From NCBI GenBank assembly GCA_024280015.1, contig JAJRQY010000140.1, positions 1 to 64,000 on the forward strand: 64,000 nucleotides of DNA. Direction: 5' to 3'. Shown here piece by piece: positions 1-64,000 of this stretch. Position 1 is the first letter of the stretch; the number at the start of each line of letters is the position of its first letter. Position numbers and translations under genes: made by a program. The notes beneath the pieces are model-generated. The model did not search any database. It was not told where the DNA came from and saw only the letters and a list, made by a program, of their open reading frames with translations. This stretch comes from Actinomycetes bacterium. Lineage in GTDB: Bacteria > Actinomycetota > Acidimicrobiia > Acidimicrobiales > SZUA-35.

Positions 1-380
1 ACCAGACGGTTCAGGGATCCGGTGACAGCAATGCGAACTTCGGTTCTGGTGACATTGTTGACTTGGAAGACGCCAATATCGAAGACTCCAATGTTGCCTT
101 TGGTGGCGGAACGGTTCAGGACAATGACACCGCCATCGACAACAGCACCACGGACAGCTTCAACTCAGACGACGACGTCTATGTCCAAGTTACTGACGAG
201 AGCGTCAATGACAGCAACAACGTCGAAGACTCCAACAATGCCTCCTATGAGGTTGATATTGACGCCGAATTGACCGTTGAGGATTCCTTCAACGACAACA
301 GCGCCGACAATGCCAGCGATTCCTTCAACGAGGCGGGCGATGACATCGCCATTGATGACTCAGAAATCGTTGAAGACTAG
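1..380 (+). CDS. IniB-like protein, C-terminal part (cut by window edge)
   Basis: Reading frame 3 is open from the left edge and ends with TAG at 378-380, so about 125 C-terminal residues are visible. They are rich in Asp, Asn, Ser and Gly and end in the same acidic tail as the complete IniB-like protein that follows. The DNA matches 1571-1950 in exactly the same length, identical over the first 131 bp and over about the last 110 bp apart from three silent changes near the stop, and diverged only in the middle. This is therefore the first copy of a tandem gene duplication. Function by analogy only: IniB of the mycobacterial isoniazid-inducible operon is a repetitive cell-envelope stress protein of unknown activity. 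Confidence 0.75.
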   Translation, partial: QTVQGSGDSNANFGSGDIVDLEDANIEDSNVAFGGGTVQDNDTAIDNSTTDSFNSDDDVYVQVTDESVNDSNNVEDSNNASYEVDIDAELTVEDSFNDNSADNASDSFNEAGDDIAIDDSEIVED

Positions 381-415
381 GCTGGGCAAGCGCCAAACAA
401 CTGAATAGTTAGTGC

Positions 416-447
416 TCGGACCTCAAGGAAGTGGCCTTGAGGTCCGA
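416..447 (+). terminator. Hairpin after first iniB-like copy
   Basis: A perfect 13-bp inverted repeat (416-428 and 435-447) with a 6-nt loop lies 35 nt after the stop codon. No T-run follows, so it is either an actinobacterial L-shaped terminator or an mRNA-stabilising hairpin. Confidence 0.6.
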
Positions 448-522
448 TGCGTTGTAGTGACACGGACGTTGCGTGACGCAGCGAAGTGTTCGTGGAGGGT
501 CGCGGAGAGGGGTTAGTCCGCT

Positions 523-553
523 ACCCCTAGTGTCCGTCATGGGGACTAGGGGT
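523..553 (+). promoter_or_regulatory. Dyad upstream of iniB-like gene, possible promoter/operator
   Basis: Two 9-bp arms (523-531 and 545-553) form a dyad in the 265-bp gap between the two iniB-like genes. The left arm contains TAGTGT (528-533), which fits a TANNNT -10 hexamer and would give a leader of roughly 105 nt. The block CCCCTAGTGT recurs at 63452-63461 next to another start codon. In mycobacteria iniBAC is tightly stress-regulated; the regulator here is unknown. Confidence 0.35.
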
Positions 554-645
554 GTCCCCGATACACCAGTTGAACAAGCCATGTACTGTTCAATTTGTCA
601 AACAGAACCCCACACACAAACCAAGTCCCATCGGAGGGAAACGAA

Positions 646-1950
646 ATGGATGTTAACGAACTTCTTGAAGCAGTACTAGCCAAGATCCTTGGAGATCCGG
701 CTGAAGCAGCGGCCTATGCAGCTGACCCAGACGGCTATCTGGCCGCAACCGGCCTCGCCAGCTGTGATTTCAGCGGAGTCGATCTCTCCGAGACCGTCGC
801 CGTTGTCAGCTCAGAACTGACACTCGCTCCGGAAACAACCGAGATTCTCGTGGCTGTTGATCCTGCTGAAGTTTCTGCTTCTGGCCCGAGTTCCTCGGCC
901 CCGAGCAGCGGTGGAAGCTCCTCTGGCGGCTCGTCCTCCAGCAGCTCCTCTTCCTCTTCGAGCAGCTCAAGCTCGTCCTCCAGTTCCAGCAGCTCATCCA
1001 GTGCTGCCTCAGCCCCGACCCCGGTCACCTATGAGACGGTGCAGCAAACCATCAATGAGTATGTGACGGTCGTGTACGAAGGTGACGAGACCATCATCAA
1101 CAACCTTGAGCAAACCAATATTGACAACAGCACCAACATTGATGTTGAGGTTGATGGCGACGTTGACGGTGACCTCGAAATCGATATTCACAATGAGAGC
1201 ACCAATGTCAATGCCACCGGCGACGGTGCGGTTGCTGCTGGTGATGACGCCACGGGTGTTGCTACCGGCGACGGTGCGATTGCTACCGGCGGCGACGTCA
1301 AGAACAGCCAACAAAACACCGGCGACGGTGCGGTTCAGATTGATGGAGAGAATGAGGGTGTTATCAATACTGGTGAGAACACCGGCATCATCGCTGGAGG
1401 CGATGTGGATGACACCATCATTGGTGACGACAACACCCAGGTCGGATCGGCCGAGAACGTGATCTCGGGTGACGGCAACACGGTTACTCAGGTTTCGGGC
1501 TACGGGAACCAGGTTGGTGACGGCAACACTCAGGTGGACACCTATGGTGATGCGGTTGTTGGTGACGGGAACCAGACGGTTCAGGGATCCGGTGACAGCA
1601 ATGCGAACTTCGGTTCTGGTGACATTGTTGACTTGGAAGACGCCAATATCGAAGACTCCAATGTTGCCTTTGGTGGCGGAACGGTTCAGGACAATGACAC
1701 CACCATCGACAACAGCACCGATGGCAGCTACAACTCTGACGACGACATCGACATTGAGGTCACCGACGAGAGCATCAATGACAGCTACAACGTCGAAGAT
1801 TCCAACAACACCACTAGTGAGGTTGATATTGACGCCGAATTGACCGTTGAGGATTCCTTCAACGACAACAGCGCCGACAATGCCAGCGATTCCTTCAACG
1901 AGGCGGGCGATGACATCGCCATTGATGACTCAGAAATTGTCGAGGACTAG
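646..1950 (+). CDS. iniB: IniB-like repetitive acidic protein
   Basis: 434 residues. The start is ATG 646, preceded by a strong AGGAGG-like site at 632-639. Residues 1-60 form a short domain with the spacing of the IniB N terminus (acidic residues, Ala-rich helix, then a DP..YLAATGL motif). Residues about 80-121 are a nearly pure Ser/Gly linker. From about residue 135 to the end come short repeats of Gly-Asp-Gly-Asn/Ala, Thr, Val and Ile that look like rungs of a parallel beta-solenoid, and the tail is strongly acidic. There is no signal peptide or membrane segment. It lies directly upstream of two dynamin-like genes in the order iniB-iniA-iniC known from Mycobacterium, where IniB is 479 residues. 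The molecular role is unknown in any organism; the beta-solenoid is my inference from the repeat pattern. Confidence 0.7.
   Translation: MDVNELLEAVLAKILGDPAEAAAYAADPDGYLAATGLASCDFSGVDLSETVAVVSSELTLAPETTEILVAVDPAEVSASGPSSSAPSSGGSSSGGSSSSSSSSSSSSSSSSSSSSSSSSAASAPTPVTYETVQQTINEYVTVVYEGDETIINNLEQTNIDNSTNIDVEVDGDVDGDLEIDIHNESTNVNATGDGAVAAGDDATGVATGDGAIATGGDVKNSQQNTGDGAVQIDGENEGVINTGENTGIIAGGDVDDTIIGDDNTQVGSAENVISGDGNTVTQVSGYGNQVGDGNTQVDTYGDAVVGDGNQTVQGSGDSNANFGSGDIVDLEDANIEDSNVAFGGGTVQDNDTTIDNSTDGSYNSDDDIDIEVTDESINDSYNVEDSNNTTSEVDIDAELTVEDSFNDNSADNASDSFNEAGDDIAIDDSEIVED
880..1010 (+). repeat. Serine-codon low-complexity tract
   Basis: A run of AGC, TCC, TCG and TCT codons encodes the Ser-rich linker of the IniB-like protein. 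Mixed codon use argues for selected protein composition rather than recent slippage of a single unit. Confidence 0.7.
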
Positions 1951-1987
1951 CATTTCACCCAGTTCTTGACGGCAATACGCCACTCGG

Positions 1988-2015
1988 TAGTGCCCCGGTT
2001 AACCCCGGGGCACTA
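1988..2015 (+). terminator. Hairpin between iniB and iniA
   Basis: An 11-bp perfect stem (1988-1998 with 2005-2015) and a 6-nt loop are followed by a T/G-rich stretch. It sits between iniB and iniA, 38-102 nt after the iniB stop, so it could reduce expression of the dynamins relative to iniB within one operon. Confidence 0.65.
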
Positions 2016-2089
2016 TTGTGGTTTGGACTGGCCACAGATCGATTTCTAGAATGAAAGATCTCGGCTGCAAGCAGTTCGTGAGAGGGAAC

Positions 2090-3925
2090 ATGTCTTCACA
2101 ACCAGAATCACACGCCGACGTTCGGTCGGCTCTACAACTCGGCATCCAAGCAGCAGGCGCCTATGGACGGCCGGACCTAGCCGAACGCCTCGATATCAAT
2201 CTCAACAAGCTTGGTGACCCCAACGTCCAGGTTGTTGTCATTGGCGAGTTTAAGCAGGGAAAGAGTTCACTGATCAATGCGTTGGTGAACGCCAAGATTT
2301 GTCCAGTCGATGATGACATCGCAACCGCGGTGCCAACGGTCTTGTCCTATGGGGAAGAAAAGGCAGCGGTTGCTCTGGTAACCCCGCTGGAGAAGCCGGA
2401 TGCCGAACCCGATCGACGAAGCATCGCCTTCGAACAGGTTCCCGCGTATGCGACCGAACTTGGTATGGCCGACCCGAACGTCGCCGTCAAGGGGGTAGAA
2501 ATCAAGCTGCCGCGCAAGCTGCTTCAGAATGGTCTGGTCCTGGTCGACACCCCCGGTGTCGGCGGCCTCGGATCGGCCCACGCCACCGCCGCGCTCGGTG
2601 CTCTCTCTGTGGCCGATGCCGCCCTTTTTGTCAGCGACGCCTCACAGGAGTTCACCCGGGCCGAGATGGACTTCTTGACCCAGGCTATGGATCTTTGCCC
2701 TCATGTGGTCTGCATCATGACGAAGGTCGACTTCTACCCAGCCTGGCGCAGAGTGTTGGAGATCAATCAGGGTCACCTTGCGCGGGCCGGCATCAAAATG
2801 CCGATCATGCCGGTTTCTTCCACCTTGCGGGCCGAAGCTGTCCGACGCAACGATCGAGAACTGAACAAGGATTCTGGTTTCCCTGACCTGGTCAAGTTCT
2901 TGACCAACCAGATTGTGGCCGAGCAAGCGGCGCGGGAACGCATGCGCTGTCGACAGGACCTCTTGTCAGTGTGTGACCAGCTCGGAAGCCAGTTCGAGGC
3001 CGAGCTGAGCGCCTTGACTGATCCTGAACAAGCGGCCCAGCTGATGGAGAGGCTGACTGCTGCTAAGTCTCGAGCGGAGCGGCTCAAGGGCCAGGCGGCC
3101 AAGTGGAGTACTACCTTGAATGATGGGGTTGGCGACCTTACCAGCGATGTCGATTTCGACTTTCGGCAACGAATGCGCTTGATTACTCAAGAAGCCGATG
3201 CGGCAATCGCCAACAGTGATCCGTTGGACACCTGGTCTGAGTTCGAACCCTGGCTGGTCAATCGAGTCTCCAACGAGGTCGTGACCAACTACCGCTTCTT
3301 GACCGAGCGCGCTGCCCATCTTGGTCTCGAGGTCGGCAATCACTTCGAGGTTGATGGCGACCAGCTGATGGATGACCTCGATATTCACAATCCGACTGGA
3401 GTTCTGGCCAAGGTTTCGGTCGATCCGACGATGGAGATCGAAGGACCCAGCAAGGGTGCACAAGGAATGACGGTTCTTCGCGGTTCGTATTCGGGCATCC
3501 TCATGTTTGGCATGCTTGGATCCATGGTCGGCTTGTCCCTCGGCGCCATCCCCATTGGTATTGGCCTGATGATGGGGCGCAAGAGCCTTAAGGACGAGAA
3601 GGCTAGACAGGCAAACCAACGCCGGGCTCAAGCCAAAAATTCGCTCCGACGCTATTGCGATGAGGTGAGTTTCCAGGTGTCCAAGGACAGCCGCGACACC
3701 CTTCGTCGGGTGCAGCGGCAACTGCGTGATCATTACAGCACGAGGGCCGAGGAGATGCATGTCTCGACCACGACTGCGCTCCAGGCTGCCGCCCAAGCAG
3801 TCAAGGTTGGTGAGGGCGAGCGAGCTCGGCGAGTGAAAGACATCCGAGCCGAACTCAGCCGGATCCAAGGGATGCGAGCCAAGACCGAAGCGATTGCGGC
3901 AACACCTGCTGGAGCCACTGCCTGA
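2090..3925 (+). CDS. iniA: Dynamin-like GTPase, IniA type
   Basis: 611 residues from ATG 2090, which has GAGAGGGA upstream; an in-frame GTG at 2018 lies inside the preceding hairpin and is unlikely. The GTPase motifs are visible: P-loop GEFKQGKSS (52-60), switch-2 DTPG (153-156) and TKVD (211-214). A long helical stalk follows, then a paired hydrophobic segment at about 469-497 that fits the membrane-inserting loop of bacterial dynamin-like proteins, and a further coiled segment. Mycobacterial IniA is 640 residues and has been described as a membrane-fissioning dynamin-like protein. The stop overlaps the iniC start by one base, so the two should be translated together and probably act as partners on the inner face of the cytoplasmic membrane. 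Confidence 0.85.
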   Translation: MSSQPESHADVRSALQLGIQAAGAYGRPDLAERLDINLNKLGDPNVQVVVIGEFKQGKSSLINALVNAKICPVDDDIATAVPTVLSYGEEKAAVALVTPLEKPDAEPDRRSIAFEQVPAYATELGMADPNVAVKGVEIKLPRKLLQNGLVLVDTPGVGGLGSAHATAALGALSVADAALFVSDASQEFTRAEMDFLTQAMDLCPHVVCIMTKVDFYPAWRRVLEINQGHLARAGIKMPIMPVSSTLRAEAVRRNDRELNKDSGFPDLVKFLTNQIVAEQAARERMRCRQDLLSVCDQLGSQFEAELSALTDPEQAAQLMERLTAAKSRAERLKGQAAKWSTTLNDGVGDLTSDVDFDFRQRMRLITQEADAAIANSDPLDTWSEFEPWLVNRVSNEVVTNYRFLTERAAHLGLEVGNHFEVDGDQLMDDLDIHNPTGVLAKVSVDPTMEIEGPSKGAQGMTVLRGSYSGILMFGMLGSMVGLSLGAIPIGIGLMMGRKSLKDEKARQANQRRAQAKNSLRRYCDEVSFQVSKDSRDTLRRVQRQLRDHYSTRAEEMHVSTTTALQAAAQAVKVGEGERARRVKDIRAELSRIQGMRAKTEAIAATPAGATA

Positions 3926-5406
3926 TGAATGAGTTGGTAGAACAAGCCCGGAATCTTGTTGTCGATGCCCAGAGCGTCTTCACTAGCGCTGATGATGCTG
4001 ATGTTTTGCGTGGTTCATTGGAGCGGTTGGACGGCCCCTTGCGGGTGGCGATCGCTGGCAAGGTCAAGGCGGGGAAATCCACCCTGCTCAATGCCCTGGT
4101 GGGGGAGCGGCTGGCCCCGACTGATACTGGTGAGTGCACCAAGGTGGTCACCTGGTACAAGGATGGTCACACCTATCAGGTCATGGTCCATCCTCGGGAC
4201 GGCAGTCCCGCGGTGCAAGCGCGCTTCCATCGTGATGAGGGAGCAATCGAGATCGATCTTGATGGTCGTGACGCCATGTCCATTGATCGTCTGGAAGTGA
4301 CGTGGCCTTCCAGCGGCTTGCGTCAACTCACCCTGGTCGATACCCCGGGTATCGATTCTCTGACGGAGAGTGTCTCTACCAGGGCCTTTGAGTTTCTAGA
4401 CCCCGAAGACAATGACACACCCGCTGACGCGGTGCTGTACTTGATGAAGCATATCCACTCGTCGGATCTTCGTCTGCTGGAAGCCTTTCACGATGACTCG
4501 GTCGCCTCACCTAACCCGGTAAACGCGGTTGCCGTTCTCTCTCGGGCCGATGAGATCGGTGCCGGTCGCCTCGATTCAATGGCTTCGGCTCGTCGTATCG
4601 CCAAGCGCTATGGACAAGACGGACGGCTCCGTCGCCTCATCCAGGTTGTTGTCCCGGTGGCGGGTTTGTTGGCTGAGACGGCTGAGACACTGACCCAGTG
4701 GGAGTACAACTCGCTCAAGCAGCTTGCTGACTTTCCGGCGGCAGAACTGGATCCCTACCTCCTGTCGGCTGACCGCTTTGTTGAAGCTAAGCCTGAAACC
4801 CCCTTGACTTCGCTGGAACGTGAGCAACTGCTGGCCAGGTTCGGCCTGTTTGGTGTTCGGCTCTCCATGGCCCTGTTGCGTCGTAAGGTCGCGGAATCCA
4901 GTGCCGAATTGTCTGATGAACTCGTAGGTCGCTCAGGACTTGTTGAATTGCAAACCATTCTGACCACACTCTTTGTCGACCGGTCTGATGTTCTCAAGGC
5001 GAGGTCTGCCTTGTTGGCAGTGGAGCGTATGTGCAATGTTGATCCGACTCAAGAGGGGTCTCAGCGCTTGTTGCTTGCGATCGAGCAGATCATGGCTGGT
5101 GCTCATCCGTTTAATGAGCTGTCGACCATGGCCGCCATTCGTAGCGGCTGGGTGTCAGGCAAGCCCGCTGACCTTGGTGACTTGGAGCGAGTCTTGGGTG
5201 CAGGAGGTACTGCTCCCTGGCAGCGGCTTGGGCTTGATGAGTCGGCTGAACGAGATGCCATCAGCACGATGGCCATTACTGAGCTTGGCCGCTTTCAACG
5301 ATTGGCCGAGAGTCCCTTCACAGTGCATGATCTTGGCATGGCGGCCAGGGTCGGAATCCGTTCGCTCGAAGCCCTCATTGCCGCGAATACGTCGGTCGCG
5401 ACCTAG
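3925..5406 (+). CDS. iniC: Dynamin-like GTPase, IniC type
   Basis: 493 residues, the same length as mycobacterial IniC. The ATG overlaps the iniA stop by one base (TGATG), implying translational coupling. Motifs: P-loop GKVKAGKST (45-53), DTPG (139-142) and a degenerate G4 motif SRAD (206-209). Unlike IniA it has no obvious paired hydrophobic loop; the C-terminal half is predicted helical and Leu/Ala-rich. It may form a heteromeric dynamin with IniA, as in bacterial dynamin pairs, but that is inference. It converges on the gene at 5419 with a gap of 12 bp. Confidence 0.85.
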   Translation: MNELVEQARNLVVDAQSVFTSADDADVLRGSLERLDGPLRVAIAGKVKAGKSTLLNALVGERLAPTDTGECTKVVTWYKDGHTYQVMVHPRDGSPAVQARFHRDEGAIEIDLDGRDAMSIDRLEVTWPSSGLRQLTLVDTPGIDSLTESVSTRAFEFLDPEDNDTPADAVLYLMKHIHSSDLRLLEAFHDDSVASPNPVNAVAVLSRADEIGAGRLDSMASARRIAKRYGQDGRLRRLIQVVVPVAGLLAETAETLTQWEYNSLKQLADFPAAELDPYLLSADRFVEAKPETPLTSLEREQLLARFGLFGVRLSMALLRRKVAESSAELSDELVGRSGLVELQTILTTLFVDRSDVLKARSALLAVERMCNVDPTQEGSQRLLLAIEQIMAGAHPFNELSTMAAIRSGWVSGKPADLGDLERVLGAGGTAPWQRLGLDESAERDAISTMAITELGRFQRLAESPFTVHDLGMAARVGIRSLEALIAANTSVAT

Positions 5407-5418
5407 CTGGCAGTCGAA

Positions 5419-6156
5419 TCAGTCACTGAAGTCAAGGTCATCGGGATCGATTCCTCCATCGGCCTCATCAGTTTCGTCGAACTCGACGGAGAAGAGATCG
5501 ACTCCCGCTTCCTCGATGGTGTCTTGAGTTTCGGTCGGCAGTGAGGATGCGTCGAAGCGTGGAGCAAGATCGTCCAGCATGGCGTCATCGTTGGAGTAGG
5601 TTTCGTCTTCTTCGGTCGGAGACTCTGGGTCAACGTCGTCGGTCAGATCCAGGTTGGCGGTGCCCGAACCGAAGTCAGCATCTCCGCCCTCGTCGTCCAT
5701 GAGCACGTCAGTATCGGAAAGGGCGTCGTCTGTACTGTCATCCGCACGGTCCCCGCCTGGCTCCTCGGAGTCGCTCACAGACTCCTCGTCACCCTCAGCG
5801 GAATCCACTCCAACCGGATCGTCGAAATCGTCGAGTTCTGTCAATGCCGGAGCGGCGGCAACAAACAAGGCAAACGGATCGGAACCATCAACCGAAGACT
5901 CGAGGTTCTCGTCGTTGAGGGGGGCAAGGTCGGTGTCTTCGAAGGGGATGGGGCTCACTCGGGTCACAACGGGAGCCAGGGCATCAGCCTGGGCCAGGGG
6001 AGCAGTGTCGGAGAAGTGGACAAGGGCGGTACCAAAGAGCTCGCTTGGAACGTCCCCGTATCCATTATCGGCCATAACCGTGGCTGGGTCATGTGTTGCT
6101 GGCTGATTAGCGGTTTCACCAGTCAGGAGTTGGTCTATCGCATCTCGAATAGTCAC
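5419..6156 (-). CDS. Acidic low-complexity protein beside the Ini locus
   Basis: 245 residues, unrecognised. The N-terminal 90 residues look folded (short helices, a motif around DVPSELFGTALVHF and a following DTAP...ADALAP stretch). Residues 100-245 are dominated by Asp, Glu and Ser with few hydrophobics and are probably disordered. There is no signal peptide or membrane segment. The GTG start lies exactly 6 nt after TAAGCT, a leaderless arrangement, and the gene is divergent from the Hsp70 gene. Its composition resembles the acidic tails of the neighbouring IniB-like proteins, so it may belong to the same system as a scaffold or Hsp70 client. Confidence 0.65.
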   Translation of the reverse strand: MTIRDAIDQLLTGETANQPATHDPATVMADNGYGDVPSELFGTALVHFSDTAPLAQADALAPVVTRVSPIPFEDTDLAPLNDENLESSVDGSDPFALFVAAAPALTELDDFDDPVGVDSAEGDEESVSDSEEPGGDRADDSTDDALSDTDVLMDDEGGDADFGSGTANLDLTDDVDPESPTEEDETYSNDDAMLDDLAPRFDASSLPTETQDTIEEAGVDLFSVEFDETDEADGGIDPDDLDFSD

Positions 6157-6162
6157 ATGGCT

Positions 6163-6168
6163 AGCTTA
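6163..6168 (-). promoter_or_regulatory. -10 hexamer TAAGCT, leaderless
   Basis: TAAGCT is separated by 6 nt from the GTG at 6156, so transcription would start at or next to the start codon of the acidic-protein gene. Confidence 0.6.
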
Positions 6169-6260
6169 GACGCAAGCGGCTAATCTGGCCATCGGGGATG
6201 TCCCCCTCTGTACCTAGGGTTTCGCCTCTAGGATGGTGGGCTTCCGGAGGGAGACGGTTA

Positions 6261-8660
6261 GTGAGTTATTTTGTAGGGATTGATCTCGGTACGACCTATA
6301 CGGCGGCCGCGATCTACCGAAACAATCGGGCAGCCATTTTTTCGCTCGGTGGCAGGTCGGCATCGATCCCCTCCGTCGTCCTTCTTCGAGAGGACGAGAC
6401 TGTCCTGACCGGCGATGCTGCGGTACGTCGCGCCATCACCGAACCCGAGCGCGTCGCTCGCGAGTTCAAGCGTCGTCTCGGTGACACCACCCCAATCATT
6501 GTTGGTGGCAGTCCCTACTCGGCAGAAGCGTTGATGGCCAGACTGCTCAAGTCGGTCTTGGAAGAGGTGGAGAAGCGAGAAGGCGAACCGCCAGAAGGCA
6601 TCGCTATTTCCCATCCGGCCAATTGGGGGCTGTACAAGATTGACCTGCTCAAGCAGGCGGTTCGTTTGGCTGGTCTCAATGACGACACCGTGACCCTGCT
6701 GACCGAGCCCGAAGCTGCGGTGATTTCCTATGCCTCCCAGGAGCGGGTCGAGGCCGGTGAAGTTGTCGCCGTGTATGACCTTGGCGGCGGTACGTTCGAT
6801 GCTGCTGTTCTTCGCCGAACCGAAGCAGGCTTCGAGATCATTGGCAAGCCCGAAGGGATCGAACGCCTTGGTGGTATTGATTTTGATGCCGCCGTCTTTG
6901 CCCACGTAGCCCGCTCCCTTGACGGAGCCCTGGGCAAGCTTGATCCGGACGATTCGGCCGCCCAAGCGGCGATGGCCAGGCTTCGCCAGGATTGCGTCGA
7001 CGCTAAGGTAGCCCTCTCGGCCGACACCGATGCCACCATTCCGGTTTTGTTGCCGAATCTCCAGACCGATGTTCGCATCACCAGACGCGAGTACGAGTCA
7101 CTGATCCGGCCGTCATTGGTTGACAGTATCGAGGCCATGCGTCGAGCACTGGTGAGTGCGGGTGTGACCGCTGAAGAAGTGTCGCGGGTCTTGTTGGTCG
7201 GCGGATCCAGCCGCACGCCATTGATTGCCCAGCTTGTTTCCTCTGAGCTTGGGCGCCCGGTTGCCGTTGATGCCCACCCAAAGCATGCGGTCGCGTTGGG
7301 TGCAGCCCATGCTGCTGCGGGGACTGTTGGTGCTGAACTGGACACGACCACAGCGGCCGTCCCAGCGACTCCACCAACGCCGTCCACTCCACCAACACCG
7401 TCTAATCCTCCAACGCCGACTGAAGCTAAATCGGCTGTGCCCCCGACTCCGGCGAAAAAGTCGACACCACCAAGTCCGCCTGCTTCAATAGCTAATGTAC
7501 CTGCAGCGCCTCCTACGCCGTCGACCCCGGCGAAACCAGCCGTTCCGCCAACCCCGTCCTCGATCTTTGAGGAACCGACGCCGGCTGTGCCGTCCAGTTC
7601 TGCTGGTGTCCCTGTTGTTCCCAGTGACGTGGCTCCGAAACCGAAGAAGCCAGAACCAGCCAAACCGGCAGCAAAGAAGCCAGAACCGAAGATGCCGCCG
7701 ACACCGGTCGTGGAGCGGCCTACCGGGGCCCTGCCAACATCTGGTCCTCCGCCAAGGCTGGTGGAAACTCCAAAGTCAGCTGAGCCGCCAGTGACCACCC
7801 CCCACGGAGCTGTCAAGGGTTCGGATGCGCCAGGAGCGCCGGTCGACGTCTCCAGCAAGAGTCGCGGCCCGCTGATCGCTGCCCTCGTTGGTGTGGTGGC
7901 CGTGATCGGTATTGGCGGATTCGCCATCTCTCAACTTGGCGGCGGTGATGATGGAGTGGGTACTACCGGAACGTCCGAGGTGGTCCAGTCCACCACGACC
8001 GAACCAGGTGACGATCCAACGACCACCGAAGCGGTGGCAGACACCACAACTCCGACCGAAGCTCCCGTCGTCAGCGTTCCTGACGACGAGCTAACCGAAG
8101 ACGTGTTTCTCGCCCTCAAGGACTCAATCGGCCTGCTTGAAGTCAGCGTGGCCCAAGGAACGGTCACCCTTGTTGGCTACGCCGACTCCAGTGTCGATCG
8201 AGATGCAGCGAGGGACACGGCCGGCGGCATCGAGGGCGCAGGAGTGATAGTCAACAACATCGTGGTGCATACCGAAGATGAGCTGTGCACCGATCTGATC
8301 CAGTCCCAGCCTCGTTGGGCCTGTATCACCGACGCTTGGATCGATGTTGATGGCAGCGTTAACGCCATTTTCGAGTCCCAGGACGGTGGAACAAGCTTCA
8401 GCGTCGGCTCCAGTTTTCACCTCCATGTCTTCGGCAGTCAGATCGATCCAATCAATGCTGGTGCGAATGGCGACGCCTCCAAAGGCGGCGGGCCCTGGCA
8501 GGTGTGGGACATCACGCCAGGATTCAACGATACGCCGGTGGCCGTCTTTGGATCAGCGGAGATCCCGGAGAAGCTGTGCGTGCGAATTGCCACCCCAAGA
8601 CACACACTTGAATCCCTCGACTCGGGCAACTGCTTCCCTATTCGCTTCGAAGAAGGCTGA
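6261..8660 (+). CDS. Membrane-anchored Hsp70-type ATPase with outer BON-like domain
   Basis: 799 residues from GTG 6261, with GGAGGGA 10 nt upstream. Residues 1-370 are an actin-fold Hsp70 ATPase: phosphate-1 GIDLGTTYT near the N terminus, phosphate-2 DLGGGTFD around 172, and adenosine motif VGGSSRTP around 315. The beta-sandwich substrate-binding domain and EEVD-type tail of DnaK are absent. Instead a Pro/Thr/Ser/Ala-rich linker (about 370-530) leads to one membrane helix at about 536-558, a Thr-rich spacer, and an outer domain of about 220 residues whose first part resembles a BON fold and which carries three Cys. The ATPase should face the cytoplasm and the tail the outside, linking ATP state to the envelope. 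Hsp70-family genes with such tails occur near iniBAC-like loci in actinobacteria. Confidence 0.8.
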   Translation: MSYFVGIDLGTTYTAAAIYRNNRAAIFSLGGRSASIPSVVLLREDETVLTGDAAVRRAITEPERVAREFKRRLGDTTPIIVGGSPYSAEALMARLLKSVLEEVEKREGEPPEGIAISHPANWGLYKIDLLKQAVRLAGLNDDTVTLLTEPEAAVISYASQERVEAGEVVAVYDLGGGTFDAAVLRRTEAGFEIIGKPEGIERLGGIDFDAAVFAHVARSLDGALGKLDPDDSAAQAAMARLRQDCVDAKVALSADTDATIPVLLPNLQTDVRITRREYESLIRPSLVDSIEAMRRALVSAGVTAEEVSRVLLVGGSSRTPLIAQLVSSELGRPVAVDAHPKHAVALGAAHAAAGTVGAELDTTTAAVPATPPTPSTPPTPSNPPTPTEAKSAVPPTPAKKSTPPSPPASIANVPAAPPTPSTPAKPAVPPTPSSIFEEPTPAVPSSSAGVPVVPSDVAPKPKKPEPAKPAAKKPEPKMPPTPVVERPTGALPTSGPPPRLVETPKSAEPPVTTPHGAVKGSDAPGAPVDVSSKSRGPLIAALVGVVAVIGIGGFAISQLGGGDDGVGTTGTSEVVQSTTTEPGDDPTTTEAVADTTTPTEAPVVSVPDDELTEDVFLALKDSIGLLEVSVAQGTVTLVGYADSSVDRDAARDTAGGIEGAGVIVNNIVVHTEDELCTDLIQSQPRWACITDAWIDVDGSVNAIFESQDGGTSFSVGSSFHLHVFGSQIDPINAGANGDASKGGGPWQVWDITPGFNDTPVAVFGSAEIPEKLCVRIATPRHTLESLDSGNCFPIRFEEG
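7360..7570 (+). repeat. Pro-Thr-Pro-Ser coding repeats
   Basis: Imperfect 12-15 bp units coding PPTPS/PPTPT make up the linker of the Hsp70-type protein. Confidence 0.6.
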
Positions 8661-8676
8661 CCAAGGAGCTGACCGA

Positions 8677-8711
8677 GAGGGCTAGGCCAGATTCGGACTG
8701 GCCCAGCCCTC
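8677..8711. terminator. Bidirectional terminator
   Basis: Two stacked stems (7 bp and 6 bp separated by one A-C mismatch) with a 7-nt loop lie between the convergent Hsp70-type and hydrolase genes and overlap the hydrolase stop. Confidence 0.65.
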
Positions 8712-9552
8712 AGGGTGGGGTGAGTTCGTCCTTGAACGCAGTCACCACGTCAGCGGCAATCAGATCGGGTGACTCCAGGGGGCCGAAGTGGCCGATGAAG
8801 TCGTGCTCGACCAGGGTGCCGTTCTTGACTGTTTCGACAATGGCCGGTGCCAGCACAGCTGGGCCCCAACCGGCATTGGCTTGCCCTAAGGCAACCGTGA
8901 TTGGTAGCTGCAAGTCGACAATTCGTTCCAGCGTCATCTTCTCCTCGCACTCAAAGGAGCGGGCTTCACTCTCACCTCGACACGCCAACTGCACCGTCCC
9001 ATCGGCCAGGTCGACAAATCCGTGCTGGACGTAGGCGGCCAGCACGTCGGCCCGCAGCATGCTCAATGGAGGCTTGCTGGCATAGCGGGCAAGGGCATCG
9101 GCCCTGGATGCGAAGATTTCTCGTCGGCGTCTGGCCGGGCCGCTCATTGGATTGCCGGTCCGCCCGAGTAGGAACTCCTCAGCGAAGACGATTGGCTCGA
9201 ACAGATAGGCGGCTCGAATCAGGCCGGGTCGAGCAAGTTCGGCCAACAGTGTTGCCGCACCTCCAAGTGAGTGCCCAAAAGCCAGAATTGAGGTCACGCC
9301 GATGGCGTCGACACAGGCGATCAGGTCTTGGCCCATGCCCGACCAAGCAAAGTCCCCATCTGGGGGCATGGCCGACGCCCCATGGCCCCGGAAATCCAGA
9401 GCCCAGACATGAAAATGTTCCACCAACGACTTGGCCATTGGTTCATAGGCACCGCCGTGAAAACCAGTGGCATGGCTGATGATCAGATCGGGGCCCGTCC
9501 CCCCAAAGTCTCGAAGCTCGATGGCGCAGCCGTCGCGGGATTCAACCTTCAC
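8710..9552 (-). CDS. Alpha/beta hydrolase of the benzoate cluster
   Basis: About 280 residues from GTG 9552 (GAAGGG 9 nt upstream); an in-frame TTG at 9591 would add 13 residues. Nucleophile elbow GHSLGG, an early oxyanion region around SHATGFHG, and a C-terminal GHFGPLE that supplies the catalytic His mark the fold. The gene follows the benzoate-CoA ligase on the same strand with a gap of about 80 bp. In box-pathway clusters an extra hydrolase could act as an acyl-CoA thioesterase or ring-opening lactone hydrolase; the substrate cannot be read from the sequence. It converges on the Hsp70-type gene. Confidence 0.8.
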   Translation of the reverse strand: MKVESRDGCAIELRDFGGTGPDLIISHATGFHGGAYEPMAKSLVEHFHVWALDFRGHGASAMPPDGDFAWSGMGQDLIACVDAIGVTSILAFGHSLGGAATLLAELARPGLIRAAYLFEPIVFAEEFLLGRTGNPMSGPARRRREIFASRADALARYASKPPLSMLRADVLAAYVQHGFVDLADGTVQLACRGESEARSFECEEKMTLERIVDLQLPITVALGQANAGWGPAVLAPAIVETVKNGTLVEHDFIGHFGPLESPDLIAADVVTAFKDELTPP

Positions 9553-9631
9553 GTGTATTGGGCCCTTCGTCTGCAGCCTTCTCCAATCCAAACGGATCCC
9601 GTCTGGTCAGGGCTGGGTGAACGGCGAAACC

Positions 9632-11158
9632 TTACTCGGTTGGTTGACGAAGTCGGAATCGTTGGATCTTGCCCGTCGCTGTCTTAGGAAGATCGGGAAC
9701 GATGTGGACCTGTCGGGGTCGCTTGTAGCCAGCCAGTTGCTCCCGGCAGTACTGGATGAGTAGGTCGCCAAAGGCAGCCGCAGGCAGGGCAGTCTGGTCT
9801 TGATCGACCGGTATGACGAAGGCAACCGGCCGCAGAATGCCCTCATCATCGGGTGAGCCAATAACCGCGGCTTCCAGTACCTCGGGATGAGAAATCAACA
9901 CACCTTCGACTTCGGCCGGCGAGACCCACTCGCCGCCGATCCGCAGCATGTCGTCGGCGCGTCCGAGGTATTGATAGAAGCCCTCGCCGTCTCGGACATA
10001 GAGGTCTCCAGTCAAGGTCCAGTCGCCACGGAAGGTCTCCCGAGTAGTTTTGCTGCGGCACCAATAGCCAGTGGCGGCAGAGTCGCCCCGGACTCGAAGC
10101 TTGCCCGGCATGTCAACCCCGCATTCGCTGCCCTCGTCGTCGACCACACGAATGTCATAGCCAGGTACGGGCACACCGCTGGTTCCGGCCTTGACCATCC
10201 CCGGCTTGTTCGACAGATACACGTGAAGCATCTCGGTTGAGCCGATGCCATCCAGAATTGTTACGCCAAAGAGCTCGCGGAACCTGTTGAACGTCTCGGC
10301 TGGCAGCGACTCGGCGGCCGAACATGCCAACCGGACCGAAGCAAACGCATCGGACGGTAGGTCAGCGTTGACCAGCGCGGCATAGAAGGTTGGAATGCAG
10401 AAGAAAAGGGTCGGCTTCTCCTTGGCGATGGTCTGGGCCACCATGGCGGGAGTCGGCGGCCTGGTGGGTACAAGAACCACACTGGCGCCAACGGCGAAGG
10501 GGAAGGTGATGGAGTTGCCGAGCCCGTAGGCATGAAACATTGGTCCGACCGAGTAGCAGCGGTCGTCTTTGGTGACGCCAAGCACATTGGTGGCAAAGGT
10601 ATCGCTGGTGACCTTCAGATCGACATGTCGGTGCATGGCCAGCTTGGGGCGCCCGGTAGTCCCTGATGTACAGAGCCAGAAGCCCGGCGATTCTTCCCAT
10701 GTGTCATAGGCGTCCGACTGGTCGGTGGTCGATTGAGCGAAACTGTCCCACTCGTCAGTTCGTACCACATGCTGGATCTCGGGTGCATCGGGGAGCAAGG
10801 TTTCCAGCGAACCTGCTCGCTCGCTGGAGATCACCAGAATCCGAGCACGAGCATCGGCGATGATCACGGCAAGATCGCGACCAGGTAGAAGAGGATTGGT
10901 CAGAACCGGAACCGCTCCAATACGCATCGCTCCAAGGAAGGTGGCTACGAACTGCACCGAGTCCAACATCACCATGGCCACCCGTTCCTCGGGCCGCACT
11001 CCCAGGGCGCGCAATCCGCTGGCAACCGCCTTGATCTCTTCCAGGAGATCGGCGTAGGTGGTGGTTGTCCCCTCACAACGAATGGCGATTCGATCCCCCC
11101 GTCCCTCTCGGACGTGGCGTTCGACCAGCCAATCGGTGGCGTTGAAGAATTCGTGCAT
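9632..11158 (-). CDS. Benzoate-CoA ligase family protein
   Basis: 508 residues, the usual length of benzoate-CoA ligases. ANL-superfamily motifs: AMP-binding TSGTTGRPK near residue 172, GIGSTEM around 310, TGDLYVRDGEG near 390, and the C-terminal catalytic Lys in KTATGKIQR. The enzyme would convert benzoate, ATP and CoA to benzoyl-CoA in the cytoplasm, the first step of the box pathway. Downstream of the PaaX-type regulator gene with 52 bp between and followed by the hydrolase, it is probably in a three-gene transcript divergent from boxC-boxB. Substituted benzoates are possible substrates. Confidence 0.88.
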   Translation of the reverse strand: MHEFFNATDWLVERHVREGRGDRIAIRCEGTTTTYADLLEEIKAVASGLRALGVRPEERVAMVMLDSVQFVATFLGAMRIGAVPVLTNPLLPGRDLAVIIADARARILVISSERAGSLETLLPDAPEIQHVVRTDEWDSFAQSTTDQSDAYDTWEESPGFWLCTSGTTGRPKLAMHRHVDLKVTSDTFATNVLGVTKDDRCYSVGPMFHAYGLGNSITFPFAVGASVVLVPTRPPTPAMVAQTIAKEKPTLFFCIPTFYAALVNADLPSDAFASVRLACSAAESLPAETFNRFRELFGVTILDGIGSTEMLHVYLSNKPGMVKAGTSGVPVPGYDIRVVDDEGSECGVDMPGKLRVRGDSAATGYWCRSKTTRETFRGDWTLTGDLYVRDGEGFYQYLGRADDMLRIGGEWVSPAEVEGVLISHPEVLEAAVIGSPDDEGILRPVAFVIPVDQDQTALPAAAFGDLLIQYCREQLAGYKRPRQVHIVPDLPKTATGKIQRFRLRQPTE

Positions 11159-11210
11159 GATGGAGGTCCTTGGATTCGAGTCCGGGGTCAGGTAGAGGTG
11201 GTGTCAGTGG

Positions 11211-12143
11211 TCATTTGGACAATAGTTCTTCGCTCTGGTTCCACCAGCGGTGCGCGCTTGAGCTCCAACGCTGATTGAGTTCGTGATAGCGCAGGGCAGC
11301 TTGATGTCCCGGCCAATCTGCTGGCAGGAGCGCTGGTGGAAGATCGGGGTCGAGGAAGGGGAAGCGGCGCCAAGAATGAAGAAGCTGGATGAGGGCATGA
11401 GCATGTTGGGATTCGCTACTTGTTGCCAGCTCATCGGCCTGCCGGAGAAATTGCTCATATTGGGACCGGACCAAAGAGAGGTCCCAAGCCCGTTCAGCCA
11501 GCTGCAGCGGGTCACCCATTGTTCCGTGTGTAGCGGTGAAGGAATGCACATTCTTCACCCCGGTCTCAGCCAGTACTCGCATGGCCTCGGCCTCCCGCTC
11601 TGGCCGAGTTGAGATCCACCAACCTTGACCAAGGGATCCGAATCCAGCCCAGTTGAGCCCAGACGCAAGCTGGTATCGAACCTTGCGATCTCGCTCCGGA
11701 AGCGAAGCACTAAGTAGGAGCCATTCCCCGTTCCAGGCCGGAGCTTCGAGACCGAATCCGTAGATGCGCGCCGCACCGTCTTCGAGCAAGCCTTGGAGTT
11801 CGGGACTGAGTGTCCAGCGAGTCCGTCGGCCAACCTTGTCCTTGCGGAGCCAGTCCCGTTCGGCCAGGCGGCTGATGGCTTGGCGGGCCGCCTTTTCTTC
11901 AACGCCATGCATCCCAAGACCTTCGACAATTGTCTGAGTCCAGGCCGAGCCGCCATTGCTTAAGACGAATTCGCCAAGCAAGGTAAGCAGCAAACCACGA
12001 GATGACTTCGCCGTAGCCGTACCGTTCTTCTTCGCTCCAAGAACCGGAGCGAGTAGCTCATCGGCTGACTTTGATGAATCCGCAGAGCCAGGTTTATATT
12101 CTACAAAAAGGTTGTTCTCGTTGATTAAATCATGGTATATCAA
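11211..12143 (-). CDS. PaaX-family transcriptional regulator
   Basis: About 310 residues if the TTG at 12143 is used; the frame stays open to ATG 12284, which lies inside boxC and is unlikely, and no ATG or GTG lies between. The family core starts at the helix-turn-helix beginning SRGLLLTLLGEFVL and includes the wing motif around RQAISRLAERDWL, then the PaaX effector region and C-terminal domain with the LIQLLHSWRRFPFLDPDLP stretch typical of the family. PaaX proteins repress phenylacetate genes in response to an aryl-CoA; here it sits between the ligase gene and boxC and should respond to benzoyl-CoA or a related thioester. Confidence 0.8.
   Translation of the reverse strand: MIYHDLINENNLFVEYKPGSADSSKSADELLAPVLGAKKNGTATAKSSRGLLLTLLGEFVLSNGGSAWTQTIVEGLGMHGVEEKAARQAISRLAERDWLRKDKVGRRTRWTLSPELQGLLEDGAARIYGFGLEAPAWNGEWLLLSASLPERDRKVRYQLASGLNWAGFGSLGQGWWISTRPEREAEAMRVLAETGVKNVHSFTATHGTMGDPLQLAERAWDLSLVRSQYEQFLRQADELATSSESQHAHALIQLLHSWRRFPFLDPDLPPALLPADWPGHQAALRYHELNQRWSSSAHRWWNQSEELLSK
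12121..12143. promoter_or_regulatory. Imperfect operator-like dyad in the box divergon
   Basis: Half-sites TTGAT (12121-12125) and ATCAA (12139-12143) face each other in an AT-rich patch of the divergent promoter region between the PaaX-type gene and boxC. This is a candidate PaaX operator; spacing and sequence were judged by eye. Confidence 0.35.
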
Positions 12144-12154
12144 TGAGGAGTGAA

Positions 12155-12214
12155 ATGAAAGCTCCGAATGGAACGGCCAACGGAGTAGAACGAACGGGTC
12201 CCCGAGCAACGTGA
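12155..12214 (+). CDS. 19-codon leader ORF overlapping boxC start
   Basis: ATG 12155 has a good ribosome-binding site (TGAGGAG, 12144-12150) and runs 19 codons to TGA 12212-12214. The last base triplet overlaps the boxC GTG as GTGA, and boxC has no ribosome-binding site of its own. The peptide is rich in Gly, Thr, Ala and Pro with no obvious function, so the likely role is translational coupling. If a sequencing error created the frame change, this would instead be the true N terminus of BoxC. Confidence 0.45.
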   Translation: MKAPNGTANGVERTGPRAT

Positions 12215-13935
12215 CTGCCTCCACTGAAACATCGCAATCCTCCAACACCCAATCACCCTCGGGTGGGCTCGCACCCGCTGTCACTCTGACACCAGCGGGT
12301 GCCCTGACACCGGCCGGTACCCCGATGATGGACTTCGAGCGCGAACGTGATGCCTACGCCCATTGGCGGGTCGAGTTTGATGCGCCAATTGCCAGACTCA
12401 TCATGGACGTCGATCCCGATGGCGGTGCCATTGGTGACTATGAACTGAAGCTGAACAGCTATGACATTGGTGTCGACATCGAACTGGCTGCCATCATCCG
12501 TCGTATTCGCTTTGAGCACCCAGAGATCGGGTGCGTTGTTCTCGAGGGAGCGATTTCGGGCACATTCTGCGCCGGAGCGAACATTCGTATGCTGGCCATG
12601 GCACCACACGGGCACAAGATCAACTTCTGCAAGTTCACCAACGAGACCCGACTTGAGATTGAAGAGGCGTCAGCCAACTCCGGTCTTCGTTTCCTGGCCG
12701 CAATCAATGGTGCCTGTTCCGGAGGTGGCTACGAGCTTGCCATTTCGTGTGATCACCTCATTCTCATCGATGACCGTTCGACCGCGGTGTCTCTCCCCGA
12801 GGTCCCCCTTCTGGGGGTTATGCCTGGAACCGGTGGCTTGACCCGAGTGACCGACAAGCGCGGCGTTCGCCGAGACCGAGCCGACGTCTTTGCCACCAAG
12901 ACCGAGGGTGTCGCCGGTGCCGAGGCCTTGGAGTGGAAACTGGTTGACGAGTTAGCAAAACCATCAACCTTTGATCAATCTGTTCTTGACCGGGCAACGC
13001 AGATGGCAGAAACATCTGACCGGAATCCTGATGACGCGCCTCTGGTGATCCCGCCGCTCGACCGTGAGTTGTCCGACGATGCAGTTTCCTACCGCTATGT
13101 CACCGCACAGATCGAACGCGGAACCCGCAGTGTCACCATCACCATTGCTGCCTCGGCCGATGATGACTGGCCCCTGCGTTCTGCTCTTGAGTTGGACGAC
13201 CTGCTCCTTCACCTGCGGTTCAACGAGCCCGAGATTGGCACGATCCTGATGAAGACGGTTGGATCGGCCGACGACGTGATGGTTCACGACGCCCGGTTGT
13301 CCAATCCGTCCAGTCACGCCGAGCGTGAGACAACCCTGCTTTGGGCCCGCGTCCTTTCCCGCCTGGACCTGATGGCTCGTAGTCTCTTCGCCGTCATCGA
13401 CCCCGCCTCCTGCTTCGTCAGCATCCTGGCCGAGGTGGCCTTGGCCGCCGACCGCACCTACATGTTGGACGGCGTCTTCGAAGACGAAGACCATCCACTC
13501 CCGGCTGCCACCATGATGTTGAGCGAACTCAGCCTGGGGGCAATGCCAATGGCTAATGGTCTCACCCGGATGCAATCACGGCTCTGGCTCGATGACGAAG
13601 GTTTGGAAGCAGCCCTGACCATGGTTGGCAAGCCGGTTGAAGCGGCCCAGGCGGTCCGACTGGGGATGGCAACCATCAACCCGGATGATCTTGACTGGGA
13701 AGACGAGATCCGCATCGCCATTGAAGAGCGGGCAACCTACTCACCTGACGCCCTGACCGGCATGGAAGCCAATCATCGTTTCTGTGGCCCGGAAACCATG
13801 GCAACCAAAATCTTCGGCCGGCTCTCGGCCTGGCAGAACTGGATCTTCTATCGCCCCAACGCCAGCAGTGAAACGGGCTCACTCCGTAGCTACGGTTCAG
13901 GCAGCCGCGGCGACTTCGATCTCAAACGTACCTAA
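12211..13935 (+). CDS. boxC: BoxC, 2,3-epoxybenzoyl-CoA dihydrolase
   Basis: 574 residues; family members are about 550. It is an enoyl-CoA hydratase/crotonase-type protein with the BoxC signature YELKLNSYDIGVDIELA, RIRFEHPEI, SGTFCAGANI and NGACSGGGYELA. It opens the ring of 2,3-epoxybenzoyl-CoA to 3,4-dehydroadipyl-CoA semialdehyde and formate. The first 38 residues are a Ser/Thr/Ala/Pro-rich extension before MMDFERERDAYAHW, so an alternative start at 12325 is possible. Translation probably depends on the overlapping leader ORF. boxB follows after 28 bp. Confidence 0.92.
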   Translation: MTASTETSQSSNTQSPSGGLAPAVTLTPAGALTPAGTPMMDFERERDAYAHWRVEFDAPIARLIMDVDPDGGAIGDYELKLNSYDIGVDIELAAIIRRIRFEHPEIGCVVLEGAISGTFCAGANIRMLAMAPHGHKINFCKFTNETRLEIEEASANSGLRFLAAINGACSGGGYELAISCDHLILIDDRSTAVSLPEVPLLGVMPGTGGLTRVTDKRGVRRDRADVFATKTEGVAGAEALEWKLVDELAKPSTFDQSVLDRATQMAETSDRNPDDAPLVIPPLDRELSDDAVSYRYVTAQIERGTRSVTITIAASADDDWPLRSALELDDLLLHLRFNEPEIGTILMKTVGSADDVMVHDARLSNPSSHAERETTLLWARVLSRLDLMARSLFAVIDPASCFVSILAEVALAADRTYMLDGVFEDEDHPLPAATMMLSELSLGAMPMANGLTRMQSRLWLDDEGLEAALTMVGKPVEAAQAVRLGMATINPDDLDWEDEIRIAIEERATYSPDALTGMEANHRFCGPETMATKIFGRLSAWQNWIFYRPNASSETGSLRSYGSGSRGDFDLKRT

Positions 13936-13963
13936 GAAAACACCACCCAACCGAAAGGCCGAC

Positions 13964-15379
13964 ATGGCTGGTATCGACTACTCGCAGAAAATCCCGAACA
14001 ACGTCAACCTGGCAGAGGACCGCCGACTGCAGCGAGCATTGGAAGCATGGCAGCCCAAGTACGTCGACTGGTGGAAGGAAATGGGCCCAGACGGCTTCAT
14101 GGCCGATGACGTCTATCTACGAACCGCCATTGACGTTGGCAAGGAAGGCTGGGCTCACTTCGGTCATGTGCAGATGCCTGACTACCGCTGGGGCATTTTC
14201 CTGGCTGAGCCAGAGAAGGACCGCACCATTGGTTTTGGTGACTTGAAGGGTGAGCCGGTCTGGCAAGAGGTGCCGGGCGAGTACCGCTCTGACCTGCGCC
14301 GCCTCATCGTGGTGCAAGGTGACACCGAACCAGCCTCGGTCGAACAGCAACGACTGCTTGGTAAGAGTGCACCCTCGCTCTATGACCTTCGCAACCTCTT
14401 CCAGGTCAATATCGAAGAAGGCCGCCACCTGTGGGCCATGGTGTACCTTCTGTTCGGCTACTTCGGCCGTGAGGGACGAGAGGAAGCCGACGCAATGTTG
14501 GAGCGCCGGTCCGGTGACCCCGATCAGCCTCGGATCTTGGAGGCCTTCAATGAGAAGACCCCTGACTGGCTGAGCTTTTTCATGTTCACCTACTTCACTG
14601 ATCGAGATGGCAAGTATCAGCTCGGCGCCTTGAAGGAATCTGCCTTTGACCCGCTGTCACGGACGTGTGACTTCATGCTGAAAGAAGAGGCCCATCACAT
14701 GTTTGTTGGGGCCAGTGGTATTGGCCGCATTATCCAACGAACCTGTGACCTGATGAAGGAGCACAACACCGAAGACGTTGGCCCTCATGGTGGCATCAAT
14801 CTGGACACCATCCAGCGTTACATCAACTTCCACTACTCGGTGTCAATGGACCTGTTCGGTTCACCAAAGTCAACCAATGCTGCCATCTACTATTCCGCCG
14901 GCCTGAAGGGACGTTTCGCTGAAGCAAACAAGGACGACGACCATCTACTGGTCAGTGGAGAGTCGACCTTCCTGTCGATTCGTGATGGTCAGATTTTCGA
15001 GGATTCTTCCCGCTCTCTGAATCTTGTCAACGACGACGTGCGGAGCGACTACAGCGAGGACTGTGGCAAGGGTGTGCGACGCTGGAATCGCATTCTGGCC
15101 GACAACAATGTTGACTTCGAAATGAAGCTTCCTCACGTTGGTTTCCATCGAGCGGTCGGCCCGTTCGCCAATGCCAACATCAGCCCGACCGGTGATGTGT
15201 TGAGTGACGAACAGTGGGAGGCGTCGGTGAGCAAGTGGCTACCGTCAGAAGAAGAACAGGTCTACGTCAGCTCGCTCATGGTCCCGGAGTACCGGGTTGG
15301 AAAGATGGCTGGCTGGATTGCCGCACCATCCAGTGGCATCAATACCCAAACCGTCGACTACGAATACGTCAAGCTCTAA
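13964..15379 (+). CDS. boxB: BoxB, benzoyl-CoA 2,3-epoxidase oxygenase subunit
   Basis: 471 residues, full length for the family (about 473). ATG 13964 follows GAAAGG; the frame remains open further upstream inside boxC but that is not coding. Di-iron ligand motifs of the ferritin-like oxygenase are visible: NIEEGRH and the later KEEAHHMF. With the FAD/iron-sulfur reductase BoxA it epoxidises benzoyl-CoA using O2. boxA is not in the window, so the electron supply must be encoded elsewhere or replaced. It is the second gene of the boxC-boxB unit. Confidence 0.94.
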   Translation: MAGIDYSQKIPNNVNLAEDRRLQRALEAWQPKYVDWWKEMGPDGFMADDVYLRTAIDVGKEGWAHFGHVQMPDYRWGIFLAEPEKDRTIGFGDLKGEPVWQEVPGEYRSDLRRLIVVQGDTEPASVEQQRLLGKSAPSLYDLRNLFQVNIEEGRHLWAMVYLLFGYFGREGREEADAMLERRSGDPDQPRILEAFNEKTPDWLSFFMFTYFTDRDGKYQLGALKESAFDPLSRTCDFMLKEEAHHMFVGASGIGRIIQRTCDLMKEHNTEDVGPHGGINLDTIQRYINFHYSVSMDLFGSPKSTNAAIYYSAGLKGRFAEANKDDDHLLVSGESTFLSIRDGQIFEDSSRSLNLVNDDVRSDYSEDCGKGVRRWNRILADNNVDFEMKLPHVGFHRAVGPFANANISPTGDVLSDEQWEASVSKWLPSEEEQVYVSSLMVPEYRVGKMAGWIAAPSSGINTQTVDYEYVKL

Positions 15380-15411
15380 GTCCTCAGCTAGTCGGTGCCA
15401 GTAAGGGTTCG

Positions 15412-16641
15412 CTAGTCGGTCTCGATAACTGTTAGTTCTTCGGGGAGGAAAGGCAAGACACTCTTGATGTAGCCCTCGGTGGCTATATCAAGGCCAACGT
15501 CCTTGCCGGCCTCCTCGGAGAGGAACCACAAATGATCCAGGATCTGATGGAAGATCTCGGCATCCATCAGTCTGCCTCGAAGCTCTTCGGGCACGGCGGC
15601 AATCGTTGGCTCGTAACGCTCGGTTAGCCAGCGGTAGGCGTAGACGGCTTCGGGCAGTTCGCGCCCTTCAGCGCGGCTAGCCCACGCGCCAAAACTGTGG
15701 AGGGCGGAAAGCAGCCGTCGAGCTTGATTTTCTTGGGCATCGATGCCGGTCAGGCGCAGGAGGATCTTGCGGTGGTGGCCTTCCTCAACGATTCGAGGCC
15801 GGAACAAGACATGGTGGGTACCGTCCTTGCGTTCGACCATCTCGACCTCCGTCGTATCAAAACCAAGATCGTTGAGACGACGAAGACGCTCGCGGATACG
15901 CCAGAGTTCGTCGGCTGGTAGATCATCGGTCTGGGTTAGCTCGCCCCACAAGGCGTCATAGCGAATCTGAAGTTGCTGTACGAGTTCGACTGGGTCTGTT
16001 CCCGACGCTAGGCGGCCCAATGCTTCGAGCTCGAAGAGGCCGCCAGCGAGATTCTCAATGGCGATGTCCAGATCGTGTTGACGCTGGCCGTCAGTTAGCT
16101 CGTCGAAGCGTTGGCCAGTCTCGAGGTCAACAATGTAGGCCACCAGCGATCCGGCATCTCGACGAAACAGTGCATTGCCAAGCGAGCAGTCGCCCCAGAA
16201 CACGCCAACCAGGTGGATGCGGGCTAACAAGATGGCGAGTGCATCGATCAGCTTTTCGTGCAGCCCATCACTTCCGGCTCGAGCAAACAGATGAAGGTAG
16301 GGGAGTGAGAACTCCAGATGCCGGGTAATGAGGACAGCATCCAAGACGCCCCCGTCCTCAGTCGACCGTTGACTGGCAACACCAACCAGGTCAACGGTTG
16401 GGACCTGCTGTTCCTTTAGATAGGTCAAGAGCTCGAACTCGCGCTGGGCCAGGCCGGGGGAGAGCTCCTTACAAGCCAGGAATCCGCCGCCAAGCTCGAT
16501 GAACCGAACGACGTGCCGGTGGCGCCCCTCGGGCAAGCGAACGGCAAGCTCATCGGGCCAGCTAGCAAGGGGTGTCGACCAAGGAAGGGCCAGCAAGTCT
16601 GGAAGTGGATCCTCTGACGTCTTCAACTTGAGGGCGACCAC
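15412..16641 (-). CDS. DUF4032 protein with kinase-like N-terminal domain
   Basis: 409 residues; GTG start at 16641 with AAGGAG 7 nt upstream. The N-terminal half has the look of a lipopolysaccharide/small-molecule kinase fold: a region near FLACKEL, then the catalytic-loop-like HLVGVFWGDCSLGNALF and the metal-binding-like YIVDLETG. The C-terminal half contains the DUF4032 region (RLTGIDAQENQARRLLSALH). Family function is not established. It converges on boxB and is probably unrelated to benzoate metabolism. Confidence 0.75.
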   Translation of the reverse strand: MVALKLKTSEDPLPDLLALPWSTPLASWPDELAVRLPEGRHRHVVRFIELGGGFLACKELSPGLAQREFELLTYLKEQQVPTVDLVGVASQRSTEDGGVLDAVLITRHLEFSLPYLHLFARAGSDGLHEKLIDALAILLARIHLVGVFWGDCSLGNALFRRDAGSLVAYIVDLETGQRFDELTDGQRQHDLDIAIENLAGGLFELEALGRLASGTDPVELVQQLQIRYDALWGELTQTDDLPADELWRIRERLRRLNDLGFDTTEVEMVERKDGTHHVLFRPRIVEEGHHRKILLRLTGIDAQENQARRLLSALHSFGAWASRAEGRELPEAVYAYRWLTERYEPTIAAVPEELRGRLMDAEIFHQILDHLWFLSEEAGKDVGLDIATEGYIKSVLPFLPEELTVIETD

Positions 16642-16850
16642 ATCAATCTCCTTTGGATACGACGAAAACTATCGCCAGGGTAGGCCGCCAGGGGGCAGGG
16701 AGCTTAAGACACGACCGACTTGCGCCTGCCTCTGGCCTGTATCCAGCTGAGATGGCTGATCGGGTTCTCGATGCCGTGATGAGCAACAGGTTCTGGGTCT
16801 TCCTTATCACGCGACAGGTCGTTGATTTCAATAGCTGGCCGACAATGTGT

Positions 16851-16856
16851 CACCCT
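16851..16856 (+). promoter_or_regulatory. -10 hexamer CACCCT, leaderless
   Basis: CACCCT stands 6 nt before GTG 16863; the C-for-T variant also occurs as CAGAAT before two other genes in this window. Confidence 0.4.
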
Positions 16857-16862
16857 GTCGGA

Positions 16863-17501
16863 GTGCTAGAAACCTTGACCGATGGACCCGGCGTTGTCAT
16901 CCCGGAGTCTTTTGCTAACGCCGACCATCCGATGCGAAAGGTCACCCGTCAGGTGGCCTTCGATGGGGCGTGGGATGCAGAACGTGCCGCCAAGGTCGCA
17001 TCCCTCTTCGGTGGTATGGCCCCAGAATGGGCTGCACGCTCAGCCAACCCGGACCGGCAGGCTTCAATCGTTGACGCCTTAGGTCGAGGTCAGGTTGACT
17101 GCGGTGGGACCTGGTTGGAATGCGGCTCCGGTGCCGGTGGAAATACCCACCTACTTTGTGATCAGGATCGAAACCTCGTGGCCTTGGACCTGGCTAAGGA
17201 GATGCTGGTGCATGCTCCGCCTGACCTCGCGCCTCGAGTGCAGGGAGACTCTTCAAGCCTGCCTTTTGCCGATGACACATTCGATACGGTCCTGCTGGTG
17301 AACATGCTCTTGTTCCCCCAGGAACTGGATCGGGTCCTGCGCCCGGGAGGCAGACTTCTCTGGGTGAATACGCTGGGGGACCAGACCCCGATCCATTTGC
17401 CGGTGGAAGATGTGATGGAGGCCATGCCCGGTGACTGGACAGGGGTGACCGCCAAGGCTGGCTCAGGATTCTGGTTATCCATGGAGCGCCAGAACAGCTA
17501 G
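16863..17501 (+). CDS. SAM-dependent methyltransferase-like protein
   Basis: 212 residues from GTG 16863, chosen because a CANNNT hexamer stands 6 nt upstream and the sequence beginning LETLTDGPGVVIPESF reads like a conserved start; the frame is open back to 16653. Class I Rossmann methyltransferase motifs: WLECGSGAGGNTHLL (motif I), an acidic residue after strand 2 (VALDLAKEML), DTFDTVLLVNMLLF and the motif III-like ELDRVLRPGGRLLWV. The substrate is unknown. The 220 bp between the DUF4032 start and this gene hold no convincing gene. Confidence 0.7.
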   Translation: MLETLTDGPGVVIPESFANADHPMRKVTRQVAFDGAWDAERAAKVASLFGGMAPEWAARSANPDRQASIVDALGRGQVDCGGTWLECGSGAGGNTHLLCDQDRNLVALDLAKEMLVHAPPDLAPRVQGDSSSLPFADDTFDTVLLVNMLLFPQELDRVLRPGGRLLWVNTLGDQTPIHLPVEDVMEAMPGDWTGVTAKAGSGFWLSMERQNS

Positions 17502-17582
17502 TTCAGCCCTTGTTCGCTCTGGCAATTTGTGGAAGTTCCTAAATCGGGGTGGATCACCCTTTGTCCAGCACCATCCTACTTC

Positions 17583-18545
17583 ATGGCCCGAATTCTGGTA
17601 GCAGAAGAGATTGCGGAGAGTGGGCTTGAGCTGCTCCGAACAGCCGGGCATGACGTGGACGTGCAACTCGGCTTAACTCCAGGAGAGCTGGAGTCGGCGA
17701 TCGTTGGCGCGGCAGGATTGATCGTTCGTTCAGCGACCATCGTGACAGCAGAACTGCTTCGCTTCGGGAGTGATTTGGTTGTTGTCGGTCGTGCCGGAAT
17801 CGGTCTAGACAATGTCGACATTGCCGCTGCCACTGACCGTGGCGTCATGGTGGCCAACGCTCCCCAGTCCAATATTGTGTCGACTGCTGAACAAACCATG
17901 GGTCTGATCCTTGCCCTGTGCAGGAACACTCCCCAAGCAGGGGCTGCGCTCAAGGCGGGGCGGTGGGAGCGAAAGCTGTGGACCGGGACTGAGATCCAAG
18001 GGAAGACGCTTGGCATCATTGGTTTGGGTCGGGTCGGTTCACTCGTGGCCGAACGGGCCAAGGCATTTGGAATGAACCTCGTTGCCTTTGACCCGTTCGT
18101 CCCTCACCAGCACGCCGAGGACCTAGGCGTCCGGCTTCTCAGTTTGGAGGAGCTGGCCGTGGAAGCAGACATTGTCACGGTTCATGTCAACAAGACTGAT
18201 GAGACCGTTGGCCTGGTTGGGGCTGGCTTTCTGGCCAAGGCCAAGGACGGTGTCCGAATTATCAATGTGGCCCGGGGCGGGATTGTTGATGAAGATGCCC
18301 TACTTGCCGGCTTGGTGTCGGGCAGGGTTGCTGGCGCAGCCCTGGATGTGTTCGAATCCGAACCACCAACTGGTTCACCCCTTCTTGGCTTGGATCAGGT
18401 GATCGTCACGCCCCACCTTGGGGCCTCGACCTACGAAGCCCAGCTGAAGGCTGGAGTCACCATCGCAGAACAAGTGGCACTTGCCCTACGAGGTGACCCA
18501 GTACCGTTCGCTGTCAATTCAGTAGCCAATCCAGCTGTCAACTAG
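17583..18545 (+). CDS. D-2-hydroxyacid dehydrogenase, SerA-like, short form
   Basis: 320 residues from ATG 17583 (CATCCT 5 nt upstream). NAD-binding GLGRVG, the catalytic Arg in RSATIVTAEL/NVARGGIVDE regions, Glu, and the catalytic His in TPHLGASTYEAQ are present, as expected of 3-phosphoglycerate dehydrogenase. The allosteric ASB and ACT domains of the roughly 530-residue actinobacterial SerA are absent, so it would be insensitive to serine or act on another 2-hydroxyacid. It is convergent with the beta-propeller gene (7 bp apart). Confidence 0.8.
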   Translation: MARILVAEEIAESGLELLRTAGHDVDVQLGLTPGELESAIVGAAGLIVRSATIVTAELLRFGSDLVVVGRAGIGLDNVDIAAATDRGVMVANAPQSNIVSTAEQTMGLILALCRNTPQAGAALKAGRWERKLWTGTEIQGKTLGIIGLGRVGSLVAERAKAFGMNLVAFDPFVPHQHAEDLGVRLLSLEELAVEADIVTVHVNKTDETVGLVGAGFLAKAKDGVRIINVARGGIVDEDALLAGLVSGRVAGAALDVFESEPPTGSPLLGLDQVIVTPHLGASTYEAQLKAGVTIAEQVALALRGDPVPFAVNSVANPAVN

Positions 18546-18552
18546 CTGCTGG

Positions 18553-20697
18553 CTAGCCTTGCTGATCGAACGGGATCCAGGCCTGCTGGCTGAAGTCACT
18601 GAATGAGCTGGCCATCACGCCACCTTCGGAGATGGTGTAGATGGAGTCGTCAATGATCACTGTTCGGCGGATCTCGGGCTGATAGCTCCAGCAGTAGCCC
18701 GGCTCATCATCGGTTGGCGGTGCGACAATTCCCGCAGGCTCACTGAGTCCTGCTTCAGCATCTCCTTCAACGACTGGCTTCTCCTCGACATAGTCATCCT
18801 CGTAGTAGTTGTCACAACCTCGGGAGACTGGTTGAGACAGACGTCCGATTTCTTGAAGCGAACCATCTTCGCCAATCTTGACGGCCACGACGTCGGCGGT
18901 GCTGCTATCGGTGCCGGTCTGCTCGTCCCAACCCCAGCTGCTTACAGGAACGAATGCCATGCGGCTTGGCGCCCACCAGGTGAAGGCCTTCGCTTCCCAA
19001 GACACTGAGCTCTGGCTGTTGTCACCGAAGGACAAGGCACTGATACGAGTCGGGTTGGATAGGTCAGAAACATCAAACATTGAGACTTGTGCTCCGAGGA
19101 GTTGGCCCTCATCGGTTCCGTCTTGGCCGATACCCATCAGCAAGCCATCATCGATGGGGTGAAGGTAGGAAGAGAAGCCAGGGATCTTGAGTTCGCCAAG
19201 AACCTTTGGGCTTGTTGGGTCGCTCAAATCAACGGTGTAGAGCGGGTCGACCTGGCGGAAGGTTACGACGTATGCCGTATCTCCCATGAAGCGAACAGAT
19301 TGGATCTGTTCACCCTTGCCCAGGCCGCCAACCTTGCCGACCGTCACGAGTTCTGCTCCTTGTTCGGCCAGGACAATTACCGAGCTTTGGCTTGAGTCTG
19401 AGGTCCAAGGAGCCCCCTCAGTCACCGCAACCCGCAGGTTGCCGTTGTGCTCAGACATGGAGTACTGATTCAGCATGTGACCGGCAATGGATCCCGAGGC
19501 AACATAGCTGGTTGAGGTTGGGTTGGAGATGTCGAAGGTATGGAGGGAGGTGGTGTAGTCATCAGACGGCGGTTCGCTGTCGTCCCAGTTGAAGTCGCCT
19601 TCCCAGCGAGCGGTGGCAACGGCCAACCGATCGGTTGATGCGTAGATGGTTTGTCCTTCGGTGAGCACCCCAAGGCTGTCAGTCAAGCCGAGGCCGTCGT
19701 TCATATCCAGGGTGAGGACGGCGAGAGTGCCGAACCCGGAGAACTCCGAAGGAATATGCATCTGGTCACAGGGAATCAGGCTGCCGTTGGATCCATCGCT
19801 GTGCTTGAAGCTTGGTAGCCATTGCTCGATGGTTGATTCCTTGAGCAGCTCACGGTTGGTCTTCTCGGCAACATCTTCGGCTGCGGGGCCGTTGGCGTAG
19901 ACGAAGGGGAACTGGCCGACGCTGGCGTTGACAACAATACGGATGGCTCCGTCAACTTCGCGGCCGGACAAGTAGCTACCAGCGAAGGTGATGGTTTCAC
20001 CAACTGAGCCAGATTCGAGATTGATCTCGGTCAGGCTGGTGGTAGAAATTCCGGCGGGCATGATCCAGTTGGTCTTCTGTCCTGCCGGACCGACTGGACC
20101 GTCCTGCACCCACCCCTGGGACATGATGACGGCCCGGTCACCAACCAGGAACATTTCTTGGACCCAGGTGCTTTCGTCCAGCTTGATGGTTTGCACAAGC
20201 CTCGGCTTGTCGCCGCTCACATCGATGACACGAATGGTCGTACCGTTGGCGACAACCAGACGCTTGCCGTCGGTCTTGACGAAATCGGCTTCATCAACTC
20301 CGCCTTCCTGGTTGTTCGTACCAGAGAACGAGCCGTCGTCGCCCTCGGCCGGAGCGGCTTCGATAGCGGCATCGGCCCCACTGAATTTGGTGCTGGCACC
20401 ACCGTCAGCCAAGTCCACGCTTTCTTCCATCGCTTCGCCTTCGGCGAACAAGATGTCTGGCCCACCACGCAAGTAGCCGTACTGATTGCCAAATCCGTAG
20501 GGGCCCACCCGCTCCAGACCTTCATCGATCAGCCGAGTGAGAAGAGCGTCGCAGCTGTTCTCGGTGCTGAGTCCGGAGGTCAGGATGATGTCATCACCCT
20601 TCAAGTCTGTGGCTTGTGATCCAGGGTCGTCGCTGGTGCAGGCGCCGGCGGCCAAGGTGGCGGCCAGCACACTGGGAATGATTCGAGAGAGGCGCAT
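18553..20697 (-). CDS. Secreted beta-propeller lipoprotein
   Basis: 714 residues. The N terminus is a lipoprotein signal (Arg, hydrophobic core, lipobox LAAGAC with Cys at 20). After an acidic linker comes the beta-propeller domain signature NNQEGGVDEADFVKTDGKRL and repeated blades with VIDVS, HTFDISNP, VDLSDPTSP and FDVSDLSNP motifs, matching the actinobacterial and archaeal beta-propeller domain family (Pfam Beta_propel). Six or more Cys in the C-terminal part may form disulfides. Acts outside the membrane; ligand unknown. Confidence 0.85.
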   Translation of the reverse strand: MRLSRIIPSVLAATLAAGACTSDDPGSQATDLKGDDIILTSGLSTENSCDALLTRLIDEGLERVGPYGFGNQYGYLRGGPDILFAEGEAMEESVDLADGGASTKFSGADAAIEAAPAEGDDGSFSGTNNQEGGVDEADFVKTDGKRLVVANGTTIRVIDVSGDKPRLVQTIKLDESTWVQEMFLVGDRAVIMSQGWVQDGPVGPAGQKTNWIMPAGISTTSLTEINLESGSVGETITFAGSYLSGREVDGAIRIVVNASVGQFPFVYANGPAAEDVAEKTNRELLKESTIEQWLPSFKHSDGSNGSLIPCDQMHIPSEFSGFGTLAVLTLDMNDGLGLTDSLGVLTEGQTIYASTDRLAVATARWEGDFNWDDSEPPSDDYTTSLHTFDISNPTSTSYVASGSIAGHMLNQYSMSEHNGNLRVAVTEGAPWTSDSSQSSVIVLAEQGAELVTVGKVGGLGKGEQIQSVRFMGDTAYVVTFRQVDPLYTVDLSDPTSPKVLGELKIPGFSSYLHPIDDGLLMGIGQDGTDEGQLLGAQVSMFDVSDLSNPTRISALSFGDNSQSSVSWEAKAFTWWAPSRMAFVPVSSWGWDEQTGTDSSTADVVAVKIGEDGSLQEIGRLSQPVSRGCDNYYEDDYVEEKPVVEGDAEAGLSEPAGIVAPPTDDEPGYCWSYQPEIRRTVIIDDSIYTISEGGVMASSFSDFSQQAWIPFDQQG

Positions 20698-20846
20698 GGG
20701 AGTCCTAACGCAGTAAAGGAACGATTGCTGCTCAGACGACCTATCGGCAGTATCTGGTTCCCCGGTACCCCACGTTCATACTTTTGTCACAAACCAGGCG
20801 ACGACTTGAACAGGTTTTGGCCTGAGATCAGCCCGAAACCATCGCG

Positions 20847-20890
20847 ACTGGAGTGCCAGACGGTCGAAAACGGCGTCGCGGCACTCCAGT
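20847..20890. terminator. Terminator after leuD
   Basis: An 11-bp perfect stem (20847-20857 with 20880-20890) plus a shorter inner stem lies immediately downstream of leuD on the minus strand; the rest of the 203-bp gap shows no gene. Confidence 0.6.
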
Positions 20891-20900
20891 TGGGACTGAG

Positions 20901-21488
20901 TTAGCCCTTGAGCCAGGCGGCGCGGCTGGATTCGAAGGAATTGATGTCGTCGCTTTGGGCCAGCGAGAGGGCGATGTCGTCGAGGCCTTGCAAGAAGCGC
21001 TCCTTGGTTGCATCATCCAACGGGAAGTCAACTTCTAGCCCAATGGCAGGAGCTTCCAGGGTTCGCCGCTCGATATCGATGGTGAACTCCAGCTCGGGAT
21101 CGGCTTCGACCGCTCGTAGGAGCTGCTCGCCAACTTCGTGTGAAACCACAACTGGTACGAGACCGTTTTTGGTGGAGTTGTTGCGAAAGATGTCGCCAAA
21201 GCGCGGCGCAATCACCGCCTGGAAGCCGTACTGCTGGATGGCCCAAACCGCGTGCTCGCGGGAAGAGCCAACGCCGAAGTTCTCTCCTGCGATCAAAATG
21301 GAAGCGGTCGAGTAGCGCTCGTCGTTGAGGACAAAGTCTCGGTCGTCGCGCCATTCGGAGAACAGGCCTTTCTCAAAGCCGGTTCGCTCAACTTGCTTGA
21401 GCCAATCAGACGGGATGATCTGGTCGGTATCGACGTCGGAGCGGTCGAGAGGGACGGCGGTCCCGGTGACGATTTGAACTGGATCCAT
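20901..21488 (-). CDS. leuD: 3-isopropylmalate dehydratase small subunit
   Basis: 195 residues from ATG 21488; the frame is open further upstream but the family starts close to PVQIVTGTAVPLDRSDVDTDQIIP. The LeuD signature GENFGVGSSREHAVWA and GFQAVIAPRFGDIF are intact. With LeuC it isomerises 2-isopropylmalate to 3-isopropylmalate and, in the citramalate route, citramalate to beta-methyl-malate. Second gene of leuCD, 79 bp after leuC. Confidence 0.95.
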   Translation of the reverse strand: MDPVQIVTGTAVPLDRSDVDTDQIIPSDWLKQVERTGFEKGLFSEWRDDRDFVLNDERYSTASILIAGENFGVGSSREHAVWAIQQYGFQAVIAPRFGDIFRNNSTKNGLVPVVVSHEVGEQLLRAVEADPELEFTIDIERRTLEAPAIGLEVDFPLDDATKERFLQGLDDIALSLAQSDDINSFESSRAAWLKG

Positions 21489-21567
21489 GATGTTCTCGGT
21501 TCTGTCTTGCTGGACTGGCTGGGTTGTGAGTTCTGGTTGGGCTGATTGGCTGGCAACGAAGCTCGGC

Positions 21568-22977
21568 TTAGTGCAGGTCGGCTGGAGTGGCGAAGTGACC
21601 GGCAATGGCCGTGGCTGCGGCAACTTCGGGGGAGACCAGATGGGTGCGTCCGCCCCGACCCTGGCGGCCTTCGAAGTTGCGGTTGCTGGTGGAAGCTGAA
21701 CGCTCGCCGACTTTCAACTTGTCTGGGTTCATGGCCAGGCACATGGAGCAGCCTGGCTCTCGCCAATCGAATCCGGCGTCGGTGAAGATGGTGTGCAATC
21801 CCTCGGACTCGGCCTGATTCTTGACTCGGAATGATCCGGGAACGACCAAGGTCCGCATACCGTCGGCCACCTTGCGGCCTTTTGCTACTGCTGCTGCGGC
21901 CCGTAGGTCTTCGATTCGGCTATTGGTACAGGAGCCAATGAAGACGGTGTCAACCTTGATCTCGGTGAATGGGGTGCCAGCTTCAATGCCCATGTATTCC
22001 AATGCCCTGGTGGCGGCATCTTGGCTGCTGGCATCGGCGAAGCTGGCCGGATCCGGAACCACGCCGCTGACGGGGGCGACCTGGCCTGGATTGGTTCCCC
22101 AGGTCAGCTTGGGTTCGATGGTCGAGCCATCAAGCACAACTTCGGTATCGAAGGTTGCACCTTGATCGGTTGGCAAGGTCTTCCAGTCAGCAACGGCTGC
22201 TTCCCACAGATCACCGGTCGGTACCTTGTCTCGTCCATTTAGGTAGTCAAAGGTTGTCTGGTCCGGTGCGATCATGCCTGCCTTGGCTCCAGCCTCGATC
22301 GTCATGTTGCAGACCGTCATTCGACCTTCCATGGAGAGCCCTCGAATGACCTCGCCGCGGAACTCAACCAGGTAGCCGATACCGCCGCCGGTTCCGATCT
22401 TGCCGATGATGGCGAGCACAACATCCTTGGCTGTCGTCCCCTCGGGCAAGGTTCCGTCCACGGTGATGGACATGGTCTTTGGCCGGACTTGGGGGAGGGT
22501 CTGGGTAGCCAGAACGTGTTCGACCTCGCTGGTACCAATGCCAAAGGCCAAGGCGCCAAAGGCACCATGGGTTGCGGTGTGTGAATCGCCGCAGACAACA
22601 GTCATTCCCGGTTGGGTCAAGCCTTGCTCGGGTCCGATGACGTGGACGATGCCCTGGTCCGGTGTGCCCATCTCGTGATTGGTGATGCCGAACTCCGCAG
22701 CATTGGCTCGCAGGGTGTCGATCTGCTTCGCGCTGATCGGATCGGCAATAGGTTGGTCGATGTTCTCGGTTGGAACATTGTGGTCTTCGGTGGCGATGGT
22801 GAGTTCGGGTCGGCGCACGGTGCGGCCGGCTAGCCGCAATCCGTCAAAGGCTTGAGGTGAGGTGACCTCATGGACAAGATGAAGATCGATATAGAGGAGA
22901 TCGGGTTCGCCAGCTGATCCTTCATTGACGATATGGCGGTCCCATAGCTTCTCGGCCAAGGTGCGTGGTGCGGTCAC
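21568..22977 (-). CDS. leuC: 3-isopropylmalate dehydratase large subunit
   Basis: 469 residues; GTG 22977 with AGGAG 7 nt upstream. Aconitase-family iron-sulfur ligands are visible in GSCTNSR and [11 protein letters not shown], along with [19 protein letters not shown]. It houses the 4Fe-4S cluster and catalytic site for isopropylmalate isomerisation. Divergent from the IclR-family gene, whose product probably controls it. Confidence 0.96.
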
Positions 22978-23052
22978 GGTGGACTCCTACGAACTGTTGT
23001 TGTGTCTGTAACTGTGAGTCTGTGAAACTATGAACCTGTCGAATCATTAGTA

Positions 23053-23067
23053 TCTCACATGCTGAGA
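23053..23067. promoter_or_regulatory. Inverted repeat in the leuC-iclR gap
   Basis: TCTCA (23053-23057) and TGAGA (23063-23067) form a dyad, and a third TCTCA follows at 23074-23078. The repeats overlap the regulator's -10 hexamer and are a candidate autoregulatory operator. Confidence 0.45.
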
Positions 23068-23070
23068 TGC

Positions 23071-23076
23071 TAGTCT
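23071..23076 (+). promoter_or_regulatory. -10 hexamer TAGTCT, leaderless
   Basis: TAGTCT lies 3 nt before the first ATG and 6 nt before the second ATG of the IclR gene, favouring the second as start. Confidence 0.55.
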
Positions 23077-23082
23077 CACATG

Positions 23083-23841
23083 ATGGAACCTATCCTAGGG
23101 AATGCTGATCCAATTGACAAGCCCCAAACCAGCCAGCCGAGCATCGAGCAGCCAGGAGCACACCAGTCTGGCGTTGGCGTGGTCGACAAGACCGTTGCAA
23201 TCCTGGCGGCCGTCGAGCACGAACCTGTCACGCTGGCCGAACTGACGGCGGCAACGGGGATCAATCGGGCAACCGCCCATCGACTCGCTAGAGCGCTCGA
23301 GTACCACGGGCTCTTGCGGCGAGTCGATGGCGGAAAATTTGGTCTGGGTTACCGACTCTGGCTATTGGGGCAAGCGGTTCCCGGAGTGGCGGACCTTGCT
23401 GGCAGGATCCAGCCTTATCTGGACCAGCTTCGCGACCGAACCGGAGAGAGCGCCCAGTTCTATGTTCGCGACGGCGACGAGCGAGTCTGTCTAGCCGTTG
23501 CCGAATCGGCCCATGGTCTTCGCACCATTGTCCCAGTTGGCGCCCGACTCACCTTGGAGCGAGGCTCTGCCGGTGCGGTCTTTCGCCGGGAATACTCCCA
23601 GCCGCAACAGAGTGATTCAGCGTCGCTTCAATCGACGCATGATCCTGGATGGATTGAGTCTGTGGCCGAGCGGGAACCAGGGGTTGCCTCGGTCAGCGCT
23701 CCAGTCATGAATGCAAGTGGTGAACTCGTTGCCGTCCTCAGCGTCAGTGGCCCGATCGAGCGAACAACAAGCCACCCGGGAAGTCGCTACGGACACGACG
23801 TGTCCAATATTGCCGCAGAGATGGCAGCTGTGATGGCCTAG
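23083..23841 (+). CDS. IclR-family regulator, NdgR/LtbR type
   Basis: 252 residues from the second of two tandem ATG codons. The N-terminal winged helix (VVDKTVAILAAVEHEPVTLAELTAATGINRATAHRLARAL spans it) and the effector-binding domain are complete. The best-known relatives divergent from leuCD are NdgR of Streptomyces and LtbR of Corynebacterium, which regulate leucine synthesis; the same placement here supports that role. The first 30 residues are a disordered extension. The start is 3-6 nt from the -10 element, so the transcript is probably leaderless. Confidence 0.85.
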   Translation: MEPILGNADPIDKPQTSQPSIEQPGAHQSGVGVVDKTVAILAAVEHEPVTLAELTAATGINRATAHRLARALEYHGLLRRVDGGKFGLGYRLWLLGQAVPGVADLAGRIQPYLDQLRDRTGESAQFYVRDGDERVCLAVAESAHGLRTIVPVGARLTLERGSAGAVFRREYSQPQQSDSASLQSTHDPGWIESVAEREPGVASVSAPVMNASGELVAVLSVSGPIERTTSHPGSRYGHDVSNIAAEMAAVMA

Positions 23842-23848
23842 CCCCGGC

Positions 23849-23854
23849 TAGATT
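23849..23854 (+). promoter_or_regulatory. -10 hexamer TAGATT, leaderless
   Basis: TAGATT stands 6 nt before GTG 23861 of the RND permease gene. Confidence 0.55.
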
Positions 23855-23860
23855 TCCCGG

Positions 23861-26569
23861 GTGCCCGATTCAGCGAAGCGACAGCCATTCTTAACCGCGT
23901 TTGCCGTAGCAGCGGCAAAACACTGGCGAGTCACGTTTGGGATTTGGGCCGTTCTTCTCGTAGCTGGTGGCTATGCCTATACCCAAGGCTTGGCCCGCGA
24001 AGGATTTCCGGCCATTGATGTTCCCATTGTCGTAATCGAGGGCGTCTACTTTGCTGATGACGCCGAGGTGGTTGACGCTGACGTTTCCAAGCCACTGACG
24101 CAGGCACTGCTTAACGCCGAAGGAGTGGAGAACTTGGCCACCTTCACTCGTGCAAATGGTTTCTTCATGATTGCCGAATTTGAGGATGGCTTTACCTCTG
24201 ACCAAGGTGCGGAGATTCTTGAGCAAGCCGGGGTAACTGCTATCCCGAATGAAGCCCAGGTTCAGTATCGGGCGACTCAGGCAACCAAGTACTTGGAGAC
24301 CTTCGACATCCTCGTGTCCGTTGTGGCCACCAACGAAGCAGTGGGACAAGGACCAGCTAGCGGCGACCCGGCTGCGTTGGAGGCCCGTGCCCGGGAAGTG
24401 GTCACCTACTTAGAGACCAACCTGGACATTGCCGCGGTTGAGCTGCAAGAAATTCTGACCCCGGCTATTGACCCAGCTACGGGTGAAGAAGTCATTCGCC
24501 AAACGTCCTTCTCGCGAACCTATGGCGAAGGCGAGTCAGAGTTTCGGCCCTCGGTCATGATCGGCCTGGTGCGAGCAGACAGCGGACTGGACACCATCAC
24601 GTTCTCCGAATCGGTACGAGGCCACCTGGCCGCCGGTGAGTTTGATGATGTTTTTGTCACCGGAGACTTTGCTGTTGACATCAAGGCCCAGCTCAAATCC
24701 TTGCAGAACAATTTGTTAACCGGACTAGTAGCGGTTGCCATCGTCAGCCTTCTCCTCATCGGCTGGCGAGCAGCCTTGGTGACCTCGGCCTTCATGATCA
24801 CCGTCGTTGCCGCCGCCTTTCTCGCCTTATGGGTGTTCGGGTACTCCCTCAACACCGTGACCCTGTTCGCCCTCATTCTGACCATTGGATTGTTGGTTGA
24901 TGATGCAGTCGTCATCGCCGAGTCCCTCGACGCCAATCGATCAGAGTCGACAGATCCAGTTGAAGTTGTCCGTGTCGCTATCAACCGAGTTGGCCGAGCC
25001 TCGCTAGCGGGAACTCTGACGACCGTTTTGGTCTTCACCCCCTTGCTGTTCGTCACTGGCATCATCGGCAAATTCATCCGGGTCATGCCAATAACCGTCA
25101 TCATCACCCTCTTGACCTCATTCGTTCTCTCGGTGGCCCTGATCTCGGCTCTGGCCGGTGCCTTCTTGTTGAAGGGGAAGCCGTCCAACAGTCCCATAAT
25201 TCGATTGGAAGACAAGACTGCCCGAGGCTTACAGCGCCTGGCATCGCTGCTGGAAGGTCATCCGGTAAAGGGCTTCATCCTGAGCATGGCCGGGGTTGGT
25301 CTTTCACTCATCCCTATTGCTATAGGGTTCTCGCTCTTCGGCTCGCTTGGTTTCAACGTCTTTCCGCCAGGCAAGGACTCGAATATTCTCCAGGTGGAAA
25401 TAGATTTCGAAGATGGAACGACCATAGCGGAGGCTCAGGAACTGTCGGCTCAGATCGATGCGGTGACCGTTGGTGTGTTGGGCGAGAACCTGGTCGGAGC
25501 GCAGTACATCTTCTCTTCCCAACGAAGTGCCTTGGTCTATCTGGACCTCACACCGTTTTCAAGCCGATCAGTAAAGTCTCCCGAGCTGGTTGATGAACTC
25601 AGCGACAAATTCTCTTCGGTTGAGGGAGCCATCGTCGGTGTGTCTCAGCTGAACCAGGGACCACCAGTCAGTAAGCTTCCCTTCTCCGTCCAGATTCGAG
25701 TCAATGATGATCAGGTCGAAGCCGGCGAAGCATTTGCGGCCAAGTTGGCTGCGGAACTTGAGGGGGCGACCATCACCAGGCCGAACGGTGAGACGGCCAA
25801 GATCCTGGAAACTGAAGTTTCGTCAAGTGGACAGGTCTTTCGCTCCGAAGGCCGCCGTGAAATCGTGGTTCGGGCCCGCTTTGATGCCGAAGACGTGAGC
25901 GCGTTGCTCGCCGCCGGGCAAGAGTTGGTCGAAGACAAGTACCCGCCGGGCGCCTTGGTTGAGCAAGGGTTGAACCGCAACGCCCTGGTCTTTGATTTTG
26001 GCCTCGAGTCCGAAAACACCGAAGGTTTCAATTCCATCATTCGGGCTCTGGTTGTTGCCTTGGCGGCCATGGTTCTCCTGCTGATCGTACAATTTCGGTC
26101 CTTAGTCCAGCCTCTCTTGATCGTCATAGCGATCCCCTTCAGTTTCCTTGGTGTCGGGGCCGGACTGAGCTATACCGACAATCCATTGAGTTTCTTGGTC
26201 ATGATCGGATTGATCGGACTCATCGGAGTCGTTGTCAACAACACGATCTTGTTGACCGACGCAGCCAATCAAGCGCGACGCGAAGGAGCAACGCCGGCTG
26301 ATGCCATTGGGCTCGCTCTACGTCGACGATTCCGACCGCTCATCGCAACGACAATCACGACGGTTGCTGGGCTTTCGCCTTTGGCCATCAGCGATCCGTT
26401 CTGGCAGCCGATGGCCATCACCATCATGGTGGGCCTGATCAGCTCGACTGTGTTGGTACTGCTGGCCTTCCCGTTCTACTACCGAGCGGTTGAATACATC
26501 CGAGTATGGGTCGCACGCCTTTTCCGAGTCTTGATCGGGTTGTTCAGGCCATCGGACTCGGCAGCCTGA
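23861..26569 (+). CDS. RND-type efflux permease
   Basis: 902 residues; GTG start 6 nt after a -10 hexamer. It shows the HAE/AcrB-like layout: one N-terminal helix, a large outer loop (about residues 45-275), a block of five to six helices including LTIGLLVDDAVVIAE with the proton-relay Asp pair, a second helix and outer loop, and a second helix block with PFSFLGVGAGL and LIGVVVNNTILLTDA. AcrB relatives are about 1030 residues; the outer domains here are shorter. In an organism without a classical outer membrane it would act alone, exporting lipids or drugs. No membrane-fusion partner is adjacent. Confidence 0.85.
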   Translation: MPDSAKRQPFLTAFAVAAAKHWRVTFGIWAVLLVAGGYAYTQGLAREGFPAIDVPIVVIEGVYFADDAEVVDADVSKPLTQALLNAEGVENLATFTRANGFFMIAEFEDGFTSDQGAEILEQAGVTAIPNEAQVQYRATQATKYLETFDILVSVVATNEAVGQGPASGDPAALEARAREVVTYLETNLDIAAVELQEILTPAIDPATGEEVIRQTSFSRTYGEGESEFRPSVMIGLVRADSGLDTITFSESVRGHLAAGEFDDVFVTGDFAVDIKAQLKSLQNNLLTGLVAVAIVSLLLIGWRAALVTSAFMITVVAAAFLALWVFGYSLNTVTLFALILTIGLLVDDAVVIAESLDANRSESTDPVEVVRVAINRVGRASLAGTLTTVLVFTPLLFVTGIIGKFIRVMPITVIITLLTSFVLSVALISALAGAFLLKGKPSNSPIIRLEDKTARGLQRLASLLEGHPVKGFILSMAGVGLSLIPIAIGFSLFGSLGFNVFPPGKDSNILQVEIDFEDGTTIAEAQELSAQIDAVTVGVLGENLVGAQYIFSSQRSALVYLDLTPFSSRSVKSPELVDELSDKFSSVEGAIVGVSQLNQGPPVSKLPFSVQIRVNDDQVEAGEAFAAKLAAELEGATITRPNGETAKILETEVSSSGQVFRSEGRREIVVRARFDAEDVSALLAAGQELVEDKYPPGALVEQGLNRNALVFDFGLESENTEGFNSIIRALVVALAAMVLLLIVQFRSLVQPLLIVIAIPFSFLGVGAGLSYTDNPLSFLVMIGLIGLIGVVVNNTILLTDAANQARREGATPADAIGLALRRRFRPLIATTITTVAGLSPLAISDPFWQPMAITIMVGLISSTVLVLLAFPFYYRAVEYIRVWVARLFRVLIGLFRPSDSAA

Positions 26570-26576
26570 GGAGAAG

Positions 26577-27047
26577 CTAGGCCTCGATGGTGACGACCGT
26601 TACCTTGAGCACGCCACCGGGAGCTTTGAAGTCGACCGTGTCGTCAATGCTGGCCCCCATCAGAGCAACGCCCAACGGTGAGCCCGGCGACATGACGGTC
26701 ACGCCCTCACGGCGCTCCTCGATGGAACCGATCAGGTACTTCTCGATGTCGTCGTCGCCTTCGTAGCGAATGGAGACAACACATCCGGTTCTTACCTCGT
26801 CGTGGCTTTCGGCACTTTCGACGATGACCGCGCCCTCACAGAGGGCCCCAAGATGGACGATTCGTCCTTCCATCTTGCCTTGTTCTTCCTTGGCGGCGTG
26901 ATAGTCGCCGTTCTCGGAAAGGTCGCCAAGTTCTCGCGCCGTTTCGATCTTCTTCGCAATCTCTATCCGGCCGCGAGTTGTGAGGTCGTCATATTCGGAC
27001 TGGAGACGGTCGTATGCATCTTGGGAGAGCTCGTAGGTGTTGGCCAC
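26577..27047 (-). CDS. greA: Transcription elongation factor GreA
   Basis: 156 residues from GTG 27047, which is 6 nt after TATTAT; a longer frame to 27086 is not needed. The N-terminal coiled coil with LGDLSENGDYHAAKEEQ carries the acidic tip that stimulates RNA polymerase transcript cleavage; the C-terminal FKBP-like domain includes MSPGSPLGVALMG. It follows the RND gene convergently with 7 bp between stops. Confidence 0.95.
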   Translation of the reverse strand: MANTYELSQDAYDRLQSEYDDLTTRGRIEIAKKIETARELGDLSENGDYHAAKEEQGKMEGRIVHLGALCEGAVIVESAESHDEVRTGCVVSIRYEGDDDIEKYLIGSIEERREGVTVMSPGSPLGVALMGASIDDTVDFKAPGGVLKVTVVTIEA

Positions 27048-27053
27048 CGAGCC

Positions 27054-27059
27054 ATAATA
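27054..27059 (-). promoter_or_regulatory. -10 hexamer TATTAT, leaderless
   Basis: TATTAT is 6 nt upstream of the greA GTG. Confidence 0.6.
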
Positions 27060-27098
27060 CTTGAATCTTGACTGGCTGCGTAGCAACGAGCAAGGAGG

Positions 27099-27647
27099 TC
27101 AAGAACGAGGCCGGTTGCGCTTCCGGGTGATGTAGCTGATCTGGGTGGACAGGACCAAGCCGCCAGCCCAACCAAGAACAACCAAGGGCTGGGAAATACG
27201 ATCTCGCACGATCCAATACTCGGTTTGAGAGACGTTGGGAGATTCCCGATAGGTGATTCGATAGTCGAATCGTTCGATCATGTAAGCCGTGATGAGAACT
27301 GTCGCCATATAGAAGATGAAGGCGATAGAGGCTCGAACATCCGGGTCTCCCTTGCCTCCGCCCAAGCGCACCGCGAGCGCGATGACAAGACCTGCGATCA
27401 GGGCGAGTAGGGGACTTTCGCTCACATTGCGTGTCTCAAGCATGTACCAGGCGACGCCAGTTACTGTCGATGTAGCGAGAGCAGCAATGACCGCGGTCAT
27501 GATGTCGACTCGGTCAAGAGCTGAGGGAATCGAGACCGTTCGCCGTGAACGCGGCAAGGTGGCCTCAAGCTCGGGCGCTTCGATCTCGGCATCACGCCAT
27601 GAGTCGGGCACCGAGTCAACGGAGAAATCAAATGCTGTGTTGGACAT
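27099..27647 (-). CDS. Membrane protein with three to four helices
   Basis: 182 residues from ATG 27647 (GAGGTGGG upstream); a TTG at 27665 is the alternative. The first 45 residues are acidic and cytoplasmic-looking, then hydrophobic segments at about 50-70, 80-97, 105-125 and 150-172, and a short Arg-rich tail. No family recognised. It lies upstream of greA on the same strand (about 50 bp) and diverges from leuB. Confidence 0.7.
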   Translation of the reverse strand: MSNTAFDFSVDSVPDSWRDAEIEAPELEATLPRSRRTVSIPSALDRVDIMTAVIAALATSTVTGVAWYMLETRNVSESPLLALIAGLVIALAVRLGGGKGDPDVRASIAFIFYMATVLITAYMIERFDYRITYRESPNVSQTEYWIVRDRISQPLVVLGWAGGLVLSTQISYITRKRNRPRS

Positions 27648-27790
27648 GCCGCCCACCTCTTCCAAGTCCTAGTGTTTCCTAACCCATGACATCGACCGGA
27701 TTCTTCGAGCACTTGAGCAATCTGTGGCGGAAGTTTGAGAGATGTTGAGGGATAGGGTGAGCGACTGGTCACGAGAGATAGGAAGCTTCT

Positions 27791-28789
27791 GTGAGTAGCT
27801 ATGCAGTTGGTGTCGTTGGTGGCGACGGGATTGGCCCGGAAGTAGTAACCGAAGGGTTGAAGGTGGTTGCCGCTGCTGGCATTGAGCTGGATCTGACGCA
27901 CTATGACCTGGGCGGCGCCCGGTTTCTTAAGGACGGCATGGTGCTCAGCGATGAGACGTTGCAAGAGTGGCGAGGTCTTGATGCCATCTACTTGGGAGCG
28001 GTCGGTGCGCCCGGCGTCCCTCCTGGAGTGATCGAGCGTGGGCTTTTGTTGAAGATGCGGTTTGAGCTTGACCTCTACATCAACCTGCGGCCATTCAAAC
28101 TGGCCGGACCTGACGGACACGACTTCGTCGTTATTCGAGAGAATACCGAAGGTACCTATGCCGGTGAGGGTGGCTTTCTGCGCAAGGGAACGCCTCACGA
28201 AGTGGCGACCCAAGGTTCGGTGAATACTCGTCGAGGGGTCGAGCGCTGCATTCGCTTCGCCTTTGACCTGGCTACCGAGCGCAACAACCACCTCACGTTG
28301 GTCCACAAGACCAATGTGTTGAACTTCTCCGCCGACTTGTGGCAGCGGACCTTCAATGAGGTTGCCGTTGACTATCCCGGCGTCACCACCGACTACAACC
28401 ACATCGACGCAGCTTGCATCTACTTTGTGCAGGATCCACAACGCTATGACGTGATCGTCACCGACAACTTGTTCGGCGACATCCTGACTGATCTTGGCGG
28501 CGCCGTTAGCGGAGGCATTGGACTAGCTTCCTCGGCCAACCTCAATCCGGGCGGCCTGGATGGTGACACCCCCGGCCCTTCCATGTTCGAACCAGTTCAC
28601 GGCTCGGCGCCAGATATTGCTGGTCAGCAGAAAGCCAACCCGATTGCCGCCATCTTGTCTGCTGCTCACATGCTCAAGCACCTGGGCGAGCCCGAGGCGG
28701 CAGCTCGCATCGAAGCAGCCTGCGATGAGTGCGCAACTATGACAGGCTCAACCAGTGAAATTGGCGACGCCGTTGTCGCCAAGCTCTAA
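27791..28789 (+). CDS. leuB: 3-isopropylmalate dehydrogenase
   Basis: 332 residues; GTG 27791 with TAGGAA six nt upstream. The NAD- and Mg-binding motifs of the isocitrate/isopropylmalate dehydrogenase family are present: [28 protein letters not shown], the [13 protein letters not shown] Mg site and [12 protein letters not shown]. It oxidises and decarboxylates 3-isopropylmalate, and the analogous beta-methyl-malate in the citramalate route. First gene of leuB-ilvE-cimA. Confidence 0.94.
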
Positions 28790-28801
28790 GGAGGACGTGC
28801 C

Positions 28802-29722
28802 ATGCCTATCACCCCAACACCGAAAATCTGGATGAACGGCGAACTCGTCAACTGGGAGGACGCAACCGTTCACGTGCTGACCCACACCCTCCACTATGGG
28901 ACGGGTGTGTTTGAAGGCATCCGTGCCTATGAAACCAGCGACGGACCAGCCATTTTCCGGCTGCGCGAACACATTGAACGCCTCCACAATTCGGCCAAGA
29001 TCCTCATGATGGATATGCCCTACAGCGTCGAAGAGCTGATGGAGGCCACCCGCGAGACGGTGCGGTCCACCGGCCTGGATGGCTGTTACATCCGACCCCT
29101 GGTCTACTACGGGTACGGCGAGATGGGTCTGGCCACCAGCGCCTGCACCACCGATGTGTCCATTGCCTGTTGGCCGTGGGGCGCGTACCTTGGAGACGAT
29201 GCCCTGACCACGGGTGTCAAGATGACAATCTCGTCATGGCAACGCCACGACCACAACATCATGCCCCCGGCGTCCAAGACAACTGGCAACTATGCCAACT
29301 CGACACTGGCCAAGATGGACGCCATTCGTGCCGGCTATGACGAAGCAATCATGCTGAACCGGGCCGGAAACGTCAGCGAGTGCACCGGTGAGAACATCTT
29401 TGTTGCCCGCGGCGGAAAGCTGATCACACCACCGCTGTCTTCCGGCGCCTTAGAAGGCATCACCCAGAACGCCATTACTACCATTGCCAATGATCTTGGC
29501 TATGAGGTTGTGATCGGTGATCTGTCACGAAGCGATTTGTACATTGCCGAGGAGATCTTCGTGGTCGGAACTGCAGCCGAAGTAGGCTCGGTCAATTCGG
29601 TTGACGGCCGCACCATTGCGTGTCCTGGTCCAATGACGACTGCCATCGCTGAGGTATACGGCAAGGCCGTCCGCGGCGAGCTTTCCGAGTATCGCCATTG
29701 GTGCGATTTTGTGAGCAAATAA
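28802..29722 (+). CDS. ilvE: Branched-chain amino acid aminotransferase
   Basis: 306 residues from ATG 28802 with AAGGAGG 8 nt upstream and 12 bp after leuB. Class IV aminotransferase motifs: HTLHYGTGVFEGIRAY, the PLP Lys in SKTTGNYANSTLAK, and GNVSECTGENIFV. It catalyses the last step for leucine, isoleucine and valine. Position between leuB and cimA indicates one operon. Confidence 0.94.
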   Translation: MPITPTPKIWMNGELVNWEDATVHVLTHTLHYGTGVFEGIRAYETSDGPAIFRLREHIERLHNSAKILMMDMPYSVEELMEATRETVRSTGLDGCYIRPLVYYGYGEMGLATSACTTDVSIACWPWGAYLGDDALTTGVKMTISSWQRHDHNIMPPASKTTGNYANSTLAKMDAIRAGYDEAIMLNRAGNVSECTGENIFVARGGKLITPPLSSGALEGITQNAITTIANDLGYEVVIGDLSRSDLYIAEEIFVVGTAAEVGSVNSVDGRTIACPGPMTTAIAEVYGKAVRGELSEYRHWCDFVSK

Positions 29723-29724
29723 CG

Positions 29725-31407
29725 GTGGCTGGCCCAGCAGGTGAGACTGACCCAGAGGGAGGCACCCAGATCGACCGGGCTGGCAGGCGAGATCCCGCTT
29801 GGCCCTCCACGGTGGAGATCTTTGACACAACCTTGCGCGATGGAACCCAGTTTGAGGGGATCTCGGTAACAGCAGCAGACAAGCTGAAGATCGCCCGTCA
29901 GTTGGACCAGCTTGGGGTGCATTACATCGAAGGTGGTTGGCCCGGTTCCAACCCTCGTGATGATGAGTTCTTTCGTCGAGCAGCCGAGGGTGAGCTCGAC
30001 CTGGAGACTTCGACCCTGGTGGCGTTCGGTTCAACCCGGCGGCCAAAAGGCAAGGTCGACAGTGACCCAACGTTGGCCAACCTTTTGTCGGCTCAAACCT
30101 CGATCTGCTGCATCGTGGCCAAAAGCTGGGATTACCACGTTCTTGAGGCCCTCCGTACCACGCTGGACGAAGGTGTCGCCATGATCTCTGACTCGGTTCA
30201 ATACCTGGTCGACGCGGGCAAGCGCGTGTTTGTTGACTTTGAACACTTCTTTGACGGCTACAAGCACAATCCCGAGTTTGCCCTTCGAGCAGTCGAAGCG
30301 GCCGCCATTGCTGGCGCGGAAGTCTTGGTTCTGTGCGACACCAACGGAGGCTCACTTCCCAACGAGATCGAGGCTGCGACTCGTGTGGTAGTCCAGATGT
30401 TCCCCGACATCACCGTTGGCATGCACACCCAGAATGACACAGGCTGTGCGGTAGCAAACGCGGTGGCTGGTGTGATTGCCGGAGCGACCCATGTTCAGGG
30501 AACCATCAACGGCTATGGCGAGCGAACCGGCAACTGCGACCTCACCACCTTCATCCCCAACCTGACCTTGAAGATGGGGATTGAAGGTCTGCCCGAGGGC
30601 AGGCTGGCGCAGCTGACGTCGGTGAGTCGCACGGTGGCCGAAATTGTCAATCTGCCAGCAAATGATGCTCTGCCCTATGTCGGCAAGTCGGCTTTTGCCC
30701 ACAAGGCCGGACTACACACGTCGGCTCTTGCTCGGCGCCCGGATGCCTATGAACATGTGGACCCAGCCACCGTTGGCAACTCGACCAGGACCCTGATTTC
30801 TGATCTTGCTGGGCGCTCGACTGTTGACATGAAGGCCAAGGAACTTGGCCTGGAACTTGATGGACAACAGATGGGAACGGTCCTTGATCAGCTCAAGGAA
30901 CTGGAACACGCGGGCTATCACTTTGAGGCCTCTGGTGCGTCGCTGGAGCTGCTGATGCGACGGGCCACTGGCTGGCGAAACCCTTTCTTTGCCTGTGAGT
31001 CATTCCGTGTCATCGTTGAACACCGCCCAGGTGTGAGTGATGGCGCGGCGGAAAATCCGTTGGGGCACTATGACGGGGTGGACACTGAAGCCACCGTCAA
31101 GTTGATCGTTGATGGCGAACGCATCATGGCTGTTGGTGAGGGCAATGGTCCGGTCAATGCGCTGGATGCGGCAATGCGCGCCGCCATTGGCCACCTCTAT
31201 CCCAACCTGGCCAAGATCAAGCTCTCGGACTACAAGGTTCGAATTCTGGACACCAGTAAGGGAACCGGAGCCGTGACCCGGGTACTGATTGACGCCACCG
31301 ATGGTGAGCATTCCTGGACCACGATTGGGGTCTCGGAGAACATCATCGAAGCCAGCTGGCAGGCTCTAGCCGACAGCGTCATCTACGCACTACTCAAGGC
31401 CTGCTAG
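29725..31407 (+). CDS. cimA: Citramalate synthase
   Basis: 560 residues from GTG 29725, 2 bp after the ilvE stop. The TIM-barrel catalytic domain starts with IFDTTLRDGTQFEG; the length and the VQGTINGYGERTGNCDL motif match the citramalate synthase group of the 2-isopropylmalate synthase superfamily. The usual metal-binding HxHND reads HTQND. The C-terminal regulatory (LeuA dimer-type) domain is complete. It condenses pyruvate and acetyl-CoA to citramalate, feeding isoleucine synthesis through LeuCDB without threonine. Confidence 0.88.
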   Translation: MAGPAGETDPEGGTQIDRAGRRDPAWPSTVEIFDTTLRDGTQFEGISVTAADKLKIARQLDQLGVHYIEGGWPGSNPRDDEFFRRAAEGELDLETSTLVAFGSTRRPKGKVDSDPTLANLLSAQTSICCIVAKSWDYHVLEALRTTLDEGVAMISDSVQYLVDAGKRVFVDFEHFFDGYKHNPEFALRAVEAAAIAGAEVLVLCDTNGGSLPNEIEAATRVVVQMFPDITVGMHTQNDTGCAVANAVAGVIAGATHVQGTINGYGERTGNCDLTTFIPNLTLKMGIEGLPEGRLAQLTSVSRTVAEIVNLPANDALPYVGKSAFAHKAGLHTSALARRPDAYEHVDPATVGNSTRTLISDLAGRSTVDMKAKELGLELDGQQMGTVLDQLKELEHAGYHFEASGASLELLMRRATGWRNPFFACESFRVIVEHRPGVSDGAAENPLGHYDGVDTEATVKLIVDGERIMAVGEGNGPVNALDAAMRAAIGHLYPNLAKIKLSDYKVRILDTSKGTGAVTRVLIDATDGEHSWTTIGVSENIIEASWQALADSVIYALLKAC

Positions 31408-31416
31408 CTCCAGCGT

Positions 31417-31905
31417 TTAGTTGCCGGGTTGCCAGACCATCAGGATGAGGGCGACTAGCAGGAGAAGCTGAGAGAGTCCTTCTCCCAAAGCAAGCTTCTT
31501 GGCCAGTTCACCAATTTCGGGATCGTCCTTCAAGATGGTGTCCCCGTCCATGGCTTCGGCCCGATCCTGCATCTTGGCCAGGGTTGGCTTGACTAGGCCG
31601 TGGGCGGCACCAACCATGAGGAACCAGACAACAAAGGATGCGCTGATCCACATTGCACCCATACTGATGGCGCCGTCGCTTAACGAGATCAAGATGATGC
31701 CGAGGGCAAACAGGGCGTAGATGGCGTAGTGAGCCATATTGGTGATTGCTCGCGTGTTCTTGAGCAGAACAACAGCCTCGCTTGCCTTGGAAGCAAAGGC
31801 TTTTGCGTTGTACGCGCCGTGCGCAACCAGGCCTCCAAAGCCAACAATGGCGGTGGCGATGTGGAGGAGGAGGACAATGCGGTAGATGGCTGAATCGAGA
31901 CCCAT
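31417..31905 (-). CDS. Four-helix membrane protein, DUF2269-like
   Basis: 162 residues with four hydrophobic helices (about 8-30, 55-77, 83-105 and 138-158) and a conserved-looking early His in LLHIATAIVGFGGLVAHG. The pattern fits DUF2269-type integral membrane proteins, function unknown. ATG 31905 is 6 nt from TAGCGT. It diverges from the next gene with only 22 bp between start codons. Confidence 0.65.
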   Translation of the reverse strand: MGLDSAIYRIVLLLHIATAIVGFGGLVAHGAYNAKAFASKASEAVVLLKNTRAITNMAHYAIYALFALGIILISLSDGAISMGAMWISASFVVWFLMVGAAHGLVKPTLAKMQDRAEAMDGDTILKDDPEIGELAKKLALGEGLSQLLLLVALILMVWQPGN

Positions 31906-31911
31906 GCAGGC

Positions 31912-31917
31912 ACGCTA
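31912..31917 (-). promoter_or_regulatory. -10 hexamer TAGCGT, leaderless, shared TA
   Basis: TAGCGT reads leftward, 6 nt before ATG 31905. Its first two bases are the same TA base pairs that start the rightward hexamer. Confidence 0.6.
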
Positions 31918-31921
31918 GTCT
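31916..31921 (+). promoter_or_regulatory. -10 hexamer TAGTCT, leaderless, shared TA
   Basis: TAGTCT reads rightward, 6 nt before GTG 31928; it overlaps the opposite hexamer at 31916-31917. Confidence 0.6.
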
Positions 31922-31927
31922 CATCTT

Positions 31928-32446
31928 GTGGCTGCTCCTGCTTTTGTACCGATAGATCCAACAGAAATCGTTCGCAAGTATTCCTCTCCTCCGCGTAGAC
32001 CGGGGACTTGGAAGGCTGACCGGCCGGGTGATCTGGTCGACGGCCAGCCTCGAGGTGCGCGGCTCGGCACCCAGGGTCCCGATCAGGGGTACGTGTATAA
32101 GCTGCTTGGACTCTTTGATGACCGGCTGCATCTCGGGGCGGTCAATCGGAATGATGCCGTTGCGGGGTGTTGTGCCCTTGCGATGCGTCGTTCAGCCTTG
32201 TTCGGCCGCGGCCCGGTCGTCCATGATCTCACCGCGGCCTTCACCATCTTTGGCTTTCTGGACGAGAATCCGGCGGATGATCTTGTTCGGCTGAGGGAAG
32301 AGGTCTTCTCCCAGATCAGGTCCAATCATCACTATGTTGAGCGCCGCGAAGTCGTTGACATGGTGACCGAGGAGGCCCTCCGACAGGACCACCAAGACAT
32401 CATCACCTCATACGGGGTCGATTGGCACAGAAATCTCCATCAGTAA
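31928..32446 (+). CDS. Conserved hypothetical protein upstream of gltX
   Basis: 172 residues, no recognised domain, no membrane segment. Basic and Pro-rich at the N terminus (PPRRPGTW), then a mixed alpha/beta-looking region with GYVYKLLGLFDDRLHLG and a helical C-terminal part rich in Asp, Glu and Arg. The GTG start is 6 nt from a -10 hexamer. gltX begins 27 bp downstream with its own promoter. Confidence 0.7.
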   Translation: MAAPAFVPIDPTEIVRKYSSPPRRPGTWKADRPGDLVDGQPRGARLGTQGPDQGYVYKLLGLFDDRLHLGAVNRNDAVAGCCALAMRRSALFGRGPVVHDLTAAFTIFGFLDENPADDLVRLREEVFSQIRSNHHYVERREVVDMVTEEALRQDHQDIITSYGVDWHRNLHQ

Positions 32447-32461
32447 GCGGTCCAGCGCTAC

Positions 32462-32467
32462 TACGCT
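32462..32467 (+). promoter_or_regulatory. -10 hexamer TACGCT, leaderless
   Basis: TACGCT is 6 nt before the gltX GTG at 32474. Confidence 0.6.
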
Positions 32468-32473
32468 CGTTGG

Positions 32474-33853
32474 GTGGATGAAATAGACTCAAATTCCCCT
32501 GTGCGCGTTCGCTTCTCACCTGCTCCGACTGGTTATCTCCATGTCGGCAGTGCCCGGTCTGCGTTATTCAACTGGATGTATGCCCGCCACACTGGCGGGG
32601 TCATGGTCCTTCGCATTGAGGACACTGATGCTGACCGCAGCCGACCCGAACTGATCGATGCCATTCACGAAAGCCTGAGCTGGCTCGGTATTGACTGGGA
32701 CGAGGAATACCTCCAGTCTGAACGGTTTGATCAGTACCTTGAGGCGGCCCAATCATTCCTGGACAAGGGTTTGGCCTATCGCTGCGACTGCTCCCAAGAA
32801 GCCTCGAGGGCCCGAGCAGAAGCCCGAGGCGGCAAGCCCGGTTATGACGGGTTCTGCCGAGACCGTGATGTGCAACCCGGTGAGGGAGTCGTCATTCGAT
32901 TCCGGACACCGGATGAGGGCGTCACAGCCTGGGACGATCTGATTCGTGGCCGGGTCGAGTTCCAGAACTCTGAGCTGGAAGATTTCGTCATTGTCCGTTC
33001 CTCGGGCGTGCCAATGTTCCATGTCGCCAATGCCTATGACGACTTGGACATGGGAATTACCCATGTCGTTCGTGGTGAGGACTTGGTCAATACCGTGCCC
33101 CGCGTCCTGTTGCTGCGAGCTGCCTTGGGCGCAACTGATCAGCCGACCTTTGCTCATCTGCCGCTCATCGTGAACGAGAAGCGGCAGAAGCTGTCCAAGC
33201 GTCGTGACGATGTTTCGGTTGGTGACTATGTGAACAAGGGTTTCTTGTCCGAAGCCATGCGAAACTACTTGCTAACGCTTGGTTGGAGCGCCAAGGATGA
33301 CGCCGAGATCCTGCCCATCGAAGAGTTCGTCGCCCAATTTGAGTTGTCTGACATCAATAAGGCGCCGGCCTTCTTCGACATCAAGAAGTTGGAACACTTC
33401 AATAGTGAGTACATTCGCGCCCTCAGTGTCGAGGACTTCATTGAGCGCTCCATCCCATTCGCTGGCGACGTCGACCCTGCTCTTTATGGTCGCCTAGCCG
33501 AGCTCGTTCAGGGACGAATCAAGCGCTTGGATGAGATTCCGGCCCTGCTCGAATGGGTCGTTGGTGATGCTCCAGAACCGAGTGAGAAGGACTGGCGCAA
33601 GGTGATGGGCAAGGACGGTGTTCCCGAAGTCCTTGACCTGGTTATTGAGCGCCTAGCAGCGTGTGCCTGGACGCCTGAGTCGTTGGAGGAGGTCGTATTT
33701 GGGGTAGGTAAGGAACTTGATACCAAAACCCAACTTCCGGTCCGTCTGGCACTGACTGGAGTGCGTTTTGGTCTACCTCTGTTCGAGCCGATGGCTGAAC
33801 TCGACCGCGATCTGGTGATCAGTCGGTTGACCACAGCTCGGGCTCGTTTGTAA
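32474..33853 (+). CDS. gltX: Glutamyl-tRNA synthetase
   Basis: 459 residues. Class I synthetase motifs: HIGH region as PTGYLHVGSAR and KMSKS as KLSKRRDD; the C-terminal anticodon-binding domain is present. It charges tRNA-Glu and, in bacteria without GlnRS, also tRNA-Gln with Glu for later amidation by GatCAB. Genes for both tRNAs lie 1.4 kb downstream. Confidence 0.96.
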   Translation: MDEIDSNSPVRVRFSPAPTGYLHVGSARSALFNWMYARHTGGVMVLRIEDTDADRSRPELIDAIHESLSWLGIDWDEEYLQSERFDQYLEAAQSFLDKGLAYRCDCSQEASRARAEARGGKPGYDGFCRDRDVQPGEGVVIRFRTPDEGVTAWDDLIRGRVEFQNSELEDFVIVRSSGVPMFHVANAYDDLDMGITHVVRGEDLVNTVPRVLLLRAALGATDQPTFAHLPLIVNEKRQKLSKRRDDVSVGDYVNKGFLSEAMRNYLLTLGWSAKDDAEILPIEEFVAQFELSDINKAPAFFDIKKLEHFNSEYIRALSVEDFIERSIPFAGDVDPALYGRLAELVQGRIKRLDEIPALLEWVVGDAPEPSEKDWRKVMGKDGVPEVLDLVIERLAACAWTPESLEEVVFGVGKELDTKTQLPVRLALTGVRFGLPLFEPMAELDRDLVISRLTTARARL

Positions 33854-33863
33854 GGGTTCGGTC

Positions 33864-34499
33864 ATGTGGAGGGATGAGCCCGACGTCGACAGAACCAAGG
33901 TGCCTAGTCGAATCCGGCCAGCTCGATTACTTGGTGTCTTGCTGGCTCTGACCTTTCTCTACCTGATCGCCAACTTCGTCGATGTCTGGGTTGCTTCTGG
34001 ATCATCTTCGGACGCTGACGCTTCAGCAGCCATCGTGCTCGGAGCGGCTCAATACAACGGCGAGCCGTCACCGGTCCTGCAAGGCAGACTTGATCTGGCC
34101 GCAGAACTGTATGACTCAAAGCGCGTCGAGTTCGTTGTTGTCACCGGTGGCAGCCAAGCAGGTGATGTCACAACCGAAGCCAAGGCCAGCTATGACTATT
34201 TGCGTCTGGTTGCCGATATCCCCGATGAGCAACTCAAGCTTGAGGTGCAGGGAACCTCAACCTATGAGTCGCTGGCAGCAGCCTCTCGTTTCCTCGGTCA
34301 AAGCGGCCTCACCGACGTACTGCTGGTGACCGATCCTTACCACGCCCGGCGATCCGAACTCGTTGCCCGAGAGGTTGGGTTGCAAGCTGATGCGGTCATC
34401 ACCAACGCTGACTCTTCGTTTTCTCGCCTCATCCGAGAATCCGGAGCGGTTGCCGCTGGCCGCATCATTGGTTTTCGCAGATTGGAACGTTTGCAGTAG
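33864..34499 (+). CDS. YdcF/SanA-type DUF218 membrane protein
   Basis: 211 residues from ATG 33864. One N-terminal membrane helix (about 22-45) is followed by the DUF218 domain: AIVLGAAQYNGEPSPVLQGR, VVTGG, EVQGTSTYESL, and DPYHARRS. Such proteins sit outside the membrane and affect envelope polysaccharide synthesis or antibiotic tolerance; activity is unproven. Starts 10 bp after gltX. Confidence 0.82.
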   Translation: MWRDEPDVDRTKVPSRIRPARLLGVLLALTFLYLIANFVDVWVASGSSSDADASAAIVLGAAQYNGEPSPVLQGRLDLAAELYDSKRVEFVVVTGGSQAGDVTTEAKASYDYLRLVADIPDEQLKLEVQGTSTYESLAAASRFLGQSGLTDVLLVTDPYHARRSELVAREVGLQADAVITNADSSFSRLIRESGAVAAGRIIGFRRLERLQ

Positions 34500-34581
34500 G
34501 TTGGGATGAATACATGGGTCGAGCAGCACAGGCTGCATTTCTGAAGAAACGACCTGAAGCTCTGAATTGAGGAGGCAGAAG

Positions 34582-35025
34582 ATGTCCGATTCCGTACCGA
34601 GCGTTGAACATGATTCGACCGAGCTGAGAGGCCTTGGGCTGGCTGCTCTCAAGTCCAGCGAGTGTGTGAACTTGCTGGAGAAAACACCAGTTGGACGAGT
34701 TGTCTTTCTCAGCGAGGGATACCCAGTGGCCTTGCCGGTTAACTACCGGTGGTTCGAAGGCTCCGTCGTCTTTCGGACATTGCTTGGTCAGAAACTGAAC
34801 GCTGCCGTTGCCAACCAGCTGATCTCCTTTGAGATTGATGGATGGGACGTCGAAACCCATACCGGTTGGAGTGTGCTGGTCAAGGGTCGCGGACGTGAAG
34901 TCGATGGCTGGGCTGAGCAAGAACAACTGGAACAGCTGGGTCTTGTTCCTTGGGCCGACGGCGATTGGAAGGTGTCCTGGATTCGTCTAGAACCTGACGC
35001 GATCGAAGGACGAAGCCTTCTCTAG
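34582..35025 (+). CDS. Pyridoxamine-phosphate-oxidase-like flavoprotein
   Basis: 147 residues from ATG 34582 with AGGAGG 7 nt upstream. The split-barrel PNPOx-like fold is indicated by LLEKTPVGRVVFLSEGYPVALPV, VVFRTLLGQKL and SFEIDG...GWSVLVKGRG. Actinobacterial members bind FMN, F420 or haem and reduce small molecules. An F420 gene is elsewhere in this window, so F420 is plausible but not shown. Confidence 0.82.
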   Translation: MSDSVPSVEHDSTELRGLGLAALKSSECVNLLEKTPVGRVVFLSEGYPVALPVNYRWFEGSVVFRTLLGQKLNAAVANQLISFEIDGWDVETHTGWSVLVKGRGREVDGWAEQEQLEQLGLVPWADGDWKVSWIRLEPDAIEGRSLL

Positions 35026-35250
35026 CTGTTCGTTCGCCTAGATACTGGGGTTCTCACCCAGCGCTGCTTGGGTCGGTACCAGCCGGGCCACGGGGATGCG
35101 AAACGGGAAGCAGCTGGCAACAAGAACGGTAGAGACCTCAGACTTTGTCGTTGGTCAGACCCCCAGGATGTTCCGGTGACAGCCTCGACTGACGACACCA
35201 TAATTTGGGTGCGGGACGTGCAGTGCTCCGCTACCCTTACGCCGTCACCT

Positions 35251-35322
35251 TCGGAGGTGGTGTAATTGGCAACACAACTGGTTCTGATCCAGTCATTGGG
35301 GGTTCAAGTCCTCCCCTCCGAG
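35251..35322 (+). tRNA. tRNA-Gln(CUG)
   Basis: Acceptor arms TCGGAGG (35251-35257) and CCTCCGA (35315-35321) pair; anticodon stem 35277-35281 with 35289-35293; anticodon CTG at 35284-35286; T-loop TTCAAGT at 35303-35309. The discriminator is G and CCA is not encoded. The preceding 225 bp hold no gene; TACCCT at 35232-35237 is a possible -10. Confidence 0.93.
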
Positions 35323-35375
35323 CAAATCGATCGTGTTGGTCAGCGGGCAACTGCTGGCTAAACTCGCTCGGCCGA

Positions 35376-35450
35376 GCCCCGTTCGTCTAGCCCGGCCTAG
35401 GACGCCGGCTTCTCATGCCGGTAACACGGGTTCAAATCCCGTACGGGGTA
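35376..35450 (+). tRNA. tRNA-Glu(CUC)
   Basis: Acceptor arms GCCCCGT (35376-35382) and ACGGGGT (35443-35449, first pair G-U); anticodon stem 35405-35409 with 35417-35421; anticodon CTC at 35412-35414; T-loop TTCAAAT. Discriminator A; CCA not encoded. Confidence 0.93.
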
Positions 35451-35458
35451 CTACCAAT

Positions 35459-35488
35459 AGCCGCTGCCACCATCTGGTGGCGGCGGCT
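35459..35488 (+). terminator. Terminator after tRNA pair
   Basis: A 13-bp stem with one G-T wobble and a 4-nt loop, followed by TTTGTTG, lies 8 nt after tRNA-Glu. Confidence 0.8.
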
Positions 35489-35592
35489 TTGTTGCTCATT
35501 TGCTCCTTGAGTGCGGACGGGTTGCCTTACCCGGCGAGATTTGGGCTTATGGCCTCATTCAAACGGGTACGAATCTGGTGTACACATTGTTG

Positions 35593-36576
35593 GTGAGCGA
35601 ACCGTTGGTGAGCGAAATTGACGAGCAACCGGAGTTGCCAAAAGCGGGCCGATCTTCTGGCTGGTCCCTGGTCATTCTCGCGGCCGTAGTCTCTGCTCTT
35701 GGTCTTGGTGTCTTCATGGCCGGACGAGCTGGTGGCCAGGAGGAACTTAGCCCTGTGAGCTGTGATTCCATTGGAGCTGACCCGGCAAACTGCCTGCAGG
35801 ACGAGGCGGTCTCAACCCCTTCAAGCTCGACGTTGCCGGCATTGCCGCCTCTCGGGGATCTCATCTGGGCAGAAGATTTCAACACCCTGGATCCGTCAAT
35901 TTGGAATGTTGAGCATTCGACGTTCGGAGACGGCAATAGTGAGCTGCAGTGCTACACCCCTGCTCAGGTGTCGGTTAAGGACGGCCATCTGGTGTTGTTG
36001 GCTGAGAACCGATCTGTGCAGTGTCCCAATGGCCAGGTGAGGGCCCAAACTTCAGGGATGTTGCGTACCCAAGCCTTGACCTTGTCTCCAGGCCAGTCCA
36101 TTGAATGGAAGGTCAAGCTCACTCCGGCTGATGACACCAACCAAGAAGGCCTCTGGCCTGCGGTTTGGTCATCTTCGTGGGCCGGTGGCAAGTGGCCAAC
36201 AGGTGGTGAATGGGACGGCTTTGAGGTGATGACTGCCAATTCGCCGGACCGGGTTTCCTACGGCATCCACTTCGCTGACCAGAATGGTAGCCATGACAAG
36301 AAGTCGCGTGAGATCTTTGGTGATCAGTTCTCCGATGAGTGGCATGAGTTCAGATTCGACTATGGCCGAGGTGGCACCTTGGTTTGGTACATGGATGGGA
36401 TCGAGACCCATCGGGTTACTGATGCACCGACCCTGCAGGGCTACCCGGCTCCGTTCGACCAGACAATGACCGAGCTGCGAATCAATCTTGCTCTGGGAGG
36501 AAACCCTGGACCACTGAACCCGCTGGCTCTTCCCGCCACCTTAGAAGTTGACTACATCCGTGTTTCTGAGCTCTGA
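35593..36576 (+). CDS. Glycoside hydrolase family 16, membrane-anchored
   Basis: 327 residues from GTG 35593 (TACACA 6 nt upstream); the frame is open back to 35500. A membrane helix at about 25-45 acts as signal or anchor, a Ser/Thr-rich linker follows, and the GH16 beta-jelly-roll spans about 90-327 with the catalytic motif EWDGFE and an early LIWAEDFNTLD strand typical of laminarinase-type members. It should cleave beta-1,3 or mixed-linkage glucans, or related polymers, outside the cell. The next gene is a convergent sugar-type symporter. Confidence 0.87.
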   Translation: MSEPLVSEIDEQPELPKAGRSSGWSLVILAAVVSALGLGVFMAGRAGGQEELSPVSCDSIGADPANCLQDEAVSTPSSSTLPALPPLGDLIWAEDFNTLDPSIWNVEHSTFGDGNSELQCYTPAQVSVKDGHLVLLAENRSVQCPNGQVRAQTSGMLRTQALTLSPGQSIEWKVKLTPADDTNQEGLWPAVWSSSWAGGKWPTGGEWDGFEVMTANSPDRVSYGIHFADQNGSHDKKSREIFGDQFSDEWHEFRFDYGRGGTLVWYMDGIETHRVTDAPTLQGYPAPFDQTMTELRINLALGGNPGPLNPLALPATLEVDYIRVSEL

Positions 36577-36606
36577 GTCGGGGGTCAGTGTGCCAAGAAC
36601 TGGTGA

Positions 36607-37989
36607 TCAGGCCGCCGAGCTAACTTCGGCCAGCTCGGCCTTGAGCTTGTCTTCGTCATAGTTCCGGAACAGCATGGCGGCAGAGAAATAGAGCACAACA
36701 CCGGCCGCCCCCGATAGTCGGATGCCGAGGTCATCGCCGACGTCGCGACCAAACGAGGTCAAGAGGGCAAAGAGGATGACACCAACGGTTTGACTGATCT
36801 TTTGGATTGAGGTCCGAGCGGCGAAGAACATGGCCGCCATGGAGTCGCCGCTGGTTTGGGACGCATGCTCGGCAATGTCGGACAGGATCCATTGGGGCAG
36901 CACGCTCAAGATGGCAAACGGGATGGAGAAGATCAGGATGACCCCGATGGCCTGTACCCAGTTTGGGACCGGGTACTGGCCGAGGAAGATGACACCGAGG
37001 AAGTCGATGGTTGAAACCAGGAAGGCAAAGATCACCAGCTGTTTACCGCTTCGCTGTTTCGCTGTCCTGTTGACAATGGGGTAGAGACCCATAGAGGCAA
37101 TCACCATGAGTAAAAGGAGCGGTGCAGTTAGAACCTCGTTGAGTTCGAGCAGGACCGTGACGTAGTAGAGCAAGCCGGTTTGGATGATCATCAAGCCGGA
37201 GAAGTAGGCGAAGTCCGCGGCCAAATAGTAGCGAAAGAACTCGTTGCCGAGGACGGTTGAGGCGGCTTGGCGGAAGGGCACGGCGCTGGGTTGTGATCGG
37301 GCCCAGCGGGGCTCATCGATGGTGATGGTTGGGACGAGCATGGCCACAACGGCTACGACGCAGACCATGCCTACTGAAACCTGCCAGGAACGAATAGTAC
37401 TGAGTCCTGTCTTTTCCAACATGGTTGACAAGAAGGGGGTCATGGCAGCAACGACAATGCCTAGGCCCCAGAACACCGACGTCCATGTGGCCAGATCCAG
37501 TCGTTCGTTGGCGGTGCGTCCGAGGTCGGCGACCAGTGAGAAGGCTGGGGTGACATAGGCGGTGAGTGCGGTATAGAGAATGATCTGGATGGCGAGGAGC
37601 CAGAGGATGTTCCAACCGCTTTCTGAGCCGACCGGTGGGGTGAACATCAAGAAGGTGGCAATAGCGGCCGGGATTGCTCCTAGCCGCATGAAGGGGATGC
37701 GACGGCCCAACTTGTGGTTGGAACGATCGGAGAAGATGGCAATCAATGGGTCACTGATGGCGTCGGTAAGGCGACCGGCGGCAGCAATGACGACTATGGC
37801 ATTGAGGACGACAAAGAAGGTCTTGTCGGTGACGAGCTGGGGGAGCCCAGCGGACTCGGGCGGTAGATAGAAGAACACCAACAAGATGCCAAGGAGGTTG
37901 ATGAGGATTGACATGCCTCCGTGACCAACCGAGAGGCCAAGGACAACCCTGCGAGGAAGGGGCTCGAGGTCTTGATCGCTGGATGGCAC
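36607..37989 (-). CDS. MFS transporter of the glycoside-pentoside-hexuronide type
   Basis: 460 residues with twelve hydrophobic segments. The GPH signature lies in the loop after helix 2: DAISDPLIAIFSDRSNHKLGRRIPFM (spread over residues about 75-100), including the cation-coupling Asp residues. Likely a sugar or glycoside:cation symporter. GTG start at 37989 lies 8 nt from TAGGGT. Convergent with the GH16 gene, which may supply its sugar. Confidence 0.83.
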   Translation of the reverse strand: MPSSDQDLEPLPRRVVLGLSVGHGGMSILINLLGILLVFFYLPPESAGLPQLVTDKTFFVVLNAIVVIAAAGRLTDAISDPLIAIFSDRSNHKLGRRIPFMRLGAIPAAIATFLMFTPPVGSESGWNILWLLAIQIILYTALTAYVTPAFSLVADLGRTANERLDLATWTSVFWGLGIVVAAMTPFLSTMLEKTGLSTIRSWQVSVGMVCVVAVVAMLVPTITIDEPRWARSQPSAVPFRQAASTVLGNEFFRYYLAADFAYFSGLMIIQTGLLYYVTVLLELNEVLTAPLLLLMVIASMGLYPIVNRTAKQRSGKQLVIFAFLVSTIDFLGVIFLGQYPVPNWVQAIGVILIFSIPFAILSVLPQWILSDIAEHASQTSGDSMAAMFFAARTSIQKISQTVGVILFALLTSFGRDVGDDLGIRLSGAAGVVLYFSAAMLFRNYDEDKLKAELAEVSSAA

Positions 37990-38015
37990 GACGACGAACC
38001 CTAGCGGCTGGCGGC

Positions 38016-38021
38016 TACCGT
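38016..38021 (+). promoter_or_regulatory. -10 hexamer TACCGT, leaderless
   Basis: TACCGT is 7 nt before GTG 38029. Confidence 0.5.
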
Positions 38022-38028
38022 TGGCCGA

Positions 38029-38418
38029 GTGGGTACCGCTTTGATCAGAACGTCATTTTTTGCCCCTCCCTTGCGAGCTCAGCCACGGCGCGGTTGGACA
38101 AAACGGCCGGTCAGCCTTGCCCTCATCGTTGTTGTCTTGGCAACAGCTTGTACCGGCGAGACGGCCGTCCCGATCGACCTGAACTCCACATCAGTGCCCA
38201 CTGTAGCGTCCAGCACTATTCCAGAAGGGCTGGATCTCGCTAACCCGAATGAGTCTCAGAACCGGGTGGCCATCGGCTACGCCGAGCAACAGTGTCTTGA
38301 TGACCCAGAACTGGTGGAGGGTTATGTGCGGATCGTTGTCCCCGATACCGAAGAGATCGTCGGCGAGATTACCGTTGACTGTGAGCAGGTTCGATCCGCT
38401 TCGACTGGGAGTGAGTAG
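38029..38418 (+). CDS. Small lipoprotein
   Basis: 129 residues. Basic N terminus, hydrophobic core and lipobox VVLATAC with Cys at 41, then a Thr/Ser-rich linker and a small domain with two further Cys (QQCLDDPEL and ITVDCEQV) that may pair. No family recognised. It diverges from the symporter gene and converges on crcB. Confidence 0.65.
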   Translation: MGTALIRTSFFAPPLRAQPRRGWTKRPVSLALIVVVLATACTGETAVPIDLNSTSVPTVASSTIPEGLDLANPNESQNRVAIGYAEQQCLDDPELVEGYVRIVVPDTEEIVGEITVDCEQVRSASTGSE

Positions 38419-38439
38419 GCAGGGTTGGAGAGATATGGC

Positions 38440-38826
38440 CTAGCCGATCGCGTGGGCGAGTCTGAGCCCAATCCAAGCTGCCCCAATTCCGAGAATCAGA
38501 TTGAGCCCCAGGATGGTCAGGGCTTCACTGGATTGCTTGGCTCGAATATGGGTGGCAATGTCATTGGCCAGGGAGGACCAGGTGGAGAGCGAGCCCAAGA
38601 GCCCAACCTGAAGGGCGATTGAGGCTGGGTCGTTCCAGATCTCTTCGCCTCGCCAATGTCCAGTCTCCAGCCATCCACTGGCTGCTCCGAGCAAGAGACA
38701 AGCAGTCACATTGGCCGCCAGGGTCCCGAGAGCGATTAGGCCGTTGAAGCGTTGGCCAAGCGAAGTCCGACCGACGGCACCGAGTGCACCAGCGACCAGT
38801 AAGAGTATGAATAGTCCAGTGCTCAT
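38440..38826 (-). CDS. crcB: CrcB/FluC fluoride channel, divergent copy
   Basis: 128 residues with four membrane helices. The family signature GxxGxxTTFSSF reads GLLGSLSTWSSLA, and the early GALGAVGR is kept. FluC channels are dual-topology dimers exporting fluoride; when two genes are present they often form a heterodimer of opposite topology. Its ATG overlaps the stop of the other crcB by four bases (ATGA). Confidence 0.82.
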   Translation of the reverse strand: MSTGLFILLLVAGALGAVGRTSLGQRFNGLIALGTLAANVTACLLLGAASGWLETGHWRGEEIWNDPASIALQVGLLGSLSTWSSLANDIATHIRAKQSSEALTILGLNLILGIGAAWIGLRLAHAIG

Positions 38827-39242
38827 CTGCTACCGAACCCCTTACTCCGCTCGTCTGAGTCTCCGTCAGGGGCTTGAGTGGTCTCCGGCAGAGTTCGCAA
38901 GCCGACGCTGTAGCCAACCCGGGCAGCAATGATCGCCAGTAGCACCGTAGAAGTGATTAGCCCGAGGGCTCGGGAAGGGTCACCACTGTCCAGGTATCTC
39001 GCGGCGTTGAGAGCGAAGCTGGAGAATGTGGTGAGCCCGCCACAGAAACCCAGGGCACCGAAGGACCAGGCCGGGCCGTTGGTCCGGCCACGGCCAAGCA
39101 GCACCCCGACAAGAACGGAGCCAACAATGTTGAGACCCAACACCGCAAGTGTCGAATGAGTGTCGGCCAGGCCCAGGAGCGCCCAGCGAATGAGTACTCC
39201 GAGCGCGCCGCCGGTGGCAATGAAGATTGGGCGTCTTGGCAC
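38823..39242 (-). CDS. crcB: CrcB/FluC fluoride channel, canonical copy
   Basis: 139 residues from the second of two tandem GTG codons (39242), 6 nt after CAGAAT. The canonical motif GFCGGLTTFSSFALNA and GGALGVLIRW are present, with four helices and an acidic C-terminal tail. First gene of the overlapping crcB pair. No fluoride riboswitch-like element could be placed in the short upstream gap. Confidence 0.9.
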   Translation of the reverse strand: MPRRPIFIATGGALGVLIRWALLGLADTHSTLAVLGLNIVGSVLVGVLLGRGRTNGPAWSFGALGFCGGLTTFSSFALNAARYLDSGDPSRALGLITSTVLLAIIAARVGYSVGLRTLPETTQAPDGDSDERSKGFGSR

Positions 39243-39248
39243 CACCCT

Positions 39249-39254
39249 ATTCTG
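39249..39254 (-). promoter_or_regulatory. -10 hexamer CAGAAT, leaderless
   Basis: CAGAAT is 6 nt before the second GTG of crcB, the same hexamer used before the gene at 47083. Confidence 0.45.
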
Positions 39255-39274
39255 GCCTATGAAACTGGTGGAGA

Positions 39275-39280
39275 TAGCAT
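39275..39280 (+). promoter_or_regulatory. -10 hexamer TAGCAT, leaderless
   Basis: TAGCAT is 6 nt before GTG 39287. Confidence 0.6.
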
Positions 39281-39286
39281 CATTGG

Positions 39287-40108
39287 GTGACTGATTTTGC
39301 TTCGACCTCTGAATTGTCTTCTACGAGAGACGGACTAACCCAACTGCGTCGCCATTGGCGGGCTGAGAATCCTCGAGCGGCCTTGCTGCTGGTGCACGGT
39401 ATTGGCGAGCATTGTGGCCGCTATGAGCAGCTGGGTTCTTACCTGGCCAGCCAAGGCATTGATGTTTTGTCATTCGACAATCGAGGTTTCGGTCAGTCTG
39501 GAGGGCGCCGTGCTTTCGTCAATAGTTTCGACGAATTCTTGGATGATGTTGAGGACCTGTTGGCGCTACGTCGCGAGCTCGGCATCCCGGTGATCCTCAT
39601 GGGTCATTCGTTGGGTGGCTTGATTTGTGCCGCCTATCTGGTGTCAAATCGCCCCAGTCCTGACCTTGCTGTACTTAGCGCCCCGGCCTTGTCGGCTGAG
39701 ATCCCGCTCTGGCAACGGATCATGGCTCCACTCCTTGGCCGGACACTGCCCAAAGTCTTTATCAAGTCACCGATCGACGGTGAGCTGTTGAGTCGCGATG
39801 TTGCGGTGCAGGAGGCCTACCTGAGTGACCGGCTGGTGATTGCCGGGTCGACGGCCGGGCTCGGTCACGCCGTCCTGAGCACCATGAAGACGACATCGGC
39901 TGCCATCAACCGGATCACCTTACCGACCTATGTTTTTCACGGTGGGAGTGACAATCTGGTGCCGACCGCGTCGTCTGGACCGTTGGGGCAGCTGTCCAAC
40001 GTGACCCGACGGGTATGGGATGGGTTGCGCCATGAGACGCTGAATGAGCCAGAGCAAGCTGAGGTCCGGGCTGAAGTTTTGGCTTGGATTGACGACCAGC
40101 TGGCTTGA
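39287..40108 (+). CDS. Monoacylglycerol lipase-type alpha/beta hydrolase
   Basis: 273 residues. Oxyanion region LLVHGIGEHCGRYEQL, nucleophile elbow GHSLGG, catalytic Asp in HGGSDNLVP and His in GLRHETLNE are all present and match the monoglyceride lipase/lysophospholipase group (serine aminopeptidase S33 fold). No signal peptide, so cytoplasmic. Role: release of glycerol and fatty acid from monoacylglycerols. Confidence 0.88.
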   Translation: MTDFASTSELSSTRDGLTQLRRHWRAENPRAALLLVHGIGEHCGRYEQLGSYLASQGIDVLSFDNRGFGQSGGRRAFVNSFDEFLDDVEDLLALRRELGIPVILMGHSLGGLICAAYLVSNRPSPDLAVLSAPALSAEIPLWQRIMAPLLGRTLPKVFIKSPIDGELLSRDVAVQEAYLSDRLVIAGSTAGLGHAVLSTMKTTSAAINRITLPTYVFHGGSDNLVPTASSGPLGQLSNVTRRVWDGLRHETLNEPEQAEVRAEVLAWIDDQLA

Positions 40109-40173
40109 AGTGCGACCAGTTGGCCTGAGAAACTCTCAAGGAGAATGAGCTCTGTCGACTACGGTCGGTGACT

Positions 40174-41208
40174 GTGAGCTTTGAACCGATTCGTACTGAG
40201 CGACTGATACTGCGGCCGTCTCGACTTAGTGATGCCCAAGCCGCTTTTGAGCGCTGCAATTTGCCCGAAGTGGCTCGCTATCAGGATTGGGAGATGCCCT
40301 ACACACTGGAACGGGCGGAGCGCAGGATGGCGGCACTGGAGACCATGGATGGTCCGACTGATGGCGAGGGCTGGAACCTAACCGTCGTTGACGCCGCCGA
40401 AACGGACCGGATTCTGGGTGCCCTGGCCGTCGAAATCACTTGGGGTGGCCGCAGTGGGCTAGTTGGCTACACCTTCCATCCTGACTATTGGGGACGCGGC
40501 TACGCCACCGAAGCCACCGAGGCCATAATTCGTTACCTGTTCGATGAGTTTGGAGTCACCCGGATCGAGTCATCGGCACACCCAGACAACCCAGCATCGC
40601 TTCGCGTTATGGAGGCATGCGGCTTAGTCTTCGAAGGCCTGATTCGTCAGTCGTTCTGGGTTGGTGAGGAGTGTTCGGATGACATCCTGTATGGCATGCC
40701 CCGTGCTGATTGGGAGGCCTGGTGCAATCGTCCCCGACAACGCCCCGAGCGGGTGGAGTTGGTGCCGGTGACCGCTGCCAATCGGCGGGCGGTTGCCGCG
40801 TTGGCTACCCATAAATCCCAGGAGCGTTTCGTTTCCCCCATGCTCGGCAACTTCCGGGACGCTCTGGTGCCCCCAGTGGAGAATGGAGGCACCCTCGTTC
40901 CTTGGTACCGAGCCATTGAGGCTGACGGGGAGATTATTGGATTCATCATGGCGTCGGAGATGACTGAACACCATGCCAACCCATACTTGTGGCGGTTCTT
41001 GGTCGATCGGATGCATCAACAACGCGGTATTGGCTCGGTCGCCCTTGACCTATTCGAGCAATGGTGCAAAGGGCAGGGCGCGGCTGCCATTGAAGTCTCA
41101 TGGTCCGAGGGTCCAGGCTCACCGGGACCGATCTATCTTGCCCGAGGCTATGAGCCATCGGGCAAGATAGAAGACGGGGAAATTCACGCCATCAAACAAT
41201 TGGCCTGA
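40174..41208 (+). CDS. Double-domain GNAT acetyltransferase
   Basis: 344 residues from GTG 40174 (TACGGT 8 nt upstream). Residues 1-180 are a RimJ/RimL-type GNAT domain (RTERLILRPSRLSDA, GYTFHPDYWGRGYATEA, NPASLRVMEACG). Residues 190-344 are a second GNAT domain resembling spermine/spermidine-type members, with the acetyl-CoA loop DRMHQQRGIGSVAL. Two fused catalytic domains suggest acylation of two groups or of a dimeric target; substrates unknown. Confidence 0.85.
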   Translation: MSFEPIRTERLILRPSRLSDAQAAFERCNLPEVARYQDWEMPYTLERAERRMAALETMDGPTDGEGWNLTVVDAAETDRILGALAVEITWGGRSGLVGYTFHPDYWGRGYATEATEAIIRYLFDEFGVTRIESSAHPDNPASLRVMEACGLVFEGLIRQSFWVGEECSDDILYGMPRADWEAWCNRPRQRPERVELVPVTAANRRAVAALATHKSQERFVSPMLGNFRDALVPPVENGGTLVPWYRAIEADGEIIGFIMASEMTEHHANPYLWRFLVDRMHQQRGIGSVALDLFEQWCKGQGAAAIEVSWSEGPGSPGPIYLARGYEPSGKIEDGEIHAIKQLA

Positions 41209-41261
41209 GAGTGCCTGGGCGGGCTACCAGATGGCCAGATCGTTGAGTGGTGCCAAAACGC

Positions 41262-41459
41262 CTATTCGTCAGCGATGTCGAATCCGGCCTCGTCGATAGC
41301 GGCTCGAATAGCCGCATCTTCGCCGCCAACGACAGCGACGGACTTGCCTTCGATATCAACCACAACCGAGTCGACACCGGCCACCTGACTGACTTCACCT
41401 TCGATGGCAGACTTGCAGTGTCCGCAGGTGATGGTTGGCACGGAATAGGTAACGGTCAT
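41262..41459 (-). CDS. copZ: Copper chaperone CopZ-like
   Basis: 65 residues, a single heavy-metal-associated domain with metal motif TCGHC near the N terminus and the usual beta-alpha-beta pattern. It would hand Cu(I) to the adjacent P-type ATPase. ATG overlaps the copA stop by four bases (ATGA). Last gene of csoR-copA-copZ. Confidence 0.92.
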
Positions 41460-43771
41460 GAAGAAACCTCCTGGGTTTCGATTGATTGGGTTGACATTGA
41501 ATCGGGATCGGATGTGGTTGTGGCCAGTGGCCGGGCCTTGCCGCTCTCTTTGCGGATGGATTTGAAGCCACGGAGTCGCAGAGAGTTAGTGACAACAAAG
41601 AGCGAGGAGAAGGTCATAGCGGCGGCAGCAACGGCTGGATTGAGACGGCCAGAAACAGCAATGGGGACGGCGGCAACATTGTAGGCGAAGGCCCAGAACA
41701 GGTTGCCCCGAATGGTGGCGAAGGTCCGCCGAGCCAGACGCACGGCATCGACGGCGGCCAGCAAATCGGCACTGACGAGTGTGAGGTCTGCTGCATCCCG
41801 GGCCACGGCGGTACCCGTTCCCATGGCGATGCCGAGGTCAGCACGGGCCAGGGCAGGGGCATCGTTGATGCCATCGCCGACCATAGCCACCTTGTGGCCC
41901 TCCTCTTGCAGCTTGGCGATCTCGTTGTCCTTGTCTTCGGGGAAGACTTCGGCGATGACCGTCGAGATGCCAACGGTCTCGGCAATGGCATTTGCTGTGG
42001 TTGCGTTGTCGCCGGTGAGTAAGACGGTGTCGAGACCGAGTTCCCTGAGCTCAACAATGGCCAAGCGGCTGGTTGGTCGAATGGTGTCGGCAACGCTGAG
42101 GATTAGCTCGGCTTGTTCGATTGGGCCGGCATAGATAACGGTGCCGCCCTTGGCTTCGGCCTCGGCTGCTTGGGTGGCCAGACTGGTTGGAATGGAATGG
42201 AACAGTTTGGCACGGCCGACACCAAACTCAACAGTGGCATCGGGCCGCGTTGTCACGGTGCCAACCACACCAAAGCCAGGGCGTTCCTCGAAGTTTTCGA
42301 TTGGTGTATCGGAAGGCTCGGTATCCAGGCTTGATGCCAAGGCCTCGACGTAGGACACGATGGCTCGAGCGATTGGGTGGTCAGAGCGGGCTTCGAGTGC
42401 AGCAGTAGCCGAAAGGGTCTGGAGCCGCTCAGCAATATTGGTTGGCTTGGAATCGACGCCAGAAACCTGGACAACCTGCATCTTGCCTTCGGTTACGGTC
42501 CCGGTCTTGTCCAGGACAATGGTGTCGACATCGTGGGCGGCTTCGAGAACCTCACCACCCTTGATGAGGATTCCAAGCTGAGCGCCTCTGCCCGTCCCGA
42601 CCATGATGGCCATTGGAGTTGCCAGCCCAAGGGCACAGGGGCAGGCGATTACCAGAACGGCCACGGTTGGGCGGATGGCGTCCGCCAGGGAGTGCCCGGT
42701 GGCCAACCAGCCCAAGAAGGTGGCGATGGCGATGGCGATGATGATGGGAACGAAGATGGCGGAGACCTTGTCGGCCAGCCGTTGGATTGGCGCTTGGGCT
42801 CCTTGGGCTTTGGCCACAAGCTTGCCGATTTGGGCCAGGGTGGTGTCGGCACCAACTCGGTTGGCTTCGACCACGAAGTAGCCAGCTTTGGCGACGGTTG
42901 CGCCAACGACCTCATCGCCGACAGTAACGTTTACTGGTACCGGTTCACCGGTGATCATGGAGGTATCGACTGCTCCGTCGCCACTAACGACGATGCCGTC
43001 GGTGGCAATGCTTGCACCGGTTCGTACGACAAAGCGTGCTCCAACTTCAAGTTGGGAAGCAGGGATGATGGTTCCGTCTTCGAGCTCGGCGGTGTCAGCA
43101 CTCAGGTCAGCGAGGGCGGCGATGGCATCTCGAGCGGATCCCTTGGCTTTGGCCTCCAGCCATTTGCCGAGGGTGATGAGGGCGACGATGAGTGCGGCGG
43201 CACCAAAGTGGATGTCGTCATCGAATCCGCCGATCACGATGATGAGTGACCAGATGAGGGCGACGCCGCTGCCAAGTGATACCAGGGCATCCATGCCCAG
43301 CGCCCCTTGACGCGCTCCGGCTACGGCTTTGCGGTGGAAGGGCCAGCCGACATAGGCCACAACTGGTGTGGCCAGAACGAGTACAAACCAGCGCCATCCG
43401 TCGAAGTGGAAGGCAGGAATCATGGAGATGATCATGGCGGGGACGGCAAGAGTGAGCCCCACGGCTGATCGTTGACCCAGGCCGCGTTGTTCGCCGTCGA
43501 AGTCAACATGTTCGGGTACGTGATACCCCAGCTTCTCGATCTGATCGGTGAAGGTCTGGGTCGCCGTTTTTGCGTCCATGGTCGTGGGGTCGAAACGGAT
43601 GGTCGCTTCAGCGGCAGCCAGGTTGACCTCGGCGTCGCCGACGGTGTCCATCTTGTTGAGGGAGCGAGCGATGCGGGACGCGCATGAAGCGCAGGTCATA
43701 CCCTCGACGGGCAGCTGGATCTCGACCAGGTTGGTTGCGTCGATTTTGTCGGTGGTTGTGGTGGAAGTCAT
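41456..43771 (-). CDS. copA: Copper-exporting P1B-type ATPase
   Basis: 771 residues. One N-terminal metal-binding domain (GMTCASC), CPC translocation motif in [13 protein letters not shown], phosphorylation site [12 protein letters not shown]-binding HP motif ([10 protein letters not shown]) and hinge [11 protein letters not shown]. Eight membrane helices. Exports Cu(I). ATG overlaps the csoR stop by four bases, and its own stop overlaps copZ, so all three are coupled. Confidence 0.96.
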
Positions 43772-44049
43772 GATTTCATCAGCCGTTCGATAGCCACCAT
43801 TGCCTCGTCAAGTTTCTCATTGCCCGCTTCGTCAGATTCAGCGACGGCGGCCTTGACACAATGGTGGAGGTGTTCGTCCAGGAGACCAAGGCCGACCTTT
43901 TGCAAGGCTTTGGTTGTGGAGGAGATTTGGGTTAGGACGTCAATGCAATAGGTGTCTTCGTCAATCATGCGCTGCAGGCCGCGTACCTGGCCTTCGATTC
44001 GTCGAAGGCGCTTGATGTAGTCTTCTTTCCTGATGGAATAGCCTGCCAT
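43768..44049 (-). CDS. csoR: Copper-sensing repressor CsoR
   Basis: 93 residues. The Cu(I) ligands are present: Cys in TYCIDVLTQ, and His and Cys in HLHHCV, spaced as in CsoR. All-helical fold. Copper binding releases the operator and turns on copA-copZ. First gene of the operon. Confidence 0.95.
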
Positions 44050-44067
44050 AGGGGGGTAGGGTATACT
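44047..44067. promoter_or_regulatory. CsoR operator overlapping the promoter
   Basis: A G-tract block (TAGGGGGGTAGGGTATACTA on the plus strand) covers the region just before the csoR ATG. On the minus strand it contains TACCCT (44058-44063), a -10 hexamer 8 nt from the start, so repressor binding would block the promoter directly. Matches the G/C-tract type of CsoR site in general form. Confidence 0.65.
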
Positions 44068-44191
44068 ACGTGACGAAGGAAGGCAACCTTGCCCGGGTCC
44101 GTAGATGAGTCGGATCTGTCCTTGCTGCTTGAGAAATGGCGACTGGGCCGGTACCAGTCGTTGCCGTTATCGTGGCTTGGGTGATAGAACC

Positions 44192-45175
44192 ATGAACGTC
44201 ATAAGAGCGGAGAGCGGAGTCAGTGTTGCCTCTTCGGAGGAGGTTTATATCCAACGAGTCAACGCGGCCATGGACTTCATCGAGGCCAATCTCTCAGAAG
44301 AGTTGCATCTCGCACAGATCGCACAGGTCGCCCAATTCTCCCGATTTCACTTCCATCGCATCTTCGCCGCGGTTACTGGAGAACCATTGAACCAGTTCGT
44401 GGCCCGGGTGAGGATTGAACGGGCCGCGGCGATGCTAACCCGTCAGCCTCAGCGAACAATTTCCTCAATCGGCGCTGACTGTGGGTTCGGGACTCCGTCT
44501 GCGTTCTCTCGAGCGTTCAAGGCGGCCTAGGGCTCGACGCCAAGTGTCTGGCGTTCCGGTCCGATGCGCAACCTTCCGAATCCAGGCTCGCCACCAAGCG
44601 GCAATCCATTGAACGCCGAAGTTGGAATGAGTCCATTGGGGAAGAGCACCGAAGTTCGGACCGGTATGGAATGGAGCCTCCTGTGTCCTGGGCTGCCTCC
44701 CGCGACAGTGACCCTGGAGACCGTCGGTCCCTTGCGGGTTGCCTACGTGCGCCATACCGGCCAGTTTCAGGGCTCTGGTGAGGTCTTCGCTGATCTCTTT
44801 CAGCGCATCACGCAATGGGCACGACGGGTCGGACTCGAATCTGAGGCAAACCTTGCCCTCTATCACGACGATCCCGAACTCACTAGCGATGCGCGTCTAC
44901 GGGTCAGCGCGTGCGTCGTCATCCCCGATGGTGTCGTGCCTTTGCCACCGGTCGGACAGACAACTCTAGGGGCTGGAACTTGCGCGGTTGGCCGCTTTGT
45001 CTTGACTGATGCTGACTACGCCACTGCGTGGCGCGGCCTGTTGGGAACCTGGCTTCCAAGCAGTGGCTATGAGCCCGACGACCGGGTTTGCTACGAACGA
45101 TTCACGAATGAGACGGGGTCCTCCTTAGGTCGGTCCGTGGAGATATGGATACCGGTCCGGCCGCTACGGACCTAG
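44192..45175 (+). pseudogene. AraC-family regulator with GyrI-like domain, in-frame stop
   Basis: A single frame encodes about 327 residues but is interrupted by TAG at 44528-44530. The N-terminal part is a complete double helix-turn-helix of the AraC family (AMDFIEANLSEELHLAQIAQ, FSRFHFHRIF, DCGFGTPSAFSRAFKAA). After the stop the frame continues with GSTPSVWRSG, exactly where AraC proteins read FG.SPS.WR, and then a GyrI-like effector domain. The TAG therefore replaces one aromatic codon and nothing is shifted. Either a recent pseudogene, a sequencing error, or two truncated products: the DNA-binding half alone could still act. Confidence 0.8.
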
Positions 45176-45654
45176 CTGTTCTCAACAAAGGCAGAACCCC
45201 AATCAAAGGTCGCGGACTCTTCCAGTGATTGGGGCCAGGACGCGAACCAGCCTGGAAGGCCGACAACCTGAACCCGGTCACTGGCCGGAAAGTAAGGCTT
45301 GATATCCAGTACTGGTGTTTCGTGCAAGGTGTCCAGCCACCCGAATCTGACCACACCGGAGTCGATATCGACGGAGGTGATCATGGCCACCGTCAGACAA
45401 ATCGGGTTCGGCCTCCGGGGTGTTCGGGTAGAGAACACACCGGTCCGGTCCGGTCCACCGGTGTAGAGGACTCGCTGGATTTCAAGTGGGTCGTGAGGTT
45501 CAACATCAGTGAGATTGTCCGCCCACCAGGTGATGATGGCGTGAGAGAATCCGTCTAAGCCCAGCAGCCCTCGGCGATACTCGGGGTACAGGACAACCGT
45601 AGAGTCATCTCCATCGCTAGTGGTCTGTCCGATGGGTTCCGCTTCGAATTTCAT
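45172..45654 (-). CDS. trmO: tRNA methyltransferase TrmO-like
   Basis: 160 residues from ATG 45654 (CGGAGG 9 nt upstream). TsaA/YaeB-type beta-barrel motifs: the N-terminal PIG strand, GLLGLDGFSHAIITWW, GVFSTRTPRRPNPICLTVAMI and a C-terminal LDIKPYFPASD. TrmO methylates N6-threonylcarbamoyladenosine at position 37 of tRNAs with SAM. It converges on the AraC pseudogene, the two stops sharing the palindrome CTAG. Confidence 0.85.
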   Translation of the reverse strand: MKFEAEPIGQTTSDGDDSTVVLYPEYRRGLLGLDGFSHAIITWWADNLTDVEPHDPLEIQRVLYTGGPDRTGVFSTRTPRRPNPICLTVAMITSVDIDSGVVRFGWLDTLHETPVLDIKPYFPASDRVQVVGLPGWFASWPQSLEESATFDWGSAFVENS

Positions 45655-45766
45655 CTGGTCCTCCGTGGGTAGAGCAGCCCTGTTGATGCCACTGAGCAAA
45701 TTAGGTCCACCGCAATAGTTCGGCTATCCCGATCTTGCTATTGCGGCAACTGGAGCCAGTCGTTCG

Positions 45767-47083
45767 CTACGAGCTCTGCTCGGGGTCGACGTAGCCGACT
45801 CCCTCTACCCACTGCGGTTTCGGCTTGTCTGGCTGGATCGGCTGGGGGTGAGTAGCTTCCCAAGGATCAGGTTCGGCAAGGCTCTCGCCAGTTGCCCCAA
45901 GCTGCTGCGGCCCGGATAGATGCGACCCGGATTGATGCTGGGTCGGGTATCCCTGGGTCATGGTTGGGTCGACCGGTTGGGGCCGTTGAGCACTGCGATG
46001 CTGGTCTTGGTATTGCGCGGAAGTTGGTTGCTGGCCGGTCTGATGCAGTTGTTGGTGCTGGACCGGTGGCTGCGGGACTTGATGGTTTTGTTGCGGCAGG
46101 TATTGGGATGACTGTTGCTGTGGTGCACGCTGTTGGGGAATGCTCGGGCTGGGGTCTTGGCGGGCAGGCCGGATATTGGAGGAAGAACCAGCGACGGTTC
46201 GACGGTCCGGTTGCTGACGCCGACCCTGCTGCGGGTAAGTCTGTTGCTGACTCGCAACATGAGCAACAGCCGGTTGGCGTTCATCGCCAGTCGGAACCGC
46301 CGCCCAGATAAGTGATGCGCCAAACAAGGCAGCGCCAACAACGGCCATGGTGATCGCTGGAGGAATCATTGCACCAAAGAACACATCGATGATGGCAGCG
46401 ACGATGGCATCGGATGAGGGAGCAAGTGTCTTGGCCATCCACGGCACACCAAAGCCGACGACCATCCAGAAGGCTGCCGCTCCAAAGGCCCAGAATGCCA
46501 CCCGCCGCAGGATTGCTGGTCGATTGGTGGTCAACAACAACGCGGACAAGGCACCAACCAGAGCCAGGGCAGCACAGATCGTGGTGAACCGTTCGACAAA
46601 GTCCCTGATGGTTCCGAGGAAGCTGAGCCTTCCCGTTGGCAGGGTTACTTCGACCGGGGGGATCTCGGGTACGACTGCGGCGAGTTCGGGCCGCAAGGAG
46701 ATGAGAGCATCACGGCCAGCAATACCGAGCGCGCTGGCGTCAAGGGTGACAGGCTCGGACTTTCCTTCCAGGGCATTGCGATGGGTGGCAACAATTCCAT
46801 CTCGAACCAGTGTCTGTACGGCCGGATCATCAAGCGCCAGGTCAGCGGCTTGTTCTAAGAGTTCGGGGGGCACGGGAATATCGCTGGGAATCACGGCTTG
46901 TAGTCCAGTGGCGAGACGTTCACTGAGAGCTCCCCGCAGCTGTTCGTTCTCAAATACTTGATCAGCCAATCGTTCGGATCGTCCGGGGTCCAGAACGGTC
47001 CGTGACATCACGAAACCAGCCCACGCCACTGAGGCAAGAACAAGGGACAAGCCGAGAATGAGTCCTGCTAGGCCTCTACGCAT
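45767..47083 (-). CDS. Membrane protein with Gln/Pro-rich tail
   Basis: 438 residues. Helix at about 7-27 (signal anchor), an outer domain of about 140 residues with Asp/Glu/Leu-rich helices, helices at about 170-190, 197-220 and 235-265, and a cytoplasmic tail from 280 that is very rich in Gln, Pro, Ser and His and ends in a compact PWEATHPQPIQPDKPKPQWVEG segment. No family recognised. ATG 47083 is 6 nt from CAGAAT. Divergent from the TauE-like gene. Confidence 0.65.
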   Translation of the reverse strand: MRRGLAGLILGLSLVLASVAWAGFVMSRTVLDPGRSERLADQVFENEQLRGALSERLATGLQAVIPSDIPVPPELLEQAADLALDDPAVQTLVRDGIVATHRNALEGKSEPVTLDASALGIAGRDALISLRPELAAVVPEIPPVEVTLPTGRLSFLGTIRDFVERFTTICAALALVGALSALLLTTNRPAILRRVAFWAFGAAAFWMVVGFGVPWMAKTLAPSSDAIVAAIIDVFFGAMIPPAITMAVVGAALFGASLIWAAVPTGDERQPAVAHVASQQQTYPQQGRRQQPDRRTVAGSSSNIRPARQDPSPSIPQQRAPQQQSSQYLPQQNHQVPQPPVQHQQLHQTGQQPTSAQYQDQHRSAQRPQPVDPTMTQGYPTQHQSGSHLSGPQQLGATGESLAEPDPWEATHPQPIQPDKPKPQWVEGVGYVDPEQSS

Positions 47084-47089
47084 CGTGTG

Positions 47090-47095
47090 ATTCTG
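47090..47095 (-). promoter_or_regulatory. -10 hexamer CAGAAT, leaderless
   Basis: CAGAAT is 6 nt before ATG 47083. Confidence 0.45.
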
Positions 47096-47119
47096 TCACC
47101 TCAGCGCCCTGAAACGGGG

Positions 47120-47125
47120 TAGCGT
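47120..47125 (+). promoter_or_regulatory. -10 hexamer TAGCGT, leaderless
   Basis: TAGCGT is 7 nt before ATG 47133. Confidence 0.6.
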
Positions 47126-47132
47126 CCCTCAA

Positions 47133-47867
47133 ATGTCTTGGAGCGAGGCCGCACTCATCTTTGCTGGAGGGCTCTTTGCTGGCGTTGTTAACGCCATGGC
47201 GGGAGGTGGATCCTTACTCACGGTGCCATTGCTGGCCCTTGGTGGCGTCGAAGGATTGTTGGCCAACGGAACCAATCGAATCGCTGTTCTGATCCAGACT
47301 CTTGGCTCTGGCTATGGGTTCTGGAGGCGGGGGCACAAGGTCACCAAGGAACTGATCCCGATCCTGGTTCCGGCCACGGCTGGAGGACTCATTGGCGCTC
47401 TGGTTGTTTCTGGCTTGGATGACGAGATCTTCAAGAAGGCCTTTGGTTTGCTCATGATTCCTCTGGTTATCTTGGCTATTCTCAAGCCCAAGGCGAAGAA
47501 GGCTCCCGAACCGTGGCCGGTCTGGGTCACCGCAACCGTCTTCTTTGGCATCGGGATTTATGCTGGCGCGATCCAGGCCGGTGTTGGTTTGATCATGCTG
47601 CTGGTGTTATCGCGGGCGGGCTATGACCTGGTAACAGCCAACTCCATCAAGATCTATGTGGTTGTCGTTGTGTCGGTCATCGCCGTGATCATCTTCGTCA
47701 GCCGTGGCCAGGTTCGTTGGGGCCCAGCCGGTGTGCTCTCCGCCGGTGCGTTCATTGGTGGTTATGTCGGATCACAGATTGCCGTTGATGGGGGAGAGAA
47801 GGTCATCAGACCAGTCCTTGTTGTCACCGTGCTTGCTCTATCCGGACGCATGCTTGGCTTCTACTAG
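47133..47867 (+). CDS. TauE/SafE-family anion exporter
   Basis: 244 residues, seven to eight hydrophobic segments. The family signature is the first repeat AGLFAGVVNAMAGGGSLLTVPLL-like region (residues 9-33) and its second copy around GIYAGAIQAGVGLIMLLVL. Members move sulfite, sulfoacetate and related anions across the membrane; the substrate is not readable here. Confidence 0.87.
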   Translation: MSWSEAALIFAGGLFAGVVNAMAGGGSLLTVPLLALGGVEGLLANGTNRIAVLIQTLGSGYGFWRRGHKVTKELIPILVPATAGGLIGALVVSGLDDEIFKKAFGLLMIPLVILAILKPKAKKAPEPWPVWVTATVFFGIGIYAGAIQAGVGLIMLLVLSRAGYDLVTANSIKIYVVVVVSVIAVIIFVSRGQVRWGPAGVLSAGAFIGGYVGSQIAVDGGEKVIRPVLVVTVLALSGRMLGFY

Positions 47868-47899
47868 CGGTACACGTCTTCGGCGGTATGTGCTCGTTT

Positions 47900-48250
47900 T
47901 CACAGTGTGATCGTGATGGCACCCAGTGCCTGCAGATCGTTGGGATCCGAAGTTAAGACGGGCTGATTCCAACTTCTGGCCAGGAGAGCGATACTGGCAT
48001 CGACGACATCGGTTGTCTCGGTCTGGGCTAGGAGTACTCCGATGGAACGTCCGTCGGTAAGAGGCAAAACCTCTACGCCCAGACTGGCAAGAAGGCGGGT
48101 AATGGGTACCTGGCGTGGCGGATTCCTCCAGACTTGGGCCATGACAGCCTCATTGGTGGCGAAGTCTTCGTCAGTGAGTTCAGTCAGGAGTGCAGCCAGT
48201 CGGCGGGGGTTTCGCTCAGCCAGATAAAAGACTCCGGCATCAAGAATCAC
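47900..48250 (-). CDS. vapC: PIN-domain toxin, VapC-like
   Basis: 116 residues from GTG 48250, overlapping the antitoxin gene by 11 bp. PIN-domain acidic residues are in place: MILDAG (Asp), ATNEAVMAQVW (Glu), DVVDASIALLA (Asp) and TSDPNDLQAL (Asp). PIN toxins are Mg-dependent RNases cutting tRNA or rRNA. The overlap and order antitoxin-toxin are typical of VapBC modules. Confidence 0.85.
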   Translation of the reverse strand: MILDAGVFYLAERNPRRLAALLTELTDEDFATNEAVMAQVWRNPPRQVPITRLLASLGVEVLPLTDGRSIGVLLAQTETTDVVDASIALLARSWNQPVLTSDPNDLQALGAITITL

Positions 48251-48509
48251 TAGTACTGGCCCTGACCTTTGCTGCCGCCGCCGAAGCTGCAACCTCGCGG
48301 GCCCAAGCCCGATCTTCAGAGGTTGGCTCACCGGCCTCAGTGATCAGCTCTTCGATGAAGGCCGCTCGCTTTTGATTGCGAATAAGTCTTGCGTGAGCCT
48401 TGTCCAGGGCATCGCGAATTGCCGCACTTTGGGTTCCGTGCAGGGTGCTGAGCTCTTTGAGCTTTGCCTGTGAAGCCTCGTCCAGTATCAAGGTTGTTCG
48501 ATGAGCCAT
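48240..48509 (-). CDS. vapB: Ribbon-helix-helix antitoxin, VapB-like
   Basis: 89 residues from ATG 48509. The N-terminal RTTLILDEASQAKLKELS...SAAIRDALDKA is a ribbon-helix-helix DNA-binding domain, followed by a charged helical toxin-binding tail. It would neutralise the PIN toxin and repress the pair. ATG is 6 nt from TATGGT. The frame extends upstream to 48893 without meaning. Confidence 0.85.
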   Translation of the reverse strand: MAHRTTLILDEASQAKLKELSTLHGTQSAAIRDALDKAHARLIRNQKRAAFIEELITEAGEPTSEDRAWAREVAASAAAAKVRASTSDS

Positions 48510-48515
48510 ATATTC

Positions 48516-48529
48516 ACCATATAGTATAT
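48516..48529 (-). promoter_or_regulatory. vapBC promoter and operator
   Basis: TATGGT (48516-48521) is the leaderless -10 hexamer; ATATAGTATAT (48519-48529) overlaps it and is palindromic around its centre, a likely ribbon-helix-helix operator. The patch is far more AT-rich than its surroundings. Confidence 0.6.
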
Positions 48530-48582
48530 GATGTTGATATGCAAGAGCCGGTAATCGTCTATGAGGGCAACCAAACAGTGAC

Positions 48583-48831
48583 GTGAAGCGTCTGTGTTGG
48601 TATGAGATGCGTGAGATCTCCGTTGCGTATGGCCAGGGAAACAGTGACAATGTTTGCTCTCGTGCTGGTGACGGGTTCATGTGGTCAGCGCCTGCAGGGC
48701 TACCCCGAGTCGTCATCGACAAGCCGAATTCGGACGATGGCCTTGACTGGCAGCGCATCCACTTCGTCTTTGACTGGTCATCGGGCAAACAACGGCTTGC
48801 CCTCATCCACACCCACGGCTGGAACCCGTAA
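48583..48831 (+). CDS. Possible small protein or gene remnant
   Basis: 82 codons from GTG 48583 in the 356-bp stretch between vapB and map; no ribosome-binding site and no good -10 hexamer. The C-terminal half (LDWQRIHFVFDW...ALIHTHGWNP) reads like real protein, while the first 25 residues look random, so this may be the 3' end of a decayed gene, perhaps displaced by the toxin-antitoxin pair. I see nothing else in this stretch. Confidence 0.3.
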   Translation: MKRLCWYEMREISVAYGQGNSDNVCSRAGDGFMWSAPAGLPRVVIDKPNSDDGLDWQRIHFVFDWSSGKQRLALIHTHGWNP

Positions 48832-48865
48832 CCATTAGTTGCGCGGTCACTCCTGGTTGACCGGG

Positions 48866-49852
48866 CTAGACACCGAGGCCAGCAAGATCCCAATAGGGAT
48901 GGCCTGCCGGATCACTGGGAGTCGTCAGGATCTCGGGCCCATCTTCGGTTATCAAGATGGTGTGCTCAAACTGGGCAGTTCGACTTCGGTCAGATGTCGT
49001 TGCCGTCCAACCGTCGGACCACATCTTGGCCTTCCATGACCCAACCGAGATCATCGGCTCGACGGTGAAGGTCATGCCGACCTCGATGATGTCGGTCAAT
49101 TGGGGATGAAAATAGTGACAAACCTGCAGATCGGTGTGGAACTGCTCGCCAATTCCGTGCCCGACGAAATCTCGAATCACTCCGTAGCCGTTGTCCTCTG
49201 CATGGTCTTGAATAGCCCGGCCAATGGCATTGATCTGGGCCCCAGGAACCGCAGCGGCAATGCCGCGTGCGGTGCATTCGCGGGTGACTTCGACCAGCCG
49301 TTGAGAAACAGGATCGACCTGGCCGACATAGAAGGTCGCGTTGGTATCACCATGAACACCATCGATGTACAAGGTCACGTCACAATTGAGAATGTCGCCA
49401 TCTTGAAGCGGCCGATCATCGGGGATTCCGTGACAGATCACCTCATTGACCGAGGTGCAAAGCGACTTCGGAAAGGGGTTTGACCCACCGGGGTACATGA
49501 GTGGACTGGGGTAGGCGTCGCGGCGGATTGATTCACTATGACAAAATGCGTCAACCTCTTCGGTGGTGACTCCGGGAGCAATGACGGTTCCTAAGGAAGC
49601 CAAGGTGTCGGCTGCTTCTCGGCCGGCGTGACGCATCTTTTTGATGACGTCAGCTGACTTCACATTGGACTCATCCCAACGCTCGACACTGGTGCCATCA
49701 GCCCAAATCGGGCGAGCAATAGAATCGGGCACTGGTCGCAACGGAGTCTGTTTACCTGCCCGCACCGGTTGCATCGAGTTCTTATGGCAACGTTTGTACT
49801 TCTGGCCACTGCCGCACCAGCAGGCATCATTGGCTTTGGGGAGAGCGCGCAT
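48866..49852 (-). CDS. map: Methionine aminopeptidase with SEC-C zinc tag
   Basis: 328 residues. Residues 1-25 contain a SEC-C motif (ACWCGSGQKYKRCH), which binds zinc and contacts ribosomes or SecA-type partners. The type I methionine aminopeptidase domain follows with its five metal ligands: CDVTLYIDGVHGDT (two Asp), GHGIG (His), FTVEPM (Glu) and FEHTILI (Glu). It removes N-terminal Met from nascent proteins. ATG 49852 is 6 nt from TAGAAT. Confidence 0.95.
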   Translation of the reverse strand: MRALPKANDACWCGSGQKYKRCHKNSMQPVRAGKQTPLRPVPDSIARPIWADGTSVERWDESNVKSADVIKKMRHAGREAADTLASLGTVIAPGVTTEEVDAFCHSESIRRDAYPSPLMYPGGSNPFPKSLCTSVNEVICHGIPDDRPLQDGDILNCDVTLYIDGVHGDTNATFYVGQVDPVSQRLVEVTRECTARGIAAAVPGAQINAIGRAIQDHAEDNGYGVIRDFVGHGIGEQFHTDLQVCHYFHPQLTDIIEVGMTFTVEPMISVGSWKAKMWSDGWTATTSDRSRTAQFEHTILITEDGPEILTTPSDPAGHPYWDLAGLGV

Positions 49853-49858
49853 CCAACC

Positions 49859-49864
49859 ATTCTA
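49859..49864 (-). promoter_or_regulatory. -10 hexamer TAGAAT, leaderless
   Basis: TAGAAT is 6 nt upstream of the map ATG. Confidence 0.65.
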
Positions 49865-49936
49865 ACCGGCCGCAACTTGCCCAAGCCCCGCGGTACGGTG
49901 ACACTGATGTTTGACTTGGACAAAAGGGGCTAGACA

Positions 49937-50473
49937 GTGACCCTAGAAGGACGGCTTCTGGTTTCTAAGCCCGCTCTTCACGATGACAGCTTCAACGGAA
50001 CGATCACCTTGCTGGTCGAGCACGACCAGGGCGGGGCAATTGGCCTCATCTTGAACCGGCCGACAGAATTGCTGATGGCTGATGCGTTCTCCGAGTGGGG
50101 CTCAATGGCTCCCGAAGGCGAACCAATCTTCTCTGGAGGGCCGGTGGAGGCAGGGTCAATGGTTGTCTTGGCTGACGGTTCCTTTGACGATGGTGAACTT
50201 GCTCTTGGCTTGCGGAGCCTTGATCTTGAGCAACAGGTCCCCCTCGTCAAGGCCGATGGGATTGAGCGGATCCGTGTTTTTGCTGGCTATGCCGGCTGGG
50301 CCCCGAACCAGCTGGAGGGTGAGCTTGCCATGGGAGCCTGGTGGCTGGTTGCTGGGACGAAGGACGATGTCTTTCACGTGGACCCGTCCAAACTGTGGGC
50401 TGACGTGCTGAGGAGAAACGGTGGTGAAATGGCCCGCTTTGCCCACTACCCACGAGACCCTTCCAGCAACTAG
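49937..50473 (+). CDS. YqgE/AlgH-family protein
   Basis: 178 residues from GTG 49937 with AAAGGGG 9 nt upstream. Family motifs: LLVSKPALHDDSFNGTITLLVEHD, GAIGLILNRPT, SGGPVEAGSMVVL and FAGYAGWAPNQLEGEL. Single-domain cytoplasmic protein with no proven activity; AlgH was linked to alginate regulation in Pseudomonas. Divergent from map. Confidence 0.92.
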   Translation: MTLEGRLLVSKPALHDDSFNGTITLLVEHDQGGAIGLILNRPTELLMADAFSEWGSMAPEGEPIFSGGPVEAGSMVVLADGSFDDGELALGLRSLDLEQQVPLVKADGIERIRVFAGYAGWAPNQLEGELAMGAWWLVAGTKDDVFHVDPSKLWADVLRRNGGEMARFAHYPRDPSSN

Positions 50474-50492
50474 GGCACGGGTGGGGTGGTGG

Positions 50493-52145
50493 CTAGAGCG
50501 AGTGCGACAAGATGCTGACCAGTTCAGGAACTCGTTTCTCGGCTCGACGTGCCCCCATGGCGGTTCCAGCCAGCCATACGCCAAATCCATAGATTGGGGC
50601 GACAAGGCTGAGCACAATCCCGGCTGATGTGGAGTCTCGAGATTGGGCTAGCCCGTACAAGATCGGGACGGCAAGCAGTAGGCCAACAAAGACGCCAACA
50701 AAAGTGATGAGTCCGTTGACACAGCCCGTACCGGGTGAACTGGTGGCAAACGGATTGGCCGAGTCGTCATCAGCCAGGGGCGTTGGCGCCAGGGTCGATG
50801 TCAGCGCCCCCACACCCGAACCGGTGAGGGCCATGCCAATGGCGGCGGAGATAGCAATAGGAGCAAACCGCCAGCCTCCCGTCCAGGCCGCGGTACCAAG
50901 AGTCACCAGGACCGATGCTCCAAATCCCAGAATGGCGAAGAGTAGCGAACGGCCCCGCAGCAGGGGCGCAAAGGAGGGTGTGGCCAACAGCTCCGCCCAG
51001 AGGGCCCTGCCATCGGGCCCCAACAGGTTTGATCCCGTCACTCCAGCCGTCAGGCCTGGTATGCAGCCAAACAATACCGCCTCGGGGTTGCGGTCAATGA
51101 TTGCGCTGAGAAATGGCGCGCCTCCGATTACCAGCACGATGAGCTGGCTAACAACCTGAACCCGATAGCGAGGGTGGCGGCTCAGATAGCGGCGCTCCTT
51201 GGCCAGCACAACCAGGATCGGGTGTCGAGAATCCTGACTGTGCTTGGCTGAGTCCTTCAGGAGGTGCCCACCAGAAATGGTGTCAACGTCAGAATCGGCA
51301 ACATTGGCCAGAGCCTTCTCCAGGACATCTACCCAGCCTCGCAAGATGACAACGAGCAGGGCTGACGTGGCTGCCAACTCAACCGCGGGAATGGCGAACT
51401 CGCCGATCGAGAGTCGACCGACTGCATCGCCGGCCCACCCCAGCGGAGTGAGGCGTACAACTTCAGCCACTTGGCCAACGTGTTCGGCCGTGAGATCTAC
51501 CCCAAACACGTTGAGGAGCTGGAAGGTTGCGCCAACCAGTCCGGCTACCAGGCCAGCCGCAACCGTGGCAAAGTCGCGGCTTCGCCGACTTCGCAAACTA
51601 GCCCCCAGGTAGGTCAAGGCCAGACGGGAGCTGGTAGTGGCCAAAGCCAGAGTCAGAACGGTGGCCAAGACACCAAATAGTTTGTGAGCCAGCGTCGGCC
51701 CTCGAAAAGCCAAGACAAGAAGGGGGATACCGGCGGCAAGTGGGCCGGGGCCAACAATGCTGGCCGCAGCCATGCCAGCAGCCAACGGCCGTGATTCCAA
51801 TGAGAAGAGGGCAAGGCGGGTGGTGTCGATTGTCTCATCACTGGCACCGAAAAGGAGCGGCCCAACAAGCCAGCCAAGAACAAGAGAACCACCAATGAGG
51901 GGACCGACTTGAAACCGCCAAACCTCACTCATGGTGTACACCAAGCGTCCGGCTGCCAGCCCAACAAGAAGGGACGCCACCGTGAACATGACAAGGCCCC
52001 AGCGCCCATTGGTACGCAAAACATTGCGGAGGAGACGAAACTTGAGACGAACGAAGAGTCGGACCATAGTGGCCGTCCCTGGAGTTGGCAGCCGATCTTG
52101 ATTACTTGTTGTTGCCTTGGTGCTGGTTGGCTCAGATCCGGTCAT
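50493..52145 (-). CDS. ABC transporter membrane subunit
   Basis: 550 residues; about 12 hydrophobic segments with an N-terminal amphipathic stretch (VRLFVRLKFRLLRNVLR). Sequence is not close to a named family but it follows the ABC ATPase gene by 6 bp, so it should be the permease of an exporter. An ATG at 52067 (MVRLFVRL) is an alternative start. Substrate unknown. Confidence 0.75.
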   Translation of the reverse strand: MTGSEPTSTKATTSNQDRLPTPGTATMVRLFVRLKFRLLRNVLRTNGRWGLVMFTVASLLVGLAAGRLVYTMSEVWRFQVGPLIGGSLVLGWLVGPLLFGASDETIDTTRLALFSLESRPLAAGMAAASIVGPGPLAAGIPLLVLAFRGPTLAHKLFGVLATVLTLALATTSSRLALTYLGASLRSRRSRDFATVAAGLVAGLVGATFQLLNVFGVDLTAEHVGQVAEVVRLTPLGWAGDAVGRLSIGEFAIPAVELAATSALLVVILRGWVDVLEKALANVADSDVDTISGGHLLKDSAKHSQDSRHPILVVLAKERRYLSRHPRYRVQVVSQLIVLVIGGAPFLSAIIDRNPEAVLFGCIPGLTAGVTGSNLLGPDGRALWAELLATPSFAPLLRGRSLLFAILGFGASVLVTLGTAAWTGGWRFAPIAISAAIGMALTGSGVGALTSTLAPTPLADDDSANPFATSSPGTGCVNGLITFVGVFVGLLLAVPILYGLAQSRDSTSAGIVLSLVAPIYGFGVWLAGTAMGARRAEKRVPELVSILSHSL

Positions 52146-52151
52146 GGGGTC

Positions 52152-52907
52152 CTATGGCTGAAGCCAGTCAAGGTCGACGGTGGTTGAGGGGAGTCCAACT
52201 GCTTCGACGAAGACGTCCTCAAGCCGACGATCAGCGCACAAGGTCTCGATCGGCCCACCGGCAACGATTCGACCGGCATTCATGACCGCAACATGGTCAC
52301 AGATGCCCTCAACCACTTCCATCACATGACTGGAGAAAATGACGGTCGCTCCGCCAGCCACCATCTGTTCCAGCAGGGCGCGAAGCACACGGACCGAAAG
52401 GGGGTCAACGGACTCGAACGGTTCGTCCAAGAACAAGACGGTCGGACGGTGAAGCACGGCGGCGGCGAGAGCGATCTTCTTCCTCATCCCCGTCGAGTAG
52501 TCCACAACGAGTCGACCGGCTGCCTCGCTCAGATCGAGGATTTCCAACAGGTCAGATGACCGTCGGATCGCCTCAGCCTGTGGAATGCCACGAAGCAGAC
52601 CAACGTATTCCAGTAGCTCTCGTCCTGTCAGTCGTTCGAACAGGCGGAGCTCTTCGGGTACAACCCCGATTCGAGCTTTGACTGCTTTTGGATCGTCCCA
52701 AACGTCAAGTCCGTCGACGTATGCGGTCCCAGCATCAGGCCGAAGGAGTCCGGTACTGATTTTGAGAGTGCTGGACTTCCCAGCACCGTTCGGACCAACG
52801 AGGCCAAAAAAGCTTCCGCGTGGAACGACGAGGTCCAGGTGATCCACTGCCACTTTTTCGTCGAATTGTTTGACCAGCCCGCAGAGTTGTACGGCTGGCT
52901 CGCTCAA
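52152..52907 (-). CDS. ABC transporter ATPase
   Basis: 251 residues. Walker [11 protein letters not shown]-loop near EELRLFE, signature YSTGMRKK, Walker B VLFLDEP and switch His in [10 protein letters not shown]. The start is TTG 52907, overlapping the add stop by four bases (TTGA). Signature variant STGM and the DrrA/NatA-like sequence point to an exporter of lipids or drugs rather than an importer. Confidence 0.9.
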
Positions 52908-53983
52908 AGGTTCGAGTCGCGAAGGGAGGCGTAGCCGGGTTTTATGATCTCGTTGATGATCTTGAGTCGCTGCTCAAAGGGCCAGAATGCGCTCTTCATT
53001 GCGTTGAGGGTGAGCCACTCCATATCGCTCCAGCCGTATCCGAAGGCATCGAAGAGTTTCACAAACTCATCGGAGAGCTTGACGTTGCTCATCAGGCGAT
53101 TGTCGGTATTGACTGTCACTCGAAAGCGGAGCTTTCGCAAGACGCCGATCGGGTGGTCTTCAATACTGTCAGCGGCACCGGTGTTGACGTTGGAAGTTGG
53201 GCACATTTCCAGCGGGATACGACAGTCGCGAACATAGGCGGCAAGGCGACCAAGTTCGGCCCGACCGTCCGGATTGAAGGTGATGTCGTCCATGATGCGC
53301 ACACCATGGCCCAATCGTTCAGCGCCGCAATAGTTCAGGGCTTCGGCAATGGAAGGTAAGCCAAATGCTTCGCCGGCGTGGATGGTGATGTGGAAGTTTT
53401 CGCGCATGGCTAGCTGGAATGCGGCCAGGTGACGGGTGGGAGGGAACCCGGCCTCGGCACCGGCAATATCGAAACCTACAACTCCACTATCGCGGTGGCG
53501 AATAGCCAATTCGGCGATCTCGAGTGAGTGGGCGGCGGTACGCATAGCCGAGCAGAGGGTGCCGACGGTGATGGTCCGTCCTTCTGAGCCGATTCGGAAT
53601 CCTTCTTGGACAGCTTCGACTACTTCATCCAGCGTAAGTCCTTGAGAAATGTGTTGTTCGGGCGCGAAACGTACCTCGGCGTAGACAACACCATCATTGT
53701 CCAGGTCTTCGGCTGCTTCGGCTGCTGCCCGGATCAGGCCATCCTTGGTTTGGGTGACACCAACGGTGTGGGCAAAGGTTTCCAAGTAGAGCTCGAGATT
53801 GCGTCGATCGGCGCCACGAGTGAACCAGGTCGCCAGCTCATCAGGGTCGGTCGTCGGTAGATCCTTGTAGCCCTGTTCTTGGGCCAACTCAATCACGGTG
53901 CTTGGCCGCATGCCTCCGTCCAGATGGTCATGCAGAAGAACTTTTGGGGCTTTGACAATGAGGTCAGCAGTGGCTCGGTCCAT
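52904..53983 (-). CDS. add: Adenosine deaminase
   Basis: 359 residues. Zinc and catalytic motifs: LHDHLDGG (HxH), [13 protein letters not shown] and VNTDN. It deaminates adenosine and deoxyadenosine to inosine. ATG 53983 lies 5 nt from TAGCCT. It heads a transcript with the ABC pair and sits beside pyrimidine salvage genes. Confidence 0.94.
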
Positions 53984-53988
53984 GTCTC

Positions 53989-53994
53989 AGGCTA
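53989..53994 (-). promoter_or_regulatory. -10 hexamer TAGCCT, leaderless
   Basis: TAGCCT is 5 nt before the add ATG. Confidence 0.55.
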
Positions 53995-54046
53995 ACCGGC
54001 GACACCAGGGCTAACGCCGCACCTGAGCATTTTTGATGCTTCTGGC

Positions 54047-55327
54047 TTAGGCGATTCGTTCAATAACTGGAGACGAGGGTTCGGGTGCCTCAGATCCGTA
54101 TTGGATCGCGTCATCTAGAAGTTCATTCGCTCCGATGAAACGGGATTCCTCATCGGCAAACAACGCCAGAACAGGTTCGCCCTTTTCCACCGATTCACCC
54201 GGCTTCTTCAGGATCTGGATTCCCGCTCCGAATGAGACAGCATCTTCCTTCCTGGCTCGGCCAGCTCCTAAGCGCATGGAGGCCAGACCCATGCTGAGAG
54301 CATTCATGTCTGTTACGAATCCGGCTTGGGGAGCCAGGAGTTCTTGGCGGTTGGCTGCGTACTGGCGCGGCGCATCGGGATCACCGCCTTGGACCCGAAC
54401 CATGGCGTCCCATTTAGCCATCGCTCCGCCCGAGGCCAGCATGGCTGCTGGATCGCCGGGCACGCCTGCTAGGTCCATCATTTCCTGGGCCAGGGCCACC
54501 GTCACGTCAACCAGATCCTGGGGGCCATTTCCCTGCAGTGTGGCGACCGATTCATCGACCTCCAGGGTATTGCCAATCATGCGGCCGAGGGGTTGATCCA
54601 TCCGGGTCAGCAGGGCTGAGGTCTTCACACCAGACCGATTTCCGATGCCAACCATGGTTTCGGCCAGCTCTCGTGCTTCCTCCACGGTTTGCATGAAGGC
54701 ACCGCGCCCAACCTTGACGTCTAAGACCAGGTACTCGGTCCCACCGGCAATTTTCTTGCTCATGATGGATGAGGCGATGAGAGGTATGGAGGCCACCGTT
54801 CCGGTGGTGTCACGCAAGGCATAGAGCTTCTTGTCAGCGGGGGCGATCTCGCCGGAGGCTGCAGCAATCACGGCACCAACGTCCAAGAGGGCGGCCTTGA
54901 GCGCGTCGGGAGTCATCTCCGGATGCCAGCCGGGAATAGCCTCCATCTTGTCAATGGTTCCACCAGTGTGGCCAAGGCCGCGACCAGCGAGTTGAGGCAT
55001 GACCATGCCGCCGAGGGCGGCAATAAGTGGGCACAGGATCAGTGAAACCTTGTCGCCGACACCGCCGGTGGAGTGTTTGTCGACTAGGGGAAGGTCGATC
55101 CCGCTGTGGGTGACCCGGGTTCCCGTGTTGATCATGGCTTCGGTCCAGACAGCTAGCTCATCGCCACTCAAACCGTTCAAGAATACGGCCATGGCCAGGG
55201 CGGAGGCTTGCTCATCAGCGACGGTGCCATCGGTATAGGCCTGGATAAACCAACGAATGGCGTCGTCGGGCAGGGTTTGTTTATCCCGCTTGAGCATGAT
55301 GACCGTTGTTGCATCCCAGGTTGCCAT
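54047..55327 (-). CDS. deoA: Thymidine phosphorylase
   Basis: 426 residues; ATG 55327 with AGGAG 8 nt upstream. Pyrimidine-nucleoside phosphorylase motifs: KHSTGGVGDKVSL (phosphate loop), GRGLGHTGGTIDK and the conserved SGGAMAKW region. It splits thymidine or deoxyuridine with phosphate. Downstream of cdd by 69 bp. Confidence 0.95.
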   Translation of the reverse strand: MATWDATTVIMLKRDKQTLPDDAIRWFIQAYTDGTVADEQASALAMAVFLNGLSGDELAVWTEAMINTGTRVTHSGIDLPLVDKHSTGGVGDKVSLILCPLIAALGGMVMPQLAGRGLGHTGGTIDKMEAIPGWHPEMTPDALKAALLDVGAVIAAASGEIAPADKKLYALRDTTGTVASIPLIASSIMSKKIAGGTEYLVLDVKVGRGAFMQTVEEARELAETMVGIGNRSGVKTSALLTRMDQPLGRMIGNTLEVDESVATLQGNGPQDLVDVTVALAQEMMDLAGVPGDPAAMLASGGAMAKWDAMVRVQGGDPDAPRQYAANRQELLAPQAGFVTDMNALSMGLASMRLGAGRARKEDAVSFGAGIQILKKPGESVEKGEPVLALFADEESRFIGANELLDDAIQYGSEAPEPSSPVIERIA

Positions 55328-55396
55328 GTGAATCTCCTGATTAGTCCGGTTGAACTGAGTGTGAAGGGGTTTGCTGGTGAACGGCGATCGGCTTTG

Positions 55397-55825
55397 CTAA
55401 CCCTCGGCCAGCCGGTCGGTATCGAATCCACCGGGTAGGAGTTGAGCCATGGTTTGGGGTGAGTCAACGCCGTCGACCAGACATTCGGGCCCACCGTTTT
55501 CCAAGAGGAGCTGGCGACAACGTCCACAAGGGGTGCATTGCTCACCAGATCCGGAAACTGTTGCTACCGCGATGAGGCGGCCTCCGCCGCTTGAGTGAAG
55601 GGCTGAGACTAGGCCGCATTCGGCACAAAGACCGAGGCCATAAGACACATTCTCTACATTGCACCCGGTAATGATTCGCCCGTCATCAACGAGCGCCGCG
55701 GCACCAACGTGGAAGTTGGAATAGGGGGCATAGGCGGATTTGGAGGCTTCCAGAGCGGTAGCTCGCAGCTGATCCCAATCAATGTCGTGTTTTTGAATCG
55801 CCGGCTTGTCTGCTGAGCCGGACAC
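55397..55825 (-). CDS. cdd: Cytidine deaminase
   Basis: 142 residues. Zinc-binding motifs CAECG and PCGRCRQ, plus CNVENVSYG. Deaminates cytidine and deoxycytidine. GTG start overlaps the upp stop by one base. Confidence 0.95.
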   Translation of the reverse strand: MSGSADKPAIQKHDIDWDQLRATALEASKSAYAPYSNFHVGAAALVDDGRIITGCNVENVSYGLGLCAECGLVSALHSSGGGRLIAVATVSGSGEQCTPCGRCRQLLLENGGPECLVDGVDSPQTMAQLLPGGFDTDRLAEG

Positions 55826-56460
55826 TAGAGGGTCCCGTAGATACGGTCACCTGCGTCGCCAAGGCCGGGCACGATGTAGGCGTTCTCGTTCAGCCGCTCA
55901 TCCAACGCTGCCAGGGTGATTGGTAGGTCGGGGTGTGCGTCGTGAACGGCTTTGACGCCTTCAGGACAGCCGATGATGGACAGGAGGCGGATCCTTGTTG
56001 CCCCGTCCTTCTTGAGCTGATCGATAGCGGCCACCGCGCTGCCGCCGGTGGCGAGCATTGGATCAACCAGGATCACCTCACGCTCGTCGATTCGGGTCGG
56101 GAGTTTGCCGTAGTACTGGACTGGCTGGTGGGTTTCAGGATCCCGGTACATGCCGATATGGCCAACTCGTCCGTGAGGAACAAGCTCGAGGATGGCGTCG
56201 ACCATGATGAGTCCTGCCCGCAAGATTCCAACGATGGCTGGCGCTGGGCTTTGCAGCGCGATGGCCTGGGTTGTCGTGATTGGGGTTTCAACCTCGACGG
56301 TTCTGGTTGGCAGGTCACGAAGAGCTTCATAGGCAATGAGCAGGGTGATTTCTTTACACAGAGAGCGGAAGGCTCCTGGTTCGGTCTTGACATCTCGCAA
56401 GAGGGTGATCTTGTGAGAGACCAGTGGATGGTCAATAACAGTTAATACGGATTCAGTCAC
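55825..56460 (-). CDS. upp: Uracil phosphoribosyltransferase
   Basis: 211 residues. PRPP-binding motif VILVDPMLATGGSA and the uracil-binding C-terminal YIVPGLGDAGDRIYGTL. Converts uracil plus PRPP to UMP. GTG start overlaps purK by four bases (GTGA). Confidence 0.96.
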   Translation of the reverse strand: MTESVLTVIDHPLVSHKITLLRDVKTEPGAFRSLCKEITLLIAYEALRDLPTRTVEVETPITTTQAIALQSPAPAIVGILRAGLIMVDAILELVPHGRVGHIGMYRDPETHQPVQYYGKLPTRIDEREVILVDPMLATGGSAVAAIDQLKKDGATRIRLLSIIGCPEGVKAVHDAHPDLPITLAALDERLNENAYIVPGLGDAGDRIYGTL

Positions 56461-57602
56461 CAGGGACGCCTTCCAAGTAGGGCCGCTTCGGCTCGTCGAG
56501 CCATGTCACGGGCTTGATCGAGATCGTCACCAATTGCGGTGACATGGCCAAGTTTTCGCCCCGGACGGGGCCGTTTTTCATAAAGATGGATATGTGCCCC
56601 TTCGACGGCCAATGCATCAGCAAGGTGGTTGGCGGGGTCGACGCCTTCGTAGCCGCCAATGACATTGACGGTCACGATTGCTGGCGCCAGTGCCCATGTT
56701 GGTCCAAGGGGAAGATCGAGTACCGCACGCACATGGTTTTCGAACTGAGACGTTGGAGCACCCTCGATGGTGAGGTGTCCAGCATTGTGAGGCCTGGCTG
56801 CCAGCTCATTCACAACTAAGCCGTCAGTGGTTAACAAGAGTTCAACGGCCAGAACACCAACCGCTTCCAGCTCATCAGCCAATCGGAGTGCCAGTTCTTT
56901 AGCCTCGGTTGCGACTCGGGGGCCGATGGCTGCTGGCGCCCGTACTTCCTGGCATACTCCGTCTGATTGCACGACTTCGGCCACTGGATAGCAGCGAGCA
57001 TTCCCTCCTGGGCGCCGAACAACCAGGACCACCAGTTCTTTGATGATGGCCTGATAGCTCTCGGCCATGAGTTGACGACGGCTGTTCTCGGCCAGCACTC
57101 GCAAACCTTCGGCCGCAGTTTCGACGATCCAGATATTGCGTTCGTCGAGTGCTCCGGTTCGAACCGATTTGATAACGATTGGCCAATCAGCGGTCGAAGC
57201 GAAGTCAAAGAGATCATCCGGTCCTCGCAATTCGGCGAAGGCAGGAACCAGGAAGCCCTTGTTCTGGAGAATCCTGCGCTGGTGAAGCTTGTCGAACGCG
57301 GCTCGGATGACTCGAGCACCGGGGCGAATTTTGTGGCCAGATTGCTCCAAGCGCGTGAGCAGTCCAAGGTCCAGACGTTCATGTTCGAAGGTCACAACTT
57401 CGCAGGATTCGGCAAAAGAAGCCAGTGAATCTGGGTGTCCGTAGGTGGGGGACGGGGCGGCCAGGGCGGCAGAGTCATCGACGTCCTCAGCCAAGAGTCG
57501 CGGCGTAATTCCAAGCTTGACCGCGGCTTGATGAGTCATTCTGGCGATCTGGCCAGCACCAACAATGCCGAGTGGATAGATCGCTGGAAGGCCGGAAGTC
57601 AC
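56457..57602 (-). CDS. purK: 5-(carboxyamino)imidazole ribonucleotide synthase
   Basis: 381 residues from GTG 57602, which is 6 nt from TATTCT. ATP-grasp fold: LGIVGAGQIARM at the N terminus, central ATP-grasp region ending VVNELAARPHNAGH. It carboxylates AIR with bicarbonate and ATP in purine synthesis. purE is not adjacent. Leads the purK-upp-cdd unit, each joined by overlapping start and stop. Confidence 0.94.
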   Translation of the reverse strand: MTSGLPAIYPLGIVGAGQIARMTHQAAVKLGITPRLLAEDVDDSAALAAPSPTYGHPDSLASFAESCEVVTFEHERLDLGLLTRLEQSGHKIRPGARVIRAAFDKLHQRRILQNKGFLVPAFAELRGPDDLFDFASTADWPIVIKSVRTGALDERNIWIVETAAEGLRVLAENSRRQLMAESYQAIIKELVVLVVRRPGGNARCYPVAEVVQSDGVCQEVRAPAAIGPRVATEAKELALRLADELEAVGVLAVELLLTTDGLVVNELAARPHNAGHLTIEGAPTSQFENHVRAVLDLPLGPTWALAPAIVTVNVIGGYEGVDPANHLADALAVEGAHIHLYEKRPRPGRKLGHVTAIGDDLDQARDMARRAEAALLGRRPW

Positions 57603-57608
57603 AACCGG

Positions 57609-57614
57609 AGAATA
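57609..57614 (-). promoter_or_regulatory. -10 hexamer TATTCT, leaderless
   Basis: TATTCT is 6 nt before the purK GTG and decides the start over the longer frame to 57644. Confidence 0.6.
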
Positions 57615-57754
57615 GCGGCTGAATTGGCGGCATTGAACGGGCAATGCATGCGGGCTGATTGCCGAGAGGTTGTCATGACTGTCAGAGGCCGCCGCAATGA
57701 TGGTCTGATCGGCGGCTTTGGCCCCTCCCTAATCATCCAAATTGGAGGAACACC

Positions 57755-58624
57755 ATGTCGCCGAATCTTTCAACCCTTCCGTTCTCGCTTGTTGGGCTTG
57801 TGCAAGACCTTGAGCCGCACCGCTGCTATCTCGCCCTACTTCCACTCGATGGCCGACCTCTTGAAGAGGAGGACCTCATATCGATGAATGCCCATCCTGC
57901 GGAGTGGCTACTTGGTCTTGACTTACAAGCCAACGCCTCTGGCTTGGCGGTGATTGCGCCCGGTCGCGAAGTTGGTTCTGTTCAGTCCGAATCGATGACG
58001 GACCTGATGGGGCCTCAGGCCACGGCCGTCGCCCTGGTCCGGGTGTCTGGTGAGGGCTCCCTTCACGTCTTGCGAAACGGGGCGCAACGCTTGGTCGCCC
58101 CCAACGTCGAAGGGGTAGTACCCGATGCCCTGCGACGCGCTCTCAGGCTGCCGACTGCTGGTCCGGAGGCCGATCCTGGCTGGTATTGGGCTTTGCGGTG
58201 GCTGCTTGACTTGCAACATGATGGTTTTGCCAACAGTCCAGAACTTCTTGACGTTGAGGACGTGGTCTGGTCTCACCCCGCCATTGAACTGGGCGAGATT
58301 GCTGGCCTGTCGAGGTTCGAGCTTGAGGGTTTCTGTATTGACCGCCATGCGGAGCACAGTTGGCGAACCGGCTGGTCCGGAATCCGTAGCATGCTTGCCC
58401 GCCAGGTTGTTGTCGATGGCTTGGCTCCACGCGACCAACTTCAGCAGGCAGCCAGTTGGTATGACGACGGTTCGTTCAGTCGCTGGCTGCTGCACACTCA
58501 GCCCACCCTCTCCGAGGTGTTCGACACCGTCTCGGTGACCCTTGCCCCGGACGCATCTGATCTTGTGCGATCCATTGTCCATGACGTCCTGGTCCGCTCG
58601 AGCCCAGATCTCCAAGGCGGATGA
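57755..58624 (+). CDS. Conserved hypothetical protein, SCP2-unrelated
   Basis: 289 residues from ATG 57755 with TTGGAGG 7 nt upstream. No membrane segment. The N-terminal half has alternating strands and Leu-rich turns around VRVSGEGSLHVLRNG; the C-terminal half is helical with several Trp (GWYWALRWLLDL, HSWRTGW, SFSRWLLHTQ). No family recognised; likely restricted to this lineage. Convergent with the gene at 58637. Confidence 0.65.
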   Translation: MSPNLSTLPFSLVGLVQDLEPHRCYLALLPLDGRPLEEEDLISMNAHPAEWLLGLDLQANASGLAVIAPGREVGSVQSESMTDLMGPQATAVALVRVSGEGSLHVLRNGAQRLVAPNVEGVVPDALRRALRLPTAGPEADPGWYWALRWLLDLQHDGFANSPELLDVEDVVWSHPAIELGEIAGLSRFELEGFCIDRHAEHSWRTGWSGIRSMLARQVVVDGLAPRDQLQQAASWYDDGSFSRWLLHTQPTLSEVFDTVSVTLAPDASDLVRSIVHDVLVRSSPDLQGG

Positions 58625-58664
58625 ACCCGGGCAGCCCTAGTGGTCCAGAAGCTGCCCAAGGGTT
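58624..58664. terminator. Possible bidirectional hairpin
   Basis: GGGCAGC (58629-58635) and GCTGCCC (58651-58657) form a stem, extended by AACCC and GGGTT across a 2-nt bulge, between convergent stops. Confidence 0.4.
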
Positions 58665-59128
58665 GTGCGGACCTGGTCGACCAGTTGTAGATGACAGAGC
58701 CCCTCAGCGGTCAACCCATCAATAAAGGACTGGACCAGATGGAGAGTGAACGGGGCCTGCTTGGTCCGCTCTTGTGGGGTGATCCGGGAAAGGAGCGACT
58801 CTGAGTGCACGCATCGGTGCAATCCGTGCAGGAGGTACTCTGCCAGTTCGACGTCAATGGACCCGGTCCATCGAAACATGTCGGGTGTAGGCGCGGTGTC
58901 GGGTGGAGTCGGTGCATCTAGTATAGCCAGTTGAGCGGCCTGAGAGACCTGGCTGGTCGCGTGATGTTCAAGATTGTCGATCATGTCTGCCCAGGCCGAC
59001 AAAAGGTCGGGACTGGCGACACCGGCAAGATCGGCTGGGTCGACCTTCATTTCACAAATGAGGCGGCGGGCGAACCGCGTCCAGCTGATCACGTCCTCGA
59101 CGGCGATGGGGCCAAGCTCAAGTTGCAT
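58637..59128 (-). CDS. Hypothetical helical protein
   Basis: 163 residues; ATG 59128 with TACGAT 8 nt upstream. Mostly helical, with Leu/Asp/Glu-rich segments and several His (LLHGLHRCVHSES). No recognised domain. Its partner on the same strand at 59193 is 64 bp upstream, so they may be one transcript. Confidence 0.65.
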   Translation of the reverse strand: MQLELGPIAVEDVISWTRFARRLICEMKVDPADLAGVASPDLLSAWADMIDNLEHHATSQVSQAAQLAILDAPTPPDTAPTPDMFRWTGSIDVELAEYLLHGLHRCVHSESLLSRITPQERTKQAPFTLHLVQSFIDGLTAEGLCHLQLVDQVRTTLGQLLDH

Positions 59129-59192
59129 CGCCGGTGATCGTAGCCCTGTCCAGTGAGAAAGTCTGGTGAACTGGAAGGTTGCTTACGGAGGG

Positions 59193-59828
59193 CTATAAGG
59201 AATCGACAGTTCGGGGCGACTGCTGGTCCCCGACAGGGTTGGCTGCTGCCGGTAGACGGTCAACCAGTTTGCGGCATTGAGGCCAACGACGTTCAGTCAT
59301 CTGTCGGATGAGTTGAGCATTCTGTTCGGGGTTCTTGCCTGCGAGCTCGTCGGCGTCGGGGATGGAGATCTGGTGGCCACGACTACTGCCCAGACGCAAC
59401 GAACTCAGACGGCGACCAGACCGATCAGTATGGACCCGACTCAGATCCAGATGATTGTGGCCACGCCAATTTGCCAGCTGTGGGCGGCTCTGGTGATCGG
59501 GCGGGCCCAGCTCTCGAGGCCCTTCGTTCTTGCGGCGTCGGTCCCCGGTCATGTTTAGCTGGAGGGTTACTCCGAGGGCTTCAGCCCTTGAGCGTAGAAG
59601 GGGTAAGCCGATCAGCGAACCAAACCAGGTGGCAACGACTCCCATTGGCAGGATCCCAAGTCGCCGATCGATCAGACTGAGTAGCTCGTGTTCTTCGCCA
59701 TCGTAGAGCTCGGTACCGCCAGCGGTGGCGAGACCAATGGCGACAATTCGATGCTGTGCTGGATTCTGTGATCCATCGTCGGAGGTACTGAGAAAATCGA
59801 GTCCGTAGATGGGGGGAGTCTTAGGCAC
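59193..59828 (-). CDS. Hypothetical protein, possible RNase H-fold
   Basis: 211 residues from GTG 59828 (AAGGACC upstream). The first 90 residues (YGLDFLSTSDDG, RIVAIGLA, LYDGEEHELLSLIDRRL, LPMGVVATWFGSLIGLPLL, RAEALG) read like a DnaQ/RNase H-type exonuclease-like fold, with an Asp in the first strand and an E-E pair, but the later catalytic motif is not clear. The rest is Arg- and Ser-rich. The assignment is tentative. Confidence 0.5.
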   Translation of the reverse strand: MPKTPPIYGLDFLSTSDDGSQNPAQHRIVAIGLATAGGTELYDGEEHELLSLIDRRLGILPMGVVATWFGSLIGLPLLRSRAEALGVTLQLNMTGDRRRKNEGPRELGPPDHQSRPQLANWRGHNHLDLSRVHTDRSGRRLSSLRLGSSRGHQISIPDADELAGKNPEQNAQLIRQMTERRWPQCRKLVDRLPAAANPVGDQQSPRTVDSL

Positions 59829-60009
59829 CCTGGGTCCTTGAGTTAGGCGATACTGCCAAGACTAGGCGGCCCTCTAGCTCGGCCGGTGGATTCGAATGTG
59901 ACAGTGTCTTTGCACTTCTTCAGGGGTCGCTGCTATTGATCTGTTGGGATGCAGAAGAGATGTGACTGGATGGTCCTAGACTGTTCGAGTTCCGAAGGGG
60001 AGGCGCGGC

Positions 60010-60996
60010 GTGACCATCAAAATCGGAGTTCTTGGAGCAGCGCGAATATCGCAACCAGCCTTGTTTGATCCTGCTCTTGATGTGGATGGAGTTGAGGTGA
60101 TTGGAGTTGCCGCCCGTGACCCAGACCGAGCGGCCAAGCAGGTCGCAGAGTTCGGCCTAGCTCAGATATACGCGAACTATGCAGACGTCCTGAACGACCC
60201 TGCAGTCGACGCGGTCTACAACCCACTTCCAATCAGCCTTCACCATCAGTGGACCATGGCAGCACTTGAAGCGGGCAAGCATGTGTTGTGCGAGAAGCCA
60301 TTCGCTTCGAATGCCAAACAAGCGAAGGAAATGGTGGCCAGCGCCGCAGAGAAGGATCTTGTCTTAATGGAGGCATTCCACTGGCGTTATCACCCTTTGG
60401 CTGACAGGCTTGGCGCACTCTTGGACGATGAGGTCGTCGGAGAGATGCGCCGGATCGAAGCAGCATTCACTGTTCCGATCAAGCGCTCGGATGCGGTGCG
60501 CCATAGCTGGGACTTGTCCGGAGGTGCCCTAATGGATCTTGGTTGTTACGCGGTCCAGTGGGCCAGATTCTGTGCGGGATCCGAACCGAAGGTTGTTGGT
60601 GCAACCATGGTTGAGGGGAGTCCCAATATCGATGTCCTAGCTAGCATCGATCTGGAATTCGCGTCAGGAGTCACGTGCCATGTGCATACCGCAATGGAAG
60701 ACTGTGAGCGAGGGGCTTGGCTAACCGTGACCGGTAGTGCGGGAACCCTTCAGGTCGACAATCCCATCCACCCCCACTTCGGCCACAAACTGACCGTAAC
60801 CAGAGGTGATGAAACAACCACTGAGATGGTTGAAGGGCAGACGACCTATCACTATCAGCTGGAAGCATTTCGCGACGCCATCAACGATGGACGACCCTTG
60901 CCAACCGGAGGTCAAGACGCCATCGCAACGATGGAAGTTATTGACGCAGCCTATGTTGCTGCCGGTTTTCCGATTCGCGGAACAGACTTGGGCTAG
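60010..60996 (+). CDS. Gfo/Idh/MocA-family oxidoreductase
   Basis: 328 residues from GTG 60010 with GGGGAGG 8 nt upstream; TAGACT at 59977-59982 is a possible -10. NAD(P)-binding GVLGAARIS, the catalytic Lys in CEKPFA and the C-terminal alpha/beta domain are intact. Members oxidise or reduce sugars and cyclitols such as myo-inositol or glucose derivatives. No transport or sugar genes adjoin it, so the substrate is open. Confidence 0.88.
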   Translation: MTIKIGVLGAARISQPALFDPALDVDGVEVIGVAARDPDRAAKQVAEFGLAQIYANYADVLNDPAVDAVYNPLPISLHHQWTMAALEAGKHVLCEKPFASNAKQAKEMVASAAEKDLVLMEAFHWRYHPLADRLGALLDDEVVGEMRRIEAAFTVPIKRSDAVRHSWDLSGGALMDLGCYAVQWARFCAGSEPKVVGATMVEGSPNIDVLASIDLEFASGVTCHVHTAMEDCERGAWLTVTGSAGTLQVDNPIHPHFGHKLTVTRGDETTTEMVEGQTTYHYQLEAFRDAINDGRPLPTGGQDAIATMEVIDAAYVAAGFPIRGTDLG

Positions 60997-61040
60997 ACAA
61001 GATTCGGCCCGGTGCTCATGGTTGGAGCACTATGGGGAAC

Positions 61041-61835
61041 ATGACAGTATCGATGGACCCCATTTGTGACGACTTGCTGGCTGAGCATGCGGCCCTAGAT
61101 TTGATCGTGAGCCCTTTGCCCGATGACGCTTGGGACCAAGCGACTCCAGCCGAGGGCTGGTCAGTCTCTGACCAGATCAGTCACCTGGCTTACTTCGATG
61201 GAGCTGGCCAACAAGCCGTTGATGAACCTGAAGCCTTCCGCGAAGGGGTTCGGGTCCTGATGGAAGAGTCCGATCCCGGGCAAGCTGTTCTGGTCTCGGT
61301 CGAAAAAGGTCGTGGGATCTCACCGGCGCAACTGTTGGCCTGGTGGCGAGAGGCTCGCACCACAATGACCGCAACCTTTCGCCAACTGGATGCCAAAGAC
61401 CGAGTGCCCTGGTATGGCTTGGACATGGGTGCCCGCTCGTTTGCGACGGCGCGGCTGATGGAAACCTGGGCCCATGGCCAGGACATTGTCGATACTCTCG
61501 GCGTCGAGCGTGAGGCCACCGACCGGCTCCGACATATTGCCCATATCGCCAATGGCGCTCGCCCCTATTCCTACCTGGTTAATGGCCTGGAGTTGCCAGC
61601 AACCGGTGTGCGGGTCGAGCTGGTTGCTCCATCAGGAGAGCTATGGACTTGGGGAGATGAGGATGCCGCCGACCAGATCAGCGGTGATGCCCTGGATTTT
61701 TGTCTACTCGCCATCCAACGCCGTCACCGTGATGATGTCGACTTGAGCATCACCGGCGCTGGGGCCGAGCAATGGAGCAGCATCATGCAAACCTTCGCCG
61801 GTCCCGCCGGTGGAGGTCGAGCCCCGCTGTCCTAG
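61041..61835 (+). CDS. TIGR03084-type protein (mycothiol-dependent isomerase fold)
   Basis: 264 residues from ATG 61041 (CACTAT 7 nt upstream); an ATG at 61032 is the alternative. DinB-like metal-binding fold with His in SVSDQISHLAYFD and WAHGQDI, plus the C-terminal domain LWTWGDEDAADQISGDALDFCLLAIQRR typical of the TIGR03084 family (relatives of mycothiol-dependent maleylpyruvate isomerase). Likely a mycothiol-linked enzyme in actinobacteria; substrate unknown. Confidence 0.85.
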   Translation: MTVSMDPICDDLLAEHAALDLIVSPLPDDAWDQATPAEGWSVSDQISHLAYFDGAGQQAVDEPEAFREGVRVLMEESDPGQAVLVSVEKGRGISPAQLLAWWREARTTMTATFRQLDAKDRVPWYGLDMGARSFATARLMETWAHGQDIVDTLGVEREATDRLRHIAHIANGARPYSYLVNGLELPATGVRVELVAPSGELWTWGDEDAADQISGDALDFCLLAIQRRHRDDVDLSITGAGAEQWSSIMQTFAGPAGGGRAPLS

Positions 61836-61877
61836 TCCCGCCGCTCGACAAGTGGCTCGTTTGCGGGACCGTACCGA

Positions 61878-61913
61878 CACCGGCAGAGCACGCCTGTACA
61901 TGCTCTGCCGGTG
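61878..61913. terminator. Bidirectional terminator
   Basis: A perfect 13-bp stem (61878-61890 with 61901-61913) with a 10-nt loop between convergent genes. Confidence 0.8.
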
Positions 61914-61942
61914 CCAGAAGGGTGGTTAGAGCCAGAAGGGGG

Positions 61943-62740
61943 TTAGAGGTCGTCAATGAGTTTGAAAACTTCAGCTTGGACTATCCCGTTCGCTCGGCCC
62001 GCCACTTCGAGCTTTTCTTGCATTCGGGACCGGAACTCCGCCAGAGCAGCTCCCTGGAGGGCGCCATCGCCGTCGGGAGTGCCATCAGTCTTCATCGTTG
62101 TTTCGAATTGGGACCGGTGACTCATCAGGGCAGCGAGTTTCGGTTCGAGGAATCCGTCGACTTCTTCGAAGTGGTCTGGTGACTCGGCTTCAAACAGCAG
62201 GAGCGAGTCGGGTCGGTGATGAGGCAATCCATGCTCGGGGAAGAACTTTGGGTCGCGCGCAGCGACCACCCCGTCCACGGTGAGCCATCCAGCGTGACGG
62301 TGATCGGGGTGCAAGCGATACTGCTTCCAAGGATCATGACCAATGACGACATCTGGCTTGAGCTTGCGAATCCAGTAGGCAACCTGTGAACGCTGTTTCG
62401 TCGCTGACTCCAACTCGCCATCGGGCCAGCCCAAGAAGGCCACTTCGCCGGTTGCCCCTAGTGCTTTGGCCGCGGCTCGCTGCTCGTCTTGGCGTTGGGC
62501 GATGAGCTGCTGAGTATCGGCATCAGGGTCCCAGGTGCCCTTCGACCCGTCGGTGCAAACCAACACACTCACTTGGCACTCGTCGGCCGCCCACTTGGCC
62601 AGGGTCGCCCCGCAGCTGAAGTCGACATCATCGGGATGGGCCCCAATGGCTAGTGCCCGCTTGGGGGTTGGCAGATTAGATGTGGTTGGTGTTGTCATGC
62701 TGACACTTGAAGGGGTCAGCGGATTCTGAGCTTCAGTCAT
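61943..62740 (-). CDS. PIG-L family deacetylase
   Basis: 265 residues. Zinc motif GAHPDDVDFSCGATLAKWA and HPDHRHAGW match LmbE/PIG-L N-acetylglucosaminyl deacetylases; MshB of mycothiol synthesis is a relative of about 300 residues but the sequence is not specific enough. ATG overlaps the cofC stop by four bases. The first 25 residues are a Ser/Thr/Pro-rich extension. Confidence 0.87.
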   Translation of the reverse strand: MTEAQNPLTPSSVSMTTPTTSNLPTPKRALAIGAHPDDVDFSCGATLAKWAADECQVSVLVCTDGSKGTWDPDADTQQLIAQRQDEQRAAAKALGATGEVAFLGWPDGELESATKQRSQVAYWIRKLKPDVVIGHDPWKQYRLHPDHRHAGWLTVDGVVAARDPKFFPEHGLPHHRPDSLLLFEAESPDHFEEVDGFLEPKLAALMSHRSQFETTMKTDGTPDGDGALQGAALAEFRSRMQEKLEVAGRANGIVQAEVFKLIDDL

Positions 62741-63411
62741 GTTTTGTCTTTCTCCGGTGGATCAAACACTCTTGGATCAAACACTCTTGGATCAAACACT
62801 GTTGAATCAAATACTGTTGAATCAAACACGGCAAGGTCTTCGGGAGTGTCGACATCCCACCCGAGTTTCTCGTCGGAGACCACACGCAGGGCCAGGCCGA
62901 GTCGCGTAGCTTCAGCCTGATGGGCAGAGCAAGAACCTGGTCCGTAGGCGAACTGGAAACCAGCATTGCTTGGCACACACACCACATTGGATCCGTCATT
63001 TCGCCGGTCCGGCACGATGGTGACTCCGTTGCCTGCATCTTCGGCGACCCAGGTGAGATCTGACGCCAGTGGTAGGTCGGCGTGGGCGATAACTACCCGC
63101 TCATATCCTTGATCGGCCAAGAAGCGCACGCCTTCTTGAGCGGCAACGTTCAAGCCTTGTGATGGACGCCAGATAACTCCAGCATGATTGTCTATGGCGA
63201 AGGCGGCAACGGCGTCGTTGTCGCAAATCACCCAGACGGGCAGAAACCGGGCCGCAGCGATGACGGTACCCGCCATAATCCTTGCCAGTTCGGCGCGGTT
63301 GGCTGGTTCGATCGCTTCGGACAGTCTGCCTTTGGCCAGGTCAAAGGACTTGATCGGGATCAGAACAGCGGCTGCTCGGCTCATCGTCTGTTGGGCGACC
63401 GGATCTGACAT
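62737..63411 (-). CDS. cofC: 2-phospho-L-lactate guanylyltransferase, CofC
   Basis: 224 residues from ATG 63411, 6 nt from TAGCCT. Nucleotidyltransferase features: AAVLIPIKSFDLAKGRLSEAI, HADLPLASDL (metal site), VPDRRNDGSNVV and LGLALRVVSDEKLGWDVDTPEDL. It makes the GDP- or GTP-linked lactyl/phosphoenolpyruvyl intermediate of cofactor F420. The C terminus carries five VFD-type pentapeptides from a 15-bp DNA repeat that normal CofC lacks. Confidence 0.9.
   Translation of the reverse strand: MSDPVAQQTMSRAAAVLIPIKSFDLAKGRLSEAIEPANRAELARIMAGTVIAAARFLPVWVICDNDAVAAFAIDNHAGVIWRPSQGLNVAAQEGVRFLADQGYERVVIAHADLPLASDLTWVAEDAGNGVTIVPDRRNDGSNVVCVPSNAGFQFAYGPGSCSAHQAEATRLGLALRVVSDEKLGWDVDTPEDLAVFDSTVFDSTVFDPRVFDPRVFDPPEKDKT
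62761..62835 (-). repeat. 15-bp tandem repeat in cofC tail
   Basis: Five head-to-tail 15-bp units, two identical and three with 1-5 changes, encode VFDSx/VFDPx repeats at the C terminus of CofC. Confidence 0.9.
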
Positions 63412-63417
63412 CCACAC

Positions 63418-63423
63418 AGGCTA
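63418..63423 (-). promoter_or_regulatory. -10 hexamer TAGCCT, leaderless
   Basis: TAGCCT is 6 nt before the cofC ATG at 63411; a GTG directly at its end is too close. Confidence 0.6.
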
Positions 63424-63455
63424 GGACCAGAGGTTGCTGGCTCAGACACATCCCC

Positions 63456-63461
63456 TAGTGT
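63456..63461 (+). promoter_or_regulatory. -10 hexamer TAGTGT, leaderless
   Basis: TAGTGT is 7 nt before ATG 63469, inside CCCCTAGTGT, which is also found upstream of iniB. Confidence 0.5.
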
Positions 63462-63468
63462 ACGGGGC

Positions 63469-64000
63469 ATGTCTATTGGCCTCTCTCTCGGTCCACGCTC
63501 CGTTGAGCGACCGGCCGATGCCGGGTTCGCTGCGGTCGGTGTCCTTGATAGTGTTTCACCAGCCAAGGTTGATGGCGCTGGCCTGGTCCAGCTGGCTGGT
63601 AGCGGTTGGTCTCTTGACTGGTGGATTGGTGCGGATGATCGCTGGTATCTGCCCGCTCGGGAAGCCACGATTCGCCAGAGCCGACTGAGCTATGGACCCG
63701 TCTTGGAAACAGCGATGCGCATTCCCTCGGGCGATGCGAAGCAGCGGGTGTACGCGGCAACGGTTCGTGGTCAACAAGTGATCGTCGTCGAGGTCGAAAA
63801 CGATTCCCCAGTTCCGGTTGCCCTTGGGTTGGCCATTCGTCCTTATGGGCTGGATGGTGAGTGCAAGGAGTCGTCGATCTTCTTGGAAGATGACGTCTTG
63901 TGGGTCGAGGGTTCCAGTGAGGACGGGAAGACCGCAACTCGCGTTGCTATCCGTCTTCCGCGCCAACCCAATGAGTTTGGTGTGTCTCAGATCGACGTTC
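63469..64000 (+). CDS. Unrecognised protein, 5' part (cut by right edge)
   Basis: 177 residues are visible and the frame runs open to the end of the window; there is no stop in view. No signal peptide. The sequence alternates short strands (AGLVQL/WSLDWWIG/DRWYLPAREATIRQSRL/VLETAMRIPSGDAKQRVYA/VVEVENDSPVPVALGLAIRPYGL), suggesting a large beta-sandwich such as the N-terminal domain of some carbohydrate-active enzymes; that is a guess from pattern only. Divergent from cofC with 57 bp between starts. Confidence 0.6.
   Translation, partial: MSIGLSLGPRSVERPADAGFAAVGVLDSVSPAKVDGAGLVQLAGSGWSLDWWIGADDRWYLPAREATIRQSRLSYGPVLETAMRIPSGDAKQRVYAATVRGQQVIVVEVENDSPVPVALGLAIRPYGLDGECKESSIFLEDDVLWVEGSSEDGKTATRVAIRLPRQPNEFGVSQIDV

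Follow-up and report, generated by a model that had tools for sequence, protein, structure and literature searches.

In mycobacteria, iniBAC is the classic example of an operon induced by isoniazid and ethambutol. Its activator, IniR, resembles MalT (PMC5760070), a STAND protein that inhibitory proteins hold inactive by binding to it (PMC10427625), and in vitro IniA both binds acidic lipids and severs membranes (PMC6715688). The sole mention of an Hsp70 with this system that we found in the open literature (subscription papers were outside the scope) is one sentence in a 2017 paper, which places a dnaK-like gene next to iniR in M. smegmatis (PMC5760070), and we found no study there of an ini-linked Hsp70. 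The ini system itself is known; what is new here is a conserved Hsp70-like member that is nearly unstudied.

Here we analyzed a stretch of 64,000 nucleotides (the window) that starts at base 1 of contig C172 in a 4.8 Mb Acidimicrobiales genome of 175 contigs. The nearest named relative of the window dynamin belongs to an uncultured Acidimicrobiales MAG, at 78% identity. A first-pass annotation had described dynamins of the ini type together with an Hsp70-type protein that spans the membrane, a description that our analysis bears out, with corrections. The locus (Table 1) is an ini envelope-stress module of IniR, IniB, an IniB*-like protein, IniA and IniC, together with the Hsp70-like protein as an extra member. 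Aerobic benzoate (box) genes adjoin it at 9632-15379 and encode a benzoate-CoA ligase, a PaaX-like regulator, BoxC and BoxB, with the BoxC match at 711.5 bits, just below the cut-off of 712.3.

Table 1. Genes and protein domains of the ini-type locus, in window coordinates.
Feature	Position	Strand	Evidence
IniB-like copy 1, C-terminal part only (contig edge)	3-380	+	93% DNA identity to 1571-1950
IniB-like copy 2, 434 aa	646-1950	+	IniB_NTERM E 4e-5; SD GGAGGG, ATG at 646
IniA orthologue, dynamin-like GTPase (Dyn1)	2090-3925	+	PDB 6j72; Dynamin_N E 6e-24
IniC-like dynamin (Dyn2), 493 aa	3925-5406	+	Dynamin_N E 2e-12; TGATG junction
Leaderless acidic protein, 245 aa	5419-6156	-	Same place and strand in L044, L045, L046
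Hsp70-like transmembrane protein, 799 aa	6261-8660	+	HSP70 E 7e-54
Hsp70 nucleotide-binding domain (NBD), residues 1-354	6261-7322	+	Catalytic residues kept; Foldseek DnaK E 3e-30
Hsp70-like TM helix, residues 538-556	7872-7928	+	Kyte-Doolittle 2.67; flanks fit N-in/C-out
BON domain, residues 608-669, predicted outer part of the Hsp70-like protein	8082-8267	+	Pfam BON 32.2 bits, cut-off 27

The first dynamin has M. smegmatis IniA as its best PDB match (6j72, E 3.5e-121); residues 23-591 align to 15-583 over 569 residues, along the full length of the solved protein, at 409 bits. P-loop residues G52, G57, K58 and S59 are invariant in the alignment (A2). Matches to the Leo dynamin system in PADLOC reach 62-69 bits, weak beside the IniA match, and LeoA/LeoBC was rejected as the closest family. 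The two dynamin genes had been called translationally coupled and placed behind the IniB-like gene, and both points hold, with the stop and start codons sharing one base. An IniC-like gene is paired with the IniA-like gene in nearly all relatives, and no Hsp70 was found near the other dynamin families of the class (L068-L070).

The IniB-like duplication claimed by the first-pass annotation is also real. The first copy is 5'-truncated at the contig edge, and a search of the window's own genome located an N-terminal half of 200 residues that runs off the end of contig C85 (G000:C85:1-618, minus strand). C85 shares 210 bp with the region of the second copy at 95% identity, and the fragment is probably the missing half of the first copy. 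We rejected an assembly artefact as the source of the duplication, as the copies have diverged and the missing N-terminus lies on C85. The second copy consists of an IniB-type N-terminal domain, a Ser-rich linker and D/N/G-rich repeats. Its score against the IniB family model (NF038175, 23.5 bits, E 4e-5) falls below the curated cut-off of 40 bits; it is still placed as IniB-like from its position beside iniA and from the alignment. Orthologues lie 5' of iniA in four further loci (L044, L055, L081 and L083). The predicted model of IniB (pLDDT 41) is uninterpretable and too poor to show a polymer. In L083 (6916-7986), the IniB N-terminal domain (LLxxLxxLxxDPxAAxxYxxDPxxxLxxxGL) also gives weak matches to leader models of the NHLP-type RiPPs (TIGR04509, E 5e-4; NF038399, E 0.028), which hints that this kind of domain, present in the window copy as well, may be leader- or docking-like. 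L083 is a MAG labelled Acidobacteria with an Acidimicrobiia-like ini locus, and its Hsp70 falls near that of the window in the tree; it is either a mislabelled bin or a case of transfer.

The gene directly upstream of the IniB fragment on C85 encodes a STAND-type protein of 812 residues that has a LuxR C-terminus. Its best family is IniR (NF038181, 147.5 bits, E 5e-43, not reaching the equivalog cut-off of 750 bits), and it is the only such match in the genome. Since iniR near iniB is the mycobacterial arrangement (PMC5760070), joining C85 to C172 probably gives the full order iniR-iniB1-iniB2-iniA-iniC-(acidic, minus)-hsp70. Across the phylum sample described below, IniR was found in 16 genomes, all 16 of them among those with iniC.

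The acidic protein has a pI of 4.05 and is 29% Asp plus Glu. It had been presented, with the Hsp70, as the next genes after the dynamins; both are present and the acidic protein is leaderless, but its gene faces iniC tail to tail and the Hsp70 gene head to head. Because it converges on iniC from the minus strand, the acidic and Hsp70 genes do not form one operon with the dynamins. The protein did not match the Rv0340/IniB* model (NF038176). By profile-profile comparison, however, its N-terminal profile matches that of IniB (probability 75, E 2.6e-5), and we regard it as a probable IniB*/Rv0340-like protein. Likewise divergent from hsp70 is the adjoining mycobacterial gene, which encodes a true Rv0340-family IniB* (E 3e-60), and in L083 a protein with the IniB N-terminal domain adjoins its divergent Hsp70 gene.

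The Hsp70-like gene likely starts at GTG 6261, preceded by the SD GGAGG. Its product is laid out as an ATPase domain, a Pro-rich linker, a TM helix and an outer domain, and the Pfam HSP70 match spans the ATPase domain only. AlphaFold models residues 1-353 at a pLDDT of about 90 or higher, followed by a disordered linker and nothing Hsp70-like beyond; Foldseek assigns the modelled domain to DnaK ATPase domains, and the outer-domain model has low confidence. A search with the peptide-binding domain (SBD) of the genome's own DnaK matched true DnaKs only, so that this domain was found in none of the ini-linked Hsp70s. Judged by its domains, the Hsp70-like protein does not qualify as a conventional chaperone. 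A TM helix follows the NBD and Pro-rich linker in 59 of 62 relatives. The flank on its N-terminal side is the more positive in 53 of the 59, and the ATPase domain is therefore predicted to be inside the cell and the outer domain outside. Outer domains vary, with BON in the window and PD40, a PQQ propeller, GH99-like and other domains elsewhere. An inner ATPase domain that stays the same while the outer domain changes would resemble the layout of a receptor.

The window protein and nearly all non-mycobacterial members retain the equivalents of DnaK D8, K70, E171, T199 and D201, with K70 the least certain column of the alignment. Most catalytic residues are replaced in Mycobacterium, Nocardia, Williamsia, Jongsikchunia and Antrihabitans, where, for example, P1 reads LGLSIGSTNL and P2 LCDFGGNGTTI. 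Members with this degenerate site form one well-supported branch (19 rows, SH-aLRT 100), which makes a single loss of catalysis, within Mycobacteriales, probable. The ini-linked Hsp70s group apart from DnaK in the tree. Their distances track those of IniC (r 0.60, 0 of 2000 permutations), which is weak evidence, as species relatedness is uncorrected. The same genome encodes a second Hsp70 ATPase-domain protein on contig C130 (L007:4299-6623), with neither SBD nor TM helix and with a putative FHA-like segment noted by eye. It has the same type of ATPase domain, but it was rejected as an ini member as its neighbourhood has no dynamin.

Co-occurrence of iniA/iniC with such Hsp70s had been put forward as a check, and the association extends across the Actinomycetota, not this genome alone. 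Within the class (296 genomes), 24 genomes have an IniC-like protein (E below 1e-30), 21 have the Hsp70 ATPase domain at E 1e-55 or better, and 20 have both; the hypergeometric p value of 4e-26 treats genomes as independent, which they are not. Among 396 genomes drawn evenly from the phylum, IniC occurs in 22 and a close Hsp70 in 10, all 10 of which also have IniC. At the level of loci, 18 of 20 phylum-wide, Mycobacterium included, have the Hsp70 within about 10 kb of iniC. Chance predicts about 2% per locus, again with genomes treated as independent, and a chance neighbourhood was rejected. The pattern recurs in Mycobacterium, Nocardia, Williamsia, Jongsikchunia, Antrihabitans, Arthrobacter, Pseudarthrobacter, Agreia, Pseudonocardia, Saccharopolyspora, Kribbella, Paractinoplanes, Kibdelosporangium and Frankia, and a Gordonia plasmid bears a related dynamin-Hsp70 gene set. 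The Hsp70-like gene is an ancestral, conserved member of the ini module that has been overlooked so far.

Several Mycobacteriales also have a true DnaK gene no more than roughly 10 kb away from the ini dynamins, separate from the Hsp70 that lacks the SBD (L102:18814-20817, L112:12926-14815, L139, L145 and L146); M. tuberculosis dnaK (Rv0350) also lies near iniBAC. Extra Hsp70-like copies are present on the dynamin side of the mycobacterial ini locus in L108 (7898-13206) and L149 (10740-12545), close behind iniC in the latter.

We then compared the immediate neighbours of 66 Hsp70 genes near ini dynamins. These loci were gathered with a dynamin query, which makes the dynamins constant partly by construction, and the class and phylum counts are for this reason the fairer evidence. 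In 20 of the 66, the Hsp70 and IniR genes lie on one strand no more than 60 nt apart, with gaps of -4 in L112 and L153, 1 in L088, and 3 in L139, L155 and L092. In seven of the 66 the immediate same-strand neighbour of the Hsp70 gene is a dynamin gene, at -4 in L064, L066 and L137. For 30 of the 66 there is no IniR in the region read, and with about half of the loci in this state IniR cannot be a universal partner. Mycobacteria usually have iniR and hsp70 together on one strand, with iniB*, iniB, iniA and iniC following divergently. In the window lineage the Hsp70 gene belongs to a divergent pair and is coupled to neither iniR nor the dynamins.

Two mechanisms had been suggested in the first reading, ATP-driven loading or release of IniB-like polymers and a coupling of envelope state to dynamin action, and the second fits better. 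We give about an even chance to a membrane sensor or anchor through which the Hsp70-like protein would link the condition of the envelope with IniR and with IniA/IniC, where we infer the partners as well as the direction of signalling. The outer domain, whether BON as here or a propeller or another domain as elsewhere, would bind or monitor the envelope, and the ATPase domain across the membrane would serve as a nucleotide-dependent switch or anchor. This switch may hold or release cytosolic partners, namely IniA/IniC in all lineages and the MalT-like IniR where the genes are coupled, and dynamin membrane repair and ini expression would then follow envelope damage. Probably ATP drives the switch in most lineages, with the Mycobacteriales form acting as a non-catalytic anchor. 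Holding and release are proposed because IniA cuts membranes, IniR is MalT-like and MalT is held by inhibitors. The uncoupled Hsp70 gene of the window lineage and the many loci with no IniR in the region read count against the sensor or anchor model. Also against it, the ini loci of M. marinum and M. tuberculosis are described without an Hsp70-like gene and IniR is functional there (PMC5760070), so the gene would not be essential for induction. More tentatively, the Hsp70 ATPase domain could have been turned into a transmembrane stress receptor, in which a variable outer sensor, the TM helix and an inner switch gate IniR and the dynamins, with a pseudo-ATPase receptor in Mycobacteriales.

The remaining explanations are less probable to differing degrees. 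The Hsp70 could mainly be a sensor or inhibitor of IniR with no direct dynamin contact, a doubtful but serious candidate given hsp70-iniR gaps of about -4 to +20 nt in Mycobacterium, Nocardia, Williamsia, Arthrobacter and Agreia, and given that IniR is MalT-like (PMC5760070) and that binding partners hold MalT inactive (PMC10427625). Yet about half of the regions contain Hsp70 and dynamins without IniR, a count biased by the dynamin-seeded set, and dynamin-Hsp70 gene overlaps occur in three loci. A purely structural membrane anchor for the dynamins, with nucleotide turnover unimportant, would agree with the pseudo-ATPase of Mycobacteriales and the nearly universal TM helix; the strict conservation of catalytic residues in other lineages suggests that ATP matters there, and we consider this reading unlikely.

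If the Hsp70 were an ATP-driven chaperone for loading or releasing IniB-like polymers, this would make sense of the intact catalytic residues in the window and most non-mycobacterial relatives, of the IniB or acidic genes adjoining the Hsp70 gene, and of the repetitive nature of IniB. It is nonetheless improbable because the SBD is missing in every member examined, with disorder following the NBD in the model, and because the catalytic residues are lost in one large clade that includes Mycobacterium, Nocardia and Williamsia; no GrpE or DnaJ gene was noticed among the neighbours in reading the locus, nor can the IniB model speak for a polymer. Least probable by far is a GTPase-Hsp70 conflict (defence) system. 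TRAFAC GTPases do occur in actinobacteria with Hsp70 (and tubulin) genes, including Hsp70s without a peptide-binding domain (PMC7159879), and the PADLOC matches of weak Leo type point the same way. The GTPases here, however, are IniA/IniC, the set includes IniR and IniB, and neither an effector nor a tubulin was recognized among the genes examined.

Conserved across actinobacteria, M. smegmatis included by the one-sentence report, and often coupled to iniR or elsewhere to the dynamins, this membrane protein offers a direct genetic handle on envelope-damage sensing and dynamin control. If the sensor or anchor model is true, it would also represent an unusual re-use of the Hsp70 fold as a receptor or anchor rather than a chaperone. 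Compared with the systems of PMC7159879, the locus is alike in pairing GTPases with an Hsp70, some of which lack the peptide-binding domain, but the GTPases of those systems are not IniA/IniC, their other partners differ and they include no ini genes. Like DnaK/Hsp70 chaperones, the window protein has the ATPase-domain fold and all catalytic residues, whereas a Pro-rich linker, TM helix and outer domain take the place of the peptide-binding domain. The closest likeness is to mycobacterial iniBAC with IniR and iniB* (Rv0339c-Rv0343), in gene set and order, IniA, the IniB N-terminal domain and an IniR-like STAND regulator. The window differs from it in having two IniB copies, an IniR-like protein far below the IniR cut-off, and an Hsp70-like gene, which PMC5760070 reports for M. 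smegmatis only, in passing.
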